From the NCBI RefSeq assembly GCF_900188255.1, contig NZ_FZNS01000001.1, positions 372,001 through 436,000 of the forward strand: 64,000 bases of DNA. The letters are read 5' to 3'. The DNA is from Hymenobacter mucosus (lineage in GTDB: Bacteria > Bacteroidota > Bacteroidia > Cytophagales > Hymenobacteraceae). Below are positions 1-64,000 of this stretch, piece by piece; the first letter of the stretch is position 1, and every line of letters starts with the position of its first letter. Under the pieces are notes generated by a model. The model was not told the origin of the DNA and did no database searches. It saw only the letters and a program-made list of their open reading frames with translations. The translations under genes and the position numbers were made by a program.

Positions 1-1
1 T

Positions 2-343
2 GAAAAGAAAGCGACGTTTGAAATTTACCAGTGCGGCAATAAGCTGTGCGGAAAGATTGTGAGCCTAACTGTTCCTAACGACCCTAAAACTGGCAAGCCC
101 AAAACCGATACCATGAACCCCGACCCCAAGCTGCGCAGCCGTACCCGCCTGGGTATGGTATTTATGCAGGGGTTTGAGTACGATAGTGATGATAAGTGGG
201 ACGATGGCAAAATCTATGACCCCGAAAGCGGCAAGACCTACTCGTGCTACATGAAGATGATGAACGCCAATACGATGGAAGTGAAAGGCTACATCGGCTT
301 CTCGCTCATTGGCAGGTCACAAACCTGGACTCGCGTGAAGTAG
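2..343 (+). CDS. DUF2147 family protein, 3' part
   Basis: The gene is cut by the left window edge; the frame stays open from base 2 and 113 residues are visible before TAG. The visible part matches the DUF2147 family: an early Cys pair (CGNKLCGKIV), the segment NPDPKLRSR, then GMVFMQGF, DGKIYDPESGKTYSCYM and VKGYIGFSLIGRSQTWTR at the C-terminus. Family members are small exported proteins of about 140-170 residues with an N-terminal signal peptide, so roughly 30-50 residues should lie outside the window. Their biochemical role is not established. A hairpin with a T-run follows 28 bases after the stop, so this is the last gene of its transcript. Confidence 0.85.
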   Translation, partial: EKKATFEIYQCGNKLCGKIVSLTVPNDPKTGKPKTDTMNPDPKLRSRTRLGMVFMQGFEYDSDDKWDDGKIYDPESGKTYSCYMKMMNANTMEVKGYIGFSLIGRSQTWTRVK

Positions 344-370
344 TCGTTGGGTCTGATACTCCTTTTTGTG

Positions 371-406
371 GCGACGCCTTCCTGACCGGGAGGCGTCGCT
401 TTTTTT
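371..406 (+). terminator. Rho-independent terminator
   Basis: A 9-bp perfect stem (371-379 with 391-399, arm GCGACGCCT) with an 11-base loop is followed by seven T residues. It ends the DUF2147 transcript and makes it unlikely that the next gene begins upstream of it. Confidence 0.85.
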
Positions 407-542
407 GGTGTGCAGACCATTATACTTCCGAAGTAGAACGAGCTTGCTGACGGCGGTATTTCACGCTCAAAAGCAAACCGAAGCGCTACATTCCGCGAAA
501 CTATTTGCGGCCCCCGGTGTTCCCCCTGAAACACCACCTACC

Positions 543-1178
543 TTGTTTACTTTCCTAAAACGACTTCTTTCCACGGCGCCTCCCCCAGCCCCATCAGGTA
601 GCTGGCAGCCACTGCAACGTAGCGCTTCGCAGGAGCATGCGCACCAGCAATGGGTGCAAGACCAGGTATATCTGAACTGGATGGGGCCGTTTTTTAAGGC
701 GTATCACTATGCGAAGGCGGGCCTGCCTAACCCGCAGTGGCGAGTAGAGCTGCTCCAGGAAGAGGGCCGGCAAGGAGCACTCTTCTTTTACCATCCGAGT
801 ATTGGGCCGGGCAACTTCCGCCACTTGTTCGATTTCCTCCGCGACCGAGTTATAGCCCTGGGTTACAACCTAGCTACTTCGGATCAGCGTAGCCGGCGCC
901 ACGACTCGTATACGGAAACGGTAGCCAAGCACTTTCTCAAACCTCAACCGCGCGACTGTACGGCTACTGGGCGTTGCAACCAACGGTTTGGTACCATCAT
1001 GGTAGATTTGATGAGTATTAACAACCAGCCGGGCTTCATACGCATATTCTGCAACCCGTATGACAACGATATTTTCACACCGCCGCATAGCTTCGATGAA
1101 CTAATGGAAGCTTTGTTTAAGCTACCCGATGCGCCGCCAGAAGTGCAAAAGCTCATTACAAAGTACACCAAGCCGTGA
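543..1178 (+). CDS. conserved-looking hypothetical protein
   Basis: I do not recognise this 211-residue protein. The frame is open back to 366, but the upstream part crosses the preceding terminator and has no protein-like character, so I place the start at TTG 543 (reading FTFLKRLLS after the start); the start is uncertain and no clear ribosome site is visible. There is no signal peptide or membrane segment. The body is soluble and mixed alpha/beta, with aromatic-rich stretches (VYLNWMGPFFKAYHYAKAG, FFYHPSIGPGNFRHLFDFL) and an acidic C-terminal helix (HSFDELMEALFKLPD). It stands alone between two terminators, so context gives no functional hint. Confidence 0.65.
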   Translation: MFTFLKRLLSTAPPPAPSGSWQPLQRSASQEHAHQQWVQDQVYLNWMGPFFKAYHYAKAGLPNPQWRVELLQEEGRQGALFFYHPSIGPGNFRHLFDFLRDRVIALGYNLATSDQRSRRHDSYTETVAKHFLKPQPRDCTATGRCNQRFGTIMVDLMSINNQPGFIRIFCNPYDNDIFTPPHSFDELMEALFKLPDAPPEVQKLITKYTKP

Positions 1179-1196
1179 AGTAGGCCTTAAGCTTAC

Positions 1197-1254
1197 CCCT
1201 CACACAAAACGACCCTTCTCGCACTAGCGCGGGAAGGGTCGTTTTGTGTGAGGG
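1197..1254. terminator. bidirectional terminator, 22-bp stem
   Basis: A perfect 22-bp inverted repeat (1197-1218 with 1233-1254) with an AAAAC/GTTTT section lies between the convergent genes ending at 1178 and 1272. It can terminate both transcripts. Confidence 0.85.
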
Positions 1255-1271
1255 CCAATAGAGATGACTGC

Positions 1272-3329
1272 CTACTCGGCTGCGCGAATAAAGCGGGCCT
1301 GCGATACATTGCCATCGGGAGTTATGAGGCGCAAGTGATACCAGCCGGGAGCTAGGTGGCGCGTATCTAGTAGGGGTGCCGTACTGGTCACTGCCTGACG
1401 CAGCACTATCCGGCCCAGGGCATCACGCACTTCCGCATGGGCCCGAGCCGCGGTGAAGTCGGCCAGGCGAAGTTGGTTGCGGCACGGGTTTGGGAATACT
1501 GTAATGGGTACAGAGGCCGCAGCTTGGCGCGTGGCAAGCACCAGAGCATTATCGCGCTCCACGGTGCCAGCGGTTCCGTTCAGCACCCACTGATCGGGGT
1601 CGATAGTAATGCTGCTGACGGTGCGCGCGTCCGTTAGGCCGAAGGAGGCGACAAGTTGACTTTGCCGTTGGCGCACAGTACGTGTGGTGCCATCTGTGAA
1701 CGTGAAGCGGTAGTCCAGCTCTGTGTCGAACAAGGGCGTAACGCTTGGCATGGAGGGAGTTTCGGTAGTTTGCAGGTAGATGCTGCTGCCAACTTGGTTC
1801 CAACGCACGGCAAACGTGGGGAAGCCTTCACCCCGATACCACTGGTCAAAGAAATACTGTAGAGAGCGGCCCGCCTCAGCTTCAAAAATGCGCTGTAGGT
1901 CGGCGGTGCGGGCTGTGCGCCCGGCATAGGTGTTCTGGTAGGTAGTCAGCGCGCGGAAGAACTTCGTGTCGTCATTGAGCAAGTAGCGCAGCATGTGAAC
2001 GACAGCGGCGCCTTTCTTGTAGCTCAGCCGAGAGCTGAAGATACGGCCTACGCTGGTTGTGTCCGACACGCGGATGCTACCTCCCGGGGCCGTTTCCCAG
2101 ACGCCCGTGCTTGCATTACGGATGTTCATGGATACGAAATGAGCGTTGTCCATCCACTGCTGGGCCGCGCTGGCACCCGAAAAACGATTCAGCGCCAAGT
2201 ACTCGCCGTAGGATGCAAAGCCCTCATTCAGCCAGATATCCTCCCAGGCTCCGCAAGTTACGTTGTCGCCAAACCACTGGTGAAACAGCTCGTGAGCCGT
2301 AAGGGTGAAATTAAATTCACTTTGCGTGGTCATGGTTTGGTGCTCCACACCGCCTCCGATAGGTGCCATAGCGTGGCCGTATTTCTCGGTGGCAAAGGGA
2401 TATAGGCCTACCAAGCTGGAGTAATAGTCAATAAAGCCCGGTGTCCGGTCAATTTCTGTCCGGTAGAAAGCAAGTGCATCTTGGTTGTACACGTAATTGA
2501 CAATGGGAATGCGAGGACCGCCAGCGGGGTTGGCGTAGTTCACATACTCCGTGTAGGGAGCCACAGCCACCGAAATCAAGTAGTAGTCAATGGGTTTGCG
2601 AGATTTCCATTCGTAGCGCACCTTACCGTTGGGGAGGGCTACAGTGCGGGCAAGTATTCCATTGGAGCCTACTTTATTAAGCGCCGTAGTCGTCACCCAC
2701 ACATCGGAGGAATCAGCCTTGTCAGTCAAAACTTGCTTGCAGGGCCACCACTCGTAGGCATGGTAGGGCTCAGATAAGCTCCACGTGCAGCTCACCCCAA
2801 AGTTGGGGTCTACCCCCGTATCTAGCGCGTTGCCGATGGCAGCCGCGCTGCCGTTAGGAGCCGTACCGTGGTAGTATACTAGGGTACTAAACAACGTATT
2901 GGCGGCTACTGCCCGACGCAAACCAACCGTCACGTCGCCTTCTTGTCGGCGCCAGCCTGGGCTGCGCTGCCCATCTACTACCACCGAGTCGATGACCAGG
3001 GCAGGATACAACTCGAAGGCCACCGAGTCGAGGTTACTGACCAGGGCCCGACTACGGATGGTAACTACCCCACTCACACTGCGAGAGTTGTTTTCGAGGC
3101 TGATGTTGAGCTTGTAGTAGCTCACGTCGTAGCGGGCCATTTTCTGGCGGTGGCTCACGGTAGCAAAACCGGGGCGCTCGGCGCCGGCCGTACGCACGCG
3201 TGCGCACAGTTCTGCCACTGAGCCATTCACGTCGGCCGGTCGGGCCCGGTAAGCCGGAATCTGGGCCGGAGCCTGTTTATAGACGAGGGCCAGCAACAGG
3301 CCAGCAGCAAACATAAACACTTGTCGCAT
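1272..3329 (-). CDS. secreted M1 family metallopeptidase with T9SS tail
   Basis: A zinc aminopeptidase-type enzyme of 685 residues that removes N-terminal residues from peptides, probably at the cell surface. The start at 3329 (MRQVFMFAAGLLLALV) gives a proper signal peptide; the frame remains open to 3464 but that extension is not protein-like. Domains: M1 N-terminal beta domain about 60-260; catalytic domain with the zinc site HELFH (346-350) and the third ligand in NEGFASY (E369); C-terminal Por_Secre_tail sorting domain about 605-685 (begins TVFPNPCRNQLRLADF). The exopeptidase motif, usually GxMEN, reads GGGVEH here, so Met and Asn are replaced by Val and His. The sorting tail implies export through the type IX system. 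It is divergent from the surface protein at 3488. Confidence 0.93.
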   Translation of the reverse strand: MRQVFMFAAGLLLALVYKQAPAQIPAYRARPADVNGSVAELCARVRTAGAERPGFATVSHRQKMARYDVSYYKLNISLENNSRSVSGVVTIRSRALVSNLDSVAFELYPALVIDSVVVDGQRSPGWRRQEGDVTVGLRRAVAANTLFSTLVYYHGTAPNGSAAAIGNALDTGVDPNFGVSCTWSLSEPYHAYEWWPCKQVLTDKADSSDVWVTTTALNKVGSNGILARTVALPNGKVRYEWKSRKPIDYYLISVAVAPYTEYVNYANPAGGPRIPIVNYVYNQDALAFYRTEIDRTPGFIDYYSSLVGLYPFATEKYGHAMAPIGGGVEHQTMTTQSEFNFTLTAHELFHQWFGDNVTCGAWEDIWLNEGFASYGEYLALNRFSGASAAQQWMDNAHFVSMNIRNASTGVWETAPGGSIRVSDTTSVGRIFSSRLSYKKGAAVVHMLRYLLNDDTKFFRALTTYQNTYAGRTARTADLQRIFEAEAGRSLQYFFDQWYRGEGFPTFAVRWNQVGSSIYLQTTETPSMPSVTPLFDTELDYRFTFTDGTTRTVRQRQSQLVASFGLTDARTVSSITIDPDQWVLNGTAGTVERDNALVLATRQAAASVPITVFPNPCRNQLRLADFTAARAHAEVRDALGRIVLRQAVTSTAPLLDTRHLAPGWYHLRLITPDGNVSQARFIRAAE

Positions 3330-3487
3330 AGAAAGTAACAACAGCAAAACCCATCTTGAAGCCAGGTGGCAGAAGGTATACGAAAGGTACGCAGACAGCT
3401 CGGAATTTGGGTTGCCAAACCTGAGGGATACGACTAGGCAGTTCGTATCTTTCCACTTTCCCACTACCTAAACCGCCCGTCTATAGA

Positions 3488-5734
3488 ATGTCTATTTCTA
3501 CTCCTCAGCGACTCCGAGCAGGTTTGCTGCTGGTGCTGCTGTTGTGTTTACTGGGCCCAGCCGCCCGCGCTACCCACATTGTGGGCGGCGAGCTAGACCT
3601 GCAGTACCAGAACGGCAATACCTACCTGCTGACTCTAAACCTGTACTTCGACGCCGTAAACGGCAATGCGGGCGCTCTAGATGACGACTTGGTGGCCAGC
3701 ATCTTTTCCAAGAGCACCAACCGGCGTATGCAGAACGTGACGCTACCGCTCACCACCAACACGCTGGTATCTTACACCAACCCAGCTTGCACGTCTCCCT
3801 CCTTGATTACGCGACGGCTGGTATACGCGCAGCGGGTTTCCCTCCCCGATGCTACCTATGATGACCCCGCCGGCTACTACGTGGCCGTAGAGAGGTGCTG
3901 CCGCAATAATGGCATCAGCAATATTCAGGTTCCTGGCAACGCCGCGCAAACCTTCTACTTAGAGTTTCCGGCCGTAGTGCGCAATGGGCGGCCTTTTATC
4001 AATTCTACGCCGCGCATATTCCCGGCCCTAAGCGACTATGCCTGCCGGGGAGAACTATTCTACTATAACTTCGGCGGGCAGGATGCCGACAAAGACTCCC
4101 TGGTATATGAGTTGGTAACGCCCCTCAATGGTCGTTCCAGCACCTTCGACCCGAAGCCAACTGTGGCCAGCTCGGCTCCCTATACCAACGTGGTTTGGAA
4201 TTCGGGGCTTTCAACTACCAACCAGATTCCTGGCAACCCCACGCTAACCATTGGACGACAAACCGGGCGCTTGGAAGTGCGTCCTACCCAACTAGGGTTG
4301 TTTGTATTCGGCATTAAGTGCTCAGAGTATCGGGATGGGGTAAAGCTTGGAGAGGTGCGGCGCGACTTTCAGCTCAAAGTCATCCCCTGCGCCACCAACT
4401 CCCGGCCCAAGGTGCTTGTGCAGATGCCTGGCCGCTCCCTACCCTACGTGGTTGGCCGCGACACCCTCCGCCTGACGCCTAGTTCGCCCCGCTGCTTCCG
4501 CCTGAGCTTTACCGATTCCGACCCAACGTCGGCGCTTACGCTTTCGCTTAATCCTATCAACTTCAGCGCGCCCCTCCCCACGCTAAGCGTACTGCAAGGC
4601 ACGGTAAACACCGCTGGCGTACCCGATACCATTGTGTCGCAGCTATGTTTTCCCTCGTGCCTGGACACGAAAGGCAAGGTGTACTTGCTGGACGTGATAG
4701 TGGCCGACAATGGCTGTAGCTTACCCAAGCGCGACACGGTGCGGGTAGCCTTCACGGCAATACCAGACCCCAATGGCCCGCCCGTGCTGCGAACTACGGC
4801 GGCTAGCCCCTTGCGCGTCCGGCCCGGCGACCTGGTGACGTTTGACCTGACAGCCACCGACCCGGAAAACGATCCGCTAACCCTAGAAATGATCGGTAAG
4901 GGCTTTTCGGCAACTAGTCTGGGCGCCCAACTCACGCAAGCCAGCAACGGCAACCAGCACACCGGCCGCTTTACTTGGCGCGTAGACTGTGCAGCCGTCG
5001 ATAAGCCCTTGTATGAGTTTGAGTTTACCGCCGTAAGTATGCTCTGCGGTGAGCGAAAAACCACGTCGGTAGTAGTACCTATTCAGGTAGAGTACCAGAA
5101 CGCTGCTCCTACCCTCACCTCCTCGTTGCCAGTTGCTACCGGCCCCACGGCGCCGCCAGTGGTCATTCAGGTTCCGCTGAACGGCGTGTATGAAGCGACT
5201 TTTGAGGGCCTTGATGCCGACCAAGACCTGCTTGCGCTGTCGGCCGCGGGCCAGGGGTTCGATTTGGCAGCCGCGGGCATGACCTTCACCCCGCGCAACG
5301 GGGCTGGGCAGGCAGCCGCTACCTTCCGCTGGGTTGCCGACTGTGAGGCTGCGCGGCAAGATGGGTTAACCGTCACGTTTCAGCTTCAGGAAACTACCTG
5401 CCGCCCGCAGCCTCAAACGCGCACAGTCCGGTTTGTGCTCACTAGCCCGGATACCATGCGCTTTCTGCCGCCCAATATTATCACGCCCACTACTCGAGAC
5501 GGAAAAAACGACTTCTTCGAGCTAGATAACGTGCAGGTGCACTTGCCGCCCGACTTCTGCGACGCACGCTTTGCCGGAGTGAAAATATTCACCCGCTGGG
5601 GCAACCAGGTGTATCAGTCGGGCAGCCGTAGTTTTCGCTGGGACGGCAGCGGCCTGCCACCCGGCGTGTACTATTATCTAGTAGAATACACCAACAAAAA
5701 GCGCTACAAAGGCACTATCACCATTGCTCCTTAA
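3488..5734 (+). CDS. large surface protein with gliding-motility-associated C-terminal domain
   Basis: A 748-residue secreted protein. Residues 1-28 are a signal peptide (LLLVLLLCLLGPAARA). The mature start THIVGGELDLQYQ is typical of Bacteroidota surface proteins that carry CHU_C/TIGR04131 tails. The middle contains two similar modules of about 100 residues (around 436-540 and 545-640), each with a Gly-Phe core (GKGFSATSLG and GQGFDLAAAG), a D-rich TATDPENDPL or EGLDADQDLL segment and an FTWRVDC or FRWVADC strand; these look like tandem Ig/cadherin-like repeats. The last 85 residues (FLPPNIITPTTRDGKND to the end, including IFTRWGNQVYQ and GVYYYLVEY) form the gliding-motility-associated C-terminal, or type B sorting, domain. 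The likely role is a T9SS-exported adhesin or envelope protein. The next gene follows after 22 bases. Confidence 0.92.
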   Translation: MSISTPQRLRAGLLLVLLLCLLGPAARATHIVGGELDLQYQNGNTYLLTLNLYFDAVNGNAGALDDDLVASIFSKSTNRRMQNVTLPLTTNTLVSYTNPACTSPSLITRRLVYAQRVSLPDATYDDPAGYYVAVERCCRNNGISNIQVPGNAAQTFYLEFPAVVRNGRPFINSTPRIFPALSDYACRGELFYYNFGGQDADKDSLVYELVTPLNGRSSTFDPKPTVASSAPYTNVVWNSGLSTTNQIPGNPTLTIGRQTGRLEVRPTQLGLFVFGIKCSEYRDGVKLGEVRRDFQLKVIPCATNSRPKVLVQMPGRSLPYVVGRDTLRLTPSSPRCFRLSFTDSDPTSALTLSLNPINFSAPLPTLSVLQGTVNTAGVPDTIVSQLCFPSCLDTKGKVYLLDVIVADNGCSLPKRDTVRVAFTAIPDPNGPPVLRTTAASPLRVRPGDLVTFDLTATDPENDPLTLEMIGKGFSATSLGAQLTQASNGNQHTGRFTWRVDCAAVDKPLYEFEFTAVSMLCGERKTTSVVVPIQVEYQNAAPTLTSSLPVATGPTAPPVVIQVPLNGVYEATFEGLDADQDLLALSAAGQGFDLAAAGMTFTPRNGAGQAAATFRWVADCEAARQDGLTVTFQLQETTCRPQPQTRTVRFVLTSPDTMRFLPPNIITPTTRDGKNDFFELDNVQVHLPPDFCDARFAGVKIFTRWGNQVYQSGSRSFRWDGSGLPPGVYYYLVEYTNKKRYKGTITIAP

Positions 5735-5756
5735 TCCTGAGCGGACACTACCCAGT

Positions 5757-6305
5757 ATGATAAAGCATACCCGCATACTTTCCTTTTTACTAACAACCTG
5801 CGTGCTGGTTAGTAGCTGTCGCGAATCCGGCTCCCATTCTATCTTTCGGGACGAAGTGGCTAGCACGCAGGCGCCAACCCCACCAGAAGCGTCCCCTGAT
5901 CTACCACCGCAGAGCAGTTCCGACCTAGTGCCCCTTGCAGAACCTGCTGAGCAGCCGAAGGCAGCAGCTGAAGTTGCAGAAGAGAAAGCCTACACGTTTG
6001 TAGAACAAATGCCTGAATTTCCGGGCGGTATGCAAGCCCTACTAGCGCACATCACACGCCAGGTGCGCTACCCTGCTGCCGCCTTGCGAGATGGAGTAGA
6101 AGGCAAGGTGTTCGTGAAGTTTATAGTAGGAGAAGACGGGGCTGTGCGCAATGCAAAAATCGAAAAAGGTATTGGCTCAGGTTGCGACGAAGAGGCTTTG
6201 CGGGCGATACAGGCCCTACCCGCTTTCAGGGCAGGTAAGCAAAATGGCCGGCCGGTACCCGTGTACCTGACTGTTCCGATTAGCTTCAGCGCCCAACCTA
6301 ATTAG
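5757..6305 (+). CDS. lipoprotein with TonB C-terminal domain
   Basis: 182 residues. The start at 5757 gives a lipoprotein signal ending in the lipobox LVSSC. A Pro/Glu/Ala-rich linker (about 25-75) leads to a TonB C-terminal domain (about 85-180): the Bacteroidota lead-in FVEQMPEFPGGMQALLAHI, then VRYPAAALRDGVEGKVFVKF, CDEEALRAIQALP and a final VPVYLTVPISF strand. Normal TonB proteins are anchored in the inner membrane by an N-terminal helix and carry energy from ExbB/ExbD to outer-membrane receptors; here the anchor is replaced by a lipid site, so energy transduction is doubtful and a peptidoglycan or receptor-binding role is possible. It is probably cotranscribed with the surface protein (22-base gap). 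Confidence 0.88.
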   Translation: MIKHTRILSFLLTTCVLVSSCRESGSHSIFRDEVASTQAPTPPEASPDLPPQSSSDLVPLAEPAEQPKAAAEVAEEKAYTFVEQMPEFPGGMQALLAHITRQVRYPAAALRDGVEGKVFVKFIVGEDGAVRNAKIEKGIGSGCDEEALRAIQALPAFRAGKQNGRPVPVYLTVPISFSAQPN

Positions 6306-6334
6306 GCTGGCACCCAGCCCAGGTGATTTATAGC

Positions 6335-6371
6335 CCAAGGCCCCGCTACCAAATAGGTAGCGGGGCCTTGG
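6335..6371. terminator. bidirectional terminator
   Basis: A 16-bp perfect stem (6335-6350 with 6356-6371) and a 5-base loop lie between the convergent genes ending at 6305 and 6399. The arm contains CCCCGCTAC, shared with the terminator at 23342. Confidence 0.8.
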
Positions 6372-6398
6372 CTTTGAGATTTGTAGCTTCTTTAAGCT

Positions 6399-7043
6399 TT
6401 AGTACAGAAAAAGGAAAGTTGCGAACAAGACGACCCACAGCACATCAATGAAATGCCAATATATGGTAATCATGTGTAGCTGCAGGCGGCGGTAGGGGTT
6501 TCGGATAAACACTAGCGTACGTACCCCGTCTCGGGAGGCGTGTATGGTGCGCAAGAGCAGAGCCAGCAGGAACAGCATACCACCTAGCAAATGCGCTACG
6601 TGCAGCCCCGATATTAGGTACAGAAACGTACCGCTAGCTAATTCGTCCATGGCTACGCCGTGCTGTAGTAGCTCGCGCCAACCAAGTAGCTGTAACCCTG
6701 CAAATACGCAGCTAAGTAGTAGCGTAGCGCCCAAGCAACGCGCAAGATTTGCGAGGTCGTCTTGCTGATAGAGCCGCTTGGCTTGGCTGATTACGTAGCT
6801 ACTGATTAGCAAAACAATCGTGCTCAAGGAAAACGTACGGGGCAAGGGGTATAACTCCGTGGGGGAGTTACTATCGTAGCGCATCTTGGCATACGCCGCT
6901 ACCAGTGCTACAAACAGCACCGTAATGCCGCCGAGCCCTAGGTACAGCATCATGAGCAAGGAAGGCATGCGCTCAATGCGCTGGAAGGTGGAAGCAGGAC
7001 GGCCGGCACCGACCTTATCTTTGCGTTCTTTATCAGAATTCAT
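6399..7043 (-). CDS. cytochrome c oxidase subunit 3 family protein
   Basis: A 214-residue inner-membrane protein of the heme-copper oxidase subunit III family. Five hydrophobic segments follow a short charged N-terminus; diagnostic stretches are SGTFLYLISGLHVAHLLGGM and YWHFIDVLWVVLFATFLF. Subunit III binds no redox metal itself; it stabilises the catalytic subunit of terminal oxidases. No subunit I or II gene lies nearby, so this is an isolated copy, possibly an accessory subunit for an oxidase encoded elsewhere. Confidence 0.9.
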   Translation of the reverse strand: MNSDKERKDKVGAGRPASTFQRIERMPSLLMMLYLGLGGITVLFVALVAAYAKMRYDSNSPTELYPLPRTFSLSTIVLLISSYVISQAKRLYQQDDLANLARCLGATLLLSCVFAGLQLLGWRELLQHGVAMDELASGTFLYLISGLHVAHLLGGMLFLLALLLRTIHASRDGVRTLVFIRNPYRRLQLHMITIYWHFIDVLWVVLFATFLFLY

Positions 7044-7216
7044 TGAGTGGAAAAAAAGGGCTGCGTGCGTATAAGCAAACCATTCCGAAGCCCATTAGTT
7101 CCAGCCCGTCAGGGCACTACCAGTATCCTGGGCCTTTCAGCAAGATACGCAAAATACCAGCCACCGACTACGCTTTTTCGCCTGAGTTATCCGTAAGATT
7201 CGGGGCTTTTCCAGCC

Positions 7217-7564
7217 TTAATCGGCGCGAAAAAACGACCCTATTTTTCCTAACACTGCGTTGATGGTGATCTTGGCCGAGCGACCCGCGCCGAACGTTAC
7301 GTGCGTTTTGCCAGCTACCCGCAAATCCAGAACAAGCCCAAGCTGCAAGGCCAAGTCGTTTAGCTGCTGCAACGGGTCAATACGGGGGCCAGTTTTAGGC
7401 TTAGGCGGGGCGTTTGGGTCTTTGGGTGGGCCACTGGTAAGCTTATCGAGTACGCGCTGGCTGGGCAGGTTGATAATCAGATAGCCACCAGACGCCGCTA
7501 CTTGAATATCATCCCCATCAAACGTAATAACCAGCCGCGCTTCCAGCTCTATGCCACTAGCCAA
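7217..7564 (-). CDS. small hypothetical protein, translationally coupled
   Basis: 115 residues, function not recognised. It starts at TTG 7564, which overlaps the TAG of the upstream gene (7557-7559), so its translation is probably coupled to that gene. The sequence is beta-rich without signal peptide or membrane helix: GIELEARLVITFDGDDIQV, GGYLIINLPSQRVLDKL, a Pro/Lys-rich linker, then a C-terminal part with LALQLGLVLDLRVAG and AKITINAVLGKIGSFF. Together with the upstream protein it may form one small complex. Confidence 0.7.
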   Translation of the reverse strand: MASGIELEARLVITFDGDDIQVAASGGYLIINLPSQRVLDKLTSGPPKDPNAPPKPKTGPRIDPLQQLNDLALQLGLVLDLRVAGKTHVTFGAGRSAKITINAVLGKIGSFFRAD

Positions 7565-7796
7565 GGGGCTTGGGAGCTGGAGTTGCCGACGCCCCTGCTG
7601 CGGGGTTTTCGCCGCGGGTGCGAATACGCAGGGCCCCGTTTAGCCGAAACGTAGTAGGAGCCGCCGGATTTTGAGCATTAGGCATTTGCAGCTCCATTTG
7701 GTCGAAGTTCAACGACAGCTCAACGCCACCGGAAAGCTTGGAAAGCAAAGAAGCAGCCGTGTCGGCCCAGGAAGTTGGTTGGTTAGCGTCAGGCAT
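7557..7796 (-). CDS. small hypothetical protein, first gene of an overlapping pair
   Basis: 79 residues, starting at ATG 7796 (MPDANQPTSWADTAASLL). I do not recognise it. The middle (GGVELSLNFDQMELQ) resembles the first strand of the downstream protein (GIELEARLVITFDGDDIQ), suggesting the two are related or were once one chain. The tail is Pro/Ala-rich. It overlaps the following gene by 8 bases. A longer in-frame extension to 7910 exists but is Cys-rich and unlike protein. Confidence 0.7.
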   Translation of the reverse strand: MPDANQPTSWADTAASLLSKLSGGVELSLNFDQMELQMPNAQNPAAPTTFRLNGALRIRTRGENPAAGASATPAPKPLG

Positions 7797-8023
7797 AAGA
7801 GGGAGAATTAAGGGACAAACTAGGCACTCTAGACAACGTTGGAGCGCGGCGCAAGTTACGCGAACGAATGCCTCCGCCCTACCCCCGCGGCCCTGGCAAG
7901 ACCTTTGCAAGAGCTGACACCGTGCTTTTGCTGGTGTAAGCTAAGCAGTAAGCACAACCTTAGGCGCTGCGGATTTCGTATGTGCGTGCGGCAATTTGCC
8001 CATCTTTTTCTGCCCTCTTTCTC

Positions 8024-8839
8024 ATGACCCGTTCCCCGCTTTTTGCTGCCAGCGTATGTGCGCTGCTGCCTCTTTTACCCCCTGCTGCTGCTCACGCCCA
8101 GGCGCCTACCGCCTATGACTGCACTCATCCCTTTGGGCTCTACGACAATATGGAAGTGGTGTACCAGCTTCAAGATGCTGATGGGAAAGCGGCGGGTACT
8201 ATTCGCAACCGGGTGGTGCTGCTCGGCTCGGAACAGAACAAGAAGCAAACCATTACAACGAACACGGTGCTACTAAAAAGTGGCCTCTACGATACCAAGA
8301 ACAGGCTATTGCGCTTGCAAGACGTCACGTACCTGTGCCGCCAAGACACGAGTTTCACAGATGGTACCAGTGAGCTAAACCCCGAGAGCCTCCGCTCCTT
8401 CCGCGACCGGCGGTTTGCGTATGCACCTGTTCCACTGGCGTGGCCAAATCAGCCCACTGTGGGTAGCACCCTGCCCGGGGGCGGCGTTACTGTGCAAGTA
8501 AGCAGCACGGCCGTGGATATTGCTCAGGTGTATACCCGCGTGCAAAAGCGGCGCATTACGGGCACCGAATCCGTAACCACGCCGGCTGGTACATTTGAGT
8601 GTTACAAAGTGGAGTCGGAACGGGAAAGCGCCACTGCTGCCCGGGCTGATATGGTCATGCGCACCGTAAACCGCACCGTAGATTACTACTCCCCCGCCGT
8701 AGGGCTGGTCAAGACGGAGGTGTATGGGAAAAATGGCAAGCTAGAGCAGGTTCGTTTGCTCACCACCATCAACAAAACGGCGGCCCAACCCGAGCAGCAA
8801 CTCAAAGTAAAAGAGAAGTACAAGAGCAAAAAGTCGTAA
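8024..8839 (+). CDS. exported TapB/DUF3108-like protein
   Basis: 271 residues with signal peptide (start 8024, cleavage after AAAHAQA). After the tag CTHPFGLYDNMEVVYQL comes a beta-rich domain typical of the DUF3108/TapB-like group: paired segments on conversion and tracking such as RRITGTESVTTPAGTFECYK and YYSPAVGLVKTEVYGKNG. The C-terminus is Lys-rich (KVKEKYKSKKS). Family members are periplasmic beta proteins of unknown function. The next gene starts 24 bases after the stop and may share its transcript. Confidence 0.8.
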   Translation: MTRSPLFAASVCALLPLLPPAAAHAQAPTAYDCTHPFGLYDNMEVVYQLQDADGKAAGTIRNRVVLLGSEQNKKQTITTNTVLLKSGLYDTKNRLLRLQDVTYLCRQDTSFTDGTSELNPESLRSFRDRRFAYAPVPLAWPNQPTVGSTLPGGGVTVQVSSTAVDIAQVYTRVQKRRITGTESVTTPAGTFECYKVESERESATAARADMVMRTVNRTVDYYSPAVGLVKTEVYGKNGKLEQVRLLTTINKTAAQPEQQLKVKEKYKSKKS

Positions 8840-8863
8840 GTTGAGTTTCTAATTGCATGCAAT

Positions 8864-9370
8864 ATGAAGCTCTTCAACTACTTACTCGCGGGCACCTTGC
8901 TGGCTGGTGGTGCGGCCTGCCAGTCGTCGCCGACTACCCAGCCCACTGAAACAGCCGCTACCACTCCCGCTGGTACGAGCGGCAAAACGTACGGCGCTGC
9001 CATTACCGCAGAAGGCGCGCAGCCTCTATCGGCTCTCAACCAGTTACTCGGCAATAAGGATTCGGCGCAGGTAAAGCTAGTGGGCACTGCCGATGCCGTG
9101 TGTCAGGCCAAAGGCTGCTGGCTCACGCTGAAAACTTCGGAAGGCCAGGATATGCGGGTGCGCTTTAAGGACTATGCCTTCTTTGTTCCCAAAGACATTG
9201 CCGGCAAAACTGTGATTATAAATGGCTGGGCCCACCGCGAAACAGTGCCCGTAGAAGACTTACAGCACTACGCCAAAGACGCCGGCAAATCAAAGCAGGA
9301 GGTGGCAGCCATTACCCAGCCGGAGCACCAACTGAACTTTGAAGCCGACGGCGTACTAGTAACTGAATAA
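8864..9370 (+). CDS. DUF4920 domain lipoprotein
   Basis: 168 residues. The N-terminus is a lipoprotein signal (LLAGGAACQSS), followed by a Thr/Pro/Ala linker and the DUF4920 domain (about 42-168): KTYGAAITAEGAQPLSAL, VKLVGTADAVCQAKGCWL, MRVRFKDYAFFVPKDIAGK and a C-terminal EHQLNFEADGVLV. The CQAKGCW cysteine pair is conserved in the family as far as I recall, hinting at metal or disulfide chemistry, but the function is unknown. A terminator follows at 9406. Confidence 0.9.
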   Translation: MKLFNYLLAGTLLAGGAACQSSPTTQPTETAATTPAGTSGKTYGAAITAEGAQPLSALNQLLGNKDSAQVKLVGTADAVCQAKGCWLTLKTSEGQDMRVRFKDYAFFVPKDIAGKTVIINGWAHRETVPVEDLQHYAKDAGKSKQEVAAITQPEHQLNFEADGVLVTE

Positions 9371-9405
9371 AAGCAGCACCGCCTAGCACCTAGACTAGGT
9401 ATGTG

Positions 9406-9440
9406 GAGCCCCGGCAGGTTGTCGGGGCTCTTGTATTTTA
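9406..9440 (+). terminator. Rho-independent terminator
   Basis: An 8-bp stem (GAGCCCCG at 9406-9413 with CGGGGCTC at 9423-9430) is followed by a T-rich tail. It ends the DUF4920 transcript. Confidence 0.75.
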
Positions 9441-9529
9441 CCTTCTCGCAACCAACTAGGCAGCGCCAATACGGCTGACGCCGTTTAAGCCTTGACTACG
9501 CCCTGCTTGGAAAGGCGCGTAGTTTGTAG

Positions 9530-11695
<2,166 letters not shown>

Positions 11696-11747
11696 TCGTA
11701 CACTAAGGCAGGTATAGGATCTGTACAGCTCCTGGCACAAGCCTGTC

Positions 11748-12179
11748 ATGCTCACTTCGTTTCGTATGGTATTTCGTTTGCTTTTTGGTGCTGGTATTTT
11801 GCTGGCGCCGCTGTCTACGTTAGCTCAAACTACTGCTCCGGCAGTTCCCACTGCTACTAGTACGCCGCCGACGGTGCCTATTGTGGCAGTAGAGGAAGTA
11901 AAAAAAGCGCTACTGCAGCCCGGTGCAGTTTTGCTAGACGTGCGCACCCCTGAAGAGTATGCCGCGGGTCACTTGCCTGGGGCGCAAAATCTTAACTTCC
12001 GCGCCGCCGATTTTTCTACCCTGGTAGCCCAGCTCGACCCGAAAGTATCCTATATTATCTACTGCGCCTCCGGCAACCGCAGCAGCAAAACCATCCTACT
12101 GATGCAGGATAAAGGGTTCGAGCAGCTCATCAACGCGGGAGCCTACACCACGCTGCTAAAAGGTGGGGTAAAAAAGTAG
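11748..12179 (+). CDS. exported rhodanese-like protein
   Basis: 143 residues: a signal peptide (FGAGILLAPLSTLAQ) and a Pro/Thr linker lead into a single rhodanese domain (about 48-140) with VLLDVRTPEEYAAGHLPGA and the active-site loop YCASGNRS, whose Cys would carry the persulfide. Single-domain periplasmic rhodaneses handle sulfane sulfur or cyanide; the substrate is unknown. ATG 11766 is an alternative start. It sits 52 bases after ligA on the same strand but need not be functionally linked. Confidence 0.9.
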   Translation: MLTSFRMVFRLLFGAGILLAPLSTLAQTTAPAVPTATSTPPTVPIVAVEEVKKALLQPGAVLLDVRTPEEYAAGHLPGAQNLNFRAADFSTLVAQLDPKVSYIIYCASGNRSSKTILLMQDKGFEQLINAGAYTTLLKGGVKK

Positions 12180-12211
12180 GCACCTTTTGCCAAGTTAGCC
12201 TCGCCCCTACC

Positions 12212-12260
12212 AAAAAGGTCTGTTTCCGATGCCCTCATGGCACCAGAAACAGACCTTTTT
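12212..12260. terminator. bidirectional terminator
   Basis: A 15-bp perfect stem (AAAAAGGTCTGTTTC at 12212-12226 with its complement at 12246-12260) lies between convergent genes ending at 12179 and 12291. Confidence 0.85.
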
Positions 12261-12290
12261 CTTTTTGACAGTACGGTCTGGTCGGTAAAC

Positions 12291-13220
12291 CTAGAAGCTG
12301 TTCACCATGCTATTGTGCAGGGTGCGGGGGCTCCAATAGCCGCTGGCAATGATGCGACGAATAGTATACAAGGGGTCCTGCTGGTCGCGCTTTTCGGCGA
12401 GGATAAAGGCGGCGTCCATGCCACGCTTTTTCAGCTCTGGAATAGCCTCGGGGTTCCAAAGGCCAAAGGGATAGGCGAAGTAGTTGATTTTCTTGCCCGT
12501 GATTTCTTCTAGTTGCTTGGTAGGCTTCTCAATCTGCGTCACCCAGTCTTGGCCCTGGTACTTCTTCACGTTGTGGTGGTCCCAGGTGTGCGAGCCAATG
12601 ATGTTGCCTTCGTCGGAAAGCTGCTTCACCTGCGCCTTGCTCATGTAGTTGGGGCGGCCCAGGCTTACCGTCATAATGAAGTATACGGCCTTGTAGCCAT
12701 ATTTATCCAAGGTGGGCTTGGCAATGGTGAACTGGTCGAGGTCGGTATCGTCGAACGTTAGCATCACCGGCTTGCTGGGCAGGGCCGCACCCGTGGTCAG
12801 GTAGGCGTATAGCTGATCGGGTAGAATGGTGTGGTAGCCCGAATCGGCCAGCATTTTAATTTGAGCCTTAAACTGCTCCACCGGCACGATGTAGTCCTTC
12901 GCGCCCTTCGAGTCGCGCGGGCGCCAATCCCGGATCTGGTGGTAGCATAGAATGGGCACCTGAGGCCGCGCCGTAATAGTGGCGGCATCGGCCCGCTCGG
13001 TAGCCGGAATAGTAGCGGGGCTACCAGCATTGTTGGTCGTAGCGGCCGTGGCTGTACCAGCCGTCGTGATGGTGGCCGTTTCGGCAGAGTCGGTGGCGGT
13101 GCCCAGGGTTACTGCCTTGTTTTCGGAGGCGGCTGCGGTTTTAGCATCATTGCAGGCAGGCAGGATGCTGAGGGTTGCCAGCGCAGTAGCGGCCAGCAAA
13201 GAGTAATGCGTAAAGTTCAT
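12291..13220 (-). CDS. polysaccharide deacetylase family lipoprotein
   Basis: 309 residues. The start at 13220 (MNFTHYSLLAATALATL) gives a lipobox LPACN; an Ala/Thr-rich linker of about 60 residues follows. The catalytic part is a NodB-type carbohydrate esterase 4 domain: VPILCYHQIRDW at the start, the metal/catalytic motif TFDDTD, SHTWDHH for the two His ligands, and NYFAYPFGLWNPEA. Such enzymes remove N- or O-acetyl groups from peptidoglycan or exopolysaccharide; the lipid anchor places it in the periplasm or on the surface. It is divergent from dapA. Confidence 0.92.
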   Translation of the reverse strand: MNFTHYSLLAATALATLSILPACNDAKTAAASENKAVTLGTATDSAETATITTAGTATAATTNNAGSPATIPATERADAATITARPQVPILCYHQIRDWRPRDSKGAKDYIVPVEQFKAQIKMLADSGYHTILPDQLYAYLTTGAALPSKPVMLTFDDTDLDQFTIAKPTLDKYGYKAVYFIMTVSLGRPNYMSKAQVKQLSDEGNIIGSHTWDHHNVKKYQGQDWVTQIEKPTKQLEEITGKKINYFAYPFGLWNPEAIPELKKRGMDAAFILAEKRDQQDPLYTIRRIIASGYWSPRTLHNSMVNSF

Positions 13221-13297
13221 GCGGGAGATAAGGCGGCTTGGCGCAAACCGCACCGTACTTTTGAAAGGAAGCGGGTCAACCTTCGCCGTTGGTAGTG

Positions 13298-13305
13298 TAC
13301 CTTTG
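13298..13305 (+). promoter_or_regulatory. -7 box of dapA promoter
   Basis: TACCTTTG fits the Bacteroidota -7 consensus TAnnTTTG and lies 40 bases before the dapA start. It rules out the upstream in-frame start at 13289. No convincing -33 TTTG is present. Confidence 0.6.
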
Positions 13306-13345
13306 CGGCGGGTTTCCCCTTACAAATCAACCGCTAATTTCCCGC

Positions 13346-14215
13346 ATGGACAAACTCCGTGGCACTGGTGTAGCTCTCGTTACTCCCTTCACTCCCACCC
13401 CCGACCACGCTATAGATTACCCGGCCCTGCGCCGCCTGATTGATTTCACCTTGGAAGGCGGCGTGGAGTACCTCGTCATCAACGGTACTACTGCCGAATC
13501 GCCGACCATCAGCTCGGAAGAAAAAGCTGAAATTCTACGGGTAACGAAAGAGCACGTAGCGGGCCGCGTCCCCCTGGTATACGGCATCGGAGGCAACGAT
13601 ACGGCTGGGGTAGAAGCTACCATTCGCGCAACTAATCTGGAAGGTATTACGGCTATCCTATCGGCTAGTCCCTACTACAATAAGCCTAGCCAGGCGGGCA
13701 TTATTGCCCACTACCAGCGCCTCGCCGACGCCTCGCCCGTGCCCTTGTTGCTGTATAACGTACCGGGCCGCACAGCCTCAAACATTACGGCGACTACTAC
13801 CCTGGAGTTAGCAAAGCATCCCAACATCATTGGTACCAAAGAAGCTAGCGGCAACCTGGAGCAGTGCATCGCCATTGCCGCCGGCAAACCCGACGACTTC
13901 CTGCTGATTTCGGGGGATGATATGATGACAACCTCACTCATTAGCTTTGGCGCCGTGGGCATCATTTCGGTGCTGGCCAACGCCTTCCCGCGCCGCTTCT
14001 CCGACATGACTCGATATGCCCTGGCCGGCGACTTTCAAGCAGCTAGCCAGCTTCTTTTCGGTTTCGTGGGGTTGAACCCCCTAATGTACGAGGAAAGCAA
14101 CCCCGTGGGCGTGAAAGCTGCCCTGGCCGCCCAGGGCCTCTGCGCCGACGCCGTGCGCCTACCCCTGGTAGAAGGCTCCGAGAGCCTGAAGCAACGGATA
14201 GGGCAGCTGGTGTGA
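13346..14215 (+). CDS. dapA: 4-hydroxy-tetrahydrodipicolinate synthase
   Basis: A 289-residue TIM-barrel aldolase that condenses pyruvate with aspartate semialdehyde, the first committed step to diaminopimelate and lysine. The start MDKLRGTGVALVTPF is the family start and lies downstream of a -7 box. Key residues: Schiff-base Lys165 in IIGTKEASGN, Tyr137 and Arg142 in LLLYNVPGRTASN, the Thr pair in NGTTAESPT and YYNKPSQ. It is cytosolic. Its stop overlaps the GTG start of the next gene by four bases. Confidence 0.97.
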   Translation: MDKLRGTGVALVTPFTPTPDHAIDYPALRRLIDFTLEGGVEYLVINGTTAESPTISSEEKAEILRVTKEHVAGRVPLVYGIGGNDTAGVEATIRATNLEGITAILSASPYYNKPSQAGIIAHYQRLADASPVPLLLYNVPGRTASNITATTTLELAKHPNIIGTKEASGNLEQCIAIAAGKPDDFLLISGDDMMTTSLISFGAVGIISVLANAFPRRFSDMTRYALAGDFQAASQLLFGFVGLNPLMYEESNPVGVKAALAAQGLCADAVRLPLVEGSESLKQRIGQLV

Positions 14216-14871
14216 GCGAGCTTTTCAGCTCTTACCTGCTACCTGTTTGCCTGCTTGGCTTTTACGCGCCGATGCTTGCTAGTAGCAGATATCGATATCG
14301 GCCCATTCAGCAAAAGCCCCAGCTACTCAAGTGGATTCATTTGGGTGGCTGGGGCTTCTCTGTGCTGCAGCTGGCAGCTTTCGAACTGTTTAATGTTTCC
14401 CTGCGGAGCCAATGGGCAGATGCTATTCCCTTCGGGTTAGCTTGGCTTGCTGGCGGCAGCTATTTTACCATCCGCCGCCGACACCTCCGGACAAGTAGCA
14501 GGCTATACTTTGGGGGCTGGTTTTTATACCCTGGTTTATTAGCCGGATCTTACTTCCTGGACCGAATATGCTTTTCACTTGTTTCCCTGCCTATTCTGGT
14601 CTTTCTGCCCAGCACCGAATTTTACTCCAGTGCTGATTGCTCCCTCCGCGCAGCCGCCAAAGGTTTTTTAGCGCCTCCTCAAGTAGCGCTGATAACCCCG
14701 GCAGGACTAGCACTGGAGAAACATCACGGCACCGTGAACCGGGACGAAGTGGCCCTGGATGAGCCCACCGCTGTAACCGATGTGACTATTATTCCTGCCT
14801 TTTCGTCTGATACGCTTTCCGTGATGATAACTAGCCCTACCGGTAAACAGAAGCTAACTTTTCCTCACTGA
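14212..14871 (+). CDS. hypothetical membrane protein coupled to dapA
   Basis: 219 residues, function not recognised. The GTG start at 14212 overlaps the dapA TGA (GTGA), so translation is probably coupled. Residues 1-145 contain about four hydrophobic segments (SYLLPVCLLGFYAPMLA, GGWGFSVLQLAAFELF, IPFGLAWLAGG, LYPGLLAGSYFL plus VSLPILVFLP); the C-terminal 70 residues are polar and beta-like. There is nothing linking it to lysine synthesis in its sequence. Its stop abuts the stop of the convergent gene with zero bases between. Confidence 0.72.
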   Translation: MSELFSSYLLPVCLLGFYAPMLASSRYRYRPIQQKPQLLKWIHLGGWGFSVLQLAAFELFNVSLRSQWADAIPFGLAWLAGGSYFTIRRRHLRTSSRLYFGGWFLYPGLLAGSYFLDRICFSLVSLPILVFLPSTEFYSSADCSLRAAAKGFLAPPQVALITPAGLALEKHHGTVNRDEVALDEPTAVTDVTIIPAFSSDTLSVMITSPTGKQKLTFPH

Positions 14872-15603
14872 CTACCAGCCGCTGGCTAGCACATCTGCCA
14901 CGTGCAGGGTTTTGATGGGCTTTTTCTCCCGGCGGATGTAAGCATCAAGGTGCATGAGGCAGCTTGTATCAGTACTAATGAGGTAGTCGGCACCGGTGGC
15001 AAGGGCATGCTCCACCTTCTGCTCAGCCATGGCTACGGATATGGCCTCAAACTTCACGGCAAAGGTGCCACCAAAGCCGCAGCACGTTTCCGTTTCGGCC
15101 ATTTCCAGGCGCTCTAGGCTAGGAATAGCATCGAGAAGCTGGCGGGGTGCTTCGCGGATACCACACTCGCGCAGGGCCGAACATGAGTCGTGGTAGGTGT
15201 ACTTGCCGGTGAGGCGCGCCTTGGGAATGGACGTTACGCCCAGCACATCTACCAGAAACTCGGTCAATTCAAAGGCGCGACGCTGCACTCCGTGGTAGCG
15301 GGCGGCATCAGCGGTACCTTCAAATAAATCGGCGTAGGTGTTGCGCACCATGCCAATGCAGGAAGCCGAGGGGCTCACAATGTAGCGTTCCTCCTGGGTT
15401 GGAAAGTCGGAGAGAAACTTGCGGGCTACCTCGCAGCTCTGCTCCTTGTAGCCCGCATTATAAGCCGGCTGTCCGCAGCAGGTTTGGTTAGCGTTGTAGT
15501 GCACTTCGCAGCCCACAGCCTCTAGCACCTTCACCATGTTTAGGGCCGTTTGGGGGAAAAGTTGATCTACAAAGCAGGGAATAAACAGGTCGACGGCTGG
15601 CAT
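14872..15603 (-). CDS. LutA-like (Fe-S) protein with two CCG domains
   Basis: 243 residues with two cysteine-rich CCG domains (PF02754): the first has IPCFVDQLFP and NQTCCGQPAYNAGY, the second has YHDSCSALRECGI and ETCCGFGGTFAVK. This is the architecture of LutA/YkgE, the small subunit of the L-lactate or glycolate oxidising complex, and of heterodisulfide reductase-like proteins; the CCG motifs bind an iron-sulfur cluster. LutB and LutC are not adjacent, so here it is an orphan or acts with subunits encoded elsewhere. Confidence 0.9.
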   Translation of the reverse strand: MPAVDLFIPCFVDQLFPQTALNMVKVLEAVGCEVHYNANQTCCGQPAYNAGYKEQSCEVARKFLSDFPTQEERYIVSPSASCIGMVRNTYADLFEGTADAARYHGVQRRAFELTEFLVDVLGVTSIPKARLTGKYTYHDSCSALRECGIREAPRQLLDAIPSLERLEMAETETCCGFGGTFAVKFEAISVAMAEQKVEHALATGADYLISTDTSCLMHLDAYIRREKKPIKTLHVADVLASGW

Positions 15604-15705
15604 GAGGAAAGAAATTCAGAGGATTGGCCTAAGTAGAGGGCAGCCGTTCGTACGTTGCAAAGGGCTCCTTTTCGGCGCACTCCCCCATTCAAAAACAAAG
15701 TAAGC

Positions 15706-16560
15706 TTAATGCGCTGCGAAAATACGCTGATTCCATTCTTGGGCCTCGGCTAGCGCTACTAGGTTTAAACCAGGCGCCTGCCCTACCTCCTGCGCGAAGT
15801 CCAAGAGGCGTTCGGTGGGCATATTGCCCGTGAGCTGGTCGGCAGCCATGGGGCAGCCACCGTAGCCACCCAAGGCCCCATCGAAGTGGCGGCAGCCTGC
15901 TGCATACGCGGCCTGCACCTTCTCGTGCCAGCTGCCAGGGGTAGTATGCAGGTGGGCGCCAAACCGGATGGTGGGGAAGGCAGCCGTAAGCTCCCGAAAT
16001 GCCGGACCAATCGTGGCAGGCGTAGACACGCCAATAGTGTCCGACAAGGCCACATTGCGCACGCGCAAGTCCGCAAGCTTCTGGGTGAACTCCCCCAGCA
16101 CGGCGGGGCTCCAGGCATCGCCATAGGGGTTGCCGAAACCCATGCTCAGGTACACCACCTGCTCCTGCCCACTGCGGGCGCACAGCTCCTGCATTCGGGT
16201 CACGTCGTCGAGGGCTTGGGCAATGCTTTTGTTGGTATTACGCTGCTGGAACGTTTCCGACACGGACAGGGGAAAACCGATGTAGTGGATTTGGGAGTAC
16301 TGAGCCGCCGTTTCAGCGCCGCGCAGGTTGGCCACAATAGCCAACAGCTGCGTTGTCGATTTGCTCAGCTCTAAGCCAGCCAGCACCTCGGTGGTGTCGG
16401 CGAGTTGGGGTATGGCTTTGGGCGAGACAAACGAACCGAAATCAAGCGTATCGAAGCCCACTCGCAGCAAGGCATTGAGGTAGGCTATTTTATCGGCGGT
16501 GGGAATGAAGGTCGACCAGCCCTGCATGGCATCGCGCGGGCATTCGGTGAGGTGGAGCAT
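15706..16560 (-). CDS. hydroxymethylglutaryl-CoA lyase
   Basis: 284 residues, HMGL-like TIM barrel. It cleaves HMG-CoA to acetoacetate and acetyl-CoA in leucine breakdown. The start MLHLTECPRDAMQGW lies 32 bases after a -7 box; the longer open frame to 16668 is not used. Signature: PRD at 8-10 (usual EVGPRDGLQ reads ECPRDAMQ), metal site AHLHTT, and the catalytic loop GGYGGCPMA followed by LTGNMPTE, with the conserved Cys and Asn. Typical length is about 300. Confidence 0.93.
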   Translation of the reverse strand: MLHLTECPRDAMQGWSTFIPTADKIAYLNALLRVGFDTLDFGSFVSPKAIPQLADTTEVLAGLELSKSTTQLLAIVANLRGAETAAQYSQIHYIGFPLSVSETFQQRNTNKSIAQALDDVTRMQELCARSGQEQVVYLSMGFGNPYGDAWSPAVLGEFTQKLADLRVRNVALSDTIGVSTPATIGPAFRELTAAFPTIRFGAHLHTTPGSWHEKVQAAYAAGCRHFDGALGGYGGCPMAADQLTGNMPTERLLDFAQEVGQAPGLNLVALAEAQEWNQRIFAAH

Positions 16561-16591
16561 AACAAACGGGTGGGTAGAAAATGGAGCTTCG

Positions 16592-16599
16592 CAAAGGTA
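16592..16599 (-). promoter_or_regulatory. -7 box of HMG-CoA lyase gene
   Basis: On the minus strand this reads TACCTTTG, a match to TAnnTTTG, 32 bases before the ATG at 16560. It supports that start. No clear -33 element. Confidence 0.55.
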
Positions 16600-16783
16600 G
16601 GATAACCTGGCCCTAGGGCGCGTACCAACTATTACAGCTCTTCGGACCCGCAGTCCGCTGGCCTCCACTATATGCCTGGTACAAGGCAGGTAGCCCTACT
16701 CCCAACAGATAGTATGCATACCGAACTACTCCTACCGGCTTCGGGTTTAACTAGGTACCTCTTTTGCTACTTACTCCCGTTCG

Positions 16784-18127
16784 ATGTTGCCTCGCCTGCG
16801 CGCCTTACCTGCTTTTCTACTTATCTTATTTCTAACCGCCTGTAGCCAGTCACAAACCCTGCAGGGCATTTTTCAGAAGGCCAACCCCCACGAAGAATAC
16901 GAACGTCGTTTGCGCCAAGCCCGCCTCGACGAAACCGCGCTGGGCCGCGACTGGCTTCGGGCAGCCGACCAAGCACTGCGCGATTCGCTGACGGTTAGCC
17001 TGCCTTTCCAGGAAAGCGGCTTTTTCCCCGCCGACCGCGCCGTGGCAGTGGGCTACCGCTACCTTGTTCGCACTGGCGAGGCTATTCACGTGAGCCTCAC
17101 GCTAGCACCCGGCACGGAAGCCCCGCGTGTTTTTCTGGATGCCTTTGAGTTGCGCCCCGATCAGCAAGCCGCTCCGCGCCTGCTAGCCTCCGCTGATACG
17201 GCTGCTCTTTCCTTCCGGTACGTGGCCGAAGATAGCCGCCAGCATGTGCTGCGGGTGCAGCCAGAACTGCTGCGCGCCGGGCGCTACACGGTCCGTATTC
17301 AGCGGGAGCCAAGTTTGGGATTTCCTGTGAAAGGGAAGAACGACGTAGCTGTGGGTAGCTTCTGGGGGGTGGCCCGCGACGGTGGCGCGCGCCGGCACGA
17401 GGGCATTGATATTTTTGCCAAGCGTGGCACTCCGGCTGTAGCCGTCACTAATGGCTATATCACCCGCGTCAATGAAACCAAGTTGGGGGGCCGCGTGGTG
17501 TGGCTGGCTGATGCGGAGCATGGCCAGCACATTTACTACGCCCACCTCGATAAGCAGCTAGTACAGCCCGGCCAGCAAGTGCGCACAGGCGACACGCTCG
17601 GCCTCGTTGGCAACACGGGCAATGCCCGCACTACCCCACCCCACTTGCACTTCGGCGTGTATCGTTCGGGCCAGGGCGCTGTTGACCCCTTCCCGTTCGT
17701 GCGCCACGCCGACGTGCTGCCCCCGGCACCTCGCACCATGCCCAGCCGCCTGGGCCAGTGGGTGCGCGCTCGGGAACCCCGGGTAGGATTGCGCCACAGC
17801 CCAACCACTAAGGCTACTTCGTTTACCACCGCTACCCGCTCGACCCCCCTGTTGGTACTAGGAGCTACCGCTGATTGGCTGCGGGTGCAGTTGCCAGCTG
17901 GCGGCACCGGCTTTGTAGCGGCGAAGGCCGTGCTTACGGCAGCTCCCCTGCGCCGGGAAGCACTACCAAATTCCGCCGACTTGTATGCCCTGCCTAGCCC
18001 TAATGCCCCCGCGCTAGACACGCTGGCAGCCCGTACGAGTGTCGCCGTCATCGGCGAATTTGGGGGCTACCGTCTCGTGCGCAAACCCAACGGGCGCGTA
18101 GGGTGGCTTGCTCCCGTAGCATCATAG
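16784..18127 (+). CDS. M23 family peptidoglycan peptidase lipoprotein
   Basis: 447 residues. Lipobox LFLTACSQ follows a short signal. A beta-rich N-terminal region (about 30-180) precedes a LytM/M23 domain with the zinc motifs HEGID (near 206) and HLHFGVYR (near 287), so cleavage of peptide cross-links in the cell wall is expected. The last 125 residues hold two SH3-like repeats (WVRAREPRVGLRHSPTT ... WLRVQLPAGGTGFV and LYALPSPNAPALDTLA ... YRLVRKPNGRVGWL) that would bind the wall. The gene stands alone. Confidence 0.93.
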   Translation: MLPRLRALPAFLLILFLTACSQSQTLQGIFQKANPHEEYERRLRQARLDETALGRDWLRAADQALRDSLTVSLPFQESGFFPADRAVAVGYRYLVRTGEAIHVSLTLAPGTEAPRVFLDAFELRPDQQAAPRLLASADTAALSFRYVAEDSRQHVLRVQPELLRAGRYTVRIQREPSLGFPVKGKNDVAVGSFWGVARDGGARRHEGIDIFAKRGTPAVAVTNGYITRVNETKLGGRVVWLADAEHGQHIYYAHLDKQLVQPGQQVRTGDTLGLVGNTGNARTTPPHLHFGVYRSGQGAVDPFPFVRHADVLPPAPRTMPSRLGQWVRAREPRVGLRHSPTTKATSFTTATRSTPLLVLGATADWLRVQLPAGGTGFVAAKAVLTAAPLRREALPNSADLYALPSPNAPALDTLAARTSVAVIGEFGGYRLVRKPNGRVGWLAPVAS

Positions 18128-18240
18128 CCAGCCCGGAGGGCCTAGCTCTAGCTATTCATCAGGGTCTTTTTTGATGCCCCAGGCTAGCTTCATGTTTTGT
18201 TCATGTACGGGTTGGTAGGTTTGCCCCGGTGATTGGAGTA

Positions 18241-18280
18241 AAGCGCGGTGTACTTCTCAACGGAGAGGTACACCGCGTTT
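18241..18280 (+). terminator. long hairpin after the M23 gene
   Basis: 13 bp with one G-T pair (18241-18253 with 18268-18280, core CGCGGTGTAC), with the inner TCTC/GAGA able to pair as well. T-tail is weak (TTTATGTTT). The rest of 18128-18426 shows no gene. Confidence 0.55.
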
Positions 18281-18372
18281 ATGTTTCGCCAGCAACCCAA
18301 GGCCATATCTTCTAGAACCTACTACCTAAGGGCCGAGTGCATCTACTGCTATCTAGTTGACTAGAAAGTAAC

Positions 18373-18406
18373 AAAAAAGGCCTCACCATCTGGTGAGGCC
18401 TTTTTT
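18373..18406. terminator. bidirectional terminator
   Basis: A 16-bp perfect inverted repeat (18373-18388 with 18391-18406), A6 on one side and T6 on the other, between convergent genes ending at 18127 and 18427. Confidence 0.9.
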
Positions 18407-18426
18407 GTTTGGCAGTAGTGACAAGT

Positions 18427-19029
18427 TTATTCAGCAACTATCACCGCACGACCTAACTTCTTCGAGAAAGCAAGCCGACGCTCCCGTCCTTCCGATGCGG
18501 TGTAGTCAAACCCGATAGAGCGGGTATCTTCTTTCACGGAGCTCCACGATTGTACATCTACATTCTCAGGCTGCGCGGAAGTGCGTGGTATGGCAGGCTG
18601 CACAAACCGGTCGGTAGCAAAAAAGGAATTCATGCCCTGCAGAATGGCAATTTCCTTGTCGCGGACAGTAGCGGCTCGTGGGTCGGCTAGGTCACGCTCG
18701 TTTATAAGCGCAGTAGCGGGCATCACTTCCTTGCGCAAGGTGTCGCCGGTACTACGCACGATGATGAAGTACGCCTGCGCCGTGGCAATCTTTGGCCCGC
18801 GCAACTGCAGAATAAAATTGTCCTTCGTCTTGGCGTTGGAGAAGTAATGGGTGGTATTCACTGTGCGCAGCACCGTGCGTTCCGAAACCCGATTGCGGCT
18901 ACCTTCTGGGGAGGGAGAAAATATCTGCTGGGAGTTCTTGGAGTTCCCCACTTCCCGCTCCGTGTTGATGCAGGAACTGGTATACAGCAGTAACAGAGCG
19001 CAGGTGGTGGGGAGGACAAGCTTTTTCAT
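18427..19029 (-). CDS. hypothetical lipoprotein
   Basis: 200 residues, not recognised. The start at 19029 (MKKLVLPTTCALLLLY) gives a lipobox TSSCIN. The body is polar with no repeats; notable stretches are TVNTTHYFSNAKTKDNFIL, AQAYFIIVRSTGDTLRKEV and RRLAFSKKLGRAVIVAE. It is flanked by a terminator and a 328-base gap, so it is a monocistronic gene. Confidence 0.78.
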   Translation of the reverse strand: MKKLVLPTTCALLLLYTSSCINTEREVGNSKNSQQIFSPSPEGSRNRVSERTVLRTVNTTHYFSNAKTKDNFILQLRGPKIATAQAYFIIVRSTGDTLRKEVMPATALINERDLADPRAATVRDKEIAILQGMNSFFATDRFVQPAIPRTSAQPENVDVQSWSSVKEDTRSIGFDYTASEGRERRLAFSKKLGRAVIVAE

Positions 19030-19357
19030 TGTTGGACAGTCGACCATCTTCTAATCAGTTCGGCAAATTACAAAACCTCCGATAGCCTTTTCGGATGAAG
19101 AGGTCGGCCTAGCCATTTTTATACCAGAACAGCGGGCAAGAGCCCTGTACCGTAAAAAACAACTGGAGGTTATGTGAGAATCTATGTGGGCTGGTGTGGT
19201 AGTCTCTGTGCTGACTCTATGTAAAAACCAGCCACCACAACACCCGCTTTTTTTACGATTATTTACGCGTCAAATGCATTTACTGTTCTTAAAACTGCCG
19301 TGGTTTCACGGTATTATGCGGCTTCCAATACTGTTTTTTTGCCTTACCTCCTCAGCT
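19030..19357. other. gene-free stretch
   Basis: 328 bases upstream of the lipoprotein gene. A short plus-strand frame (19184-19378) exists but overlaps the next gene and lacks protein character. No RNA gene or repeat seen. Confidence 0.6.
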
Positions 19358-20089
19358 TTATATTATATCAAGCTCTAATCCTATTACTACGCGGGGTAGC
19401 TCGGGATAGAACGTGCGGGCGCTGGGCGTGAAAGTGTGCGTGAGCCGGTAGCGGCCTACTGCCACCAAACGACCCGAGCCTAAGCGCGCACCCACTGTCA
19501 GGGGCCACCGCTCCAAATAGTCCAATCCCCGCTCATTTACTATAGTCCGCTTCGCCCTATTGCTGCCGCCTCTGTCCTGGTAGGTGTGCAAGGTACCAAA
19601 AACCCAACCAGCTCCAGCCGTCAGATCCAGATAGCGCCCAACTACGTTGCCCCGGCGCCCGAAGTTTAGGCGCATATATGGCTCCAGTACTGCCTGCTGA
19701 ATCACCAGATTTTCGGAGTGATGAGTGGTAGCGTTAGGCAGCACTTTCTGGGCGTTTTGCACCAAGGCATAGTTTAGACGCACGTAACGTACATCAAACC
19801 CCACGGCAGCCTGCTGTGAAAGGCGGAATTTATACCGCATTCCGGCAAATAGCTCCGCAGAGCTAAAACTACGCAACTCGGCTCCCGAATTCTTAGAGCG
19901 CCCTACCACGGGAGCATACCCTACATAGGCATGCTGAAAAAAAGCTCGGTTAGGGCCCGTGCGCGTTTCTACCGTATCAAAACGCGTTACGGAGCGGAGC
20001 AGCACACGCTGGGCCTGGGCAACTGAGGCCGTCAAGCTACTCAAAAGCACCGCTGCCAACAGGATGCGCGCGAAAGACTTCATCCTCAT
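19358..20089 (-). CDS. outer-membrane beta-barrel-like protein
   Basis: 243 residues with signal peptide (LLAAVLLSSLTASVAQA). The rest is a run of alternating amphipathic strands with aromatic ends (VGYAPVVGR, AELFAGMRYKFRL, AAVGFDVRYVRLNYAL, LDLTAGAGWVFGTLH, LTVGARLGSGRLVAVGRY) ending in VVIGLELDII, as in small outer-membrane barrels. The ATG overlaps the subtilase TGA by four bases (ATGA), so both are made from one transcript. Confidence 0.78.
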   Translation of the reverse strand: MRMKSFARILLAAVLLSSLTASVAQAQRVLLRSVTRFDTVETRTGPNRAFFQHAYVGYAPVVGRSKNSGAELRSFSSAELFAGMRYKFRLSQQAAVGFDVRYVRLNYALVQNAQKVLPNATTHHSENLVIQQAVLEPYMRLNFGRRGNVVGRYLDLTAGAGWVFGTLHTYQDRGGSNRAKRTIVNERGLDYLERWPLTVGARLGSGRLVAVGRYRLTHTFTPSARTFYPELPRVVIGLELDII

Positions 20090-21849
20090 GGAGCAGGGTA
20101 TGATTGGGTGTAGCCGCGGTAGTGCACGCGTAGCACGTCACCGGGCTGTAGGCGTTCCAAGGATAAGCGCAGAATTACCCGCTGGCTTACTTCTACTACT
20201 TCGTAGCGGCGCAGTACGCCCCGCTTGTTTACGATATGCCAGTACAGGTATTCTGGCGGAGCTGCCGCCGTGGCAATGGGAGTAGGATCAGCCGGGTCTT
20301 CTTCATTAGGCGTAGTAGGAAGGCCTTCTTCCCGCCCAAGCTTACCAGGGTCGGCGGGTGGCGTAACGGACGCGGCAGAATCGGCGTAGAGTGGTAGCAG
20401 GCGAGCGGGCACGCGGGCCGCTTCGGGCCGGATGATAACGGCCAGCATGGAATCCTTTTGCTCCACAAAATCAAACGTGGCCGCCGGCGCTGGAACTGGC
20501 TGGGTAAAGGCTGCTGCCCGAGGGATGCCGTACCCGTGGGCATAGTCAAAATAAGGATACAAGCTAGCTCCGCTTTGCAAACGGCGGAACAGCTCCATCA
20601 CGGGCAAGTTCCGATTCTGTTGCAGCACACAGGCAGCAAAACCGGCTACCAACGGACTAGCAAACGAAGTTCCCTGGGTGTGCACGTAACCACCAGGAGC
20701 AGCTGCTACCACCGTTCCGAAGGCCACCACGTTGGGCTTGAGGCGCTTATCAGCAGTGGGCCCATAGCTACTGAAATCGATGTGCAGGAAAGTATCGGGG
20801 TCAATGCCTCCTACGGCTAGTACGGAGTCGCCATCGGCGGGGGTCCCCACCGTGCGCCAATGCCTGTCATCGCCATCATTACCAGCCGCGTTTACCACCA
20901 AGATACCTTTGCGCACCGCTAGTTCGGCAGCCCGTGCAATTAGGCTAGTGCGGCCGTTCATTTGCTCGGGGAAGTAGCGCCGGGTAGTATAGCCCAAGGA
21001 GGAGTTGATGATATCGGCCCCGTTTTGGTCTGCCCACTCGGCGGCGGCTAGCCAAGCAAATTCCTCTGCGTACCGTTCCCGGTACATCTGCTCCGTGCGG
21101 GCCAGTAGAAATTCGGCTTGCGGGGCCAGCCCTAGGTAGGTGCTATCAGGCAGGCGCCCTGCAATACACGACAGTACCTCGGTTCCGTGCGAGCCTCCCT
21201 GGTATACATTAGGCGTGTGCCGTAGGAAGTCATACGTTTGCACAATGCCCTTCCGACGGCGAATATGGGCAAATGCACGATGATGATCGGCGGAGTTGAA
21301 GCCCACGTCGAAGATAGCAATCCGCACTCCTTGCCCATCCAAATGGTTGCGCTGGAAATCGTTGCTCCCGAGACTAGTCGTCTGACGGCGCGCCAACTGT
21401 CGGTCAGCTGCTGACAAGTACATTGAGCCTTCGGCTACGGCGGAGGCAGCTTTGCTAGCAGGTAGCAAAGCAGGAGTGCTTAGTTCTTCCACAGCCAGTA
21501 CGCCCGGCAACCGACGCAGCGCAGCGGCCTGCGCCGAAGAAGCTCGGCAAGCCACCCCGTTAAGCCAGCGACTCACATAGAATATACTGTCCGCAGAGGC
21601 TCGTACCTGCGCCACGTAGTCGGGACGAACAGGGTAGTCGGTACTGTCAGCGGCGGGCAGGTGCTGGCGGCGGCGGCGGGCCTGAGCTTCCGGGGTAAAG
21701 TAGTGGCTGGGGGAAAAGCGTTGGCCGGCTTTATCCCGAAAGGTTACCCAGTAGCGAACTGGCGTGGGCCCCGCAGTGGCGCCTATTCCACTGCCTCCCC
21801 ATAGCGCCAACAGGGCTACTGCCTTCAAAACGTAAGAATAGAAACGCAA
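20086..21849 (-). CDS. secreted S8 family serine peptidase (subtilase)
   Basis: 587 residues. Signal peptide (KAVALLALWGGSGIGATA), a propeptide-like region about 30-165 containing RYWVTFRDKAG, then the S8 domain: Asp181 in AIFDVGFN, His221 in GGSHGTEVLS, oxyanion Asn324 in NAAGNDG and Ser395 in GTSFASPLVAG. The C-terminal 150 residues are an Ala/Pro/Asp-rich linker plus a beta domain; I see no type A sorting tail, so the route to the surface is unclear. It is followed by a coupled beta-barrel gene. Confidence 0.93.
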   Translation of the reverse strand: MRFYSYVLKAVALLALWGGSGIGATAGPTPVRYWVTFRDKAGQRFSPSHYFTPEAQARRRRQHLPAADSTDYPVRPDYVAQVRASADSIFYVSRWLNGVACRASSAQAAALRRLPGVLAVEELSTPALLPASKAASAVAEGSMYLSAADRQLARRQTTSLGSNDFQRNHLDGQGVRIAIFDVGFNSADHHRAFAHIRRRKGIVQTYDFLRHTPNVYQGGSHGTEVLSCIAGRLPDSTYLGLAPQAEFLLARTEQMYRERYAEEFAWLAAAEWADQNGADIINSSLGYTTRRYFPEQMNGRTSLIARAAELAVRKGILVVNAAGNDGDDRHWRTVGTPADGDSVLAVGGIDPDTFLHIDFSSYGPTADKRLKPNVVAFGTVVAAAPGGYVHTQGTSFASPLVAGFAACVLQQNRNLPVMELFRRLQSGASLYPYFDYAHGYGIPRAAAFTQPVPAPAATFDFVEQKDSMLAVIIRPEAARVPARLLPLYADSAASVTPPADPGKLGREEGLPTTPNEEDPADPTPIATAAAPPEYLYWHIVNKRGVLRRYEVVEVSQRVILRLSLERLQPGDVLRVHYRGYTQSYPAP

Positions 21850-23092
21850 GCGAAAAACTGTAATTCGGAATTATTCTCTAGCAGCTACCAAGGTACAACA
21901 AACCCAGCGGTACCCCATACCCTGCGCTGGTTTTTGCTAAGCCACACTTCCTACCCACAAACTGCCAGCCTATTATAATACATGCTACGCTTTTTACTAC
22001 CTACTTATATGGTATAACATTCTTAAAATTTCATATCACTCATATCAATTCTAATTATGCAATCGATTTCATCAATCTTAACTTCGTTGGAAGAACTTGC
22101 TGCATTATAGAATATGCTTATTGATAAGTGCTGCACTACTAATAGATTTTTCCTATACAATGTTTATACACCGAAAGTATGCTTGAAACCTTCCGAGCCC
22201 TGTCAATATACTATCAGCTTTCTTACTTATGCATAATTTAACAGCTAGAGGTGCATATGCAGTACATTATAGATCAGCAGGATGCAGCAATAAAATTATA
22301 CAAAGGAATCAGTGATTTACAGCTGCAATAACCAAGCATAGAAAGCGCGCCCACTCATTGCGCACTAAGCAACCGGGCGCATCACGGTGATTAATACACT
22401 CCTGATCAATCATTGCACAAACAACTTATAAACCTGATAAGCTTCGGCGAGCTGCCCACTAAAAGAAATAGAAAGCAGCAAGATGATGCTAGGAAGAAGC
22501 CTATAGGAACCGGGCGCTACAAGTGTGGTAAATACATAGAAACAACAACCTGCTTTTTAAGCTGATTTTACCGACTAGATCATATATTCCGCCCATATCC
22601 ATTACCTCCAGTAGCTGATGCATTACCGTATGCATAAGCCCTAACAATTACGCGAGCTTATCTTCACAGGTGGCCAAGCTAGTTTATTAGTTAGTTCAAC
22701 CACATCTATTCGCCTCAGACCTTGCTACAGCTTGGCACACGCGCAGAATTGATTGCTTATAATATTCTAACAAATATCGTTTACTTGCTATATTTATCCA
22801 CTACCAGATTGTTGTACTGAGCATTCAAACGCATGAGTAGTTAAAGAAAAATTCCTTATTAGCTGCTAAGAGCCCACAATTATTTTATGCAGAGCACTAA
22901 CTTACCTCACGCGGTTGCGTAAACTTGATTGTATTTATCTTCATGCTGCATTCTTATTTTTCCTACCAGGAACGTTAATGTTCTTGTTAGGCTACTCCAA
23001 AAAACGCAGGGCATGGATAAATATATTTGCAGCAAATAAAAAAATACATCAATTTTGGTTCGCACTACAAAATTCTCACAATAAGAATACTC
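21850..23092. other. AT-rich gene-free stretch, 1.24 kb
   Basis: No convincing gene in either strand. Direct count over 21961-22320 gives 117 G+C of 360 (32.5 percent), far below the flanking genes. It has many short inverted sequences, two near-matches to a DnaA box (TTATACACC near 22164 and TTATCCACT near 22795, each one base off) but no cluster. It separates the divergent subtilase and AT-hook genes. Confidence 0.7.
23022..23029 (+). promoter_or_regulatory. -7 box of AT-hook gene
   Basis: TATATTTG matches TAnnTTTG and lies 63 bases before the ATG at 23093, giving a leader of roughly 57 bases. Confidence 0.55.
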
Positions 23093-23326
23093 ATGGCAGC
23101 TCCTGACCTTAACAAACTACAGCAAATTCTAGCCAGCGCCGAAGATAACGAAGCCGTTATCACCCAAATTCGTAAAAGCTTCGCCAAAGTAAACGAGTTG
23201 CTTTCCGAAATCAATACCATGCTGGAGCCCGGCTATCGCATCGAAAAAAAGGAGCGTAAGCCACGTGCTACTAGCAGCACCGGTAAGCGCCCTGGCCGCC
23301 CGAAGAAAAACGCCAGCGCTGAATAA
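23093..23326 (+). CDS. small AT-hook-like DNA-binding protein
   Basis: 77 residues. The start at 23093 (MAAPDLNKLQQIL) is downstream of a -7 box. Residues 5-46 form two amphipathic helices suited to dimerisation (LNKLQQILASAEDNEAVI, FAKVNELLSEINTML). The C-terminal third is basic and ends in KRPGRPKK (65-72), a canonical AT-hook core (Gly-Arg-Pro flanked by Lys/Arg) that inserts in the minor groove of AT-rich DNA. It is therefore probably a nucleoid-associated or regulatory protein. A perfect palindromic terminator follows. Confidence 0.82.
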   Translation: MAAPDLNKLQQILASAEDNEAVITQIRKSFAKVNELLSEINTMLEPGYRIEKKERKPRATSSTGKRPGRPKKNASAE

Positions 23327-23341
23327 TTCAGCCTTGTTATG

Positions 23342-23389
23342 TACAAAAGAAAGCCCCGCTACTAATTAGTAGCGGGGCTTTCTTTTGTA
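23342..23389. terminator. bidirectional terminator, 24-bp palindrome
   Basis: 23342-23365 and 23366-23389 are perfect complements with no spacer (effective loop AATT). It ends the AT-hook gene and the convergent M28 gene; the arm shares CCCCGCTAC with the hairpin at 6335. Confidence 0.9.
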
Positions 23390-23401
23390 TCCTTAGCCAG
23401 A

Positions 23402-24796
23402 TTACAGACCGTATTTGCTGATTAAATACACAAGGGAAGCCATGCTCGCTCCACCAAGCTCTAATTCGCGGCGGTTTACTTTATCGAATGTGTCGGCGGC
23501 CGTGTGGTGAATATCGAAGTAACGCTGAGAGTCGCATTCGTAGCCAATGAGGGCTTTGGCCTGCCCTTTTAGAGGCCCAATATCGGTGCCGGCATGACCC
23601 GCCGAAAAATCAGCGCTGCCGTAGCTGTGAAACAGGGGCTGCCACTGCTGCAGACGCCGTACCGTGGCTTCGGGGGCCTCCACGTTGAACCCCCGGGGCG
23701 TGAAGCCACCACCGTCCGACTCCATAGCGGCTATGTGCTTCTCGTTGGCTGCTTTGGCTAGCTCCGCATATTTGTTGCCACCGCGGGTGCCGTTTTCTTC
23801 GTTCATAAACAGCACGGCCCGCACCGTACGCTCTGGCCGGAGTCCCGTGGCTTTCAGCAGGCGAAGTACCTCAATGCTTTGTACGCAACCAGTACCGTCG
23901 TCGTGAGCCCCCTGGGCTAGGTCCCAAGAATCAAGATGACCACCAACGGTGATGATTTCATCGGGGTACTTAGAGCCCTTTATTTCGCCCACCACGTTGT
24001 AGCTTTTCACCTCGGGCAAGGTCTGACAGGCCATTTCCAGCTCCACCGTTAGGCCAGCGTCAGCTTTGAGCAGTTGGCTAAGCTCATCGGCACTATTGGT
24101 GCTGAGCGCGGCGCCCGGCACTTTGGTTACCTGGTTATCGTAGGCCATGGTACCCGTGTGGGGAAAATCGTCGTGGGCCAGGGTGAGGCTGCGCACTAAG
24201 GCTCCTACGGCCCCACGCTTGGCCGCCTCAATGGCACCGCTGCGGCGCTGGTCGCCGGCCTCGCCGTAGGCCCGGCCGGTTTCTACGTACAACGGGTTCA
24301 TTGGCCGGTTGAAGAACACAAACTTACCCTTTACCTTTTCATCGGGCAGGGCTGCTAGCTCCTGCATGCTACGCACTTCTACCACCTGTGCTCTCAGCTT
24401 GCCATTGGTGCCTACTGAGCCGCCCAGAGCGCAAACATTTAGGGTTAGCCCTTTGCCCTTGTTGCCCTTCACGGTGGCTTTTTCCTTGGCCCCACGTACC
24501 CAGTGCGGTACCATTACTTCTTGCAAGTACACCCGGTCTACCCCCATTTTTTCCAGGGTGATTTTGCCCCACTGCACAGCTTTCTCGGCCTCGGGTGAGC
24601 CACTTAGTCGGCCCCCAATGGTGCCCGTGAGTTCTCGCAGGTTTTCGTAGCTCTGCCCGCGAGCCAGCGCCTCATCGTAGATTTTGCGGATGGCTAAGGA
24701 GTCGATTTTGGTTGCGCCCGTTTGGGCGGTGGCAGTTCCGGCAGCACCGAGCAGAACCAGAGCACCTACGGTTAGGCGGCGGAGAGATGTACGCAT
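23402..24796 (-). CDS. secreted M28 family aminopeptidase
   Basis: 464 residues. The start at 24796 (MRTSLRRLTVGALVLL) gives a signal peptide ending GTATAQ. A PA-like insert (about 120-260, with VKGKFVFFNRPMN) interrupts the M28 fold, whose zinc ligands are in GGHLDSWDLAQGAHDDGTG, the Glu pair in FMNEENGTRGG, ESDGGGF and the final His in DIHHTAADTFD. It should release N-terminal amino acids from peptides in the periplasm or outside. No sorting tail is present. A TTCCTTTG near-match to a -7 box is at 24840-24847. Confidence 0.94.
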   Translation of the reverse strand: MRTSLRRLTVGALVLLGAAGTATAQTGATKIDSLAIRKIYDEALARGQSYENLRELTGTIGGRLSGSPEAEKAVQWGKITLEKMGVDRVYLQEVMVPHWVRGAKEKATVKGNKGKGLTLNVCALGGSVGTNGKLRAQVVEVRSMQELAALPDEKVKGKFVFFNRPMNPLYVETGRAYGEAGDQRRSGAIEAAKRGAVGALVRSLTLAHDDFPHTGTMAYDNQVTKVPGAALSTNSADELSQLLKADAGLTVELEMACQTLPEVKSYNVVGEIKGSKYPDEIITVGGHLDSWDLAQGAHDDGTGCVQSIEVLRLLKATGLRPERTVRAVLFMNEENGTRGGNKYAELAKAANEKHIAAMESDGGGFTPRGFNVEAPEATVRRLQQWQPLFHSYGSADFSAGHAGTDIGPLKGQAKALIGYECDSQRYFDIHHTAADTFDKVNRRELELGGASMASLVYLISKYGL

Positions 24797-24900
24797 ATGG
24801 CAGGAGAGAAATGACAAAAGAAAGCCGCCCATCGGCCTGCAAAGGAAGATGGACGGCTAAAAGTAGCAGGAAATGTGAGCTAGGTTGCAGGCGGGCTCAG

Positions 24901-25455
24901 TTAGTGCTTAGCACCGTAATGCTCCGCCACGGCCGTAGCGGGCCCTGCTGCACTCCCTGGAATAGTGACTTTCAACAGATAATCATACGTGTCGTCGCCA
25001 ATGCTGGCTACGGGACGAGCGGCGCCAAAAGCTTCTACAGTTTCGAGAATGGTATTGGAATGCCCAACAATGAGCACTGCTTGGCCGCGAAAGTCGCGCT
25101 TGATGCGTTCCGCCAGCGCTGGGAGCTGCTTGGCATCATAATTTTCAATAGGTAGCCCGTAACGCTCAGCCAGGGGTTGCGCCGTAGCTCGCGTGCGGCC
25201 AGTATTTGTACTGAAAATACCCCTGATTCTGGGGCGGGAAGCCAGACGCTTACGCAATGCCAAGGCCCGCGCCTGCCCAACCGGCGTGAGGGCGGGGTCA
25301 GGTAAGTTAGGGGTCAGATCCTTCTCAGCATGGCGCACAATATATACAACCGTGTCGGGGGCACTGGTGTAGCGCTGCCCTGCCTTCGGGCCGAAAGCAG
25401 TACCCAGAATAAGCACAGTGAGCAGCCACAGCACAGGGCGTGAAAGTTTGTTCAT
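24901..25455 (-). CDS. exported SixA-like histidine phosphatase
   Basis: 184 residues with an N-terminal hydrophobic segment (PVLWLLTVLILGTAFG). The histidine phosphatase core shows YIVRHAEKDLTPN at the active site, FSTNTGRTRATAQPLA with the second Arg, and VGHSNTILE with the second His. The short SixA-like form usually acts on small phospho-compounds; the signal sequence points to a periplasmic role. Confidence 0.9.
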   Translation of the reverse strand: MNKLSRPVLWLLTVLILGTAFGPKAGQRYTSAPDTVVYIVRHAEKDLTPNLPDPALTPVGQARALALRKRLASRPRIRGIFSTNTGRTRATAQPLAERYGLPIENYDAKQLPALAERIKRDFRGQAVLIVGHSNTILETVEAFGAARPVASIGDDTYDYLLKVTIPGSAAGPATAVAEHYGAKH

Positions 25456-25525
25456 GAAAAAAAGTATCAGGTAGGCGTGTAATGATACAATGGGAAAGGC
25501 TCCTTAGCGACGAGGCTTCTCCGCC

Positions 25526-26530
25526 TTACAAGCTCAGGATTTGTTTCAGCTCCGCGGCGCTTACGGTAAGCAGCCCTACCTTGGGTAGGCGCTCCGTAAG
25601 GGTACGCCAGTTGGGGTCTTGCTTGAAAATAGGCTGCAAAAGCTTCATGGCCTGGGGCACCTGCTGCTTGTTGGCAAGGCTGATGGCGTGCCAGTACTTC
25701 ATTTCCAGGTTCTGAGGAAAAAGCTTCTCGGCTGCTTCATACTCGCGAATAGCACCGGGCACGTCATTTTTCTCCACGGCTAGGTCGCCAGCGTTCATGT
25801 GCTCGTAGGCGCGGTGCAGACGCAGAAGGCGACTTAGCTCCTTTAATGGGTCGGCGGCATCGTCTACCCGCAGGTCAATTGCACGATCTTCCCAAACGCC
25901 GGCCCCAGGCTTGCCCCGCACAACCAGTAGCGCCGCCGATTGTCGGCCCCGAACGTCGCCGCCAGCAGCCTGGGCCGCATCCAACGCCGACACGACACGC
26001 TCGGCGAAAGGCAGCTTGGCATTTTGCTCGTAGGCGCTGGCCATGGCTGCCGGCACCTTGTTGGTGAGCATCATATTGGCTTGTACCGAGAACTGCGGCC
26101 CTTGCTGATGGCCGGCCATATCAATGCACTTAGCACCGGTGTGGGTAGCCACCCGGCCCTGGTTGTCGATGACGGCTACTTGGCGCACCTCGCGGCTTTC
26201 GTCGGTGCGGAGCAATTCATCCAGCGTTTCTTGGGCCGACTTGCCACTCTTCAGTAGGGCTAAGCCACGAGGACCAAACGACTTGTTGGTGAAGGATTGG
26301 GTAGCAACGGCCCCTACCCCAGCCTCGGCCCAGCTTACGGACGTGCCCACCGAAAACCAATGGCTTTGCACAGCCACGGCCATATCACCAGTTTGGGGGT
26401 CGCGGGCCACAATGGAAAAGGTGTGGGCCAGTGGATCAGTTTGGGTGTATACCTGGGCCGTAGAGGTACGGACGAAGCCCAGCAAAGCAAGAGGTAGCAG
26501 GGCGCGGCGAAGAAGTTGTGGTAACATCAT
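25526..26530 (-). CDS. DUF1028 protein with TPR-like C-terminus
   Basis: 334 residues. Signal peptide (LLPLALLGFVRTSTAQ), then a DUF1028 domain (about 30-220): HTFSIVARDPQTGDMAVAV, VGAVATQSFTNKSFGPRGL and DAAQAAGGDVRGRQSAALL. DUF1028 has an Ntn-hydrolase-like fold and unknown substrate. The C-terminal 100 residues contain two helical repeats of TPR type (GDLAVEKNDVPGAIREYEAA, YWHAISLANKQQVPQAMKLL). ATG 26527 or 26569 are alternative starts. Confidence 0.87.
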   Translation of the reverse strand: MMLPQLLRRALLPLALLGFVRTSTAQVYTQTDPLAHTFSIVARDPQTGDMAVAVQSHWFSVGTSVSWAEAGVGAVATQSFTNKSFGPRGLALLKSGKSAQETLDELLRTDESREVRQVAVIDNQGRVATHTGAKCIDMAGHQQGPQFSVQANMMLTNKVPAAMASAYEQNAKLPFAERVVSALDAAQAAGGDVRGRQSAALLVVRGKPGAGVWEDRAIDLRVDDAADPLKELSRLLRLHRAYEHMNAGDLAVEKNDVPGAIREYEAAEKLFPQNLEMKYWHAISLANKQQVPQAMKLLQPIFKQDPNWRTLTERLPKVGLLTVSAAELKQILSL

Positions 26531-26664
26531 AGCAAGGTTCAGAGCAGCCAAGATACGCAGTGTGCTCAACCCGAAATAGACGCTGCTTTATTTCTCCTGG
26601 TAGGTGAGGCTGCCGCAGATGATGGGTATCTACCTACCTTACCAGTCTGTCAGCCTCTACACCT

Positions 26665-27708
26665 ATGCCTTCTCCTGTTCCGCCCGCCATTGAAGCCCGC
26701 GGCCTCACCAAGCACTACGGCCGTCATACGGTGGTGCAAGACGTATCCTTTACGCTAGCGGCGGGCGAAACGCTGGTATTGCTGGGCCCTAGTGGCTGCG
26801 GCAAAACGACGCTGCTGCGCATGCTTAATCGCCTAGTGGAGCCAGACACTGGGGCGGTGTACATACAGGGCCAAGACGTGCGCAGCCAAGCGGCCCCGGC
26901 GCTGCGCAGGGGCATTGGCTACGTCATCCAGCAAGTAGGCCTCCTGCCCCACTACACGGTAGGCGATAACATTGCCGTAGTGCCGCGTCTCCTGGGCCAT
27001 CCCGCGGCCCAGGTGGCAGCCCGCACCGAGGCTCTACTTGCCCGCCTACACCTGCCTCCGGAGCGCTACGCCGCGCAGTACCCACACCAGCTTTCTGGGG
27101 GGCAACAGCAACGGGTGGGTTTGGCCCGTGCCCTGGCCGCCGACCCACCCATCATCCTGCTCGACGAACCCTTTGGTGCCCTGGACCCCATCACGCGCGC
27201 CAGCGTGCGGCGCGACTTCCGGGAGTTAGAGGAACTGCGTCGCAAAACTGTGGTGCTCGTTACGCACGACGTAACTGAAGCCTTCGAACTAGCCGACCGA
27301 ATCATGCTGCTTGATGCAGGCAAGGTGCAGCAGTTGGGCACGCCCCGGGAGTTGCTCTTCCAACCTGCCAACGACTTCGTACGACAGTTCTTTGAAGCCG
27401 AGCAACTTGCCTTACAGCTCCGCACCCTGCAGGTATGTGACGTAATGGCAGACGCGGTTTTTAATCATGAATCACTATCCATACCAAACTATAAATCAGA
27501 CAGTAACACCATATCACCTATTGCAAGCATTCAAGATGCAATTGCGCTATTGAGCACAGCTGATGCTACCGTTTCGGGTAGTACGGCGCCTGCCTTGGTA
27601 TGGGTAACACCTCTGCCCGAGCAGCCTGAGACTGGTCCTGTTCCTTTCTCTTTACCAACCCTGATGACGGCCTTTGGGCGGACCATTCAACGCCTGCGCA
27701 CCTCCTAA
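26665..27708 (+). CDS. osmoprotectant-type ABC transporter ATP-binding protein
   Basis: 347 residues, the ATPase of a glycine betaine/carnitine/choline-type (OpuC, ProV-like) importer. Walker A GPSGCGKTT (41-49), Q-loop at YVIQQVGLLP, signature LSGGQQQR (143-150), Walker B IILLDEP, His switch TH at 200-201. In OpuCA-type proteins two CBS domains normally follow; here residues 257-347 hold only a degenerate remnant (VCDVMADAVF, then IQDAIALLSTADATV). The stretch coding for residues 266-295 is AT-rich. The fused permease/binding protein starts three bases after the stop. Confidence 0.93.
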   Translation: MPSPVPPAIEARGLTKHYGRHTVVQDVSFTLAAGETLVLLGPSGCGKTTLLRMLNRLVEPDTGAVYIQGQDVRSQAAPALRRGIGYVIQQVGLLPHYTVGDNIAVVPRLLGHPAAQVAARTEALLARLHLPPERYAAQYPHQLSGGQQQRVGLARALAADPPIILLDEPFGALDPITRASVRRDFRELEELRRKTVVLVTHDVTEAFELADRIMLLDAGKVQQLGTPRELLFQPANDFVRQFFEAEQLALQLRTLQVCDVMADAVFNHESLSIPNYKSDSNTISPIASIQDAIALLSTADATVSGSTAPALVWVTPLPEQPETGPVPFSLPTLMTAFGRTIQRLRTS

Positions 27709-27711
27709 ACT

Positions 27712-29268
27712 ATGCTTACCGAACTCTTTACTTTCTGGCAAGCACAGGCCGGCAAATTGGGTGAGCAAACCCTTCAGCACATTGGTCTCACGGCGGCTTC
27801 TCTGCTGCTGGGCGTAGTGATTGGTGTGCCCTTGGGGCTGCTGCTCACGCGGCGGCCGCGGCTGGCACCGTGGGTACTGGGCACCGCGGGCGTCTTCCAA
27901 ACCATTCCTAGTATTGCCTTGCTTGGCTTTCTGATTCCAGTCATCGGCATTGGGTGGAAGCCCGCCATTCTTGCACTGTTTCTGTACTCCCTGCTGCCCA
28001 TTATTCGCAACACGGTGGCGGGCGTGCAGGGCGTAGATGCGGCTGTGGTAGACGCGGCTCGGGGACTAGGTTTTACGGATACACAGGTGCTAACTCAGGT
28101 GGAGCTGCCGCTGGCCTTGCCGGTGCTGCTGGCCGGTATTCGCACGGCGGCCGTTATCAATGTAGGGGTGGCCACCCTGGCCGCCTACATTGCTGCGGGC
28201 GGCCTCGGTGAGTTCATTTTTGGTGGCATTGCGTTGAACAAGCCCGCCATGATTTTAGCCGGAGCCATTCCGGCGGCTGTGTTGGCTTTGCTGTTTGATG
28301 GGGTCCTGGGCTGGCTCGCCCGCAAGCCTACCCGCCAGCTTATGCGTACGGGCCAAGTGTTGCTACTGATGCTCCCGCTCCTAGCAGGGTTGCTGCTCGT
28401 TCCTCGGGCTACCAGCCGACTGCTGGCGGGGTTCAGTCCTGAGTTTGTGGGCCGGGCCGATGGCCTGCCGGGCCTACGCCAGAAGTATGGCCTCAAGCCC
28501 GCCTCCGTGGTGCTGGCCCCGGCGCTGGTGTACGAAGCAGCCCGCCACGGCGACGTAGACGTTATCGACGGGTATTCTACCGACGGCCGCATCCGTGCTT
28601 ACGACTTGCGCGTGCTACACGACGACCAGCGCGCCTTCCCGCCCTACCAGGCCGTACCCGTAGTGCGCCAGCAAGTACTACGCCAGCACCCCGAACTAAC
28701 CGCCGTGCTAGCTCGCCTCAACGGGCAGATTTCCGACTCGGTAATGACCGAATTAAACTACCGCGTCGATTACCGACACGAAACGCCGCGCGCCGTAGCC
28801 CAGGATTTTCTGCGTCAGCGGGGACTCTGGCACGAGCCCCAACCGGTACGGGGCGCTACTATCCGGCTGGGTTCCAAAATCTTTGCCGAGCAATACATTC
28901 TCATTGAGATGTACGCGGCCCTTATTCGTGGCTATACCGATTTGGATGTAGCTACCAAAACTGGCCTGGGCGGCACCAGCATTTGCTTCGAGGCGCTGCG
29001 TAATGGCGACATCGACTTGTATCCAGAATACACAGGCACGGGGTTGCTGGTGATTCTGCAGCCCCCAGCCGCTACCCTCGATTCGGTAGGCAGCGCCTCG
29101 CCGGCCGTGCTGGGCTACGTGCGTCAGGAGTTTCGCAGGCGCTACGGCTTGGAGTGGCTGGCTCCTATTGGCTTCAACAATACTTACGCCCTCCTGATGC
29201 GCCGCCAACAGGCCCAGCAGCTTGGTATTGCTTCTATTACCGAACTGGGCGCCTTTCTGCGGCACTAA
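27712..29268 (+). CDS. osmoprotectant-type ABC permease fused to binding protein, permuted
   Basis: 518 residues. Residues 1-205 are an OpuCB-like permease with about five membrane helices and the EAA-type loop DAARGLGFTDTQVLTQVELP. Helix 214-231 then anchors the substrate-binding part. In OpuCC-type binding proteins the order is a lobe beginning IKIG..., with a GDID and YTGTGL motif, then NNTYA, then a lobe with DGYPGL, STDGRIKAYDL and LNYQVD. Here the second half comes first (237-373: ADGLPGL, STDGRIRAYDL, DDQRAFPPY, MTELNYRVD) and the first half last (383-518: IRLGSKIFAEQYI, GDIDLYPEYTGTG, IGFNNTYALL). The domain thus appears circularly permuted. Substrate likely betaine-like, not proven. 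Confidence 0.93.
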   Translation: MLTELFTFWQAQAGKLGEQTLQHIGLTAASLLLGVVIGVPLGLLLTRRPRLAPWVLGTAGVFQTIPSIALLGFLIPVIGIGWKPAILALFLYSLLPIIRNTVAGVQGVDAAVVDAARGLGFTDTQVLTQVELPLALPVLLAGIRTAAVINVGVATLAAYIAAGGLGEFIFGGIALNKPAMILAGAIPAAVLALLFDGVLGWLARKPTRQLMRTGQVLLLMLPLLAGLLLVPRATSRLLAGFSPEFVGRADGLPGLRQKYGLKPASVVLAPALVYEAARHGDVDVIDGYSTDGRIRAYDLRVLHDDQRAFPPYQAVPVVRQQVLRQHPELTAVLARLNGQISDSVMTELNYRVDYRHETPRAVAQDFLRQRGLWHEPQPVRGATIRLGSKIFAEQYILIEMYAALIRGYTDLDVATKTGLGGTSICFEALRNGDIDLYPEYTGTGLLVILQPPAATLDSVGSASPAVLGYVRQEFRRRYGLEWLAPIGFNNTYALLMRRQQAQQLGIASITELGAFLRH

Positions 29269-29269
29269 T

Positions 29270-29971
29270 CTACCACCTGATCAGGCGGTTGTACACGCGC
29301 GCTAGCCAGGGCTGGGGTACCCGCAGGCGGTAGAGCAGGCAGAGGAAAGCAAAAATGCTTTGCAGCCGGAACACCCCATTTTCCAGGTATTTGCGGGCGG
29401 AGGTAACCACTGCCTGCGGCAGCACCCGAAAGGCGCCGTGCCGTCGCAGTCGGGTCACAATTTCCTGATCTTCCAGCAGCAGCAACTCTTCCCGGAAGCC
29501 TCCCGCTTGCAAAAACACCTCCCGGCGGGTAAACAAGCTTTGGTCGCCGAACCGGAAGGCATCCACATCGAAGCGCGTAAACCAAGCATTGGCCCGCAGA
29601 AACCAGTGGGGATGATCGAAGCGCAAGCGGAAGCAGCCGCTACCGGCCCCAGTGGCTAGGGCTTGCCTGATGGCGGGTAGAAAGTTGGCTGGGGGGTAGG
29701 TATCGGCGTGCAGGAAGTACAGAATGTGCCCCTGGGCGGCAGCGGCGCCAGCATTTAACTGCGCGGCACGCCCCTTCTGGTTCAGCACCAGCACGCGGCC
29801 CCCTGCCTGCCGGGCTACCTCGGCGGTTGCATCAGGGCTGTTCGCATCAACTACCAGCAGTTCTACCCCTCCAGCTGGGCCCGCACTGGCACTCAAATAG
29901 CGGAGCAAAGCCCCAATACCAGCGGCCTCCTTGTAGGTGGGAATAATAATACTGACTAGTTCCGGCGGCAT
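29270..29971 (-). CDS. TIGR04283-type glycosyltransferase family 2
   Basis: 233 residues, GT-A fold. Nucleotide-sugar and metal site: SIIIPTYKEAAGIGALL, VVDANSPDAT, then QKGRAAQLNAGAAAAQG and FLHADTYPP. The acceptor end FRFGDQSLFTRREVFLQAGG, LLEDQEIVTRL and the terminal RKYLENGVFRLQ match the TIGR04283 group (arsenosugar/rSAM-selenodomain-associated transferases). No radical SAM or TIGR04282 partner is adjacent. It is convergent with the ABC fusion gene, one base between stops. Confidence 0.9.
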   Translation of the reverse strand: MPPELVSIIIPTYKEAAGIGALLRYLSASAGPAGGVELLVVDANSPDATAEVARQAGGRVLVLNQKGRAAQLNAGAAAAQGHILYFLHADTYPPANFLPAIRQALATGAGSGCFRLRFDHPHWFLRANAWFTRFDVDAFRFGDQSLFTRREVFLQAGGFREELLLLEDQEIVTRLRRHGAFRVLPQAVVTSARKYLENGVFRLQSIFAFLCLLYRLRVPQPWLARVYNRLIRW

Positions 29972-30119
29972 CCGGGTGCAGGGCGTGGGGTTGAACTGAG
30001 GATTGAACTGTAAGCAGAGTAACGAAGCCAGGCGCTCAAGGATGCAGCAAGGCTTCCGATTCGCCCCGCGCCTACCCCGGCTTCACCGAGAGAACCGACT
30101 GGTTTGGCACCCTGGTACG

Positions 30120-30139
30120 CACTCTTCATTCACTCTTCA
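30120..30139 (+). promoter_or_regulatory. direct repeat, candidate OmpR-family operator
   Basis: CACTCTTCA occurs at 30120-30128 and again at 30131-30139, exactly 11 bases apart, one helical turn. Tandem direct repeats of this spacing are the usual binding form for OmpR/PhoB regulators. It lies 47 bases upstream of the regulator start at 30186. Confidence 0.45.
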
Positions 30140-30185
30140 CGCCTGTCGTGCGTATGTTGGGGCATCATTCGTTACGGTTTCTCTT

Positions 30186-30872
30186 ATGCACGTGCTCATT
30201 GTCGAAGACGAAAAAAGCCTCCACCAGGAGGTACGTCAGTTCCTGCTGCAGTCCCAATACCTTGTCGATTCGGCGTATACCTACGCCGAGGCTTCCGAGA
30301 AGATCTTCGTGAATAGCTATGATTTCGTGCTGCTAGACCTGGGCTTGCCCGATGGCGACGGCCTGGACCTGCTGCGCGAAGCCCGCCAGAACGATGCCCA
30401 GGAAGCCTCCTTTATCATCCTGACGGCCCGTGGCGCCCTCGACGACCGAATTCGGGGCCTGGACTTGGGAGCCGACGACTACTTGCCCAAACCATTTTCC
30501 TTACTTGAACTTCAAAGCCGCATGCAGGCCATCATGCGGCGCAAGTTTGGGCTGAAGCGCCAAGAGCTGGACTTCGGCAACGGCTTTCAGCTTGATGCGA
30601 CCGGACGCACCCTGCGTTACCAAGGCCAGGACGTGTCCCTAACCAAGAAGGAGTTCGACTTACTCCACTACCTACTCCTGCACAAGAACCGGGTGCTCAC
30701 GCGCTTGCAACTGGGGGAGCACCTGTGGGGCAACGTGCTGGAAGACGACTCCGACTCTAACTACATTGACGTACACATCAAGAATATCCGCAAGAAACTG
30801 GGGCAATTCGCACCCACCGATTTTCTGGAAACGGTGCGCGGTATAGGGTACCGGGTAACTGAAGCGGGCTAA
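30186..30872 (+). CDS. OmpR-family response regulator
   Basis: 228 residues. Start at ATG 30186 (MHVLIVEDEKSLHQ); the upstream open frame is not protein-like. Receiver with acidic pair ED (7-8), phosphoacceptor Asp51 in FVLLDLGLPDGDG, Thr in ILTARGA and Lys in LPKPFS. C-terminal winged-helix DNA-binding domain about 130-226 (SLTKKEFDLLHYLLLHKN, VDVHIKNIRKKLG type, GIGYRV). Five bases separate it from its kinase. Confidence 0.96.
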   Translation: MHVLIVEDEKSLHQEVRQFLLQSQYLVDSAYTYAEASEKIFVNSYDFVLLDLGLPDGDGLDLLREARQNDAQEASFIILTARGALDDRIRGLDLGADDYLPKPFSLLELQSRMQAIMRRKFGLKRQELDFGNGFQLDATGRTLRYQGQDVSLTKKEFDLLHYLLLHKNRVLTRLQLGEHLWGNVLEDDSDSNYIDVHIKNIRKKLGQFAPTDFLETVRGIGYRVTEAG

Positions 30873-30877
30873 CGGCC

Positions 30878-32197
30878 ATGCGCTTAGAAGCCAAGCTCGC
30901 CCTGTTTAATGCCTTGTCGAAGCTGCTGCTCGTGCTGCTGGGGGCCGTCGTGATTCCGCCGGTAGTTAGCCGGGTGGCCGTAGCGCATACCGACGAGCGC
31001 CTGCACGAAAAGCAGGCCGAGGTCATGCAGCTCATCCGGCGCAACGGCATATCGGCATTCGTGCAAGGCGAGGCCTACGCCGATTATAACATTCTCAAGC
31101 AGGAATATATCAGCTTGGGTCCGCTGTCGGCGGCGGCCCGTTCGGAGGCCAGTCCGCGCATCTTCGACGAGCCCCGGCAGGTAGACAATGATATTGAAGA
31201 CTTCCGCATTCTGAGCTACCACTTCACCATCAAGGGCCGCCCCTACCGTCTGGAAATCGGCTCGTCCTTGGCCACGGTGGAGCTACTGACGGATACGTTG
31301 CGCCGCATGGCCTTGTGGGTCCTCGTCATTGGCGCCGCCATCACCATTTTCACCGACGCCGCCTTTGCCCACTACCTACTGCGGCCTCTGCGCCAGCTCA
31401 TTACCCGCAAGCTACAAGGGGTTCACCACCCTTCCGCCTTTTCCTACACGCCGCTTGATACGGCTACGACCGATTTTCGCCGCCTCGATAACGACCTGAA
31501 CACGATGATGCGCAAGATTCAGTCGGCCTTCGAGAAAGAGCGGGAATTTATGTCCAATGTGTCGCACGAGTTGCTAACTCCGGTGAGCATTCTGCAGTCG
31601 AGGTTCGAGAATATGTTGCAAGACCCGGAGCTTAGCCACGCTCACTCGCTCAAAATTGTGGAGTCGCAGAAGACGCTGTACCGCCTGCGCAACACGGTAA
31701 AAACACTACTTCTAATTGCTAACATTGAAAACGAACAGTACCTGCGCGACGAGGCCGTATCGGTGGCTACGGTGCTGGCCGAAGTAACCAACGAGTTGGA
31801 AGACCGCCTGACCCAGCGGGAGCTGAAGCTGCTGGAAGACTTGCGCCCCGACTACGTACTGCCCCAGGCTAACCGCACGCTGCTGTTCACGCTACTGTTC
31901 AACTTGGTCAGCAATGCTATCAAGTACAACAAATGGGGCGGCAGCATAACCATTACCGGCCGGCCGGAGGGGAGCGGCTACCGCCTGGCCGTAACGGATA
32001 CGGGCCCGGGTATTGCGCCTGAGCACCTCCCCCACCTGTTCGACCGGTTTCGGCGGTTTCAGGCGGGGGCAGCGGCCCCGGAAGGCTACGGCCTGGGGCT
32101 ACCCATTGCCAAAACCATTGCCGAGTTTCACAAGGCTGATTTGACGGTAGAATCTGAGGTAGGCAAGGGCACTACGTTTGCGCTGCGGTTTCCCTAG
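30878..32197 (+). CDS. membrane sensor histidine kinase
   Basis: 439 residues, partner of the preceding regulator. Two membrane helices (about 10-32 and 145-165) enclose a periplasmic sensor of about 110 residues. The HAMP-like linker is poor. DHp His230 in SNVSHELLTPVSIL, N-box NLVSNAIKYN, G1 DTGPGIAPE, F-box LFDRFRRF, G2 GYGLGLPIAKT. It should phosphorylate Asp51 of the regulator. Signal unknown. Confidence 0.95.
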   Translation: MRLEAKLALFNALSKLLLVLLGAVVIPPVVSRVAVAHTDERLHEKQAEVMQLIRRNGISAFVQGEAYADYNILKQEYISLGPLSAAARSEASPRIFDEPRQVDNDIEDFRILSYHFTIKGRPYRLEIGSSLATVELLTDTLRRMALWVLVIGAAITIFTDAAFAHYLLRPLRQLITRKLQGVHHPSAFSYTPLDTATTDFRRLDNDLNTMMRKIQSAFEKEREFMSNVSHELLTPVSILQSRFENMLQDPELSHAHSLKIVESQKTLYRLRNTVKTLLLIANIENEQYLRDEAVSVATVLAEVTNELEDRLTQRELKLLEDLRPDYVLPQANRTLLFTLLFNLVSNAIKYNKWGGSITITGRPEGSGYRLAVTDTGPGIAPEHLPHLFDRFRRFQAGAAAPEGYGLGLPIAKTIAEFHKADLTVESEVGKGTTFALRFP

Positions 32198-32277
32198 CAA
32201 TGCAGCGAGTAAGCACGACTATACGGGAAAAGTTTACGTATATGGTTCATATCTCCCACCTCTTTTTTCCTTGTAGT

Positions 32278-32541
32278 ATGAAAAAGCTGCTCGTTCTGCT
32301 AAGCTTCTCCCTTGCCACGATGGGCGCCCAGGCCCAGGCTGTTCAACAAAAGACAACCACTACCAGCACGCAATCCTCGGCGGCAGGCACTACCCGGACC
32401 ACCGCGCGCACCCACAACGTGGCTACCCCCAGTGGCAACTACCACTCTTCAACCCGCACGCAAACCAAAACGACGCCGGCCCCCGCTACCAAAAAAACGG
32501 CCACTCGCCGCACTACTGCTACCCAGCGCGTCAGCCAGTAG
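32278..32541 (+). CDS. small secreted Thr-rich protein
   Basis: 87 residues. Start at 32278 (MKKLLVLLSFSLATMGAQAQA) gives a clear signal peptide. The mature part is low-complexity, dominated by Thr, Ser, Ala and Lys/Arg (TTTTSTQSSAAGTTRTTAR, KKTATRRTTATQRVSQ). Function unknown; it starts 80 bases after the kinase gene and may be a target or passenger of that operon. Confidence 0.72.
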   Translation: MKKLLVLLSFSLATMGAQAQAVQQKTTTTSTQSSAAGTTRTTARTHNVATPSGNYHSSTRTQTKTTPAPATKKTATRRTTATQRVSQ

Positions 32542-32572
32542 TAGATTCACCCGGCCTTCATGCGAGGCAAAG

Positions 32573-32580
32573 TAGATTTG
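32573..32580 (+). promoter_or_regulatory. -7 box of small His-rich gene
   Basis: TAGATTTG matches TAnnTTTG and lies 25 bases before ATG 32606, which supports that small gene being real. Confidence 0.5.
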
Positions 32581-32605
32581 ATAACTACCCTTTCTACTCC
32601 TCGCA

Positions 32606-32812
32606 ATGAAAAAGCTGTTGCTTGCGGCACTCGTGTTGGCCGCCTTGGTGGTGTTGCTGTGGCGCGGGCACCAGCCTTCTACGCTACCCCACCCTTTGGC
32701 ATCGGTGCCCATCATCCGAAAGCATGTTCCGGAGCCTCACAAGCATGTTTCGGAGGTGCCCGGTTTTCCCGAACACCAGCCGCTTCACTCCCATCATTCT
32801 CCCCGTTACTAA
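32606..32812 (+). CDS. small membrane-anchored His-rich protein
   Basis: 68 residues. MKKLLLAALVLAALVVLLW is a membrane anchor or signal. The tail has nine His in about 48 residues, in a KHVPEPHKHVSEV near-repeat and QPLHSHHSPRY, suggesting metal binding. A -7 box 25 bases upstream and a terminator right after support it. Longer frames on the same strand (32560-32871) are shadows. Unknown function. Confidence 0.65.
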   Translation: MKKLLLAALVLAALVVLLWRGHQPSTLPHPLASVPIIRKHVPEPHKHVSEVPGFPEHQPLHSHHSPRY

Positions 32813-32816
32813 ATAC

Positions 32817-32872
32817 CTCACCACAACAAACCGCCCCGGCTACTACTAGTCGGGGCGGTTTGTTGTGGTGAG
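32817..32872. terminator. bidirectional terminator, 22-bp stem
   Basis: 32817-32838 pairs perfectly with 32851-32872 around a 12-base loop, between convergent genes ending at 32812 and 32883. Confidence 0.88.
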
Positions 32873-32882
32873 ATGGAGCCAC

Positions 32883-33764
32883 TTATCCGAGGCCCTCCGC
32901 CGACTCACCGGGCTCGGGCGTGGCGCTGCCCACGTGGGGCGCTGGCTTAGCAGCAGGCTCGGCCACGGGAGTACTCCGTAGCTGCCAGGAAGTGTTCATG
33001 TCGCGCAGGGCATGATGAGCTGTGAGGTCAAACTGGCAGGGCACAATGGAAATGTAGTTGTTCGCTAGGGCCCACTCATCGGTATCGGTACCATTATCCA
33101 GGTTCACAAACTCCCCAATCAACCAGTAGTACGGGCGACGGTGAGGGTCGTGGCGCAGATCAAACTCCTCCTGCCATTTCGCGCGGGCCTGCCGACAGAT
33201 TTTAGCCCCTACAATGGGCGTTTCGGAATTCTTGGGAATGTTGACGTTCAGAGCCGTACCGGCCGGGATACCGTGCTCCAGGGCCTGACGCGTGAGGTGC
33301 TCAATCCAGCCCTCGGTGTGGGAGAAATCCGCGTCGTGGCCGTACTCGCACAAGGAAAAGCCAATGGCTGGCAGTCCTTCGATGGCCGCCTCAATGGCCG
33401 CCGACATAGTGCCGGAGTACAACACATTCACGGAAGAGTTGGAGCCATGGTTGATGCCTGACACTACCAAATCGGGGTTGCGGTCCTTCAGTACGTAGTG
33501 TTTGGCCAGCTTCACGCAATCGGCGGGGGTGCCGCTGCATTCGTAGGCTTCGATACCGGGAAAGATGGTGCTGGCATCGAGGCGCAGGGGATGGCCAATG
33601 GTGATGGCGTGGCCCATACCCGACTGCGGGGAATTGGGCGCTACCACGACTACCTCGCCGATACGAGCCATGACGCGGACGAGGGTAGCAATGCCGGGGG
33701 CAGTAATGCCGTCGTCGTTGGAGATAAGAATGAGCGGTTTGCGGGCTTCGGCAGACACGGGCAA
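32883..33764 (-). CDS. surE: 5'/3'-nucleotidase SurE
   Basis: 293 residues. SurE removes phosphate from nucleoside 5'- or 3'-monophosphates. Metal and active-site motifs: SNDDGITAPG near the start, VVAPNSPQSGMGHA, SGTPADCV and SGINHGSNSSVNVLYSGT. Start is TTG 33764 or GTG 33758 two codons later; no ATG is available downstream before the motif. The C-terminal 40 residues are a Pro/Glu/Ala-rich tail (PVAEPAAKPAPHVGSATPE) beyond the normal family length of about 255. Confidence 0.95.
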   Translation of the reverse strand: MPVSAEARKPLILISNDDGITAPGIATLVRVMARIGEVVVVAPNSPQSGMGHAITIGHPLRLDASTIFPGIEAYECSGTPADCVKLAKHYVLKDRNPDLVVSGINHGSNSSVNVLYSGTMSAAIEAAIEGLPAIGFSLCEYGHDADFSHTEGWIEHLTRQALEHGIPAGTALNVNIPKNSETPIVGAKICRQARAKWQEEFDLRHDPHRRPYYWLIGEFVNLDNGTDTDEWALANNYISIVPCQFDLTAHHALRDMNTSWQLRSTPVAEPAAKPAPHVGSATPEPGESAEGLG

Positions 33765-33893
33765 CTAGGCTAGAGGTGAACAGGAAAGGATGGTAAAGGT
33801 ACGCAACCTACGTGCCGACGGTCAATTACGATTCGATTACGCGTGGGCGCCTCTTCCGAGCGCCTACCTTAACAACCTGTCTTGTGGCTGCGT

Positions 33894-34598
33894 ATGGAGA
33901 GGATGCTGAACCGTTTCTTGCCCTTTTTGCCGGCCCTGGCTGCCACCGTGCTAAGTGCTGCTTTCAGCGCCTGCGACTCCCGCAGCGCCACCGATACCGG
34001 CTCGCCACCCTTTGTGCCGGAGAATGGGGCCACGGACCCCGCCGCCGTCGAGCCAGGTGCTGCGGCCGTAGCCAAGGTGCCTGGCGTTCCATCTCCCTTG
34101 GCGGGCGCCCCCGTTCCCGACTCTCTTCATCTGCTCAGCCCTGGCCAAGCCGGCCGTTTGCGCCTGGGCATGCGGGAAGAGCAGATTAAAAAGGTAGTGC
34201 CCGCCAGCTTGCTACGCGCCACTACCTACACCGATAATGGCAAGCAACTGCCCGCCTACGAGATGCGCGACGCCCAGCAACCAACCGCGCCGCCCACCAT
34301 TCTTCACCTCATTGGCGACTCTAGCGCTGGGTTTCGCCTGCGCCGCATTCGTATCTACGATTCGCAGTACCGCACGGCCGAGGGCATTGGGGTAGGTTCG
34401 CCGTTTGGTGCGGCTCGTCAGAACCTTGGCCTCACGCGGGTGCGCCCCACCCCGGCCGGTTTCGCCGCCGTATCGGGGGAGGTCAAGATGGCCTGGGTAA
34501 TTGACCCTAACTCTCTGCCAGCCAAGCACCCCGAGGAAATGAACTCAGCTGATATTCCGCCCGCGGCTCGCATTACCGGCGTGTTGCTTTACCAGTAA
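33894..34598 (+). CDS. hypothetical lipoprotein
   Basis: 234 residues, not recognised. Start 33894 (MERMLNRFLPFLPALAATV), with 33903 as alternative; lipobox SAAFSACDS. A Pro/Ala/Val linker of about 50 residues is followed by a compact domain: GRLRLGMREEQIKKVVPASLL, LHLIGDSSAGFRLRRIRIYD and GVGSPFGAARQNLGL, a layout seen in secreted regulatory or BON/SmpA-like small domains, but this is only a resemblance. A TACCTTAA near-match to a -7 box is at 33865. Confidence 0.75.
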   Translation: MERMLNRFLPFLPALAATVLSAAFSACDSRSATDTGSPPFVPENGATDPAAVEPGAAAVAKVPGVPSPLAGAPVPDSLHLLSPGQAGRLRLGMREEQIKKVVPASLLRATTYTDNGKQLPAYEMRDAQQPTAPPTILHLIGDSSAGFRLRRIRIYDSQYRTAEGIGVGSPFGAARQNLGLTRVRPTPAGFAAVSGEVKMAWVIDPNSLPAKHPEEMNSADIPPAARITGVLLYQ

Positions 34599-34713
34599 GG
34601 TTTCGCCCCGACTTGTTGGGCAACCGCATATTTCTGGTACTTTGCCAACGCAAGCTGCACACTACAGCCCTGTATTCCTTTCTTGTTCTGCCCGGCCTTT
34701 CCCTGCTTTGCCT

Positions 34714-35148
34714 ATGGCTTTGTTTGAAAACCGCTACCGCACGCATGATCTTGGCTTGCTCCTGCTACGCGTGGGCATTGGGTTTATGTTCACCTTGCAT
34801 GGCTACCCCAAGCTCATCGGCGGAATGGAAACCTGGACCCAGGTTGGAGGTGCCATGAAGGTGATAGGCGTGAGCATAGCCCCAGCTTTCTGGGGGTTTT
34901 TGGCGGCCGCAGCCGAAGCCGTGGGCGGGCAACTGCTCGCCATTGGCTTGTTTTTCCGCCTTACCTGTGCGCTGCTCCTGGCCACCATGCTCCTAGCCAC
35001 TCTTCAGCACCTGAGTACCGGAGACGGCTTTGCGGCTTACTCTCACGCCCTGGAATCGGCCTTTTTATTTTTAGGGTTGCTTTTTACGGGTCCTGGTAAG
35101 TATAGCGTCGACCAGTTGATCTTCCCGCCGCGTCGCCGGCTGTATTAG
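34714..35148 (+). CDS. DoxX family membrane protein
   Basis: 144 residues. Start at 34714 (MALFENRYRTHDLGLLLLR). Four membrane helices with DoxX features: LLLLRVGIGFMFTLHGYPKL, WGFLAAAAEAVGGQLLAIGL, RLTCALLLATMLLATL and a closing GLLFTGPGKYSVDQLI. DoxX proteins are quinone- or thiosulfate-linked or have unknown redox roles. It lies between unrelated genes. Confidence 0.9.
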   Translation: MALFENRYRTHDLGLLLLRVGIGFMFTLHGYPKLIGGMETWTQVGGAMKVIGVSIAPAFWGFLAAAAEAVGGQLLAIGLFFRLTCALLLATMLLATLQHLSTGDGFAAYSHALESAFLFLGLLFTGPGKYSVDQLIFPPRRRLY

Positions 35149-35270
35149 CCTACTTATTCATGGCTTGCGGCGGTCCTGACTGGATAGTTAGTAGGACGCT
35201 TCCCCTTTTCTGCCTTTTCTTTGTCATCCTTCGCTTTGCGGGGGATGATTTTTTATTGCGGCTCCTGCGT

Positions 35271-37031
35271 ATGCTCTCCTTCCTGCTTTCTACCCTGCTG
35301 CTTGCGGCTCCCGCCTCCTCTCCTGACTGGCGCACCCCCTTCGAGAAAGGCAACGGCAATACCACCACTACCTATGCCGAGTGCATTGCCTACTACCAGC
35401 GGCTAGACAAAGCTTACCCAGAAATACGAATGCGGGAAATAGGCGGCACGGATGCCGGCCTACCCCTGCACGAGGTGGTAATAGGGCTAGACAAAACCTT
35501 TGAGCCGGCCAAGGTGCGGAGCAAGAACCGCCGCATAATTCTGATTCAGAACGGCATCCACCCGGGCGAACCGGAAGGCATTGACGCTGCCATGGCCCTG
35601 GCGCGCGACTACGTGCAGAAACCCGAACTGCGGCAGCAGCTGCGGGATATTACGCTGGTTATTATTCCCATTTACAATGTGGATGGCTCCCTGAACCGCA
35701 ACAGCACCACGCGCGCCAACCAGAACGGGCCGGAGTCGTACGGTTTCCGCGGCAACGCCCGCCACCTCGACCTGAACCGGGACTACGTGAAGCAGGACTC
35801 GCGCAATGCCCGCACGTTTGCCGAGCTGCTCACCCGCTGGCGTCCCGATGTGTTTGTGGATACGCACACCTCCGATGGGGCCGACTACCAGTACGCCATG
35901 ACTCTTATTGCTACGCAGAAAGATAAGCTGCATCCGGCCCTGAGTCAGTACATGACCCAAACGCTGCTTCCCCAGCTCTACGGTGGCATGCAGCAGCGTG
36001 CCACCCCCATGACGCCCTACGTGGACTTTGAGGGCCGCACGCCCGACGCCCGGGGCCTCGTGGGTTTTCTGGAGACGCCCCGCTACTCCTCCGGCTATAC
36101 GGCGCTGTTCAATACTATCGGCTTCATCACCGAAACCCACATGCTGAAAGCCTACACTCCGCGGGTAAAGGCTCAGTATGACTTCCTCGACTTACTGATT
36201 CGCGCCGTAGTGCACGACAAAGCCGCTATCGGCCAGGCCCGTGCTGAAGCCGATAGCCAGCTAGCTGCCCAAACTACGTTTCCGCTGGCCTGGAAGCTAG
36301 ACACCACAGCGGCCGAAACGGTCACGTTTCTGGGGTATGAGGGCCGCCTTACGCCCAGTGAAATCAGCAATAAGCCCCGCCTCTCCTACGACCGCCAGGC
36401 TCCCTACTCGCGCCAGATTCCGTACTACAACACCTTCCGGCCTACCCTGGCGGTGCAGCGCCCCCAGGCCTACCTCATCCCCCAGGCTTGGACGGAAGTA
36501 GTAGACCGCCTGCGCCGCGCCGGTACCAGCCTGCGCCGCCTCACCCGCGACACGACCCTGACGGGCGAGGTATATTATGTTCAGGACTACAAAACCGGGC
36601 CGCGCCCGTACGAGGGGCATTACCTGCACTCCCAAGTGGAACTACGCACGGTGCAGCAACCCACTGCCTTCCATACTGGCGACTACGTAGCCTGGCTAAA
36701 CCAGCCTACCGCGCGCTACCTTGTAGAAACTCTAGAACCCCAAGCCACCGACTCGTTTTTCTCCTGGGGCTTCTTTGACAGCATTTTGCAGCAGAAAGAG
36801 TACTTCTCTGACTACGTGTTTGAGGACGTAGCTGCCGATCTGCTGCGGAAAGACCCCAGCCTGCGGGCGCGTCTGGAAAAGCTGAAACAGCAAAACGCTG
36901 CCTTCGCCGCAAGTGGGGCAGCCCAGCTCGATTGGGTGTACCGCCAGTCGGAGTATTATGAAAAGTCCCATCTGCGCTACCCCATCGTGCGTTGGAGTGG
37001 GGGCAAGTTGCCCGATGCGGCAGACAAGTAA
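35271..37031 (+). CDS. secreted M14 family metallocarboxypeptidase
   Basis: 586 residues. Start at 35271 (MLSFLLSTLLLAAPASS) leaves a signal peptide; upstream frame to 35160 is not protein-like. Zinc site: IHPGEPEG (His and Glu) and the third His in FVDTHTSDG; LDLNRDYVKQ and the catalytic Glu in GFITETHML complete the M14 site. The C-terminal 230 residues form an all-beta region of the type found in large Bacteroidota M14 proteins. Probable removal of C-terminal residues from peptides outside the cytoplasm. Confidence 0.92.
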   Translation: MLSFLLSTLLLAAPASSPDWRTPFEKGNGNTTTTYAECIAYYQRLDKAYPEIRMREIGGTDAGLPLHEVVIGLDKTFEPAKVRSKNRRIILIQNGIHPGEPEGIDAAMALARDYVQKPELRQQLRDITLVIIPIYNVDGSLNRNSTTRANQNGPESYGFRGNARHLDLNRDYVKQDSRNARTFAELLTRWRPDVFVDTHTSDGADYQYAMTLIATQKDKLHPALSQYMTQTLLPQLYGGMQQRATPMTPYVDFEGRTPDARGLVGFLETPRYSSGYTALFNTIGFITETHMLKAYTPRVKAQYDFLDLLIRAVVHDKAAIGQARAEADSQLAAQTTFPLAWKLDTTAAETVTFLGYEGRLTPSEISNKPRLSYDRQAPYSRQIPYYNTFRPTLAVQRPQAYLIPQAWTEVVDRLRRAGTSLRRLTRDTTLTGEVYYVQDYKTGPRPYEGHYLHSQVELRTVQQPTAFHTGDYVAWLNQPTARYLVETLEPQATDSFFSWGFFDSILQQKEYFSDYVFEDVAADLLRKDPSLRARLEKLKQQNAAFAASGAAQLDWVYRQSEYYEKSHLRYPIVRWSGGKLPDAADK

Positions 37032-37039
37032 AGTGCCGC

Positions 37040-37828
37040 CTATTTTTGCAGCGAGTTGGCGTAGTTCACAATGTAGGCCAGCTCGCGGGGGTCAGTGTAG
37101 TTGAGCTTGTTCTGCTTGACGTACTGCTCAATCTGCCGGTTATGGTTGCGAAAATAGGATAGCAAGTCCTTCTTAGGATTGCGCAGAGGGAGCACGTTCC
37201 CGTTGGGCATACCCAGGTAGAAATTGTCTTTAACGTCGGTGTAGTAGCCCATGGTGCGGCCGGCACCGTAGGGCGACCCATACCCATAGCCGCCGTAACC
37301 AATGGGCCCGTTGTAATTTACGGGTCGCTCAATCAGGCCTTCACGCCGAAGCAAGATGATGGGCCCACCGCTGAGCTGCTCAAAGAAGCCAGGGGTACGG
37401 AAGTCACTGTAGTCGTTGTCGCGGTTCCAGCGGTAGGTCCGGAACACGCGCACCAGGGCCGTATCGGGCCGCTCGCGGCGGCGTGGCACGGGCATGCTGT
37501 TAAAGAAAGGACTCCCGTAATAGTACCCCTGCCGCATGGAGTAGAAGTCATCGTAGTAGTACTGTTCTCGGCGCCGGTCGTATCGCTCGCCTTGCACAGC
37601 AAAGCTCTGCACATTCACGGCCGGCAAAGTGCGCACGGTATTGTCGGCCATAGTCATAGTGAGCATGTCTTCGGAGCGGTGCAGGGCCAGCGGGCCACTG
37701 AGAGTGTCGCCGGTAGACAGTAACACGGATGCTTGGTTGAACTGCTGGGTGAAGCCCGTGCCCGTTCGTTGGGCGTGAGCAGCCAAGGACAGCAGGAGCA
37801 AGAAGAATGGGCCGAGAAGCTGTTTCAT
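37040..37828 (-). CDS. hypothetical exported protein
   Basis: 262 residues. Start at 37828 (MKQLLGPFFLLLLSLAAHAQ) gives a signal peptide; a longer frame to 37963 is Cys/Arg-rich and rejected. A beta-domain (VLLSTGDTLSGPLALHRSEDM, TLPAVNVQSFAVQG) precedes a Tyr/Gly-rich region (REQYYYDDFYSMRQGYYYG, GYGGYGYGSPYGAGR) and a C-terminal helical segment. The Tyr/Gly repeats recall surface or envelope proteins. Function unknown. Confidence 0.8.
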   Translation of the reverse strand: MKQLLGPFFLLLLSLAAHAQRTGTGFTQQFNQASVLLSTGDTLSGPLALHRSEDMLTMTMADNTVRTLPAVNVQSFAVQGERYDRRREQYYYDDFYSMRQGYYYGSPFFNSMPVPRRRERPDTALVRVFRTYRWNRDNDYSDFRTPGFFEQLSGGPIILLRREGLIERPVNYNGPIGYGGYGYGSPYGAGRTMGYYTDVKDNFYLGMPNGNVLPLRNPKKDLLSYFRNHNRQIEQYVKQNKLNYTDPRELAYIVNYANSLQK

Positions 37829-37865
37829 ACCACAGGATACGAAGACCAGCGGATTTCGGTAGCAG

Positions 37866-38161
37866 CTACGGCAGCGGCACAAACTGCCCCTGCCGGAATA
37901 CCAGCTTGAACGGCCTAAATGGTTTATTGGCGTATGCATCCGCTTTTTCCGGGCCGCCTGCATCGTTCAACGACAACACATGCCGTGCCGGATCAAACGT
38001 CATGGTCACGTTGCCGATAGTCAGCTCATTTTTGTTGCTATGGTCCTTGACGCTGAATACCTGATTATCAAAATCAGGTAGTTGCCCTTCAGTTCCAACA
38101 CGTACGCCGTGTAGCCCACGCAAATACTGCTGCCTCTCTCATTGCCCAGCAGCAGATACAT
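37866..38161 (-). pseudogene. small gene disrupted by a one-base frameshift
   Basis: An ATG at 38161 opens MYLLLGNERGSSICVGYTAY and runs VLELKGNYLI; near 38063-38077 the reading must shift by one base to FDNQVFSVKDHSNKNELTI, continuing to the TAG at 37866. The joined frame makes 98 residues, and the span of 296 bases is one short of a multiple of three, as expected for a single lost T in the run of four. The shift site sits in the loop of a hairpin (CCTGATT/AATCAGG, 38060-38078). An upstream in-frame stop makes a longer 5' end unlikely. It could also be a sequencing error or a short 5'-truncated remnant. Confidence 0.6.
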
Positions 38162-38230
38162 AGTGCGCCCCGGCGCGCTAAGCGGATATATAGCTTCAGG
38201 TAATCAGCCGCATCTATCTCTAATGAAACA

Positions 38231-38267
38231 AGAAGCCCCAGCTGGAAAATTTCCGGCTGGGGCTTCT
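38231..38267 (-). terminator. terminator of ribBA
   Basis: AGAAGCCCCAGC (38231-38242) pairs with GCTGGGGCTTCT (38256-38267), just after the ribBA stop on the minus strand. Confidence 0.65.
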
Positions 38268-38284
38268 GTTGTGCTACTCTCCGC

Positions 38285-39532
38285 CTACAACTCCGAGGTA
38301 GCAGCCTCGACATCGGGGTGCGGGGTGCGGTCTTTGTGGAGGATGGTGTGGCCCAGCTTGTCGCGCTTAGTGGTGAGGTAGCGCTCATTGTGCTCGTTGG
38401 GCTCTACTTCAATTGCTACCGACTCCACAATCTCTAAGCCGTAGCCTATTAGGCCCGTGCGCTTGCGGGGGTTGTTGGAAAGCAAGCGCATCTTCGAGAT
38501 ACCCAGGTCTCGGATGATTTGGGCGCCTACCCCGTAGTCGCGCTCATCCATACCAAAGCCCAGCTCCAAGTTGGCTTCTACCGTGTCGCGGCCCTGCTCT
38601 TGGAGCTTGTAGGCGCGCAGCTTGTTGAGCAGGCCAATGCCCCGGCCCTCCTGGTTCATGTACACAATCACGCCGCGTCCTTCGCGCTCAATCTGCTGCA
38701 TGGCGCGGTGGAGCTGAGGGCCACAGTCGCAGCGGCAGGAGCCGAAGATGTCGCCCGTAACGCAGGAGCTATGCACGCGCACCAGCACGGGCTCGGGGCC
38801 CGAAATATCGCCTTTCACCAGAGCTAAGTGCTGGGCGTTGGTGCTGCGCTGGGTGTAAGCAATCAGGTCGAAGTCGCCGTAGTCGGTGGGCAGCTTCACG
38901 GAAATTTCGCGGGTGATGAGGCTTTCCTTTTCGAGGCGGTACTTAATCAGGTCCTGTACCGAAATCAGCTTAAGGTTCCACTTGGTGGCTACCTCCCGCA
39001 GCTCGGGTAAGCGGGCCATTTCCCCATCCTCGCGCAGAATTTCTACGAGCACCCCAGCCGGTTCAAACCCCGCCAAACGAGCAAGGTCGATGGCGGCTTC
39101 GGTATGGCCCGCCCGACGAAGCACCCCTTCTTTGCGGGCTTTGAGGGGGAAGATATGGCCTGGTTTGCCCAGCTCGTCCGGCTTGGTTTCGGGGTCGATG
39201 AGGGCCAGGATGGTTTTAGAACGGTCGGAGGCAGAAATACCGGTTGTCACGCCATTCTTTAGCAGGTCGATGCTAACGGTGAAGGGCGTAGAGTGCAGAG
39301 CCGTGTTGCGGCCTACCATCAGCTCCAGCCCCAGCTCTTCGCAGCGCTGCTCAATAAGCGGTGCGCACACCAGGCCGCGGCCGTGAGTAGCCATGAAATT
39401 GATTACCTCAGGCGTGGCGCAGCGGGCCGCGCAGATAAAGTCGCCTTCGTTTTCGCGGTCTTCGTCGTCAACGACTACTACCACCTTGCCGGCGCGAATG
39501 TCGGCAATGGCGTCTTCAATGGAATCCAGCAT
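38285..39532 (-). CDS. ribBA: bifunctional DHBP synthase / GTP cyclohydrolase II
   Basis: 415 residues for two riboflavin steps. The N-terminal half makes 3,4-dihydroxy-2-butanone 4-phosphate: [15 protein letters not shown] at the start, [16 protein letters not shown] and the HGRGLVCAP acidic/His sites. The C-terminal half opens GTP: zinc ligands in [19 protein letters not shown], active region [19 protein letters not shown] and RLLSNNPRK. No FMN riboswitch is visible in the 170 bases upstream. Confidence 0.97.
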
Positions 39533-39710
39533 GAATAGCGGATGTAACGGAGTAAAAGGATTTCGCGGGGGTGTTCCGGCGGGAACGAATGCGAAGCTGT
39601 TGCTACAACCAGCAACGGTGCCGCGAAGTTACGAACACTGCCGTTGACACTAAGGGATTGGATTAATTTGCTTACCCCGCCTCGCTATTTCCGCCATCTT
39701 CTGCGCCCTC

Positions 39711-40526
39711 TTACTCCTTAGCTAGCTCTGTGGCGCGCTGCTGGGCTGCTTTCATGCCCGAAATAATGGTTTCGCTGAGCCCACCGGCGCGAAAAGCTCC
39801 CAGCGCCGCTTCGGTGGTACCGCCCTTGGAAGCCACGGCCCCAATTAGCTCGTCGATTGTCTTATCGGAGTTGTTGAGCAGGTGGAAGGCCCCGAGCATG
39901 GTTTGTTTCACCAGCAGCCCCGCTACCGACTCGGTGAAGCCTAGCTCCTTACCGGCCTGCATCATGGCTTGCACGATGTAGTAGAAGTAGGCGGGGCCAC
40001 TGCCACTTACGGCCGTTACGGCGTCGAGCATGGTTTCATCCTCCAAGAAAATTGACCTACCCGTGGCGTTAATCAGGTTTTCTACTTGGTGCAAGCGGCT
40101 CCGCTCTACCTCCGGCGAGGCCGAGAAACCAGTGATACCCATGCCCAGCAGGGCCGGCGTATTGGGCATGGCGCGCAGCACCTGGCGGTGATTTAGCTCC
40201 CGCTGCAAGCGCGCAATGGGAATACCCGCCATAATAGACAACACAATTTGCCGGGGACGCAACACACTGCGCAGGCCTTCGGCGGCCCGCCAAAAATCTT
40301 GGGGCTTCACGGCCAGCAGCACCATGTCGTACTCGCCTACGGCCACCGTAAGCGTGCCGGTGGGCAGGCCGGGCATTAGGGTAGTGAGGCGCTGGCAATG
40401 CACGTCGTCGCGGCCCAGCAGTAGCAAGTCGGCGCGGGCTACTAAGTCGTAGTTCAGAAAGGCTTTTGCAAAGGCCTGGCCCATGTTGCCGCAGCCCAAA
40501 ATGGCAATACGCAGGTTGGAGGTCAT
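39711..40526 (-). CDS. proC: pyrroline-5-carboxylate reductase
   Basis: 271 residues; reduces pyrroline-5-carboxylate to proline. N-terminal NAD(P) fold with ILGCGNMGQAFAK (GxGxMG), VLLAVKPQDF, RAMPNTPALLGMGITG and the dimer/active domain with AVSGSGPAYFYY and the end SKGGTTEAALGAFRAGGL. Cytosolic. No proA or proB nearby. Confidence 0.96.
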   Translation of the reverse strand: MTSNLRIAILGCGNMGQAFAKAFLNYDLVARADLLLLGRDDVHCQRLTTLMPGLPTGTLTVAVGEYDMVLLAVKPQDFWRAAEGLRSVLRPRQIVLSIMAGIPIARLQRELNHRQVLRAMPNTPALLGMGITGFSASPEVERSRLHQVENLINATGRSIFLEDETMLDAVTAVSGSGPAYFYYIVQAMMQAGKELGFTESVAGLLVKQTMLGAFHLLNNSDKTIDELIGAVASKGGTTEAALGAFRAGGLSETIISGMKAAQQRATELAKE

Positions 40527-40730
40527 GGCGGGGAATTAGGGGAGTAGAAGTAAGCCCATGAGAAGCATCGGCTGGTTAATATGCAGCAGAATTTGCAAAG
40601 CGCAGCCATGGTAGTTTCCCAACTCTTGTCAGGAGACTGTGAAAGTCAGCGTACCTACTGCACTTCACGGGCCACTGGCCGGCTCCGCAGCACCGATGCA
40701 GCCACTGCTCCGCAGGCGGGCGGGCCGGGT

Positions 40731-41933
40731 CTATTTACTTTGCTGAAACCGCTGGGTAGGCTCCCACACCGTAGTGCGCACCCCGCGCAGGTAACGCCAT
40801 AGTCCTAGTAGCAAGGCCGCATTCATGCTGTAGAAATGGGTGATAAAGCGCAGCAGGCGCGAGTGCGTGTCGCGGCGGCGCAGGGCAGCATCGAGCAAGA
40901 GCAGCAGCGGTACTCCGAGCTGGCCGGCCAACATCAGCTGGTAAAACCACCCTGCTCCGAGGGCCACCAGCACCACATTGGCCACTACCATCAGAATCAG
41001 CAGCAGGGGCGTCAGCCAGCGCAGCACCTTATGCGACCAATACGCAAAGCTTACCCCGCGCCAGGGCGGCCACAGGAGGCGCCGGAAAGCAAGCAGGTTC
41101 TGGAAGTTGCCGGCGGAAATGCGGGCTTTGCGCCGAAATTCTTCCGGTAGCCGGTCCGACACGTCCTCGTAGCAGACGGCTTCGAGCTCATTAATAGCTT
41201 GGTAGCCATCTTGCAGCACCGCCATGGAAATGAAAAAGTCATCGACCAAGAAAGCGGCCGGAGCCGGATGGTAGCAGGCCCGGCGCACGGCAAAGCACCC
41301 GCCAAACGCTCCAATCATGGCCCCCCACACAACACCCTCCTGGTATTTAATGAGGTTCTCGCGCTCTAGGTAGGCTTTTTCCTGACTGGATATGCCCTCC
41401 TGGCGGTGCTCCGGGTTTAGAATGTTACCGCCCACCTGCCCAATGGCAGGGTTACGAAAGTGCTTGACAAGCTGAAACAATGTATCCGAGGCGAAAAACA
41501 CGTTGGCATCGGTGAGAACAAGTACGGGCGCAGTTGCCTCGCGGGCCAACGCCTCCATAATGCCGGGTTTGCCCGTGCGCTCCCCAAACGGCCGAAACCG
41601 CAAGCCCGGATAGTCAGCCGCCAGGCGCTCTACCAGCGTGTTAGTTTGGTCCTGGGAGTTATCAGAGCCAATGTAGAAGGTGAGCTTCTCCAGGGGGTAC
41701 GTAGTGTTGAACGTAGAGCGGATCTTCTCTTCAATGACTTGCTCCTCATTGTACACAGCCAGTAGCACATCAACGGGGGGCAGGTCGGGGCCGTGCGGGG
41801 CGTACACGTGCTGGTTTTGGCGGCGCGCACGGGCCAGACGGGATAGTAGCGCCGGAAACAGCACGTAGGTATGAGCCACCAGCCCCAAGCTACCCCACAA
41901 CACACCCGTTGCTACTGCCTCCACTACCATCAT
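40731..41933 (-). CDS. membrane glycosyltransferase family 2
   Basis: 400 residues. Start at 41933, whose ATGA overlaps the stop of the upstream glycosyltransferase, so the two are coupled. One N-terminal membrane helix (GVLWGSLGLVAHTYVLF), a GT-2 domain with DVLLAVYNEEQVIEEKI, YIGSDNSQDQT, VLTDANVFFA and FLVDDFFISMAVLQDG, and three C-terminal helices (LLLILMVVANVVLVALG, LLLLL, LLLGLW). Architecture as in polysaccharide-assembly transferases. Confidence 0.92.
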   Translation of the reverse strand: MMVVEAVATGVLWGSLGLVAHTYVLFPALLSRLARARRQNQHVYAPHGPDLPPVDVLLAVYNEEQVIEEKIRSTFNTTYPLEKLTFYIGSDNSQDQTNTLVERLAADYPGLRFRPFGERTGKPGIMEALAREATAPVLVLTDANVFFASDTLFQLVKHFRNPAIGQVGGNILNPEHRQEGISSQEKAYLERENLIKYQEGVVWGAMIGAFGGCFAVRRACYHPAPAAFLVDDFFISMAVLQDGYQAINELEAVCYEDVSDRLPEEFRRKARISAGNFQNLLAFRRLLWPPWRGVSFAYWSHKVLRWLTPLLLILMVVANVVLVALGAGWFYQLMLAGQLGVPLLLLLDAALRRRDTHSRLLRFITHFYSMNAALLLGLWRYLRGVRTTVWEPTQRFQQSK

Positions 41934-43144
41934 GCGCGCCCGAGCGTGAGAGTGTTGTACAGTTCCAAAAAGCTCTCTACAATGCGGCGGTTGTCGTAGA
42001 GGCGCGCAATAGTGCGGGCCGCTTCCTGCCCCACGGCTTCCTGGTTCAGTTCGCCACGATAGTAGCGCCCAATGCGGTCTACCCATTCCAGGGGCTCATC
42101 GCAAAGGATAATATCAAAGTTGTCGCGCACATGAATGCCCTCCGACCCCAACCCGGTACTGATGATGCAGGTACCCATGGCCATGCCTTCAATGATTTTG
42201 ATGCGCATGCCTCCGCCGCTTAGCAGGGGTACTACCATCACCTCATACTGCTGCATAAACACCGCCGCCGACTCCACAAAGCCGTGGATGCACACGTTGC
42301 GCAGCTTGAGGTTACGGAAGCGGGCGGGCATTTCCTTGCCCGCAATGTGCAACTCCAAGTCGGGATACTTTTCGGTTACCTGGGGCCACACTTCAGCCAG
42401 AAACCAGTCTAGCCCCTCCTGGTTCGGGAGCCAGTCTAGGGAGCCAATCATGTAGAGCGTACGCGGCTTGGGCCGAATGGCCGAATCAGGTTGAAAGCGG
42501 CTTAGGTCAACGCCAGCCGGCACAAATACCACAGGCTCTTTGCAGCCCAGTGCCCGCAAGCGGCGCTGGTCGGGCTCGGTAATAGCGGCTACGGCATCAA
42601 ATTGCGGTAGGGTTTGCTCCTCAAAGCGCTGCAAGCGGCGGGCCAGGTGCCGCAGATAGAAGCGCTTTAGCACGTTGGTTTCGCGCTCCGCCAGCATCTG
42701 CCAGATAGTGTACTCCACATTATGAGCCCGCAGCACAACGGGCAACTGCGGGGCCAAGCGCTTGAGCGCGCTTACGTACCAAGAAGCCAGGCTACCTTCA
42801 ATCTGCGCAGCATCGAACTGGTTTTCGCGTAGCAGCGTGGCTAGTTGCGCTTCCACGGCGGGGCTCACAAAACGCTCAATATTATACGGCAGCTTGCTAG
42901 CGAGCAGGTTGCGCAGGGCTTTTACCGGCGAAAGGCGGGTATCTACATCTACCGTAATTAGGCGTACGTTCGGGCCCAGGTGGTCGAGCACGGTAGCGGG
43001 CTGGTAGTGCTTGGGCGTGTTTAGGGCCAGCACTGTTACCTGGTGCCCCGCCCGCGCCAGCCCGGCCGTCACGTCGTACACGGCAATGGCTCCCCCATCG
43101 GTTGGCGGATACGGAACACGCGGACAAAGCTGGAGGAGGTGCAC
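41930..43144 (-). CDS. glycosyltransferase family 4
   Basis: 404 residues, GT-B fold; likely an NDP-sugar transferase for surface glycan. N-domain starts VHLLQLCPRVPYPPTDGGAI and holds VLRAHNVEYTIWQ; the C-domain shows FVPAGVDLSRF, IGSLDWLPNQEGLDWFL, LHIAGKEMP and VPLLSGGGMRIKIIEGMAM. The open frame continues to ATG 43192, but a -7 box at 43180-43187 lies inside that extension, so GTG 43144 is the better start. Confidence 0.9.
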   Translation of the reverse strand: MHLLQLCPRVPYPPTDGGAIAVYDVTAGLARAGHQVTVLALNTPKHYQPATVLDHLGPNVRLITVDVDTRLSPVKALRNLLASKLPYNIERFVSPAVEAQLATLLRENQFDAAQIEGSLASWYVSALKRLAPQLPVVLRAHNVEYTIWQMLAERETNVLKRFYLRHLARRLQRFEEQTLPQFDAVAAITEPDQRRLRALGCKEPVVFVPAGVDLSRFQPDSAIRPKPRTLYMIGSLDWLPNQEGLDWFLAEVWPQVTEKYPDLELHIAGKEMPARFRNLKLRNVCIHGFVESAAVFMQQYEVMVVPLLSGGGMRIKIIEGMAMGTCIISTGLGSEGIHVRDNFDIILCDEPLEWVDRIGRYYRGELNQEAVGQEAARTIARLYDNRRIVESFLELYNTLTLGRA

Positions 43145-43179
43145 GGTAGGAAGCGAGAAAAATCGGAGCGGAAAGTGAG

Positions 43180-43187
43180 CAAAGCTA
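43180..43187 (-). promoter_or_regulatory. -7 box of glycosyltransferase pair
   Basis: Minus strand reads TAGCTTTG (TAnnTTTG). It lies between ATG 43192 and GTG 43144, so the transcript starts too late for the ATG, and favours the GTG start. Confidence 0.5.
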
Positions 43188-43284
43188 CGCATCCGGCCCG
43201 GAAACCGGCTAGCCCATAGTATTCAAAGTAGTAGGAAGAGTACTTTCCAACGAAGCCTAGCAGTTCGCCAGCTAACGCCAGTGG

Positions 43285-44397
43285 TTACGTGCGCGGGGTG
43301 CTCCCAAGGCGGCTAGGCCCCGTTTCCACCATCCGAAATTGGTCGAGCAGGGTAACAATCTGGGCGTCGGTACCGAGGAACAGGAGTACGTCGCCGGGGC
43401 TGGGAACCAGATCGGCCGCGGGGCTCACGGTGAACTCACCGCTCTGGTGCTTCAGGCCAATAACGGTGGCGCCGGTGCGGCTGCGGATGTTCAGCTCCCG
43501 GATGCTACGCCCCTGCCATTCGGCCCGCAGCTCCGTGGTGCTCAACTCCTCCAGGCGCAGCTTATTCGGACCCAAACCCGAAATCATATCCAGAAAACGG
43601 ATTACCTCTGGGCGCATAATGAGATTAGCCATGTGCGAGCCGCCTATTTCATCGGGCATCACTACAGAATCGGCACCGGCGCGGAGCAGCTTGGTTTCTG
43701 AGGTTTTGAGGCTAGCCCGCGCAATAATAGTGATGGAAGGGCTCAGCTCACGGGCCGTAAGGGCCACGAACACGTTGTCGGCATCCTTCGGAAGGGCCGT
43801 GATGATGGCCCGGGCCCGGCTTACACCCGCGGCCCGTAAGGTGTCGTCAAGGGTAGCATCTCCGAACACGGCCGGAATTGTGGCCCCGGTGTCTTCGCCA
43901 TCGGCGCGTACTAAGGCTTCGTTCTGCTCCACTACCACCACGTCGGCGCCGCTGGCGCGCAGCTCGTGGTAGGCTTTGCGCCCGTTGCGCCCAAAGCCGC
44001 ACACAATCACGTGGTTCTCGAAGCGGCGAATTTCCTGGTCGTTTCTGAGCATGGCGAACATATTGCGCAGGCCCCCGTCGAAGATGTAGGTGGTGAGCAC
44101 CGACAGCAGGTAAGCCAGCATCAAGAGGTTGAAGAAGATATACAACGACACAAACAACCGCCCCGCCGGCGACATGGGGTGCAGTTCCCCAAAGCCGACC
44201 GTAGAAACGGTTATCATGGTCATGTAGAAGGCATCTACTAACGTGAATTTTTCAATCCACATGAAGCCAACAATGCCCACGGCAAAGCTCACCGTAGTCA
44301 GGGCTAAGGCGCCCACGAAGCGGCTCAGGTTGAAGCGGAGCCAGATGTCGCGCAGGTAGCGCAGGGCGGCTGGTTGGGGCCGGCGAGGGGAGGTCAT
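43285..44397 (-). CDS. two-TM potassium channel with RCK domains
   Basis: 370 residues, start 44397 (MTSPRRPQPAALRYL). Two helices flank a pore loop with the filter STVGFGEL, then RCK_N with VIVCGFGRNGRKAYHEL and the NAD-site acidic VVVVEQNEALV, then RCK_C at the C-terminus (AEWQGRSIREL ... SPGDVLLFLG). MthK/KtrA-type channels gate K+ flow in response to nucleotide or Ca2+. The filter has F in place of the usual Y (TVGYG), as seen in some prokaryotic channels. Confidence 0.92.
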   Translation of the reverse strand: MTSPRRPQPAALRYLRDIWLRFNLSRFVGALALTTVSFAVGIVGFMWIEKFTLVDAFYMTMITVSTVGFGELHPMSPAGRLFVSLYIFFNLLMLAYLLSVLTTYIFDGGLRNMFAMLRNDQEIRRFENHVIVCGFGRNGRKAYHELRASGADVVVVEQNEALVRADGEDTGATIPAVFGDATLDDTLRAAGVSRARAIITALPKDADNVFVALTARELSPSITIIARASLKTSETKLLRAGADSVVMPDEIGGSHMANLIMRPEVIRFLDMISGLGPNKLRLEELSTTELRAEWQGRSIRELNIRSRTGATVIGLKHQSGEFTVSPAADLVPSPGDVLLFLGTDAQIVTLLDQFRMVETGPSRLGSTPRT

Positions 44398-44532
44398 AGG
44401 GTAATCGGGCCTGAGGTGGGCCAAGTCGCAACAAGGTACAGCAAAGGGCGCACGCCTAAAATAGAAGACTGCCACTTCCTGAGGCAGGCCACCCCTACTC
44501 TCCTACCCGCACCCTCTTACCCGAAAATCAGA

Positions 44533-46590
44533 TTACATACTAGCCCGCGGAATAACGGTCCCAAGCATGCTGGCCAATTGGTTGTCCATTTGTTTGAGCA
44601 ACCGAATGGTTTGCAGGTGCTCCATCATCGTTGCATCGTCGAGGGGGTGGCGCAGGGCATCCAGGCGCGTAGCTAACTCCCGCTCCACGTTGATTTTGTT
44701 GAGGCGCAGGATAGCGTTGTCGCAGGCGGTTTGCAGCAGGTCAAGCTCCCGGGGCACGTAAATCTGGTGGGTGGTCCAGTTGGGGCTCAACTCGTACTTT
44801 TCCGTCGCCAGCTCCGCCACTAGGGCCCGAATATCGGAGCGGCCGTGCTGAATGAGGGTGCGCACTTCCGGCCAGCGCCCCTGCTCCAATTCTTCCTGGC
44901 ACAGGTGCAGCAAATCAGCATAGAGGCCGGTTTTGAAGGGCGTATCGTCCAGTTGTTGCAGGAGGTACTGCGCTACGCTTACATCGGGAGCCAGGGGTTG
45001 GGGCGAGTAGAGCAGTAGCAGCCGCACTACTTCCCGCTCGCACTGTTCCAGCACATCGGGTACCGGCTCCAAGTCTTCCTTCGGGGCCGTGAGGACGTCG
45101 CCCCCGGCCAAATCCTCCGGCATGGCCCCGTACATGAGGGCCTCAGCTTCTTCCTCCGGGCTCATGGGCCGCGGGGCCGGGCGTGCGTTGCCGCTGGCGG
45201 ACGTGCCAGTAGCGGCACTACTACCGCCACCGCTGGCGTTGCTACCGGAAGCTTTGCCCGTAGACGTCCGAACAATCTTGTTGTACTCCGAAATCAGGAC
45301 CTGCTCATCAATGCCGAACGCCTGGGAGGTTTGCTGCAAAAACACCTGCCGCTTAATTGGGTCGGGCACCTTGCCAATGCTTTGCAGCACGTCGCGGATG
45401 GCCTCCGCCTTCTTCACTGGATCTTGGGCTGCTTCGCGGCTTACCAGGTCAGTTTTAAACTGAATGAAATCCTGGCTGGCATTGTCGAGGTGTTCCTTGA
45501 AGCGTTGGTCGCCTACTTTGCGGATGTAGCTGTCTGGGTCGTCGCCGTCGGGAAACAGGACGACGCGCACGTTCAGCCCCCCTTCCAGCAGCATATCAAT
45601 CCCGCGGAGAGAGGCCCGAATGCCCGCCGCATCACCATCGTAGAGCACCGTTACGTTGTCGGTGTAGCGCTTGATGAGGCGGATTTGCCCGTCCGTCAGT
45701 GATGTACCGGACGAAGCCACTACGTTCTTGATGCCGCCCTGGTGCAGACTGAGCACGTCCAGGTAGCCTTCTACTAGGTAGCACAGCTCCTCGGCCCGAA
45801 TAGCCTGCCGCCCCTGGTAAAGACCATACAGCACATCGGACTTATGGTAAATCTCCGACTCAGGCGAGTTGAGGTATTTCGCCGTTTTGTCGTTGGGCTT
45901 GAGCGTACGCGCCCCGAAGCCAATAACGCGGCCTGATACGTTGTGGATGGGAAACATCACGCGGCCCCGGAAACGGTCGTACCGACGGCCGGTGTCGTGG
46001 CCTTGGTCATCCTCGCGGGCAACAACAAGGCCGGTTTTTTCCAGGTATTTCCGTTCGTACCCCTGCTTTTCCCCCGCCTTTAGCAAGTCGTCCCACTGGT
46101 CGAGGGAGTAGCCCAGCTCGAAGGTTTTGATTGTTGCCTGGTTCAGCCCCCGCTGACGCAGGTAGCTCAGGCCAATGCTTTGCCCTTCGTCGGTGTTGAG
46201 CAGCAGGCGGTGGTAGTGGTCCTTGGCCCAGTTGGAAACGATAAACTGGGAGTCCTTTTCGTTTTGGGCTAACTGCTGCTCAGGTGTCTTTTCTTCCTCC
46301 TGAACATCAATGCCGTATTTTTTGGCCAGGTACTTCAGGGCTTCCACGTAGCTGGTACCCTCAATATCCATAATGAACTGGACTACCCCGCCGGCCTTGC
46401 CGCAGCCAAAGCACTTATAAAGGCCTTTAGAAGGCGCTACCGAGAAGCTCGGCGACTTTTCGTGATGAAAAGGGCAGCAGGCCCACATGTTTTGTCCCTT
46501 GCGCTTCAGCTGCACAAAGTCACCAACTACCTCCACAATATCGGCGTGGTGGATAATCTGATCAACGGTTTCCTTCGGGATGCGGGCCAT
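44533..46590 (-). CDS. dnaG: DNA primase DnaG
   Basis: 685 residues. Zinc-binding domain with CPFHHEKSPSF and YKCFGCGKAGG, RNA polymerase core about 125-320, TOPRIM with YLVEGYLDVLSLH and VLYDGDAAGIRAS (metal Asp), and a C-terminal helicase-binding region about 520-685. A Gly/Ser/Ala linker (GSNASGGGSSAATGTSASG) joins core and C-domain. A -7 box ends 8 bases before the ATG, so the transcript may be leaderless. Confidence 0.97.
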   Translation of the reverse strand: MARIPKETVDQIIHHADIVEVVGDFVQLKRKGQNMWACCPFHHEKSPSFSVAPSKGLYKCFGCGKAGGVVQFIMDIEGTSYVEALKYLAKKYGIDVQEEEKTPEQQLAQNEKDSQFIVSNWAKDHYHRLLLNTDEGQSIGLSYLRQRGLNQATIKTFELGYSLDQWDDLLKAGEKQGYERKYLEKTGLVVAREDDQGHDTGRRYDRFRGRVMFPIHNVSGRVIGFGARTLKPNDKTAKYLNSPESEIYHKSDVLYGLYQGRQAIRAEELCYLVEGYLDVLSLHQGGIKNVVASSGTSLTDGQIRLIKRYTDNVTVLYDGDAAGIRASLRGIDMLLEGGLNVRVVLFPDGDDPDSYIRKVGDQRFKEHLDNASQDFIQFKTDLVSREAAQDPVKKAEAIRDVLQSIGKVPDPIKRQVFLQQTSQAFGIDEQVLISEYNKIVRTSTGKASGSNASGGGSSAATGTSASGNARPAPRPMSPEEEAEALMYGAMPEDLAGGDVLTAPKEDLEPVPDVLEQCEREVVRLLLLYSPQPLAPDVSVAQYLLQQLDDTPFKTGLYADLLHLCQEELEQGRWPEVRTLIQHGRSDIRALVAELATEKYELSPNWTTHQIYVPRELDLLQTACDNAILRLNKINVERELATRLDALRHPLDDATMMEHLQTIRLLKQMDNQLASMLGTVIPRASM

Positions 46591-46597
46591 ACAGCCA

Positions 46598-46605
46598 CAA
46601 AGGTA
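46598..46605 (-). promoter_or_regulatory. -7 box just upstream of dnaG
   Basis: Minus strand reads TACCTTTG (TAnnTTTG), ending 8 bases from ATG 46590. A start point 5-8 bases downstream would give almost no leader. Confidence 0.5.
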
Positions 46606-46796
46606 GGGAGAAGTGCGCCTGTCTTCCCGGTGTCACTTCTAAAGTCAGCACGGGTTTGCTATGGCAATTTGCGGTAGGCTAGTATTAGCGTCGTTTGGTA
46701 AGCTCAGGATGACGGGCTCATGTAGGCAGTTAAAATACCCCGTGCGCCAATGGCTAGGCAAGCTTCACAGCCCATTTAGGACTTACCCGAGCAGGC

Positions 46797-48077
46797 TTAG
46801 TAGTTATGGCTGGCGGTGGTTTCGGGAATGATGACCACATAGTCGTAGCCCAGAATGGCGGCTTGCAACTCCTGGTCTGCAACGGGCAGCCCTTTGTAGA
46901 GCAGGGCGCGGCGCATTGGCCGCAGATCAAACACTTGCCAGGCGGCACCAGCGGGAGTAGCGGCCATAAACGGCTTGAGCATGGCGTCGTCGGCAGCAGA
47001 ATAGGCGGTGGCGTTCTTGCTGAAGTCTACCGGGTTCTGACCTGTCACCTTCTGGCCCTGCTTACCCATCACCAAGATGTGCAGCGTTTTCTGGTCGTGG
47101 GCGTCGGCCAGGTTTACGGCCAGGTTGCCCACGTCGTAGATGTCGCCCCAGATGCTGCGGCCCCGGCCCAGGTGGTTGGCCCCGAACTTGAAGAGCATGG
47201 GCGGCAAGGCTTGCCCAGCCTGCTGGTAGGGCTGCAACTCGGCCAGCAGGTTGCGTTTCATCAGGTTGATGCGCAGTTGGTGGCCGCCGGACTTGCCGGA
47301 AGCATTAATGCGGAAGATGTTTACGCTAGCTTCCAAGTCTTGTAGCAGTTGGCGTACCCCTGCTGGCTCCGTACTGGTCATTTTTCGCAAACTGTCGAGC
47401 AGGGTAGGGCGCATACCGTTGATGGTGATGCTGCCGTAGTTGCCGGCCACCAGGGCCGCCCGGTCGTGGGCTTGGATGGCGGCGGCTTGCTTGCGCAGAA
47501 ACGTGCGCGTCGTGGGGCGTTTCACTTGGTCAGCCATCAGCATTAGAGAGCGGCCCGTGGCGGCAAAGCCTAACTGCTCTACGCCCACCAGCTTCGTATT
47601 CTGGGCCCGTAAGGCCCGCGCCAACTCGAACTCCTCGGCCCAGCTATAAAATGACAAGCTCATGGGGAACTGCTGCAAATAGGCCGTTGGCAAATCCGGC
47701 TGGGCCGCCAAGCGGGTTAGGTCCTGAGCTTGGTACTTATCTATTTCAGCTACGTACACTTTGGGCTTCAACACCTGCGCCACCGCCTGCGCGAAAGGCG
47801 GAATTTGGGCCATGCCGTGGTCTTCGCCCAGCAGCACCAGGGTGCTTTTCCGGATGTCCTGTTGCAACTTGTCCCAACCGGGGCCACTGCACTGGGCGCC
47901 GGTTTGGGTAAGAGTGAACTGATTTTGGCGCAGCAGCCGCGCGAAGGCCGTATCGGTAGGCGTTTGGGCCTGGACCTGGCTAGCAAGCACGCTGGCTACT
48001 GTTGCCAATGCTACCTGCCACAGCCGGCTGAAGGTAGAACGGGGAGCAATAGTGGCGGCGCGAAAAGGCGGTTTCAT
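46797..48077 (-). CDS. exported EreA/ChaN-like protein
   Basis: 426 residues with signal peptide (LATVASVLASQVQAQ). Features recall the EreA/ChaN-like fold (erythromycin esterase, iron-uptake ChaN): VLLGEDHGMAQIPPFAQAV early, YVAEIDKYQAQDL, and a late KFGANHLGRGRSIWGD with a His. The His-containing motifs fit a metal or ester-hydrolase active site, but esterase activity is not shown; no resistance role should be assumed. It is divergent from the kinase pair. Confidence 0.72.
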   Translation of the reverse strand: MKPPFRAATIAPRSTFSRLWQVALATVASVLASQVQAQTPTDTAFARLLRQNQFTLTQTGAQCSGPGWDKLQQDIRKSTLVLLGEDHGMAQIPPFAQAVAQVLKPKVYVAEIDKYQAQDLTRLAAQPDLPTAYLQQFPMSLSFYSWAEEFELARALRAQNTKLVGVEQLGFAATGRSLMLMADQVKRPTTRTFLRKQAAAIQAHDRAALVAGNYGSITINGMRPTLLDSLRKMTSTEPAGVRQLLQDLEASVNIFRINASGKSGGHQLRINLMKRNLLAELQPYQQAGQALPPMLFKFGANHLGRGRSIWGDIYDVGNLAVNLADAHDQKTLHILVMGKQGQKVTGQNPVDFSKNATAYSAADDAMLKPFMAATPAGAAWQVFDLRPMRRALLYKGLPVADQELQAAILGYDYVVIIPETTASHNY

Positions 48078-48207
48078 CGGGCAGTTCTTTTTGGGAGTGG
48101 AGAAGATCTGGCACGAAGAAATTGCAGAGCTTTAGGGACTGGAAGTTTATTCGACCAAAGCGCGGCCCCACACCACCAAAGCCGGAACTGGTCTGCCGTT
48201 TCTTCGT

Positions 48208-49311
48208 ATGCCCGAACCTGCGTCATCGGCCACTTTTGGCTGGAAAAGCCTGAGCCCGCGCACCACCACGGTGCTGCTACAGCTACTACTATGGGTAGTA
48301 CTGGGAGTCTTTTACATCGCCTGGAATAAGCGCCCCAACTTCTCCTTCGAGGGGCCCATGTGGCCGCTGGTGGCCCTGCAAATGGGCTTTTCGGTGTTAC
48401 TCTTCAACGGGTTGGTCTACCTGATCATTCCGCGGTGGCTGCTGCAAGGGCGCACGTGGCGGGCCCTGGCCGCGGGCGTGGCCGTGCTGTATGCCTTTGA
48501 GGTTTGGATGTATGTAGGTTCCCGTCTGGCCCAAACCTACCTGCCGCTTTCTGCCGTGATGCACCGCACCTTGCAGCAGTTTTACGTGGCAGATTTTTGG
48601 TCGGGCTTACTTAGCCCCGCCGAGCAGATCAGCACCTTTTTCGGGATGCTGGCCATTGTGCTGTTCCCAGTGCTCATTAGTTTCCTGACTTACGCACTGG
48701 TCATTGACCGCCGCCGCCTGGCCCTGGAGCGCGACCATCTACACCTAGAACTGGGCTACCTGAAGTCGCAGATCAATCCGCAGTTTTTGTTTAATACCCT
48801 CGGCAGCCTCCAAACCATGACCCGCACCCGCGACGACCGCGCCGGCGACGTGGTACTACACCTGGCTGACCTCATGCGCTACACCCTCTACGAGACTGAT
48901 ACAGAGCGTGTGCTTTTGAGCCGGGAACTGGAGTTTCTGGAAGACTACTTGGCCCTGGAACGCCTGCGCCGCCCCCAAACCGTCATCATTGCCCACACCG
49001 TGGTGGGCACCGTGGCCGAGCAGTACGTGGCGCCTTTACTACTACATCCGTTTTTGGAGCGCCTCTTTGCCGGCCTCGATGCCGCCCCGCATGCCGTGGC
49101 CGATGTTCGTAGCCAGGTACTAGTAGGGGCCGATGCAGTTACCCTCGTGTTGGAACGCACTGCGCAGGAGCCCATACCCCTCACCTACCGCTCCGACGCA
49201 GCCATTGGGGCCGCGCTGCGCCGCCTCGCCCTGCAATACCCCGATCTACATACCGCGGACCTGACGGAGACCGAACATCGAGTTCTGGTCAAGCTTCAGA
49301 TCCGCCTCTAA
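48208..49311 (+). CDS. LytS-type histidine kinase homologue lacking catalytic residues
   Basis: 367 residues. Four to five membrane helices fill 20-165. The His_kinase (PF06580) segment reads LKSQINPQFLFNTLGSLQ: the phosphoacceptor His of the usual NPHFLFN is Gln192 (CAG at 48781). The ATPase N-box, normally PFVENAFKHG, reads PFLERLFAGL (Asn to Arg285), and the G-box (usually GGVGLxN) is not found. It is therefore a probable pseudokinase. It is followed after 9 bases by an intact homologue and the LytTR regulator, and may act as a modulator or heterodimer partner. Confidence 0.9.
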   Translation: MPEPASSATFGWKSLSPRTTTVLLQLLLWVVLGVFYIAWNKRPNFSFEGPMWPLVALQMGFSVLLFNGLVYLIIPRWLLQGRTWRALAAGVAVLYAFEVWMYVGSRLAQTYLPLSAVMHRTLQQFYVADFWSGLLSPAEQISTFFGMLAIVLFPVLISFLTYALVIDRRRLALERDHLHLELGYLKSQINPQFLFNTLGSLQTMTRTRDDRAGDVVLHLADLMRYTLYETDTERVLLSRELEFLEDYLALERLRRPQTVIIAHTVVGTVAEQYVAPLLLHPFLERLFAGLDAAPHAVADVRSQVLVGADAVTLVLERTAQEPIPLTYRSDAAIGAALRRLALQYPDLHTADLTETEHRVLVKLQIRL

Positions 49312-49320
49312 TCTTGGCTT

Positions 49321-50487
49321 ATGGCAGTGTTAGGCTCTCGTATTCAAGGCTACTTTTCCACGCTACCGGGGCGGGTAATTAAGCATCTGTTCTGGTGGGC
49401 GCTTTTTATCGGCTTTGCGTATTCCGTATTCAGCAACTGGCAGGAGAAGCCTGTTGTCACTTGGGGCTTTGTGCTCAAAGACACAATAGCCACCATCAGC
49501 AGCTACTATTTCTTTTCCTTAGTGCTGCTCCCGCGCTTTCTGCTGCGCCGCCGCTGGCTGCTCACGGCCGTAGGCATTGTGGCTATTTATTACTTCTGGG
49601 CAACGCTCTGCTACCTGTGCTTCTCGGTGTTCGACCACTACGGACTGGTTTCGGAGAATGCCCACAGCTACATGCACCGCTTTCTGGATGGCAACCTGTG
49701 GGAGGGCATCTTCTCGTGGCGTAGCGTGAGCATGGGCCTGAACGATTTTTCCGTCACGGTTATTCCGCCCATTTTGCTCCGCTTCATCCGGTTTCTGCTG
49801 AGTAGCGGCAACCAAAGCCTACGCTTGCAGCGCGAAAACCTGAACCTGGAAGTCAACTTTCTCAAAGCCCAGGTAAACCCGCACTTTCTCTTCAATACGC
49901 TCAACAACATCTACACCATGGTGGTGAAGCAGGATGAGCGCGCCCCCGACATGGTGGAGCACCTCTCCCACCTGATGCACTACACGGTGTATGAGTCGGA
50001 TGCCGCGCTGGTGCCCCTGACCAAGGAAATTGGCTTTCTAGAAGCGTATTTAGAGCTGGAACGCCTGCGCTACGGGCAGAAAGTTACCATCACCTACCAC
50101 AAGGCCGGGCCCTTGCAGAAGTACCGCATTACGCCGCTGCTATTTTTCCCCTTCGTAGAGAATGCCTTCAAGCACGGGGTAGATAGTACCCTAGATGCCT
50201 CCTGGGTAAGTATTGCCCTGACGGTAGCCGAGGGCCAGCTACAGTTTGAAGTCAGCAACAGCTATAGCCCCACGGCACCCCGGCGCGAGTTTGGCGGCGT
50301 AGGCATTGCCAATGTGCAAAAGCGGCTAGCGCTCCACTACGCTCCCCACGAGTACCGCCTCACCATCATCCACGACCCAGAAACCTATATCCATCGCGTG
50401 GCCCTTACTATTCGGTTGGCTCCGCTGGCCCTCACTCCTACCACCCGCCCCGCGCCTTCTTTCGCCACCCTTGCTTCTACCCCATGA
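49321..50487 (+). CDS. LytS/YehU-type sensor histidine kinase
   Basis: 388 residues. Four to five membrane helices (22-160), then LKAQVNPHFLFNTLNNIY with phosphoacceptor His188, N-box FFPFVENAFKHG (Asn281), and G-box EFGGVGIANVQKRL. All residues needed for autophosphorylation are present, unlike its upstream homologue. Its TGA overlaps the regulator's ATG (ATGA, 50484-50487), so translation of kinase and regulator is coupled. The stimulus is unknown. Confidence 0.95.
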   Translation: MAVLGSRIQGYFSTLPGRVIKHLFWWALFIGFAYSVFSNWQEKPVVTWGFVLKDTIATISSYYFFSLVLLPRFLLRRRWLLTAVGIVAIYYFWATLCYLCFSVFDHYGLVSENAHSYMHRFLDGNLWEGIFSWRSVSMGLNDFSVTVIPPILLRFIRFLLSSGNQSLRLQRENLNLEVNFLKAQVNPHFLFNTLNNIYTMVVKQDERAPDMVEHLSHLMHYTVYESDAALVPLTKEIGFLEAYLELERLRYGQKVTITYHKAGPLQKYRITPLLFFPFVENAFKHGVDSTLDASWVSIALTVAEGQLQFEVSNSYSPTAPRREFGGVGIANVQKRLALHYAPHEYRLTIIHDPETYIHRVALTIRLAPLALTPTTRPAPSFATLASTP

Positions 50488-51185
50488 TTAACTGTGTAAT
50501 AATTGACGACGAGCCCTTCGCCCGCGAACTACTGGAGGGGTACATAACCCGCATTCCGTCCTTGCACTTGCTGGCCAGCTGCGAACATGTATTTGATGCC
50601 CTGGAGGTGCTCCAGCAACAGCAAGTTGACCTCATCTTCTCGGATATCAACATGCCCCAAGTCAACGGCATAGAGTTTATCCGCTCCCTGCATAACCCGC
50701 CCTACGTGATATTCGTGACGGCCTACCCCAATTATGCCCTGGAAGGCTTTGAGCTGGATGCCTTGGATTATATCGTGAAACCCGTGTCGTTTCCGCGTTT
50801 TTTGAAGGCCGTCAACAAGGCCCTCACCATTATCAATGGCCGCCCCGCGGTTCAGGCACCGCCCGCGCCCGAGTACCTGTTTGTGAAGGAAGGCAACTCC
50901 TTACAGCGGGTGCTCTTCGATGAAATCTACTACATCGAAGGCATGAAAGACTACATCAAAATCATCCTTAAGGACCGCATCATCGTCACGTATCTGCGCA
51001 TGAACCGCATTGAGGACCAGCTCCCCGCCGACCGTTTTACGCGCATCCAGAAGTCCTACATTGTGAAGATGGACGCCATTAAAGCCATCAGCGGCAACGA
51101 AGCCGAACTCTACGACCTGCGCGAAAAGCTGCCCATCGGCAAGCAACACAAGGAAGCACTGCTCGCCCGCTTCGGGCTGAACTAA
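50484..51185 (+). CDS. LytTR-family response regulator
   Basis: 233 residues. Receiver: IDDEPFARELL, phosphoacceptor Asp54 in LIFSDINMPQVNG, Lys in YIVKPVSFPRFL. C-terminal LytTR DNA-binding domain about 128-233 with VKEGNSLQRVLFDEIYYIEGMKDYI type features and FTRIQKSYIV. It partners the kinase at 49321. Targets are not identified in this window. Confidence 0.96.
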   Translation: MINCVIIDDEPFARELLEGYITRIPSLHLLASCEHVFDALEVLQQQQVDLIFSDINMPQVNGIEFIRSLHNPPYVIFVTAYPNYALEGFELDALDYIVKPVSFPRFLKAVNKALTIINGRPAVQAPPAPEYLFVKEGNSLQRVLFDEIYYIEGMKDYIKIILKDRIIVTYLRMNRIEDQLPADRFTRIQKSYIVKMDAIKAISGNEAELYDLREKLPIGKQHKEALLARFGLN

Positions 51186-51305
51186 GCTCCCCACAACCGC
51201 AAGTTCTGCAGGCCCCACCATCGGTAGCCCACCCGATGCAGCCAGGTTCGGCCCGGCAGACGAAGAGGATATCCACCCTGTACAACTTCCGCCCCGTTTC
51301 CGGGT

Positions 51306-51313
51306 TATCTTTG
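51306..51313 (+). promoter_or_regulatory. -7 box of mrp/apbC gene
   Basis: TATCTTTG matches TAnnTTTG, 33 bases before ATG 51347. No good -33. Confidence 0.5.
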
Positions 51314-51346
51314 TGCTTTGCATCCTGCATTTCCTGACTGACTATA

Positions 51347-52447
51347 ATGGCGACCATAACTAAAGAAGACGTCCTCAAGGCCCTGAGCTACGTGGAGGAG
51401 CCCGACTTGGGCAAAGACCTCGTAACCCTCAACATGATTGAGGACGTGGCCATTGACGGCCAAAAGGTTTCGTTCACGGTAGTACTCACTACCCCGGCTT
51501 GCCCCCTAAAGCAACTCATCCACGATGCATGCGTGCGGGCCATCCACACCATGGTTGATAAGGACGCGGAGGTGAGCATCAACATGACCTCGCGCGTGAC
51601 TACTATGCGCCAAAACCGCGACCTGCTGCCCGGCGTGAAAAACATCATTGCCATTGCCTCGGGCAAAGGCGGCGTGGGCAAGAGCACCGTCACGGCCAAC
51701 CTAGCTATTGCCCTGGCCCGCTCCGGCGCCAAGGTAGGCCTAGTAGATGCCGACATCAGCGGCCCCAGCATGCCCCTCATGTTTGGGGTGGAAGATGCTC
51801 GTCCGCACGTGTACCAGGGCCCCGATGGGCGGAACCTCATCCAGCCCATTGAAGCTCACGGCGTCAAGATTATGAGCATTGGCTTCCTGGCACCGGCCGA
51901 ATCAGCCATTGTGTGGCGGGGCCCCATGGCATCATCAGCTTTGAAGCAGTTCATCACGGAGGTAGACTGGGGAGAGCTAGACTACCTGCTCCTTGATATG
52001 CCTCCCGGAACCTCCGACATTCACCTGACTATGGTGCAGACGGTGCCCGTAACCGGCTCCCTCATCGTGACGACGCCTCAGAAAGTAGCGCTGGCCGATG
52101 CCGAAAAGGGCTTGCAGATGTTCCGCCTGCCCCAAATTAACGTGCCCGTGCTGGGTGTGGTAGAAAACATGGCGTGGTTTACACCGGCCGAGTTGCCTGA
52201 GAACAAGTACTTCATCTTCGGGGAAGGCGGCGGCCAGCAGCTAGCCGAAAAGCACGGGGTGCCCCTGCTGGGCCACATTCCGCTGGTGCAGAGCATCCGC
52301 GAAAACGGCGACAAGGGCACGCCCGCTATCTTGCAGGGAGGCACGCCCGCAGCGGCTGTATTTGAGCAACTAGCGGAGGAGCTGGCACGCCAGGTAAGCA
52401 TCCGCAACGCGGTAGCACCCCGCACCCAAGTGGTGGAAATGCAATAA
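51347..52447 (+). CDS. Mrp/NBP35-type Fe-S cluster carrier ATPase
   Basis: 366 residues. N-terminal DUF59/FeS-assembly region (1-95), then a MinD-like P-loop IASGKGGVGKSTVTANL with LVDADISGPSMPLM, and GMWRGPM-like switch region WRGPMASSALKQF, plus VENMAWF. Mrp/ApbC proteins carry iron-sulfur clusters to target enzymes. The CxxC at the usual C-terminal position is not obvious. It lies just before a NifU-type gene, consistent with iron-sulfur work. Confidence 0.94.
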   Translation: MATITKEDVLKALSYVEEPDLGKDLVTLNMIEDVAIDGQKVSFTVVLTTPACPLKQLIHDACVRAIHTMVDKDAEVSINMTSRVTTMRQNRDLLPGVKNIIAIASGKGGVGKSTVTANLAIALARSGAKVGLVDADISGPSMPLMFGVEDARPHVYQGPDGRNLIQPIEAHGVKIMSIGFLAPAESAIVWRGPMASSALKQFITEVDWGELDYLLLDMPPGTSDIHLTMVQTVPVTGSLIVTTPQKVALADAEKGLQMFRLPQINVPVLGVVENMAWFTPAELPENKYFIFGEGGGQQLAEKHGVPLLGHIPLVQSIRENGDKGTPAILQGGTPAAAVFEQLAEELARQVSIRNAVAPRTQVVEMQ

Positions 52448-52530
52448 TGCCGGGAGGTGAGCTAGGGCTACGGCCACCGGGCACCAAGCTCCTCCGTACC
52501 TAGTCAGCAACTTTACCGGCACATTTCGTG

Positions 52531-52563
52531 TTGCCTGCATACGCCTCAAAAGCGTTACCTTTG
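52531..52563 (+). promoter_or_regulatory. promoter of nifU-like gene
   Basis: TTG at 52531 and TACCTTTG at 52556-52563, with 22 bases between, resemble the Bacteroidota TTG/TAnnTTTG promoter; ATG follows at 52626. Confidence 0.6.
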
Positions 52564-52625
52564 AAGAAGTACTCCGCTGCTGCTTGCTGCAGTTCCCATT
52601 GGCAAGGCAGCTCAATCTCAGATTC

Positions 52626-52961
52626 ATGACGCATTCCGCCGCCGTAGAACACCATCCGCTCCTGCCCCGCATTGAGCAGGCCCTGGACACCATCCGGCCT
52701 TATCTAGCCGCCGACGGTGGCAACGTGCGCGTGCTCGACATCACCACCGACATGGTGTTGCAACTGGAGCTATTGGGCGCTTGTGGCACCTGCCCCATGT
52801 CGCCAATGACCCTAAAAGCGGGGGTAGAAGAATCGGTGAAAAAAGCCGTGCCTGAAATTCGCGCCGTGGAGGCCATCAACTCTACTCCCATGGATGAGCA
52901 GCCCGCTGGCCAGACTGGCCGCCCCGTGCAGCCCAACCCCGTACCGACCCCGCAGTTTTAG
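52626..52961 (+). CDS. NifU C-terminal-type Fe-S scaffold
   Basis: 111 residues. Start ATG 52626 (MTHSAAVEHHPLLPRIEQAL). NifU-like domain: IRPYLAADGGNVRVLDI, the CxxC cluster site LGACGTCPMS, and a Pro/Gln-rich tail. It builds or carries iron-sulfur clusters, as expected beside Mrp. It has its own promoter. Confidence 0.94.
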   Translation: MTHSAAVEHHPLLPRIEQALDTIRPYLAADGGNVRVLDITTDMVLQLELLGACGTCPMSPMTLKAGVEESVKKAVPEIRAVEAINSTPMDEQPAGQTGRPVQPNPVPTPQF

Positions 52962-52974
52962 TAGGTAGAGGGTA

Positions 52975-53030
52975 TAAACACCATGCCCCGCTCTCGTTGG
53001 TAAACCGACGAGAGCGGGGCATGGTGTTTA
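52975..53030 (+). terminator. terminator, 23-bp stem
   Basis: 52975-52997 pairs perfectly with 53008-53030, with GG/CC continuing inward to a TAAA loop. Ends the nifU-like transcript. Confidence 0.85.
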
Positions 53031-53123
53031 ATGGGCTGTGAGGCGCGTCAAATACCTCATTAATGAATGAGTAGTTAACTACTTGCCCTCTATTTATTTT
53101 ATCAAACCATTAGTAAGATTCTT

Positions 53124-53531
53124 TTACAAAGCGCCGCGCTTGTCATGAATAACCATAAAAATGAAAACACTATCAACTAGTCTAATTAAGCTATCTACTT
53201 GAATAATATATTCATCATTAGTACCTCCAGATAATGGGTGCTTAGATGTTAGTAGAAGCCTATTTGATTTGATGACGCTAGAAAAATCACTTCTATCTAG
53301 GTAGAAAACACTATCCTGAAGCGAGTACTTCCCTTGGTATGCGGTTGAAGCACCAATACTACTTCCGCTAAACCATTCAAACGTACCATCCTGCTTGAAT
53401 GCTAAATAACAACTAGAAGTACCAGAATCATAAATACCACGAATTATTTCTGGACTAGTACTTATTTCTTCTTTGCTGCTGCAGCTTGAAAGAATAAATA
53501 CAGTAAAAGCAATAATCGAATTTCTTAACAT
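53124..53531 (-). CDS. AT-rich hypothetical lipoprotein
   Basis: 135 residues. Lipobox FILSSCSS; body is small and beta-like: RGIYDSGTSSCYLAFKQDG, YQGKYSLQDSVFYLDRSDF, DEYIIQVDSLIRLVDSVF. Composition is the odd feature: 147 of 420 G+C (35 percent) over 53101-53520, against about 60 percent around it. Possibly acquired from a low-G+C relative. Function not recognised. Confidence 0.78.
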   Translation of the reverse strand: MLRNSIIAFTVFILSSCSSKEEISTSPEIIRGIYDSGTSSCYLAFKQDGTFEWFSGSSIGASTAYQGKYSLQDSVFYLDRSDFSSVIKSNRLLLTSKHPLSGGTNDEYIIQVDSLIRLVDSVFIFMVIHDKRGAL

Positions 53532-53684
53532 ATCAATTTATACTTATCTGGTGCTTCCAATATAGCTAAAACATTGCTAGTTGTACTCCGTGTGAAAGGG
53601 CCTAGCTCAAGCTACTAGCTTACTCAGATTCTACCTGATCTGTAGCGGAATCATCGTCGAGCCGTAACATGTAGCAGACTGGCC

Positions 53685-53692
53685 TACCTTTG
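53685..53692 (+). promoter_or_regulatory. -7 box of fumarylacetoacetase gene
   Basis: TACCTTTG matches TAnnTTTG, 26 bases before ATG 53719. No -33 TTG is clear. Confidence 0.55.
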
Positions 53693-53718
53693 CCTCTTCT
53701 TCCACCACCCTACTCCTT

Positions 53719-55002
53719 ATGGCTAACCCGAACGACCCGAGCCTGCATTCTTGGATTGACATTGCCCCTACCAGCGACTTCCCGATTCAGAATCTCCCCT
53801 TCGGGGTCTTCGAGACGGAACTGCGCGGGCCTCGCTTGGGAGTAGCCATTGGCGACTACGTGCTGGATTTGTACGCCGTAGCTCAGTTCGGCTTTTTCGA
53901 GGATTTGGAGCTGGGGCCGAAGATGCCCAAAATTTTTCGGCGCCGCTCCCTCAACCAATTTATTGCCTTGGGGCGCCCAGCCTGGCGTGCCGTGCGCCAG
54001 CGCGTATCGGAACTGCTGCGCCACGATAACGGCGCTTTGCGCTCCGATGAGGTAATGCGCGAGTGCCTCCTCCGCCAAAGCGAGGTGCGAATGCTACGCC
54101 CCGTGAAGCCGCACAACTACACCGATTTCTACAGCAGCATTGAGCATGCTACCAATGTGGGCATGATGTTCCGGGACCCTGCCAACGCGCTGCTACCCAA
54201 CTGGCGGCATATTCCCATCGGGTACCACGGCCGCGCAAGCAGCATCGTGGTCAGTGGCACCCCTGTTCAGCGGCCCAATGGGCAGCGCAAAGCACCCGAT
54301 GCTGCTGCACCCACCTTCGGTCCTTCTCAACAGCTCGACTTTGAGCTGGAAATGGCTTTTGTGGTAGGACGCGGTACCCAGCTAGGCGACACAGTGCCAG
54401 TGCAAAATGCCGAGGACTACATCTTCGGACTAGTCTTATTCAATGACTGGAGTGCCCGCGACATTCAGAGCTGGGAGTATGTGCCGCTGGGTCCGTTTTT
54501 GGGCAAGAGCTTTGGCAGCAGCGTATCGCCGTGGGTGGTAACGCTAGATGCCTTGGAGCCCTTCCGGGTGGCAGGACCAGTACAGGAGCCGGAGCCCCTA
54601 CTCTACCTCCGCCAGCTCGATAAGCACAACTTTGATATTACCTTGGAGGTAGCCATTCAGCCCGAAGCGGGCGCGGAAACTACCGTGTCGCGCTCCAACT
54701 TTGGGTTGATGTACTGGAGCATGGCTCAGCAATTGGCTCACCAAGCTTCCAACGGCTGCAACTTGGAGGTAGGCGACCTGTACGCCTCTGGTACCATCTC
54801 TGGCCCCACTCCCGATTCATTAGGCTCTATGCTGGAGCTGGCTTGGCGCGGCACCCGCCCACTCCCGCTGGAGGACGGCACCGAACGCACTTTCCTACTG
54901 GATGGCGATACTGTAACCATGCGCGGCTTCTGCGAGAAGGACGGAATACGCATCGGGTTTGGGGAAGTAACCGGTAAAGTACTACCCGCAACTCAGCTCT
55001 AG
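53719..55002 (+). CDS. fahA: fumarylacetoacetase
   Basis: 427 residues, full length. Last step of tyrosine breakdown, giving fumarate and acetoacetate. N-terminal SH3-like domain (DFPIQNLPFGVFETELRG), then the beta-roll with KPHNYTDFYSSIEHATNVG, catalytic YHGRASSIVVSG (His-Arg), metal ligands in DFELEMAFVVGRG and LFNDWSARDIQSWEY, and GTISGPTP. No other tyrosine-pathway gene is adjacent. Confidence 0.97.
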   Translation: MANPNDPSLHSWIDIAPTSDFPIQNLPFGVFETELRGPRLGVAIGDYVLDLYAVAQFGFFEDLELGPKMPKIFRRRSLNQFIALGRPAWRAVRQRVSELLRHDNGALRSDEVMRECLLRQSEVRMLRPVKPHNYTDFYSSIEHATNVGMMFRDPANALLPNWRHIPIGYHGRASSIVVSGTPVQRPNGQRKAPDAAAPTFGPSQQLDFELEMAFVVGRGTQLGDTVPVQNAEDYIFGLVLFNDWSARDIQSWEYVPLGPFLGKSFGSSVSPWVVTLDALEPFRVAGPVQEPEPLLYLRQLDKHNFDITLEVAIQPEAGAETTVSRSNFGLMYWSMAQQLAHQASNGCNLEVGDLYASGTISGPTPDSLGSMLELAWRGTRPLPLEDGTERTFLLDGDTVTMRGFCEKDGIRIGFGEVTGKVLPATQL

Positions 55003-55026
55003 CAGCTACGACCAATAAACGGCTTA

Positions 55027-55100
55027 GGCCGAGCAGGGCAATTCAATTAGTAGGGCGTAGCAGCCTCTCTAGCTAAATTGCCCTGCTCGGCCTTACTTTT
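55027..55100 (+). terminator. terminator with large loop
   Basis: A 17-bp perfect stem (55027-55043 with 55076-55092) and a 32-base loop, then TTACTTTTT. Ends fahA and faces the convergent phosphatase gene. Confidence 0.7.
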
Positions 55101-55124
55101 TCTCAACAAGTAGCAGGCGCCTGT

Positions 55125-55703
55125 TTATCCGTTGATATAGGCTACTTGCAGTTGGCCTTGCTGATACCGGACCTTGGTGATGGAGCCATAGTCAACGTCG
55201 AAGCGGAAGGCTTGGGACAGAGGCAGGCCGAGGCAGTAGCAAATAAGGCTGCGAATAACAGCGGAATGGCTCACGATTAATAAGGGCACCTGGGGCGCAG
55301 CCGAGGCCAGCACGTCCGTCAGAAACTCGGTGGCGCGGTCTTGGAGGCCCTGGAAGGTTTCGCCATCGGGGGCGGGTAGGTTCACAAAGTCAGCCTTCCA
55401 TTGCTCCCGCTCGGGGGCGGGCACTGCGGCCCAAGGCAGCAACTCCCAGCGGCCAAAGTTGTACTCCATCAACCGGCTGTCTAGGCGTACAGACTGCGGC
55501 GCCAAAGCTTCGGCGAGTTGCTGACACCGGCGCAATGGGCTGGCGTGCACGGCCACCGGGCCTGCATCTAGCACCGACGCCAACCGAGCCCGCACCGAGG
55601 CGGCGTCCTCCGGGTAAGTAGCCGCCACCGCCACATCCGAACGGCCATAGCAGATACCGGGCGCGGTGGCTACGGGGGTATGCCGAATCAGATAAATATC
55701 CAT
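55125..55703 (-). CDS. CobC-like histidine phosphatase
   Basis: 192 residues, start 55703 (MDIYLIRHTPVATAPG). Active-site LIRHTP, second Arg HASPLRRCQQLA, and VSHSAVIRSL. The CYGRSDVAVAATY segment is typical of alpha-ribazole phosphatase CobC of Bacteroidota, which acts in cobalamin nucleotide-loop assembly; phosphatase class is firm, substrate is not. A hairpin lies in the leader. Confidence 0.85.
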   Translation of the reverse strand: MDIYLIRHTPVATAPGICYGRSDVAVAATYPEDAASVRARLASVLDAGPVAVHASPLRRCQQLAEALAPQSVRLDSRLMEYNFGRWELLPWAAVPAPEREQWKADFVNLPAPDGETFQGLQDRATEFLTDVLASAAPQVPLLIVSHSAVIRSLICYCLGLPLSQAFRFDVDYGSITKVRYQQGQLQVAYING

Positions 55704-55722
55704 GCGAGTAACGGGAAAAGAA

Positions 55723-55754
55723 GCCAAGCACTTTGGCGTAGCCGAGTGCTTGGC
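55723..55754 (-). promoter_or_regulatory. leader hairpin of phosphatase gene
   Basis: GCCAAGCACT (55723-55732) pairs perfectly with AGTGCTTGGC (55745-55754). It lies 20-50 bases before the ATG and is followed on the minus strand by TTCTTTTCC, so it could act as an attenuator. No B12 box is recognised. Confidence 0.45.
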
Positions 55755-55771
55755 GGCGGGCAGTTGCCCAA

Positions 55772-55779
55772 CAAAGGTA
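55772..55779 (-). promoter_or_regulatory. -7 box of CobC-like phosphatase gene
   Basis: Minus strand reads TACCTTTG (TAnnTTTG), 68 bases before ATG 55703, so the hairpin at 55723-55754 lies in the transcribed leader. Confidence 0.5.
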
Positions 55780-55913
55780 GGGCTGATTCCGGGGCATTTG
55801 CGTAATCAGGCTTCTACCCTTGTACCCTTGTTTCGGCGGGTTCCACGTGTTTGCAAGAATGGTCCTTCCTTTTGCGCATGCTTACTACGTATTTACTACT
55901 AGCAACCCAGTGC

Positions 55914-55925
55914 AAATACGTATTT
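55914..55925. promoter_or_regulatory. 12-bp palindrome, candidate operator
   Basis: AAATACGTATTT is a perfect palindrome; its right part TACGTATTT also occurs at 55886-55894, 31 bases (three turns) upstream. It may bind a regulator of the dehydrogenase gene at 56073. Confidence 0.35.
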
Positions 55926-56072
55926 CCGGTGCAAAAATCTGGTTTTAGCAACCTTGACTAAGAAGGGCCGGTACTATTTTATGCTGATGTATTGCATTTC
56001 CATGAAGCGCATCCTGCCCTGGCAGGAATACATCCTACTCACACATCCACCCGAACTTTAATACTAGGTACT

Positions 56073-57227
56073 ATGCTAGCAATGGATTACCGAGGCCCCA
56101 AGCGGGTCCGAGCCGTTCAAAAACCAATGCCCGAAATCAAGCATCCACAAGATGCCATTGTTCGGGTGTTGCGCACCTGCATCTGCGGTTCCGACCTGCA
56201 CCTGTACAATGGCAATGTGCCCGATACCCGCGTGGGCTCCACTTTCGGCCATGAGTTTGTGGGTGAAGTTGTTGAAGTTGGCTCGGAGGTAACAAAGGTA
56301 AAAACTGGCGACCGAGTGCTAGTACCGTTTAATATTGCCTGCGGCGAGTGTCACTTCTGCCGTCAGGGCATGTTTGGCAACTGCCACGAGTCGAACACGG
56401 AGGCCACGGCCGTAGGAGCTATTTTCGGCTACTCACACACCGCTGGCGGGTTCGATGGTGGGCAGGCCGAATATGCTCGCGTGCCGTATGCCAACGTGGG
56501 CCCTACCATTATTCCAGCCGACATGGACTTGGATGATGCAGTGCTGCTGACCGACGTGGTACCCACTGGGTATCAAGCCGCCGAAATGGCTGGTATTCAG
56601 AAGGGTGACACCGTAGTAGTATTTGGGGCCGGCCCCATTGGGATTATGGCCGCTCGTTGTGCCTGGCTGTTTGGCGCTGGCCGTGTTATCATCATCGACC
56701 AGGAAGATTACCGCTTGGAGTTTGCGCGCAACTACTCGTACTGCGAGGCATACAACTTCAAGGAGATGAACGACCCGGTGGTGTTCATCAAGAAGATAAC
56801 GGACTGGATTGGTGCTGACTGCGTAATTGACGCCGTTGGAGCGGAAGCCGCTGGTAATACCATGCAGACCATTACGGGGCGCAAACTACTGCTACAGGCA
56901 GGTTCGGCTACGGCACTGCACTGGGCTATTAACTCCGTAAAGAAAGGTGGCGTTGTGTCGATTGTAGGCGTATACGGTCCTACCGACAACCTTGTACCCA
57001 TTGGCAACGTGCTGAACAAGGGCCTTACCATCCGGGCCAACCAGTCTTCGGTGAAGCGCTTGCTTCCGCGCCTGATTGACCACGTGCAGAACGGCGTACT
57101 CAACCCCAAAGGCTTGATTACCCACCGCCTGCCCCTGGAGGAAGTAGCCGATGGCTACCGTATGTTCTCCGCCAAGCTGGACAACTGCATTAAAACCGTG
57201 TTGCTTCCTCCCACCGCTAACCAGTAA
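56073..57227 (+). CDS. zinc-dependent alcohol dehydrogenase
   Basis: 384 residues, medium-chain zinc dehydrogenase. Start 56073 (MLAMDYRGPKRVRAV) or 56082. Catalytic zinc: CICGSDLHLYNG and GHEFVGEVVEVGS; structural zinc: CGECHFCRQGMFGNC. Rossmann site VVVFGAGPIGIMAARC, with D/E at the end of strand two favouring NAD. It belongs to the formaldehyde-dehydrogenase-like group; substrate unknown. A hypothetical gene follows after 12 bases. Confidence 0.94.
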   Translation: MLAMDYRGPKRVRAVQKPMPEIKHPQDAIVRVLRTCICGSDLHLYNGNVPDTRVGSTFGHEFVGEVVEVGSEVTKVKTGDRVLVPFNIACGECHFCRQGMFGNCHESNTEATAVGAIFGYSHTAGGFDGGQAEYARVPYANVGPTIIPADMDLDDAVLLTDVVPTGYQAAEMAGIQKGDTVVVFGAGPIGIMAARCAWLFGAGRVIIIDQEDYRLEFARNYSYCEAYNFKEMNDPVVFIKKITDWIGADCVIDAVGAEAAGNTMQTITGRKLLLQAGSATALHWAINSVKKGGVVSIVGVYGPTDNLVPIGNVLNKGLTIRANQSSVKRLLPRLIDHVQNGVLNPKGLITHRLPLEEVADGYRMFSAKLDNCIKTVLLPPTANQ

Positions 57228-57239
57228 CACCGCCCAACC

Positions 57240-57770
57240 ATGGAAAACACAACAATCGACCCTACGCAGATTAAAGGTTGGGGTATAGACGCTGACCCCA
57301 AGAACGACCCGACCTACCCCATGCGGGACCGGATGAACGTAGGGGAAGACCCCGATAACAAGCACCGCCCCGATTCCTTGCAGCCCGTTGATACGGAAGT
57401 ACTGCGCTCCATTGAGCGGCCCAACGTATCCGCCGTGTTCGGCACGCCAGCTCCCCCCCGCGGAGTAAGCGGTCTGATTCGCCGGGCGGCGTTTAAGTAC
57501 AGCGAGAACCGCTACCGCCACTGGCTGCCCCTAGTACTAGCCGACCGCGTAAGTGTGGTAGAAGGCATAGTAGATGACTTAGCCCACGGCAAAGTGCCCA
57601 ATATCTGGGCCGAAAAAGGGTATGACGTAGAGTGGAAGTATAACCGCACAGCCTTCATCACTAAGATGGCCGTAATTGGGTTGGCAACTGCGGGCGTTGT
57701 AGCCCTGCTCAGCTCGGGTGGTAAGAAAAAGAAGAAGCACGTAAAGAAAGATTACTTGAGCCGGTTCTAG
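57240..57770 (+). CDS. hypothetical protein with C-terminal anchor, downstream of ADH
   Basis: 176 residues, not recognised. Polar N-terminal part (ENTTIDPTQIKGWGIDADP, PTYPMRDRMNVGEDPDNKH), an IRRAAFKYSENRYRHWLPL segment, and one C-terminal helix (MAVIGLATAGVVALLSSG) followed by KKKKKHVKKD. It should sit in the membrane by its tail with most of the chain in the cytoplasm. Likely cotranscribed with the dehydrogenase. Confidence 0.78.
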   Translation: MENTTIDPTQIKGWGIDADPKNDPTYPMRDRMNVGEDPDNKHRPDSLQPVDTEVLRSIERPNVSAVFGTPAPPRGVSGLIRRAAFKYSENRYRHWLPLVLADRVSVVEGIVDDLAHGKVPNIWAEKGYDVEWKYNRTAFITKMAVIGLATAGVVALLSSGGKKKKKHVKKDYLSRF

Positions 57771-57827
57771 TTCGAGTTTTCTTAACTGCGCGTAAGCAGA
57801 GAAGAAGGTAAGCATCGCCTCATCTTC

Positions 57828-57886
57828 CCTCCAAAAAGCACAACGGCCCCCAGCTAGTAGCTGGGGGCCGTTGTGCTTTTTGGAGG
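57828..57886. terminator. bidirectional terminator, 28-bp stem
   Basis: 57828-57855 pairs perfectly with 57859-57886 around AGT, between convergent genes ending at 57770 and 57892. The longest perfect stem in the window. Confidence 0.88.
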
Positions 57887-57891
57887 CTGCG

Positions 57892-59805
57892 CTATTTACG
57901 GCCACTAATAATTTCATCTACCACCAATGGGTCGAGTAGCGTCGTCGTGTCGCCCAGGTTGGTAGTGTCTCCCTCCGCTACTTTGCGCAGGATGCGGCGC
58001 ATGATTTTGCCAGAACGTGTTTTGGGGAGGCCCGATACCAATTGAATCTTATCGGGCTTGGCAATACGCCCTATTTCAGCCACAATGGTTTCGATAATGC
58101 TGGCCTCTATCCGCTGGCGCTCTACTTCCGCCTCGGGCACGCCTTCAGGGCAAATCACGTAGGCGTAGATGCCCTGGCCCTTCACATCGTGCGGGAACCC
58201 CACCACGGCTGATTCTACCACGTGGCTGTTCTGGTTGATGGCGTTTTCAATTTCCGCCGTGCCGAAGCGGTGGCCCGATACGTTAATCACATCATCAACG
58301 CGCCCAATAATGCGGTAGAGCCCGTTTTCGTCGCGGCGGGCACCGTCGCCGGTGAAGTAGTAGCCGGGGTAGGGCGCAAAGTACGTTTGGCGGGCGCGCT
58401 CATGGTCTCCGTAAGTTGTGCGAATAATGCCCGGCCAGCTCTGCTTAATGGCCAGATACCCTTCCTGGTCGTTGCCTTCGATTTCGGAGCCATCTTGATT
58501 GAGCAGGACGGGTAGTACCCCTGGCAGTGGCAAGCCAGCACGAGCGGGCACCGAGGGCGTAATACCTGCCAGCGCCGAAATCATGACCCCACCGGTTTCC
58601 GTCTGCCACCACGTATCGACAATGGGGCAGCGCTCCTTGCCGATGTGCGTGTAGTACCAGTGCCACGCTTCCTCATTGATGGGCTCTCCCACCGACCCCA
58701 GCACCCGCAAAGAGTCAAGGGAGTAGGCCAGCACGTGGTTAATATCGTGGGCCATGAGGCTGCGAATAGCCGTGGGGGCGGTGTAGAACACCGTAACTGA
58801 GTGCTTATCAATCACCTCCCAAAACCGGCCGGGGCTGGGGTAGGTGGGCACGCCCTCAAACATAAGCGAAGTAGCGCCCGCCAGCAACGGCCCATAGAGC
58901 AGGTAGGTATGGCCCGTCACCCACCCAATATCGGCCGTACACCAATAAATGTCGTTTTCCTCGATTTGGAACACGTTGCGGAAGGTGTAATCGGCCCACA
59001 CCATGTAGCCAGCAGTGGTGTGCACTACCCCTTTGGGCTTGCCGGTGCTGCCAGAGGTATACAAAATGAAGAGCGGATCCTCGGCGCCCATTTCTTCGGC
59101 CGGGCAGGTTTTGGCCACGCCCTCGGCTTCTTCGTGGTACCACACGTCGCGGCCCTCCTGCATGTGCACGGGCCAGCCTAGGTGTTCGGTTACAATCACG
59201 CGGCGCACGCTGGGGCAGCTTTCCAAAGCCTCGTCTACCACGCGCTTTACTGGAATTTGCTTGGCCCCGCGGTTTAAGCCATCGGACGTGAGCACCACGG
59301 TTGCTTGGGCATCATTAACGCGGTCGGCAATAGCATTGGCCGAGAAGCCCGCGAAAATAACGGAATGAATGGCGCCAATGCGGGCGCAGGCCAGCACGGC
59401 AATAGCCAACTGTGGAATCATGGGCATATAGATGCACACCCGGTCGCCCTTCTCTACTCCGTTGTTGTGCAGCACATTCGCAAAGCGGCACACTTCCTGG
59501 TGCAGTTCGCGGTAGGTCAGGCGCAGGTGGCGGGTATGCGGGTCGTTGGGCTCGTACACAATGGCGAGCTTATTACCCCGGGTGCTGAGGTGGCGGTCCA
59601 GGCAGTTCTCCGTGATGTTGAGGCGGGCGCCCTGAAACCAATCATTATGGCCAGCAGCCATATCGGAGTTCATCACCGAGTCCCATTTGCGGCGCCACGT
59701 AAAGGGCTCCGCTACTTCCGCCCAAAATTGCTCGGGGGTTTCGGTGCTGCGGCGGTACGCCTCATGGTACTCTTCCAGGCTGCGGATGCGGGCATGTTCA
59801 GGCAT
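57892..59805 (-). CDS. acs: acetyl-CoA synthetase
   Basis: 637 residues. AMP-forming enzyme that converts acetate, ATP and CoA to acetyl-CoA. P-loop LYTSGSTGKPKGVVHT, VDTWWQTETGG for the carboxylate and AMP site, GRVDDVINVSGHRFGTAEIE hinge, and GLPKTRSGKIMRRIL with the regulatory Lys near residue 600. The receiver gene is 52 bases upstream, and the transporter-kinase gene beyond it. Confidence 0.97.
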   Translation of the reverse strand: MPEHARIRSLEEYHEAYRRSTETPEQFWAEVAEPFTWRRKWDSVMNSDMAAGHNDWFQGARLNITENCLDRHLSTRGNKLAIVYEPNDPHTRHLRLTYRELHQEVCRFANVLHNNGVEKGDRVCIYMPMIPQLAIAVLACARIGAIHSVIFAGFSANAIADRVNDAQATVVLTSDGLNRGAKQIPVKRVVDEALESCPSVRRVIVTEHLGWPVHMQEGRDVWYHEEAEGVAKTCPAEEMGAEDPLFILYTSGSTGKPKGVVHTTAGYMVWADYTFRNVFQIEENDIYWCTADIGWVTGHTYLLYGPLLAGATSLMFEGVPTYPSPGRFWEVIDKHSVTVFYTAPTAIRSLMAHDINHVLAYSLDSLRVLGSVGEPINEEAWHWYYTHIGKERCPIVDTWWQTETGGVMISALAGITPSVPARAGLPLPGVLPVLLNQDGSEIEGNDQEGYLAIKQSWPGIIRTTYGDHERARQTYFAPYPGYYFTGDGARRDENGLYRIIGRVDDVINVSGHRFGTAEIENAINQNSHVVESAVVGFPHDVKGQGIYAYVICPEGVPEAEVERQRIEASIIETIVAEIGRIAKPDKIQLVSGLPKTRSGKIMRRILRKVAEGDTTNLGDTTTLLDPLVVDEIISGRK

Positions 59806-59857
59806 GGGTGGTTAGTCGGTTAAGGGTTGTAGATTGAGTTCGGGAGGCTTGGAAAAA

Positions 59858-60238
59858 TTAAGCGGGGGTAGCCAGTAGCTCTTTCACCGTTAGCATCAGC
59901 TGGCGGGTGCTGAAGGGCTTGGGCATGTACACGTCGGCCCCTACCTCATAGCCCTTCTGAATGTCGGCCTCCTTGCTTTTGGCCGAGAGGAAGATAACGC
60001 GGGCGCTGGCGCGGTCGGGACGCTGGCGCAGATGGCGGCACACCTGGTAGCCATCCACATCGGGCATCATTACATCCAGGAGCACTACGTCGAAAGCGGT
60101 GCGGTCTACGGCCTCCAGGGCCTCGGTACCGTTACGGGCAATGCTAACCTGGTAGCCGTTTTTGCGCATCAGAAATTCGAGCGACATAACTATGTTGGGC
60201 TCGTCATCGACAATGAGAATGTGGGGTGTCGTCGGCAT
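59858..60238 (-). CDS. single-domain response regulator
   Basis: 126 residues, receiver only. IVDDEPNIVMSLEFLMRKN, phosphoacceptor Asp55 in VVLLDVMMPDVDGYQV, Ser-Ala in IFLSAKSKE and Lys in YMPKPFS. No output domain, so it signals by protein contact or as a phosphate relay. It sits between the kinase gene and acs and is the obvious partner of that kinase. Confidence 0.95.
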   Translation of the reverse strand: MPTTPHILIVDDEPNIVMSLEFLMRKNGYQVSIARNGTEALEAVDRTAFDVVLLDVMMPDVDGYQVCRHLRQRPDRASARVIFLSAKSKEADIQKGYEVGADVYMPKPFSTRQLMLTVKELLATPA

Positions 60239-60320
60239 GACGGTAAAGAGCTAAGCAGTTTTCGGAAAGGCGGGGAGTGTATGGCGGAAGAAACAGAGCG
60301 GAAGAAAATACTACAAGTGA

Positions 60321-63083
60321 CTATGAGGAGGTTGTAGAGGTAGCAGCGCCTACCGGCAACTCAAATGAAAACCGCGCTCCTTGCTCCGGCGCGCTTTCCA
60401 CCCAAATGCGGCCGGCATGCAGCTCCACGATTTTCTTGGTAATGGCTAGGCCAAGGCCGGAGCCTTCCGGCTTGCGCATAGTTTGGTTGCGGGCCTGAAA
60501 AAATTTGTCGAAGATGAGCTGGTGAAATTCCGGGTCAATGCCTTTGCCATTGTCCTGCACCGTGATGCGCAGCGTATCGGTGGCAGCCCCCACTACCACC
60601 GCAATGCGGCCCAACCCATCGGGGCGGCACGACTTGATGGCGTTACTCAGGAGGTTTACCAGCACCTGCATCAGTCGGTCCCGGTCGCCGGATAAGGGCG
60701 GCAGGCCGGGCGGCACCGCCACATCCAGGTAGATGTGCTTGTCGCGCAGGAGTTGCCCCACGGCGTCGAGGGCATCGGTAATGACGTCGGCCACGTCTAC
60801 GGGGGCCTTTTCCAGGGTGGCCTTACCCGATTCGTACTTTTCCAAGTCCAGCACCAGCGTAATCAGTCGGCTAAGCCGTTCCGACTCCTTGGTGATGGTA
60901 ACGAGAAACCGGTGGCGCTCTTCCTCCTCCATGTCGGGGTTGTCGGTTAAGATTTCGGAAAGAGCACGGATACTGGTGAGGGGAGTGCGCAATTCGTGGG
61001 TAACCGTATACAGAAATTCGTCTTTGTGCTGATCGAGCTCCTGTAGCTGGTCGTAAGCGGCTTGCAATTCGCCCGTGAGGCGCTGCAGTTGGCGCTGCTG
61101 CTTCTGTAGCTGGCGGTTGGCTTCCAACAGTTGTTGGCTTTCTTTTAGGATGCCTACCACGTTGTCGAAGCTGATGTCCTCCACTCCTACCGACGAGCGA
61201 AGGAGCAGCCGCGCCGAGGCTGGGCCGATAGAACCCGCCAGCAGCTTTTCGGCGTAGGCTAGCAGGCGCGGGTCGGCCTGGATAGGCGTAACACCTTCCG
61301 TGATGTGGGCATCGGGAAACCGCTCTTGGAAAGCATGCAGGGCCTGGTTTGCGCGCTTTTTGCCTAAGAAGCCGGTGAGCAAGGCTCGTAAATCTGGCAG
61401 CGGCGCGGCCCCCTGCCAACTGGCAGGCCCCTCAAACAAACTACCCGACCGAAATACGTCTACAAACACATCGGCCTGGTGTTCCTCCAAGGCAGAGGGC
61501 GCCCGCAGCAACGACACGCCCACGTACAGCCCCACGTTGAAAAACCAGCTCCAAAACAGGCCGTGCGAGAGGTAGTCGAGGCCTTCTAGTCCGAACAGCG
61601 CGAAGGGCCGCAGTTCGCTTCGCCCAAACAAGCCATCGGTAAGGACGGAGCTTGGCAGCAACTCGGGCCCTACCATAGTGGGCAGCACCAAAGTAAAAAA
61701 CCACACCACAAAGCCCGCCAAGATGCCCGCCGTGGCGCCGCGCTGGGTGCCGCCCTTCCAGTAAAGCCCTCCCACTACCACCGGCACAAATTGTGCTACC
61801 GCCGCAAACGACACCAGCCCAATATTTACTAGGGGTAGCAGGTGGCCAACCTCGGCGTAATAGCCATAGGCCAGTAGCAGCACCAGCACCACGGCTAAGC
61901 GCCGACTATGCAGGGCTACTTGGCCTAGATAAGCAAACCAGTTGGGCCCCTCGCCCCGGGCAGCCGGCACGCGCACCAGCAAGGGCATGAGCAAATGGTT
62001 GCTCATCATCACGCTGAGGGCAATGGTTTCGACGATAATCATGGACGAAGCAGCCGACAGTCCGCCGAGGTAGATCAGCAGGGCCAGCCACGGCTGCCCG
62101 GCCTGCAAGGGCAAGGCCAGCACAAACGTATCAGCATCAAAGTGCGCATCCCCATCAAGCAAGCGCCCCCCAAAAGCCAGGGGCAGCACAAACAGGTTAA
62201 TGATGATGAGATAGAGCGGGAACAGCCACATGGCCTTGCGCAAGTGGTCCTCGTTTACGTTTTCTACTACCGACACCTGAAACTGCCGCGGCAACAGCAG
62301 AATTGCGGCCATACTGAGGATCAGCAAAGTAAACCATTGCCCCCCGCTGGTGCCGGCCCCCTGTAGCGTAAACAGTTGGCTTAATTGAGGAACCGCAGCG
62401 GCACGCTCAAACACGTCGGCGAAGCCATCAAATAAGCCATAGGTCACAAACAAGCCGGCCGCCAGAAAGGCCACCAGCTTCACCAGGCTTTCCAGGGCCA
62501 CGGCCAGCACCATACCCTCGTGGCGCTCAGTAGCTTCAATGGAGCGAACCCCAAAGATGATGGTAAAAAACGCCAGGGCTACCGTCGTCACGAAGGCCGA
62601 CGACACGGCCACGCCGCCGCTGGCCAACAAGGTTTCGCCGCCCCCCGTGAGGATGTCGAAGGAGGCGGCAATGGCCTTGATTTGCAGGGAGATGTAGGGA
62701 ACCACGCCTAGCACGCACACGACCGTTACGAGGGCGCCAAGCCAGGCGCTTTTGCCGTAGCGAGCGGAAATAAAATCGGCAATGGACGTGAGGCGCTGCA
62801 ACCGGCAGACACGAATAATCTTACGCAGTACCAGCCAGGCAGCCGGGGCCATGAGCGTAGGCCCCAGGTAGATACCAATGAACTCCAAACCAAAGTGGGC
62901 TGCCCGTCCTACCGAGCCGTAGTACGTCCAGGCGGTGCAGTATACTGCCATGCTCAGCGCGTACACGTACGGATTGCTCACTAGGCTCCGCCGCGCTGCG
63001 GAGCGGCGCTCCGCAGCGTAAGCTACCGCGAACAGAAGCGCGAGGTAGCCGAAGGAAAAGCCAATGACAAGCAGGGTGTTCAA
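60321..63083 (-). CDS. sodium:solute symporter-like sensor histidine kinase
   Basis: 920 residues. SLC5-type transporter domain of about 12-13 helices (about 1-530; YALSMAVYCTAWTYYG, ISLQIKAIAASFDILTGGG), a STAC-like link (about 540-640, with EKLLAGSIGPASARLLLRS), a coiled coil (about 645-685), then DHp with His696 in TVTHELRTPLTSI and HATPase with NLLSNAIKSC, DNGKGIDPE, FDKFFQARNQ and GSGLGLAITKKI. This is the CbrA/PutP-kinase layout. It may sense transport of its substrate. Followed by the receiver and acs. Confidence 0.95.
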   Translation of the reverse strand: MNTLLVIGFSFGYLALLFAVAYAAERRSAARRSLVSNPYVYALSMAVYCTAWTYYGSVGRAAHFGLEFIGIYLGPTLMAPAAWLVLRKIIRVCRLQRLTSIADFISARYGKSAWLGALVTVVCVLGVVPYISLQIKAIAASFDILTGGGETLLASGGVAVSSAFVTTVALAFFTIIFGVRSIEATERHEGMVLAVALESLVKLVAFLAAGLFVTYGLFDGFADVFERAAAVPQLSQLFTLQGAGTSGGQWFTLLILSMAAILLLPRQFQVSVVENVNEDHLRKAMWLFPLYLIIINLFVLPLAFGGRLLDGDAHFDADTFVLALPLQAGQPWLALLIYLGGLSAASSMIIVETIALSVMMSNHLLMPLLVRVPAARGEGPNWFAYLGQVALHSRRLAVVLVLLLAYGYYAEVGHLLPLVNIGLVSFAAVAQFVPVVVGGLYWKGGTQRGATAGILAGFVVWFFTLVLPTMVGPELLPSSVLTDGLFGRSELRPFALFGLEGLDYLSHGLFWSWFFNVGLYVGVSLLRAPSALEEHQADVFVDVFRSGSLFEGPASWQGAAPLPDLRALLTGFLGKKRANQALHAFQERFPDAHITEGVTPIQADPRLLAYAEKLLAGSIGPASARLLLRSSVGVEDISFDNVVGILKESQQLLEANRQLQKQQRQLQRLTGELQAAYDQLQELDQHKDEFLYTVTHELRTPLTSIRALSEILTDNPDMEEEERHRFLVTITKESERLSRLITLVLDLEKYESGKATLEKAPVDVADVITDALDAVGQLLRDKHIYLDVAVPPGLPPLSGDRDRLMQVLVNLLSNAIKSCRPDGLGRIAVVVGAATDTLRITVQDNGKGIDPEFHQLIFDKFFQARNQTMRKPEGSGLGLAITKKIVELHAGRIWVESAPEQGARFSFELPVGAATSTTSS

Positions 63084-63147
63084 CGCGTAAACAGGAATGA
63101 AGTGGGTTATAGATTAGTTGGGCGAAGGCAGTTCCGTTGCTTTTTGG

Positions 63148-63372
63148 CTATTTATCATCGCCCCGCCGGACTAGCCAGCCCGTGAGCAACACCAGCAGCC
63201 CCCACGTGAGCAGCACGTACAAGTACAGCACCGGGATTCCCCCTACCCGGCCGTGGTGGTCAAAGACAGCCAGCAGAGGAAAGTTGAGCAGCACCGCAAA
63301 CAGCACCGCCACAAACAGCAGTTGCTGGCCACGTCGTTGCTCTGGCCGCTCCTGAGGGGAGATGGGAGGCAT
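63148..63372 (-). CDS. small two-helix membrane protein
   Basis: 74 residues, start 63372 (MPPISPQERPEQRRGQQLL). Two helices: LLFVAVLFAVLLNFPLLAVF and VLYLYVLLTWGLLVLLTGW. Its place just before the SLC5-like gene recalls YjcH-type small partners of sodium:solute symporters, though the sequence itself is not diagnostic. Longer upstream frame is rejected. Confidence 0.7.
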   Translation of the reverse strand: MPPISPQERPEQRRGQQLLFVAVLFAVLLNFPLLAVFDHHGRVGGIPVLYLYVLLTWGLLVLLTGWLVRRGDDK

Positions 63373-63447
63373 AAGAAGGCGGTAAAAGCAGATGAATAAA
63401 CTTCTAACGGGTTGGCCGGATCCGTGAAAAGCGAGGCACTGTTCGCA

Positions 63448-63482
63448 CAAAATCCGCCGAACCAAGGGCCCGACGGATTTTG
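63448..63482 (-). terminator. terminator of MHS-type transporter
   Basis: CAAAATCCG (63448-63456) pairs with CGGATTTTG (63474-63482), with further pairing inside. Lies just after the transporter stop on the minus strand. Confidence 0.65.
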
Positions 63483-63509
63483 CAGTTACAGAACGCGTCG
63501 GGTAGTGCC

Positions 63510-64000
63510 TCAGTCCATGATGCGCACATTGCGCACGTCACGCATGTAGGCAATGCCAATAAAGAAGCAAATCAGCGCCACAATGGTTGGGTATGCCAGG
63601 CCAATGAGGCTGCTGTACTCTTTGGCAAACGTGCCTTCGGGCTGGGTTGTGGCCCACACCCCAATCCAAGTGGCTACCAGCGGCACAAAGCCCCCAAATA
63701 CCCCGTTGCCGATGTGATAGGGAACGGATAGAGACGTGTAGCGAACTTTGGTTGGGAACATTTCTACCAAGTAAGCAGCAATAGGACCGTACACCATAGT
63801 CACGAAGAGCACTAAGCAAAACGTGAGGCCAATCATGGCGGGAATGTTAGGCGTCAGGGCCTTCATTACGGCAGGAACGGCTTTACCAGCAGCGTCTACC
63901 GTAGCGGGCGTGATTTCCGTGAGGGGGCCAGCAAATGCTTTCAGACCGTGGAACAATGGGATGGTAAACAAGGCACCGCAAATCATACCCGTCATGATGA
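63510..64000 (-). CDS. MHS-type MFS transporter, C-terminal part
   Basis: Cut by the right edge; 163 residues seen, reading on from the window limit. It shows the last helices of a metabolite:H+ symporter of ProP/MHS type: LTFCLVLFVTMVYGPIAAYLVEMF, then the loop PTKVRYTSLSVPYHIGNGVFG, and a closing LAYPTIVALICFFIGIAYM. The N-terminal half is outside. It probably imports a small carboxylate or osmolyte; the neighbouring acs and sensor suggest carbon supply. Confidence 0.88.
   Translation of the reverse strand, partial: IMTGMICGALFTIPLFHGLKAFAGPLTEITPATVDAAGKAVPAVMKALTPNIPAMIGLTFCLVLFVTMVYGPIAAYLVEMFPTKVRYTSLSVPYHIGNGVFGGFVPLVATWIGVWATTQPEGTFAKEYSSLIGLAYPTIVALICFFIGIAYMRDVRNVRIMD

Follow-up and report, generated by a model that had tools for sequence, protein, structure and literature searches.

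A predicted circularly permuted binding domain of the OpuAC family in an ABC permease fusion of Hymenobacter mucosus

Order of the halves in the fusion protein

One gene in the 64,000-nucleotide stretch of H. mucosus DNA analyzed here (the window) very probably encodes a permease fused to a permuted Tyr-cage binding domain of Type II SBP subcluster F-III, in which the two halves likely form one Venus flytrap with a predicted betaine-type ligand, and the membrane tether would enter through lobe D2 instead of D1. Below, A and B denote the canonical N-terminal and C-terminal halves of the binding domain, respectively, and TMD denotes the permease domain.

The fusion gene (27712..29268, + strand) encodes 518 amino acid residues in the order TMD-B-A. 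BPD_transp_1 (PF00528) was matched at residues 38–205, followed by OpuAC (PF04069), which scored 203.1 bits against a curated cut-off of 21.2 and was matched in two stretches, the better of which aligned residues 238–369 with profile positions 116–257. At the DNA level, the upstream piece corresponded to profile positions 116–257 (E = 8.9e-35) and the downstream piece to positions 1–110 (E = 2.1e-23), and both were located in a single open frame. The best-scoring PDB sequence match of the fusion protein was EgtUC (9egi, 190 bits), to which phmmer aligned query residues 386–512 with chain residues 10–132 and query residues 234–373 with chain residues 136–275. The two-piece profile match and the two EgtUC alignments confirm that the second half precedes the first, as a sequence-only reading of this DNA had proposed; the coordinates given there, 28420..29265, were also correct, with residue 237 beginning at 28420 and residue 518 finishing at 29265. 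Each half was complete and present once, the two were swapped and joined by a new linker, and the cut was in a loop, as in a circular permutant. The fusion departs in its B-A order from the solved F-III members matched, which are A-B and align with it half by half. From its sequence, the Hymenobacter binding domain is a circularly permuted OpuAC-family domain in a permease fusion.

The TMD-B-A order was found in 80 of 80 loci from named genomes (L032–L111) and in nine of nine further loci (L118–L126). Apart from the surprise of the half order, nothing favored an artefact such as misassembly, a frameshift, or fused pseudogene fragments, and the recurrence of this order in the named genomes and many other contigs, the open frame, and the invariant ligand residues described below refute it, leaving it virtually no probability. 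The earlier description of a true rearrangement and not a misread thus holds.

Domain boundaries and position of the cut

All features of the fusion are on the + strand. The permease domain consists of residues 1–205 (27712..28326) and was matched by VIA-align to the OpuA and MetI permeases. It is followed by the sixth transmembrane helix (TM6; residues 207–229, 28330..28398), a helix in the model that is also present in canonical TMD-A-B fusions, the B half (residues 232–373, 28405..28830), the new linker connecting the old C- and N-termini (residues 374–382, 28831..28857), and the A half (residues 383–518, 28858..29265).

The lobe limits of EgtUC (D1, 233–331 and 445–506; D2, 341–432; PMC9732360) were transferred through the phmmer alignment, using the chain number plus 229, an offset derived from K242. 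The first part of D2 comprises residues 231–301 (28402..28614) with E244, R248, and Y288. It is followed by hinge 1 between D2 and D1 (residues 302–313, 28615..28650; from EgtUC 433–444) with Y312, the D1 lobe (residues 314–482, 28651..29157) with K389, Y440, and T443, hinge 2 between D1 and D2 (residues 483–491, 29158..29184; from EgtUC 332–340) with N490, and the second part of D2 (residues 492–518, 29185..29265) with Y492, which forms the new C-terminus. D1, which is split in EgtUC, is therefore continuous in this mapping, and D2 is split. The hinge strands had previously been placed at the new ends; on the contrary, both hinges are internal, and what is cut is lobe D2.

The cut lies in a short D2 loop that connects the 'SIxDL' helix to the 'L-x-x-G-F' strand. 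At this junction, A-B proteins (seven examples) carry ISDL or a similar motif, a spacer of a few residues, and then a strand of the LRxGF type, whereas permuted proteins end a few residues past SISDL/SITEL and begin B with LLAGF/FTAGF soon after TM6 (five examples). The fusion protein ends six residues past its SITEL motif, at the cut, and apparently no residues were lost there. The linker between the B and A matches was 9–16 residues long with a median of 11 in the 316 TMD-B-A ORFs. The membrane tether, which runs from the model helix at 207–229 to the strand at 238–241, consists of eight residues and enters D2, not D1.

Structure model

The binding domain was modelled by AlphaFold as one unit with a mean pLDDT of 93.4; an earlier single-sequence model (mean pLDDT 41.3) was not used. 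Comparison with solved chains by Foldseek and VIA-align yielded half-wise matches to EgtUC and a whole-domain match to Bacillus subtilis OpuAC. Six EgtUC rows of Foldseek ran in order over 327–337 columns, which counts against the permutation, although their deviation was as high as 7.7–9.3 Å. No EgtUC row was listed by VIA-align, which, according to the tool's note, should not be read as a difference in fold. Separate folds for A and B, which the sequence-only reading had named as a possible refutation, were not seen in the AlphaFold model, and the two halves likely refold into one flytrap domain. The sequence, the survey, and this confident single-domain model all support the proposed permutation, with EgtUC, OpuCC, and A. 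fulgidus ProX as the reference.

The permease of such importers is expected to be a dimer with two binding domains. This makes it conceivable that the A half of each chain is complemented by the B half of its partner across the permease homodimer, forming domain-swapped sites. Such a swap is highly improbable in view of the confident single-chain model, the steady length of the B-A linker, and the match of a single chain of permuted B. subtilis OpuAC to the whole modelled domain.

Sixth transmembrane helix

A hydrophobic 17-mer was found between the TMD and the binding domain in 311 of 315 TMD-B-A ORFs (one further ORF has too short a segment to be counted) and in 119 of 120 TMD-A-B ORFs. EgtUBC is likewise described with six predicted transmembrane helices in residues 1–230 (PMC9732360). 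Residues 214–231, formerly regarded as an extra helix, are thus the ordinary TM6. In the 17 A-B-TMD fusions, the chain ended at a median of 11 residues past the TMD, and TM6 was absent. This pattern is consistent with an additional helix being required only when the binding domain comes after the TMD; TM6 should return the chain to the outside.

Ligand cage

The nine cage residues are drawn from both halves. K389, Y440, T443, N490, R248, E244, and Y312 were identical in all 97 sequences, and Y492 and Y288 were conserved in 80 and 54 of them, respectively. The identities of the F-III cage residues (aromatic cage, base Asn, and carboxylate-binding K/T/R) were taken from PMC9732360, and the Tyr-cage residues of this subcluster were found in the fusion's binding domain. 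The ergothioneine determinants of EgtU, F293 and G244, were absent, and Y440 (97/97) and F391 (96/97) occurred instead. The missing pair argues against ergothioneine and names no ligand by itself. We infer that the ligand would be a carboxylated quaternary ammonium compound (for example, glycine betaine) and not ergothioneine.

Distribution of the permuted arrangement

The order was classified with HMMs of the three parts (TMD, A, and B) derived from the listed protein relatives. PF04069 was matched in 43 of 198 evenly drawn Bacteroidota genomes, including that of the window, and in 62 of 99 relatives. Among the fetched loci of the draw, the order was TMD-B-A in 10 genomes, A-B-TMD in 16 others, and both in none; the remaining matched genomes have stand-alone or weak matches.

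A distant query, the binding-domain part of L022, gave 5722 matches, and the best 120 comprised 108 TMD-B-A, eight A-B-A-B, three A-B-A-B-A-B, and one B-A-B-A-B protein. The source names of the 108 fall into Bacteroidota, Cyanobacteriota, Planctomycetota, and Thermodesulfobacteriota, where the phyla beyond Bacteroidota rest on the names given by the sources, several of which are MAGs. They include Fulvivirgaceae, Cyclobacteriaceae, Balneolaceae, Geitlerinema sp. CS-897, Microcoleaceae, Scalinduaceae (Planctomycetota), and Thermodesulfobacteriota. With a canonical fused query from a Fusobacteria plasmid (L113), 118 new proteins, all TMD-A-B, were found among the matches listed, in addition to P0105 and P0068. 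The totals were at least 316 TMD-B-A, at least 120 TMD-A-B, at least 17 A-B-TMD, and at least three TMD-TMD-B-A ORFs. The 316 ORFs correspond to 300 distinct spans, are rich in Hymenobacter, and count the window gene as P0001, L001, and L002.

The earlier reading would have been weakened if all homologues showed the same order. Every classified member of the clade does, but the canonical order is kept by sister fusions, namely A-B-TMD in the same phylum and TMD-A-B in Fusobacteriota and Bacillota.

Other arrangements were also observed. The A-B-TMD fusions L006–L021 (Bacteroidota) and L112 (Gemmatirosa plasmid) represent a third one, in which the binding domain comes first and TM6 is lacking. 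In the single chains P0068, P0077, and P0105, one permuted binding domain comes after two permease domains that differ from each other (TMD-TMD-B-A), and a transporter of this kind would have one binding domain per permease pair. P0134, P0141, P0163, and eight A-B-A-B proteins have two or three OpuAC domains in tandem without a permease match. The domain copies of P0180 (A-B-A-B; source name Chloroflexota) are near-identical, which points to a recent duplication.

Comparison with known systems

EgtUBC of Streptococcus pneumoniae and OpuF-type systems resemble the Hymenobacter fusion in having six predicted transmembrane helices, a Tyr-cage F-III domain, and a separate ATPase gene, and EgtUC shared 44% identity with the Hymenobacter domain over the matched half (Foldseek). 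As in EgtU, a TMD–binding-domain fusion is accompanied by a partner ATPase. EgtUBC differs in its A-B order, its tether into lobe D1, and the presence of F293 and G244. The Bacteroidota A-B-TMD fusions (L017 and L008, among others) carry the same domain families in one chain in the same phylum but have a canonical binding domain placed first and no TM6.

B. subtilis OpuAC (2b4l/2b4m) shares the B-A order and is cut at SIEDL | NKTI in the equivalent loop. By sequence, its residues 1–148 and 156–256 corresponded to residues 107–255 and 3–102 of Lactococcus lactis OpuAC, respectively. It differs in that the solved chain has no permease, its identity with the Hymenobacter domain is 14% (VIA-align), its cage is Trp-based (PMC9732360), and it is nearest to the A-B OpuAC of L. 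lactis. 2b4l was not among the PDB matches listed for the sequence searches, and L. lactis OpuAC (3l6g) was matched through the B half (E = 1.2e-4). A B-A order had also been considered for the L. lactis OpuA chain (7ahd/7ahh) from end-to-end Foldseek and VIA-align matches, the latter covering 382 residues at 4.1 Å with the split between permease and binding domain not given; it was rejected, as the sequence places A at 320–421 and B at 426–575, that is, in the A-B order.

Circular permutation among the glycine-betaine binding proteins 2b4l, 1r9l, and 1sw1 is noted in the 2008 CPSARST paper (PMC2395249). Permutation is therefore already known in the OpuAC family, from B. subtilis OpuAC, and is not unique to the TMD-B-A clade. 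In Treponema, the binding protein TpMglB-2, which belongs to a putative ABC importer, is described as circularly permuted, and its authors raised a link to membrane anchoring (PMC4990184); TpMglB-2 differs in its Type I sugar-binding fold and in another cut. The open-access PMC listings searched contained no account of an F-III domain both permuted and fused to a permease, and the CPSARST paper was the one found there on permutation among glycine-betaine binding proteins. What appears to be new here is the permuted F-III domain fused to a permease, which would be the second case of the OpuAC-type cut.

Number of origins

Tree candidates were 424 rows (287 TMD-B-A, 120 TMD-A-B, and 17 A-B-TMD), from which L032–L061 had been excluded beforehand. 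Identity thinning and removal of rows with fewer than 380 aligned residues left 41 rows. In the tree built from all three parts (TMD, A, and B) arranged in a common order, all 12 TMD-B-A rows were on one side of a branch (support 96/95), requiring one label change; A-B-TMD also required one change, with weak support (81/15), and TMD-A-B two. The binding-domain-only tree supported the TMD-B-A group with 97/93 and gave two changes each for A-B-TMD and TMD-A-B. The TMD-only tree supported the clade weakly (53/77), and the permease adds little. Stand-alone L115–L117 were classified as A-B and lie outside the tree. The simplest reading is that one A-B to B-A change gave rise to the TMD-B-A clade, because the other groups are A-B. 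By parsimony, the order in the OpuAC family would have changed at least twice.

The reverse polarity, in which B-A came first and gave rise to the canonical order seen in EgtU, OpuCC, and ProX, could appeal to the B-A order of the distant Trp-cage relative B. subtilis OpuAC. However, this protein is far nearer to the A-B OpuAC of L. lactis (237 bits) than to the F-III chains (about 17 bits), the other classified F-III groups (TMD-A-B, A-B-TMD, and stand-alone L115–L117) are A-B, and TMD-B-A forms a single clade on the tree. We therefore consider an ancestral B-A order improbable.

The single change from A-B to B-A may have begun in a TMD-A-B ancestor whose binding domain was duplicated and then lost its outermost halves, the leading A and the terminal B. 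Tandem proteins such as P0180 show that the OpuAC domain does duplicate. Among the matches listed (three lists, best 120 each), the long chains were three TMD-TMD-B-A proteins and 12 stand-alone tandem binding proteins, and none was a duplicated fused intermediate of the form TMD-A-B-A or TMD-A-B-A-B.

Tether and docking

Transport would follow the usual scheme, in which the closed, liganded domain docks on the permease dimer and ATP drives import. With the tether moved from D1 to D2, the docking surface should stay intact, and the lobe above the tethered protomer would change. An adaptive origin, in which the D2 anchor alters docking and thereby either dedicates the tethered domain to its own protomer or makes reloading faster, is suggested by the cut of the equivalent loop in the OpuAC class and by the spread of the permuted clade over several source-named phyla. 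It is nevertheless unlikely: no such change is needed, given that TMD-A-B fusions function with a D1 anchor, as described for EgtU (PMC9732360). Also tentative, and less likely than not, is the broader idea that the D2 loop was opened at least twice, in Trp-cage OpuAC and in the Tyr-cage fusion clade, each time flipping the anchored lobe, and that permutation is a recurrent tether switch that alters docking.

TMD-A-B, TMD-B-A, and A-B-TMD coexist and differ in the anchored lobe, which provides a natural experiment on how far the tether and its point of attachment affect docking and transfer in fused importers. Generic labels such as 'ABC transporter permease/substrate-binding protein' conceal the permutation of a large clade.

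Gene unit in the window

The fusion gene is preceded by a gene for a ProV/OpuCA-like ABC ATPase of 347 amino acid residues (26665..27708, + strand), with three bases between them, forming a two-gene unit on the same strand. An upstream ATPase match on the same strand was found in 77 of the 80 TMD-B-A loci; of the exceptions, L058 had none in 3 kb, and L075 and L093 have less than 1 kb of upstream sequence. The profile search yielded no PF04069 match in the rest of the Hymenobacter genome outside the fusion gene, so no separate binding protein of that family would serve the unit. Because of the upstream ATPase in these 77 loci, the invariant site, and the broad clade, the ATPase and the fusion are taken as a putative working importer.

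The ATPase of L. lactis OpuA has tandem CBS domains (PMC2861598), and the ATPase adjoining the canonical Fusobacteria TMD-A-B fusion (L113) had a CBS match in two stretches. In contrast, the Pfam search found no CBS match in the tail of the Hymenobacter ATPase (residues 267–347, window positions 27463–27705), and osmotic gating via CBS would be missing in this unit. The flanking ORFs at 25526–26569 and 29270–29971 are both on the − strand, opposite to the ATPase–fusion unit.
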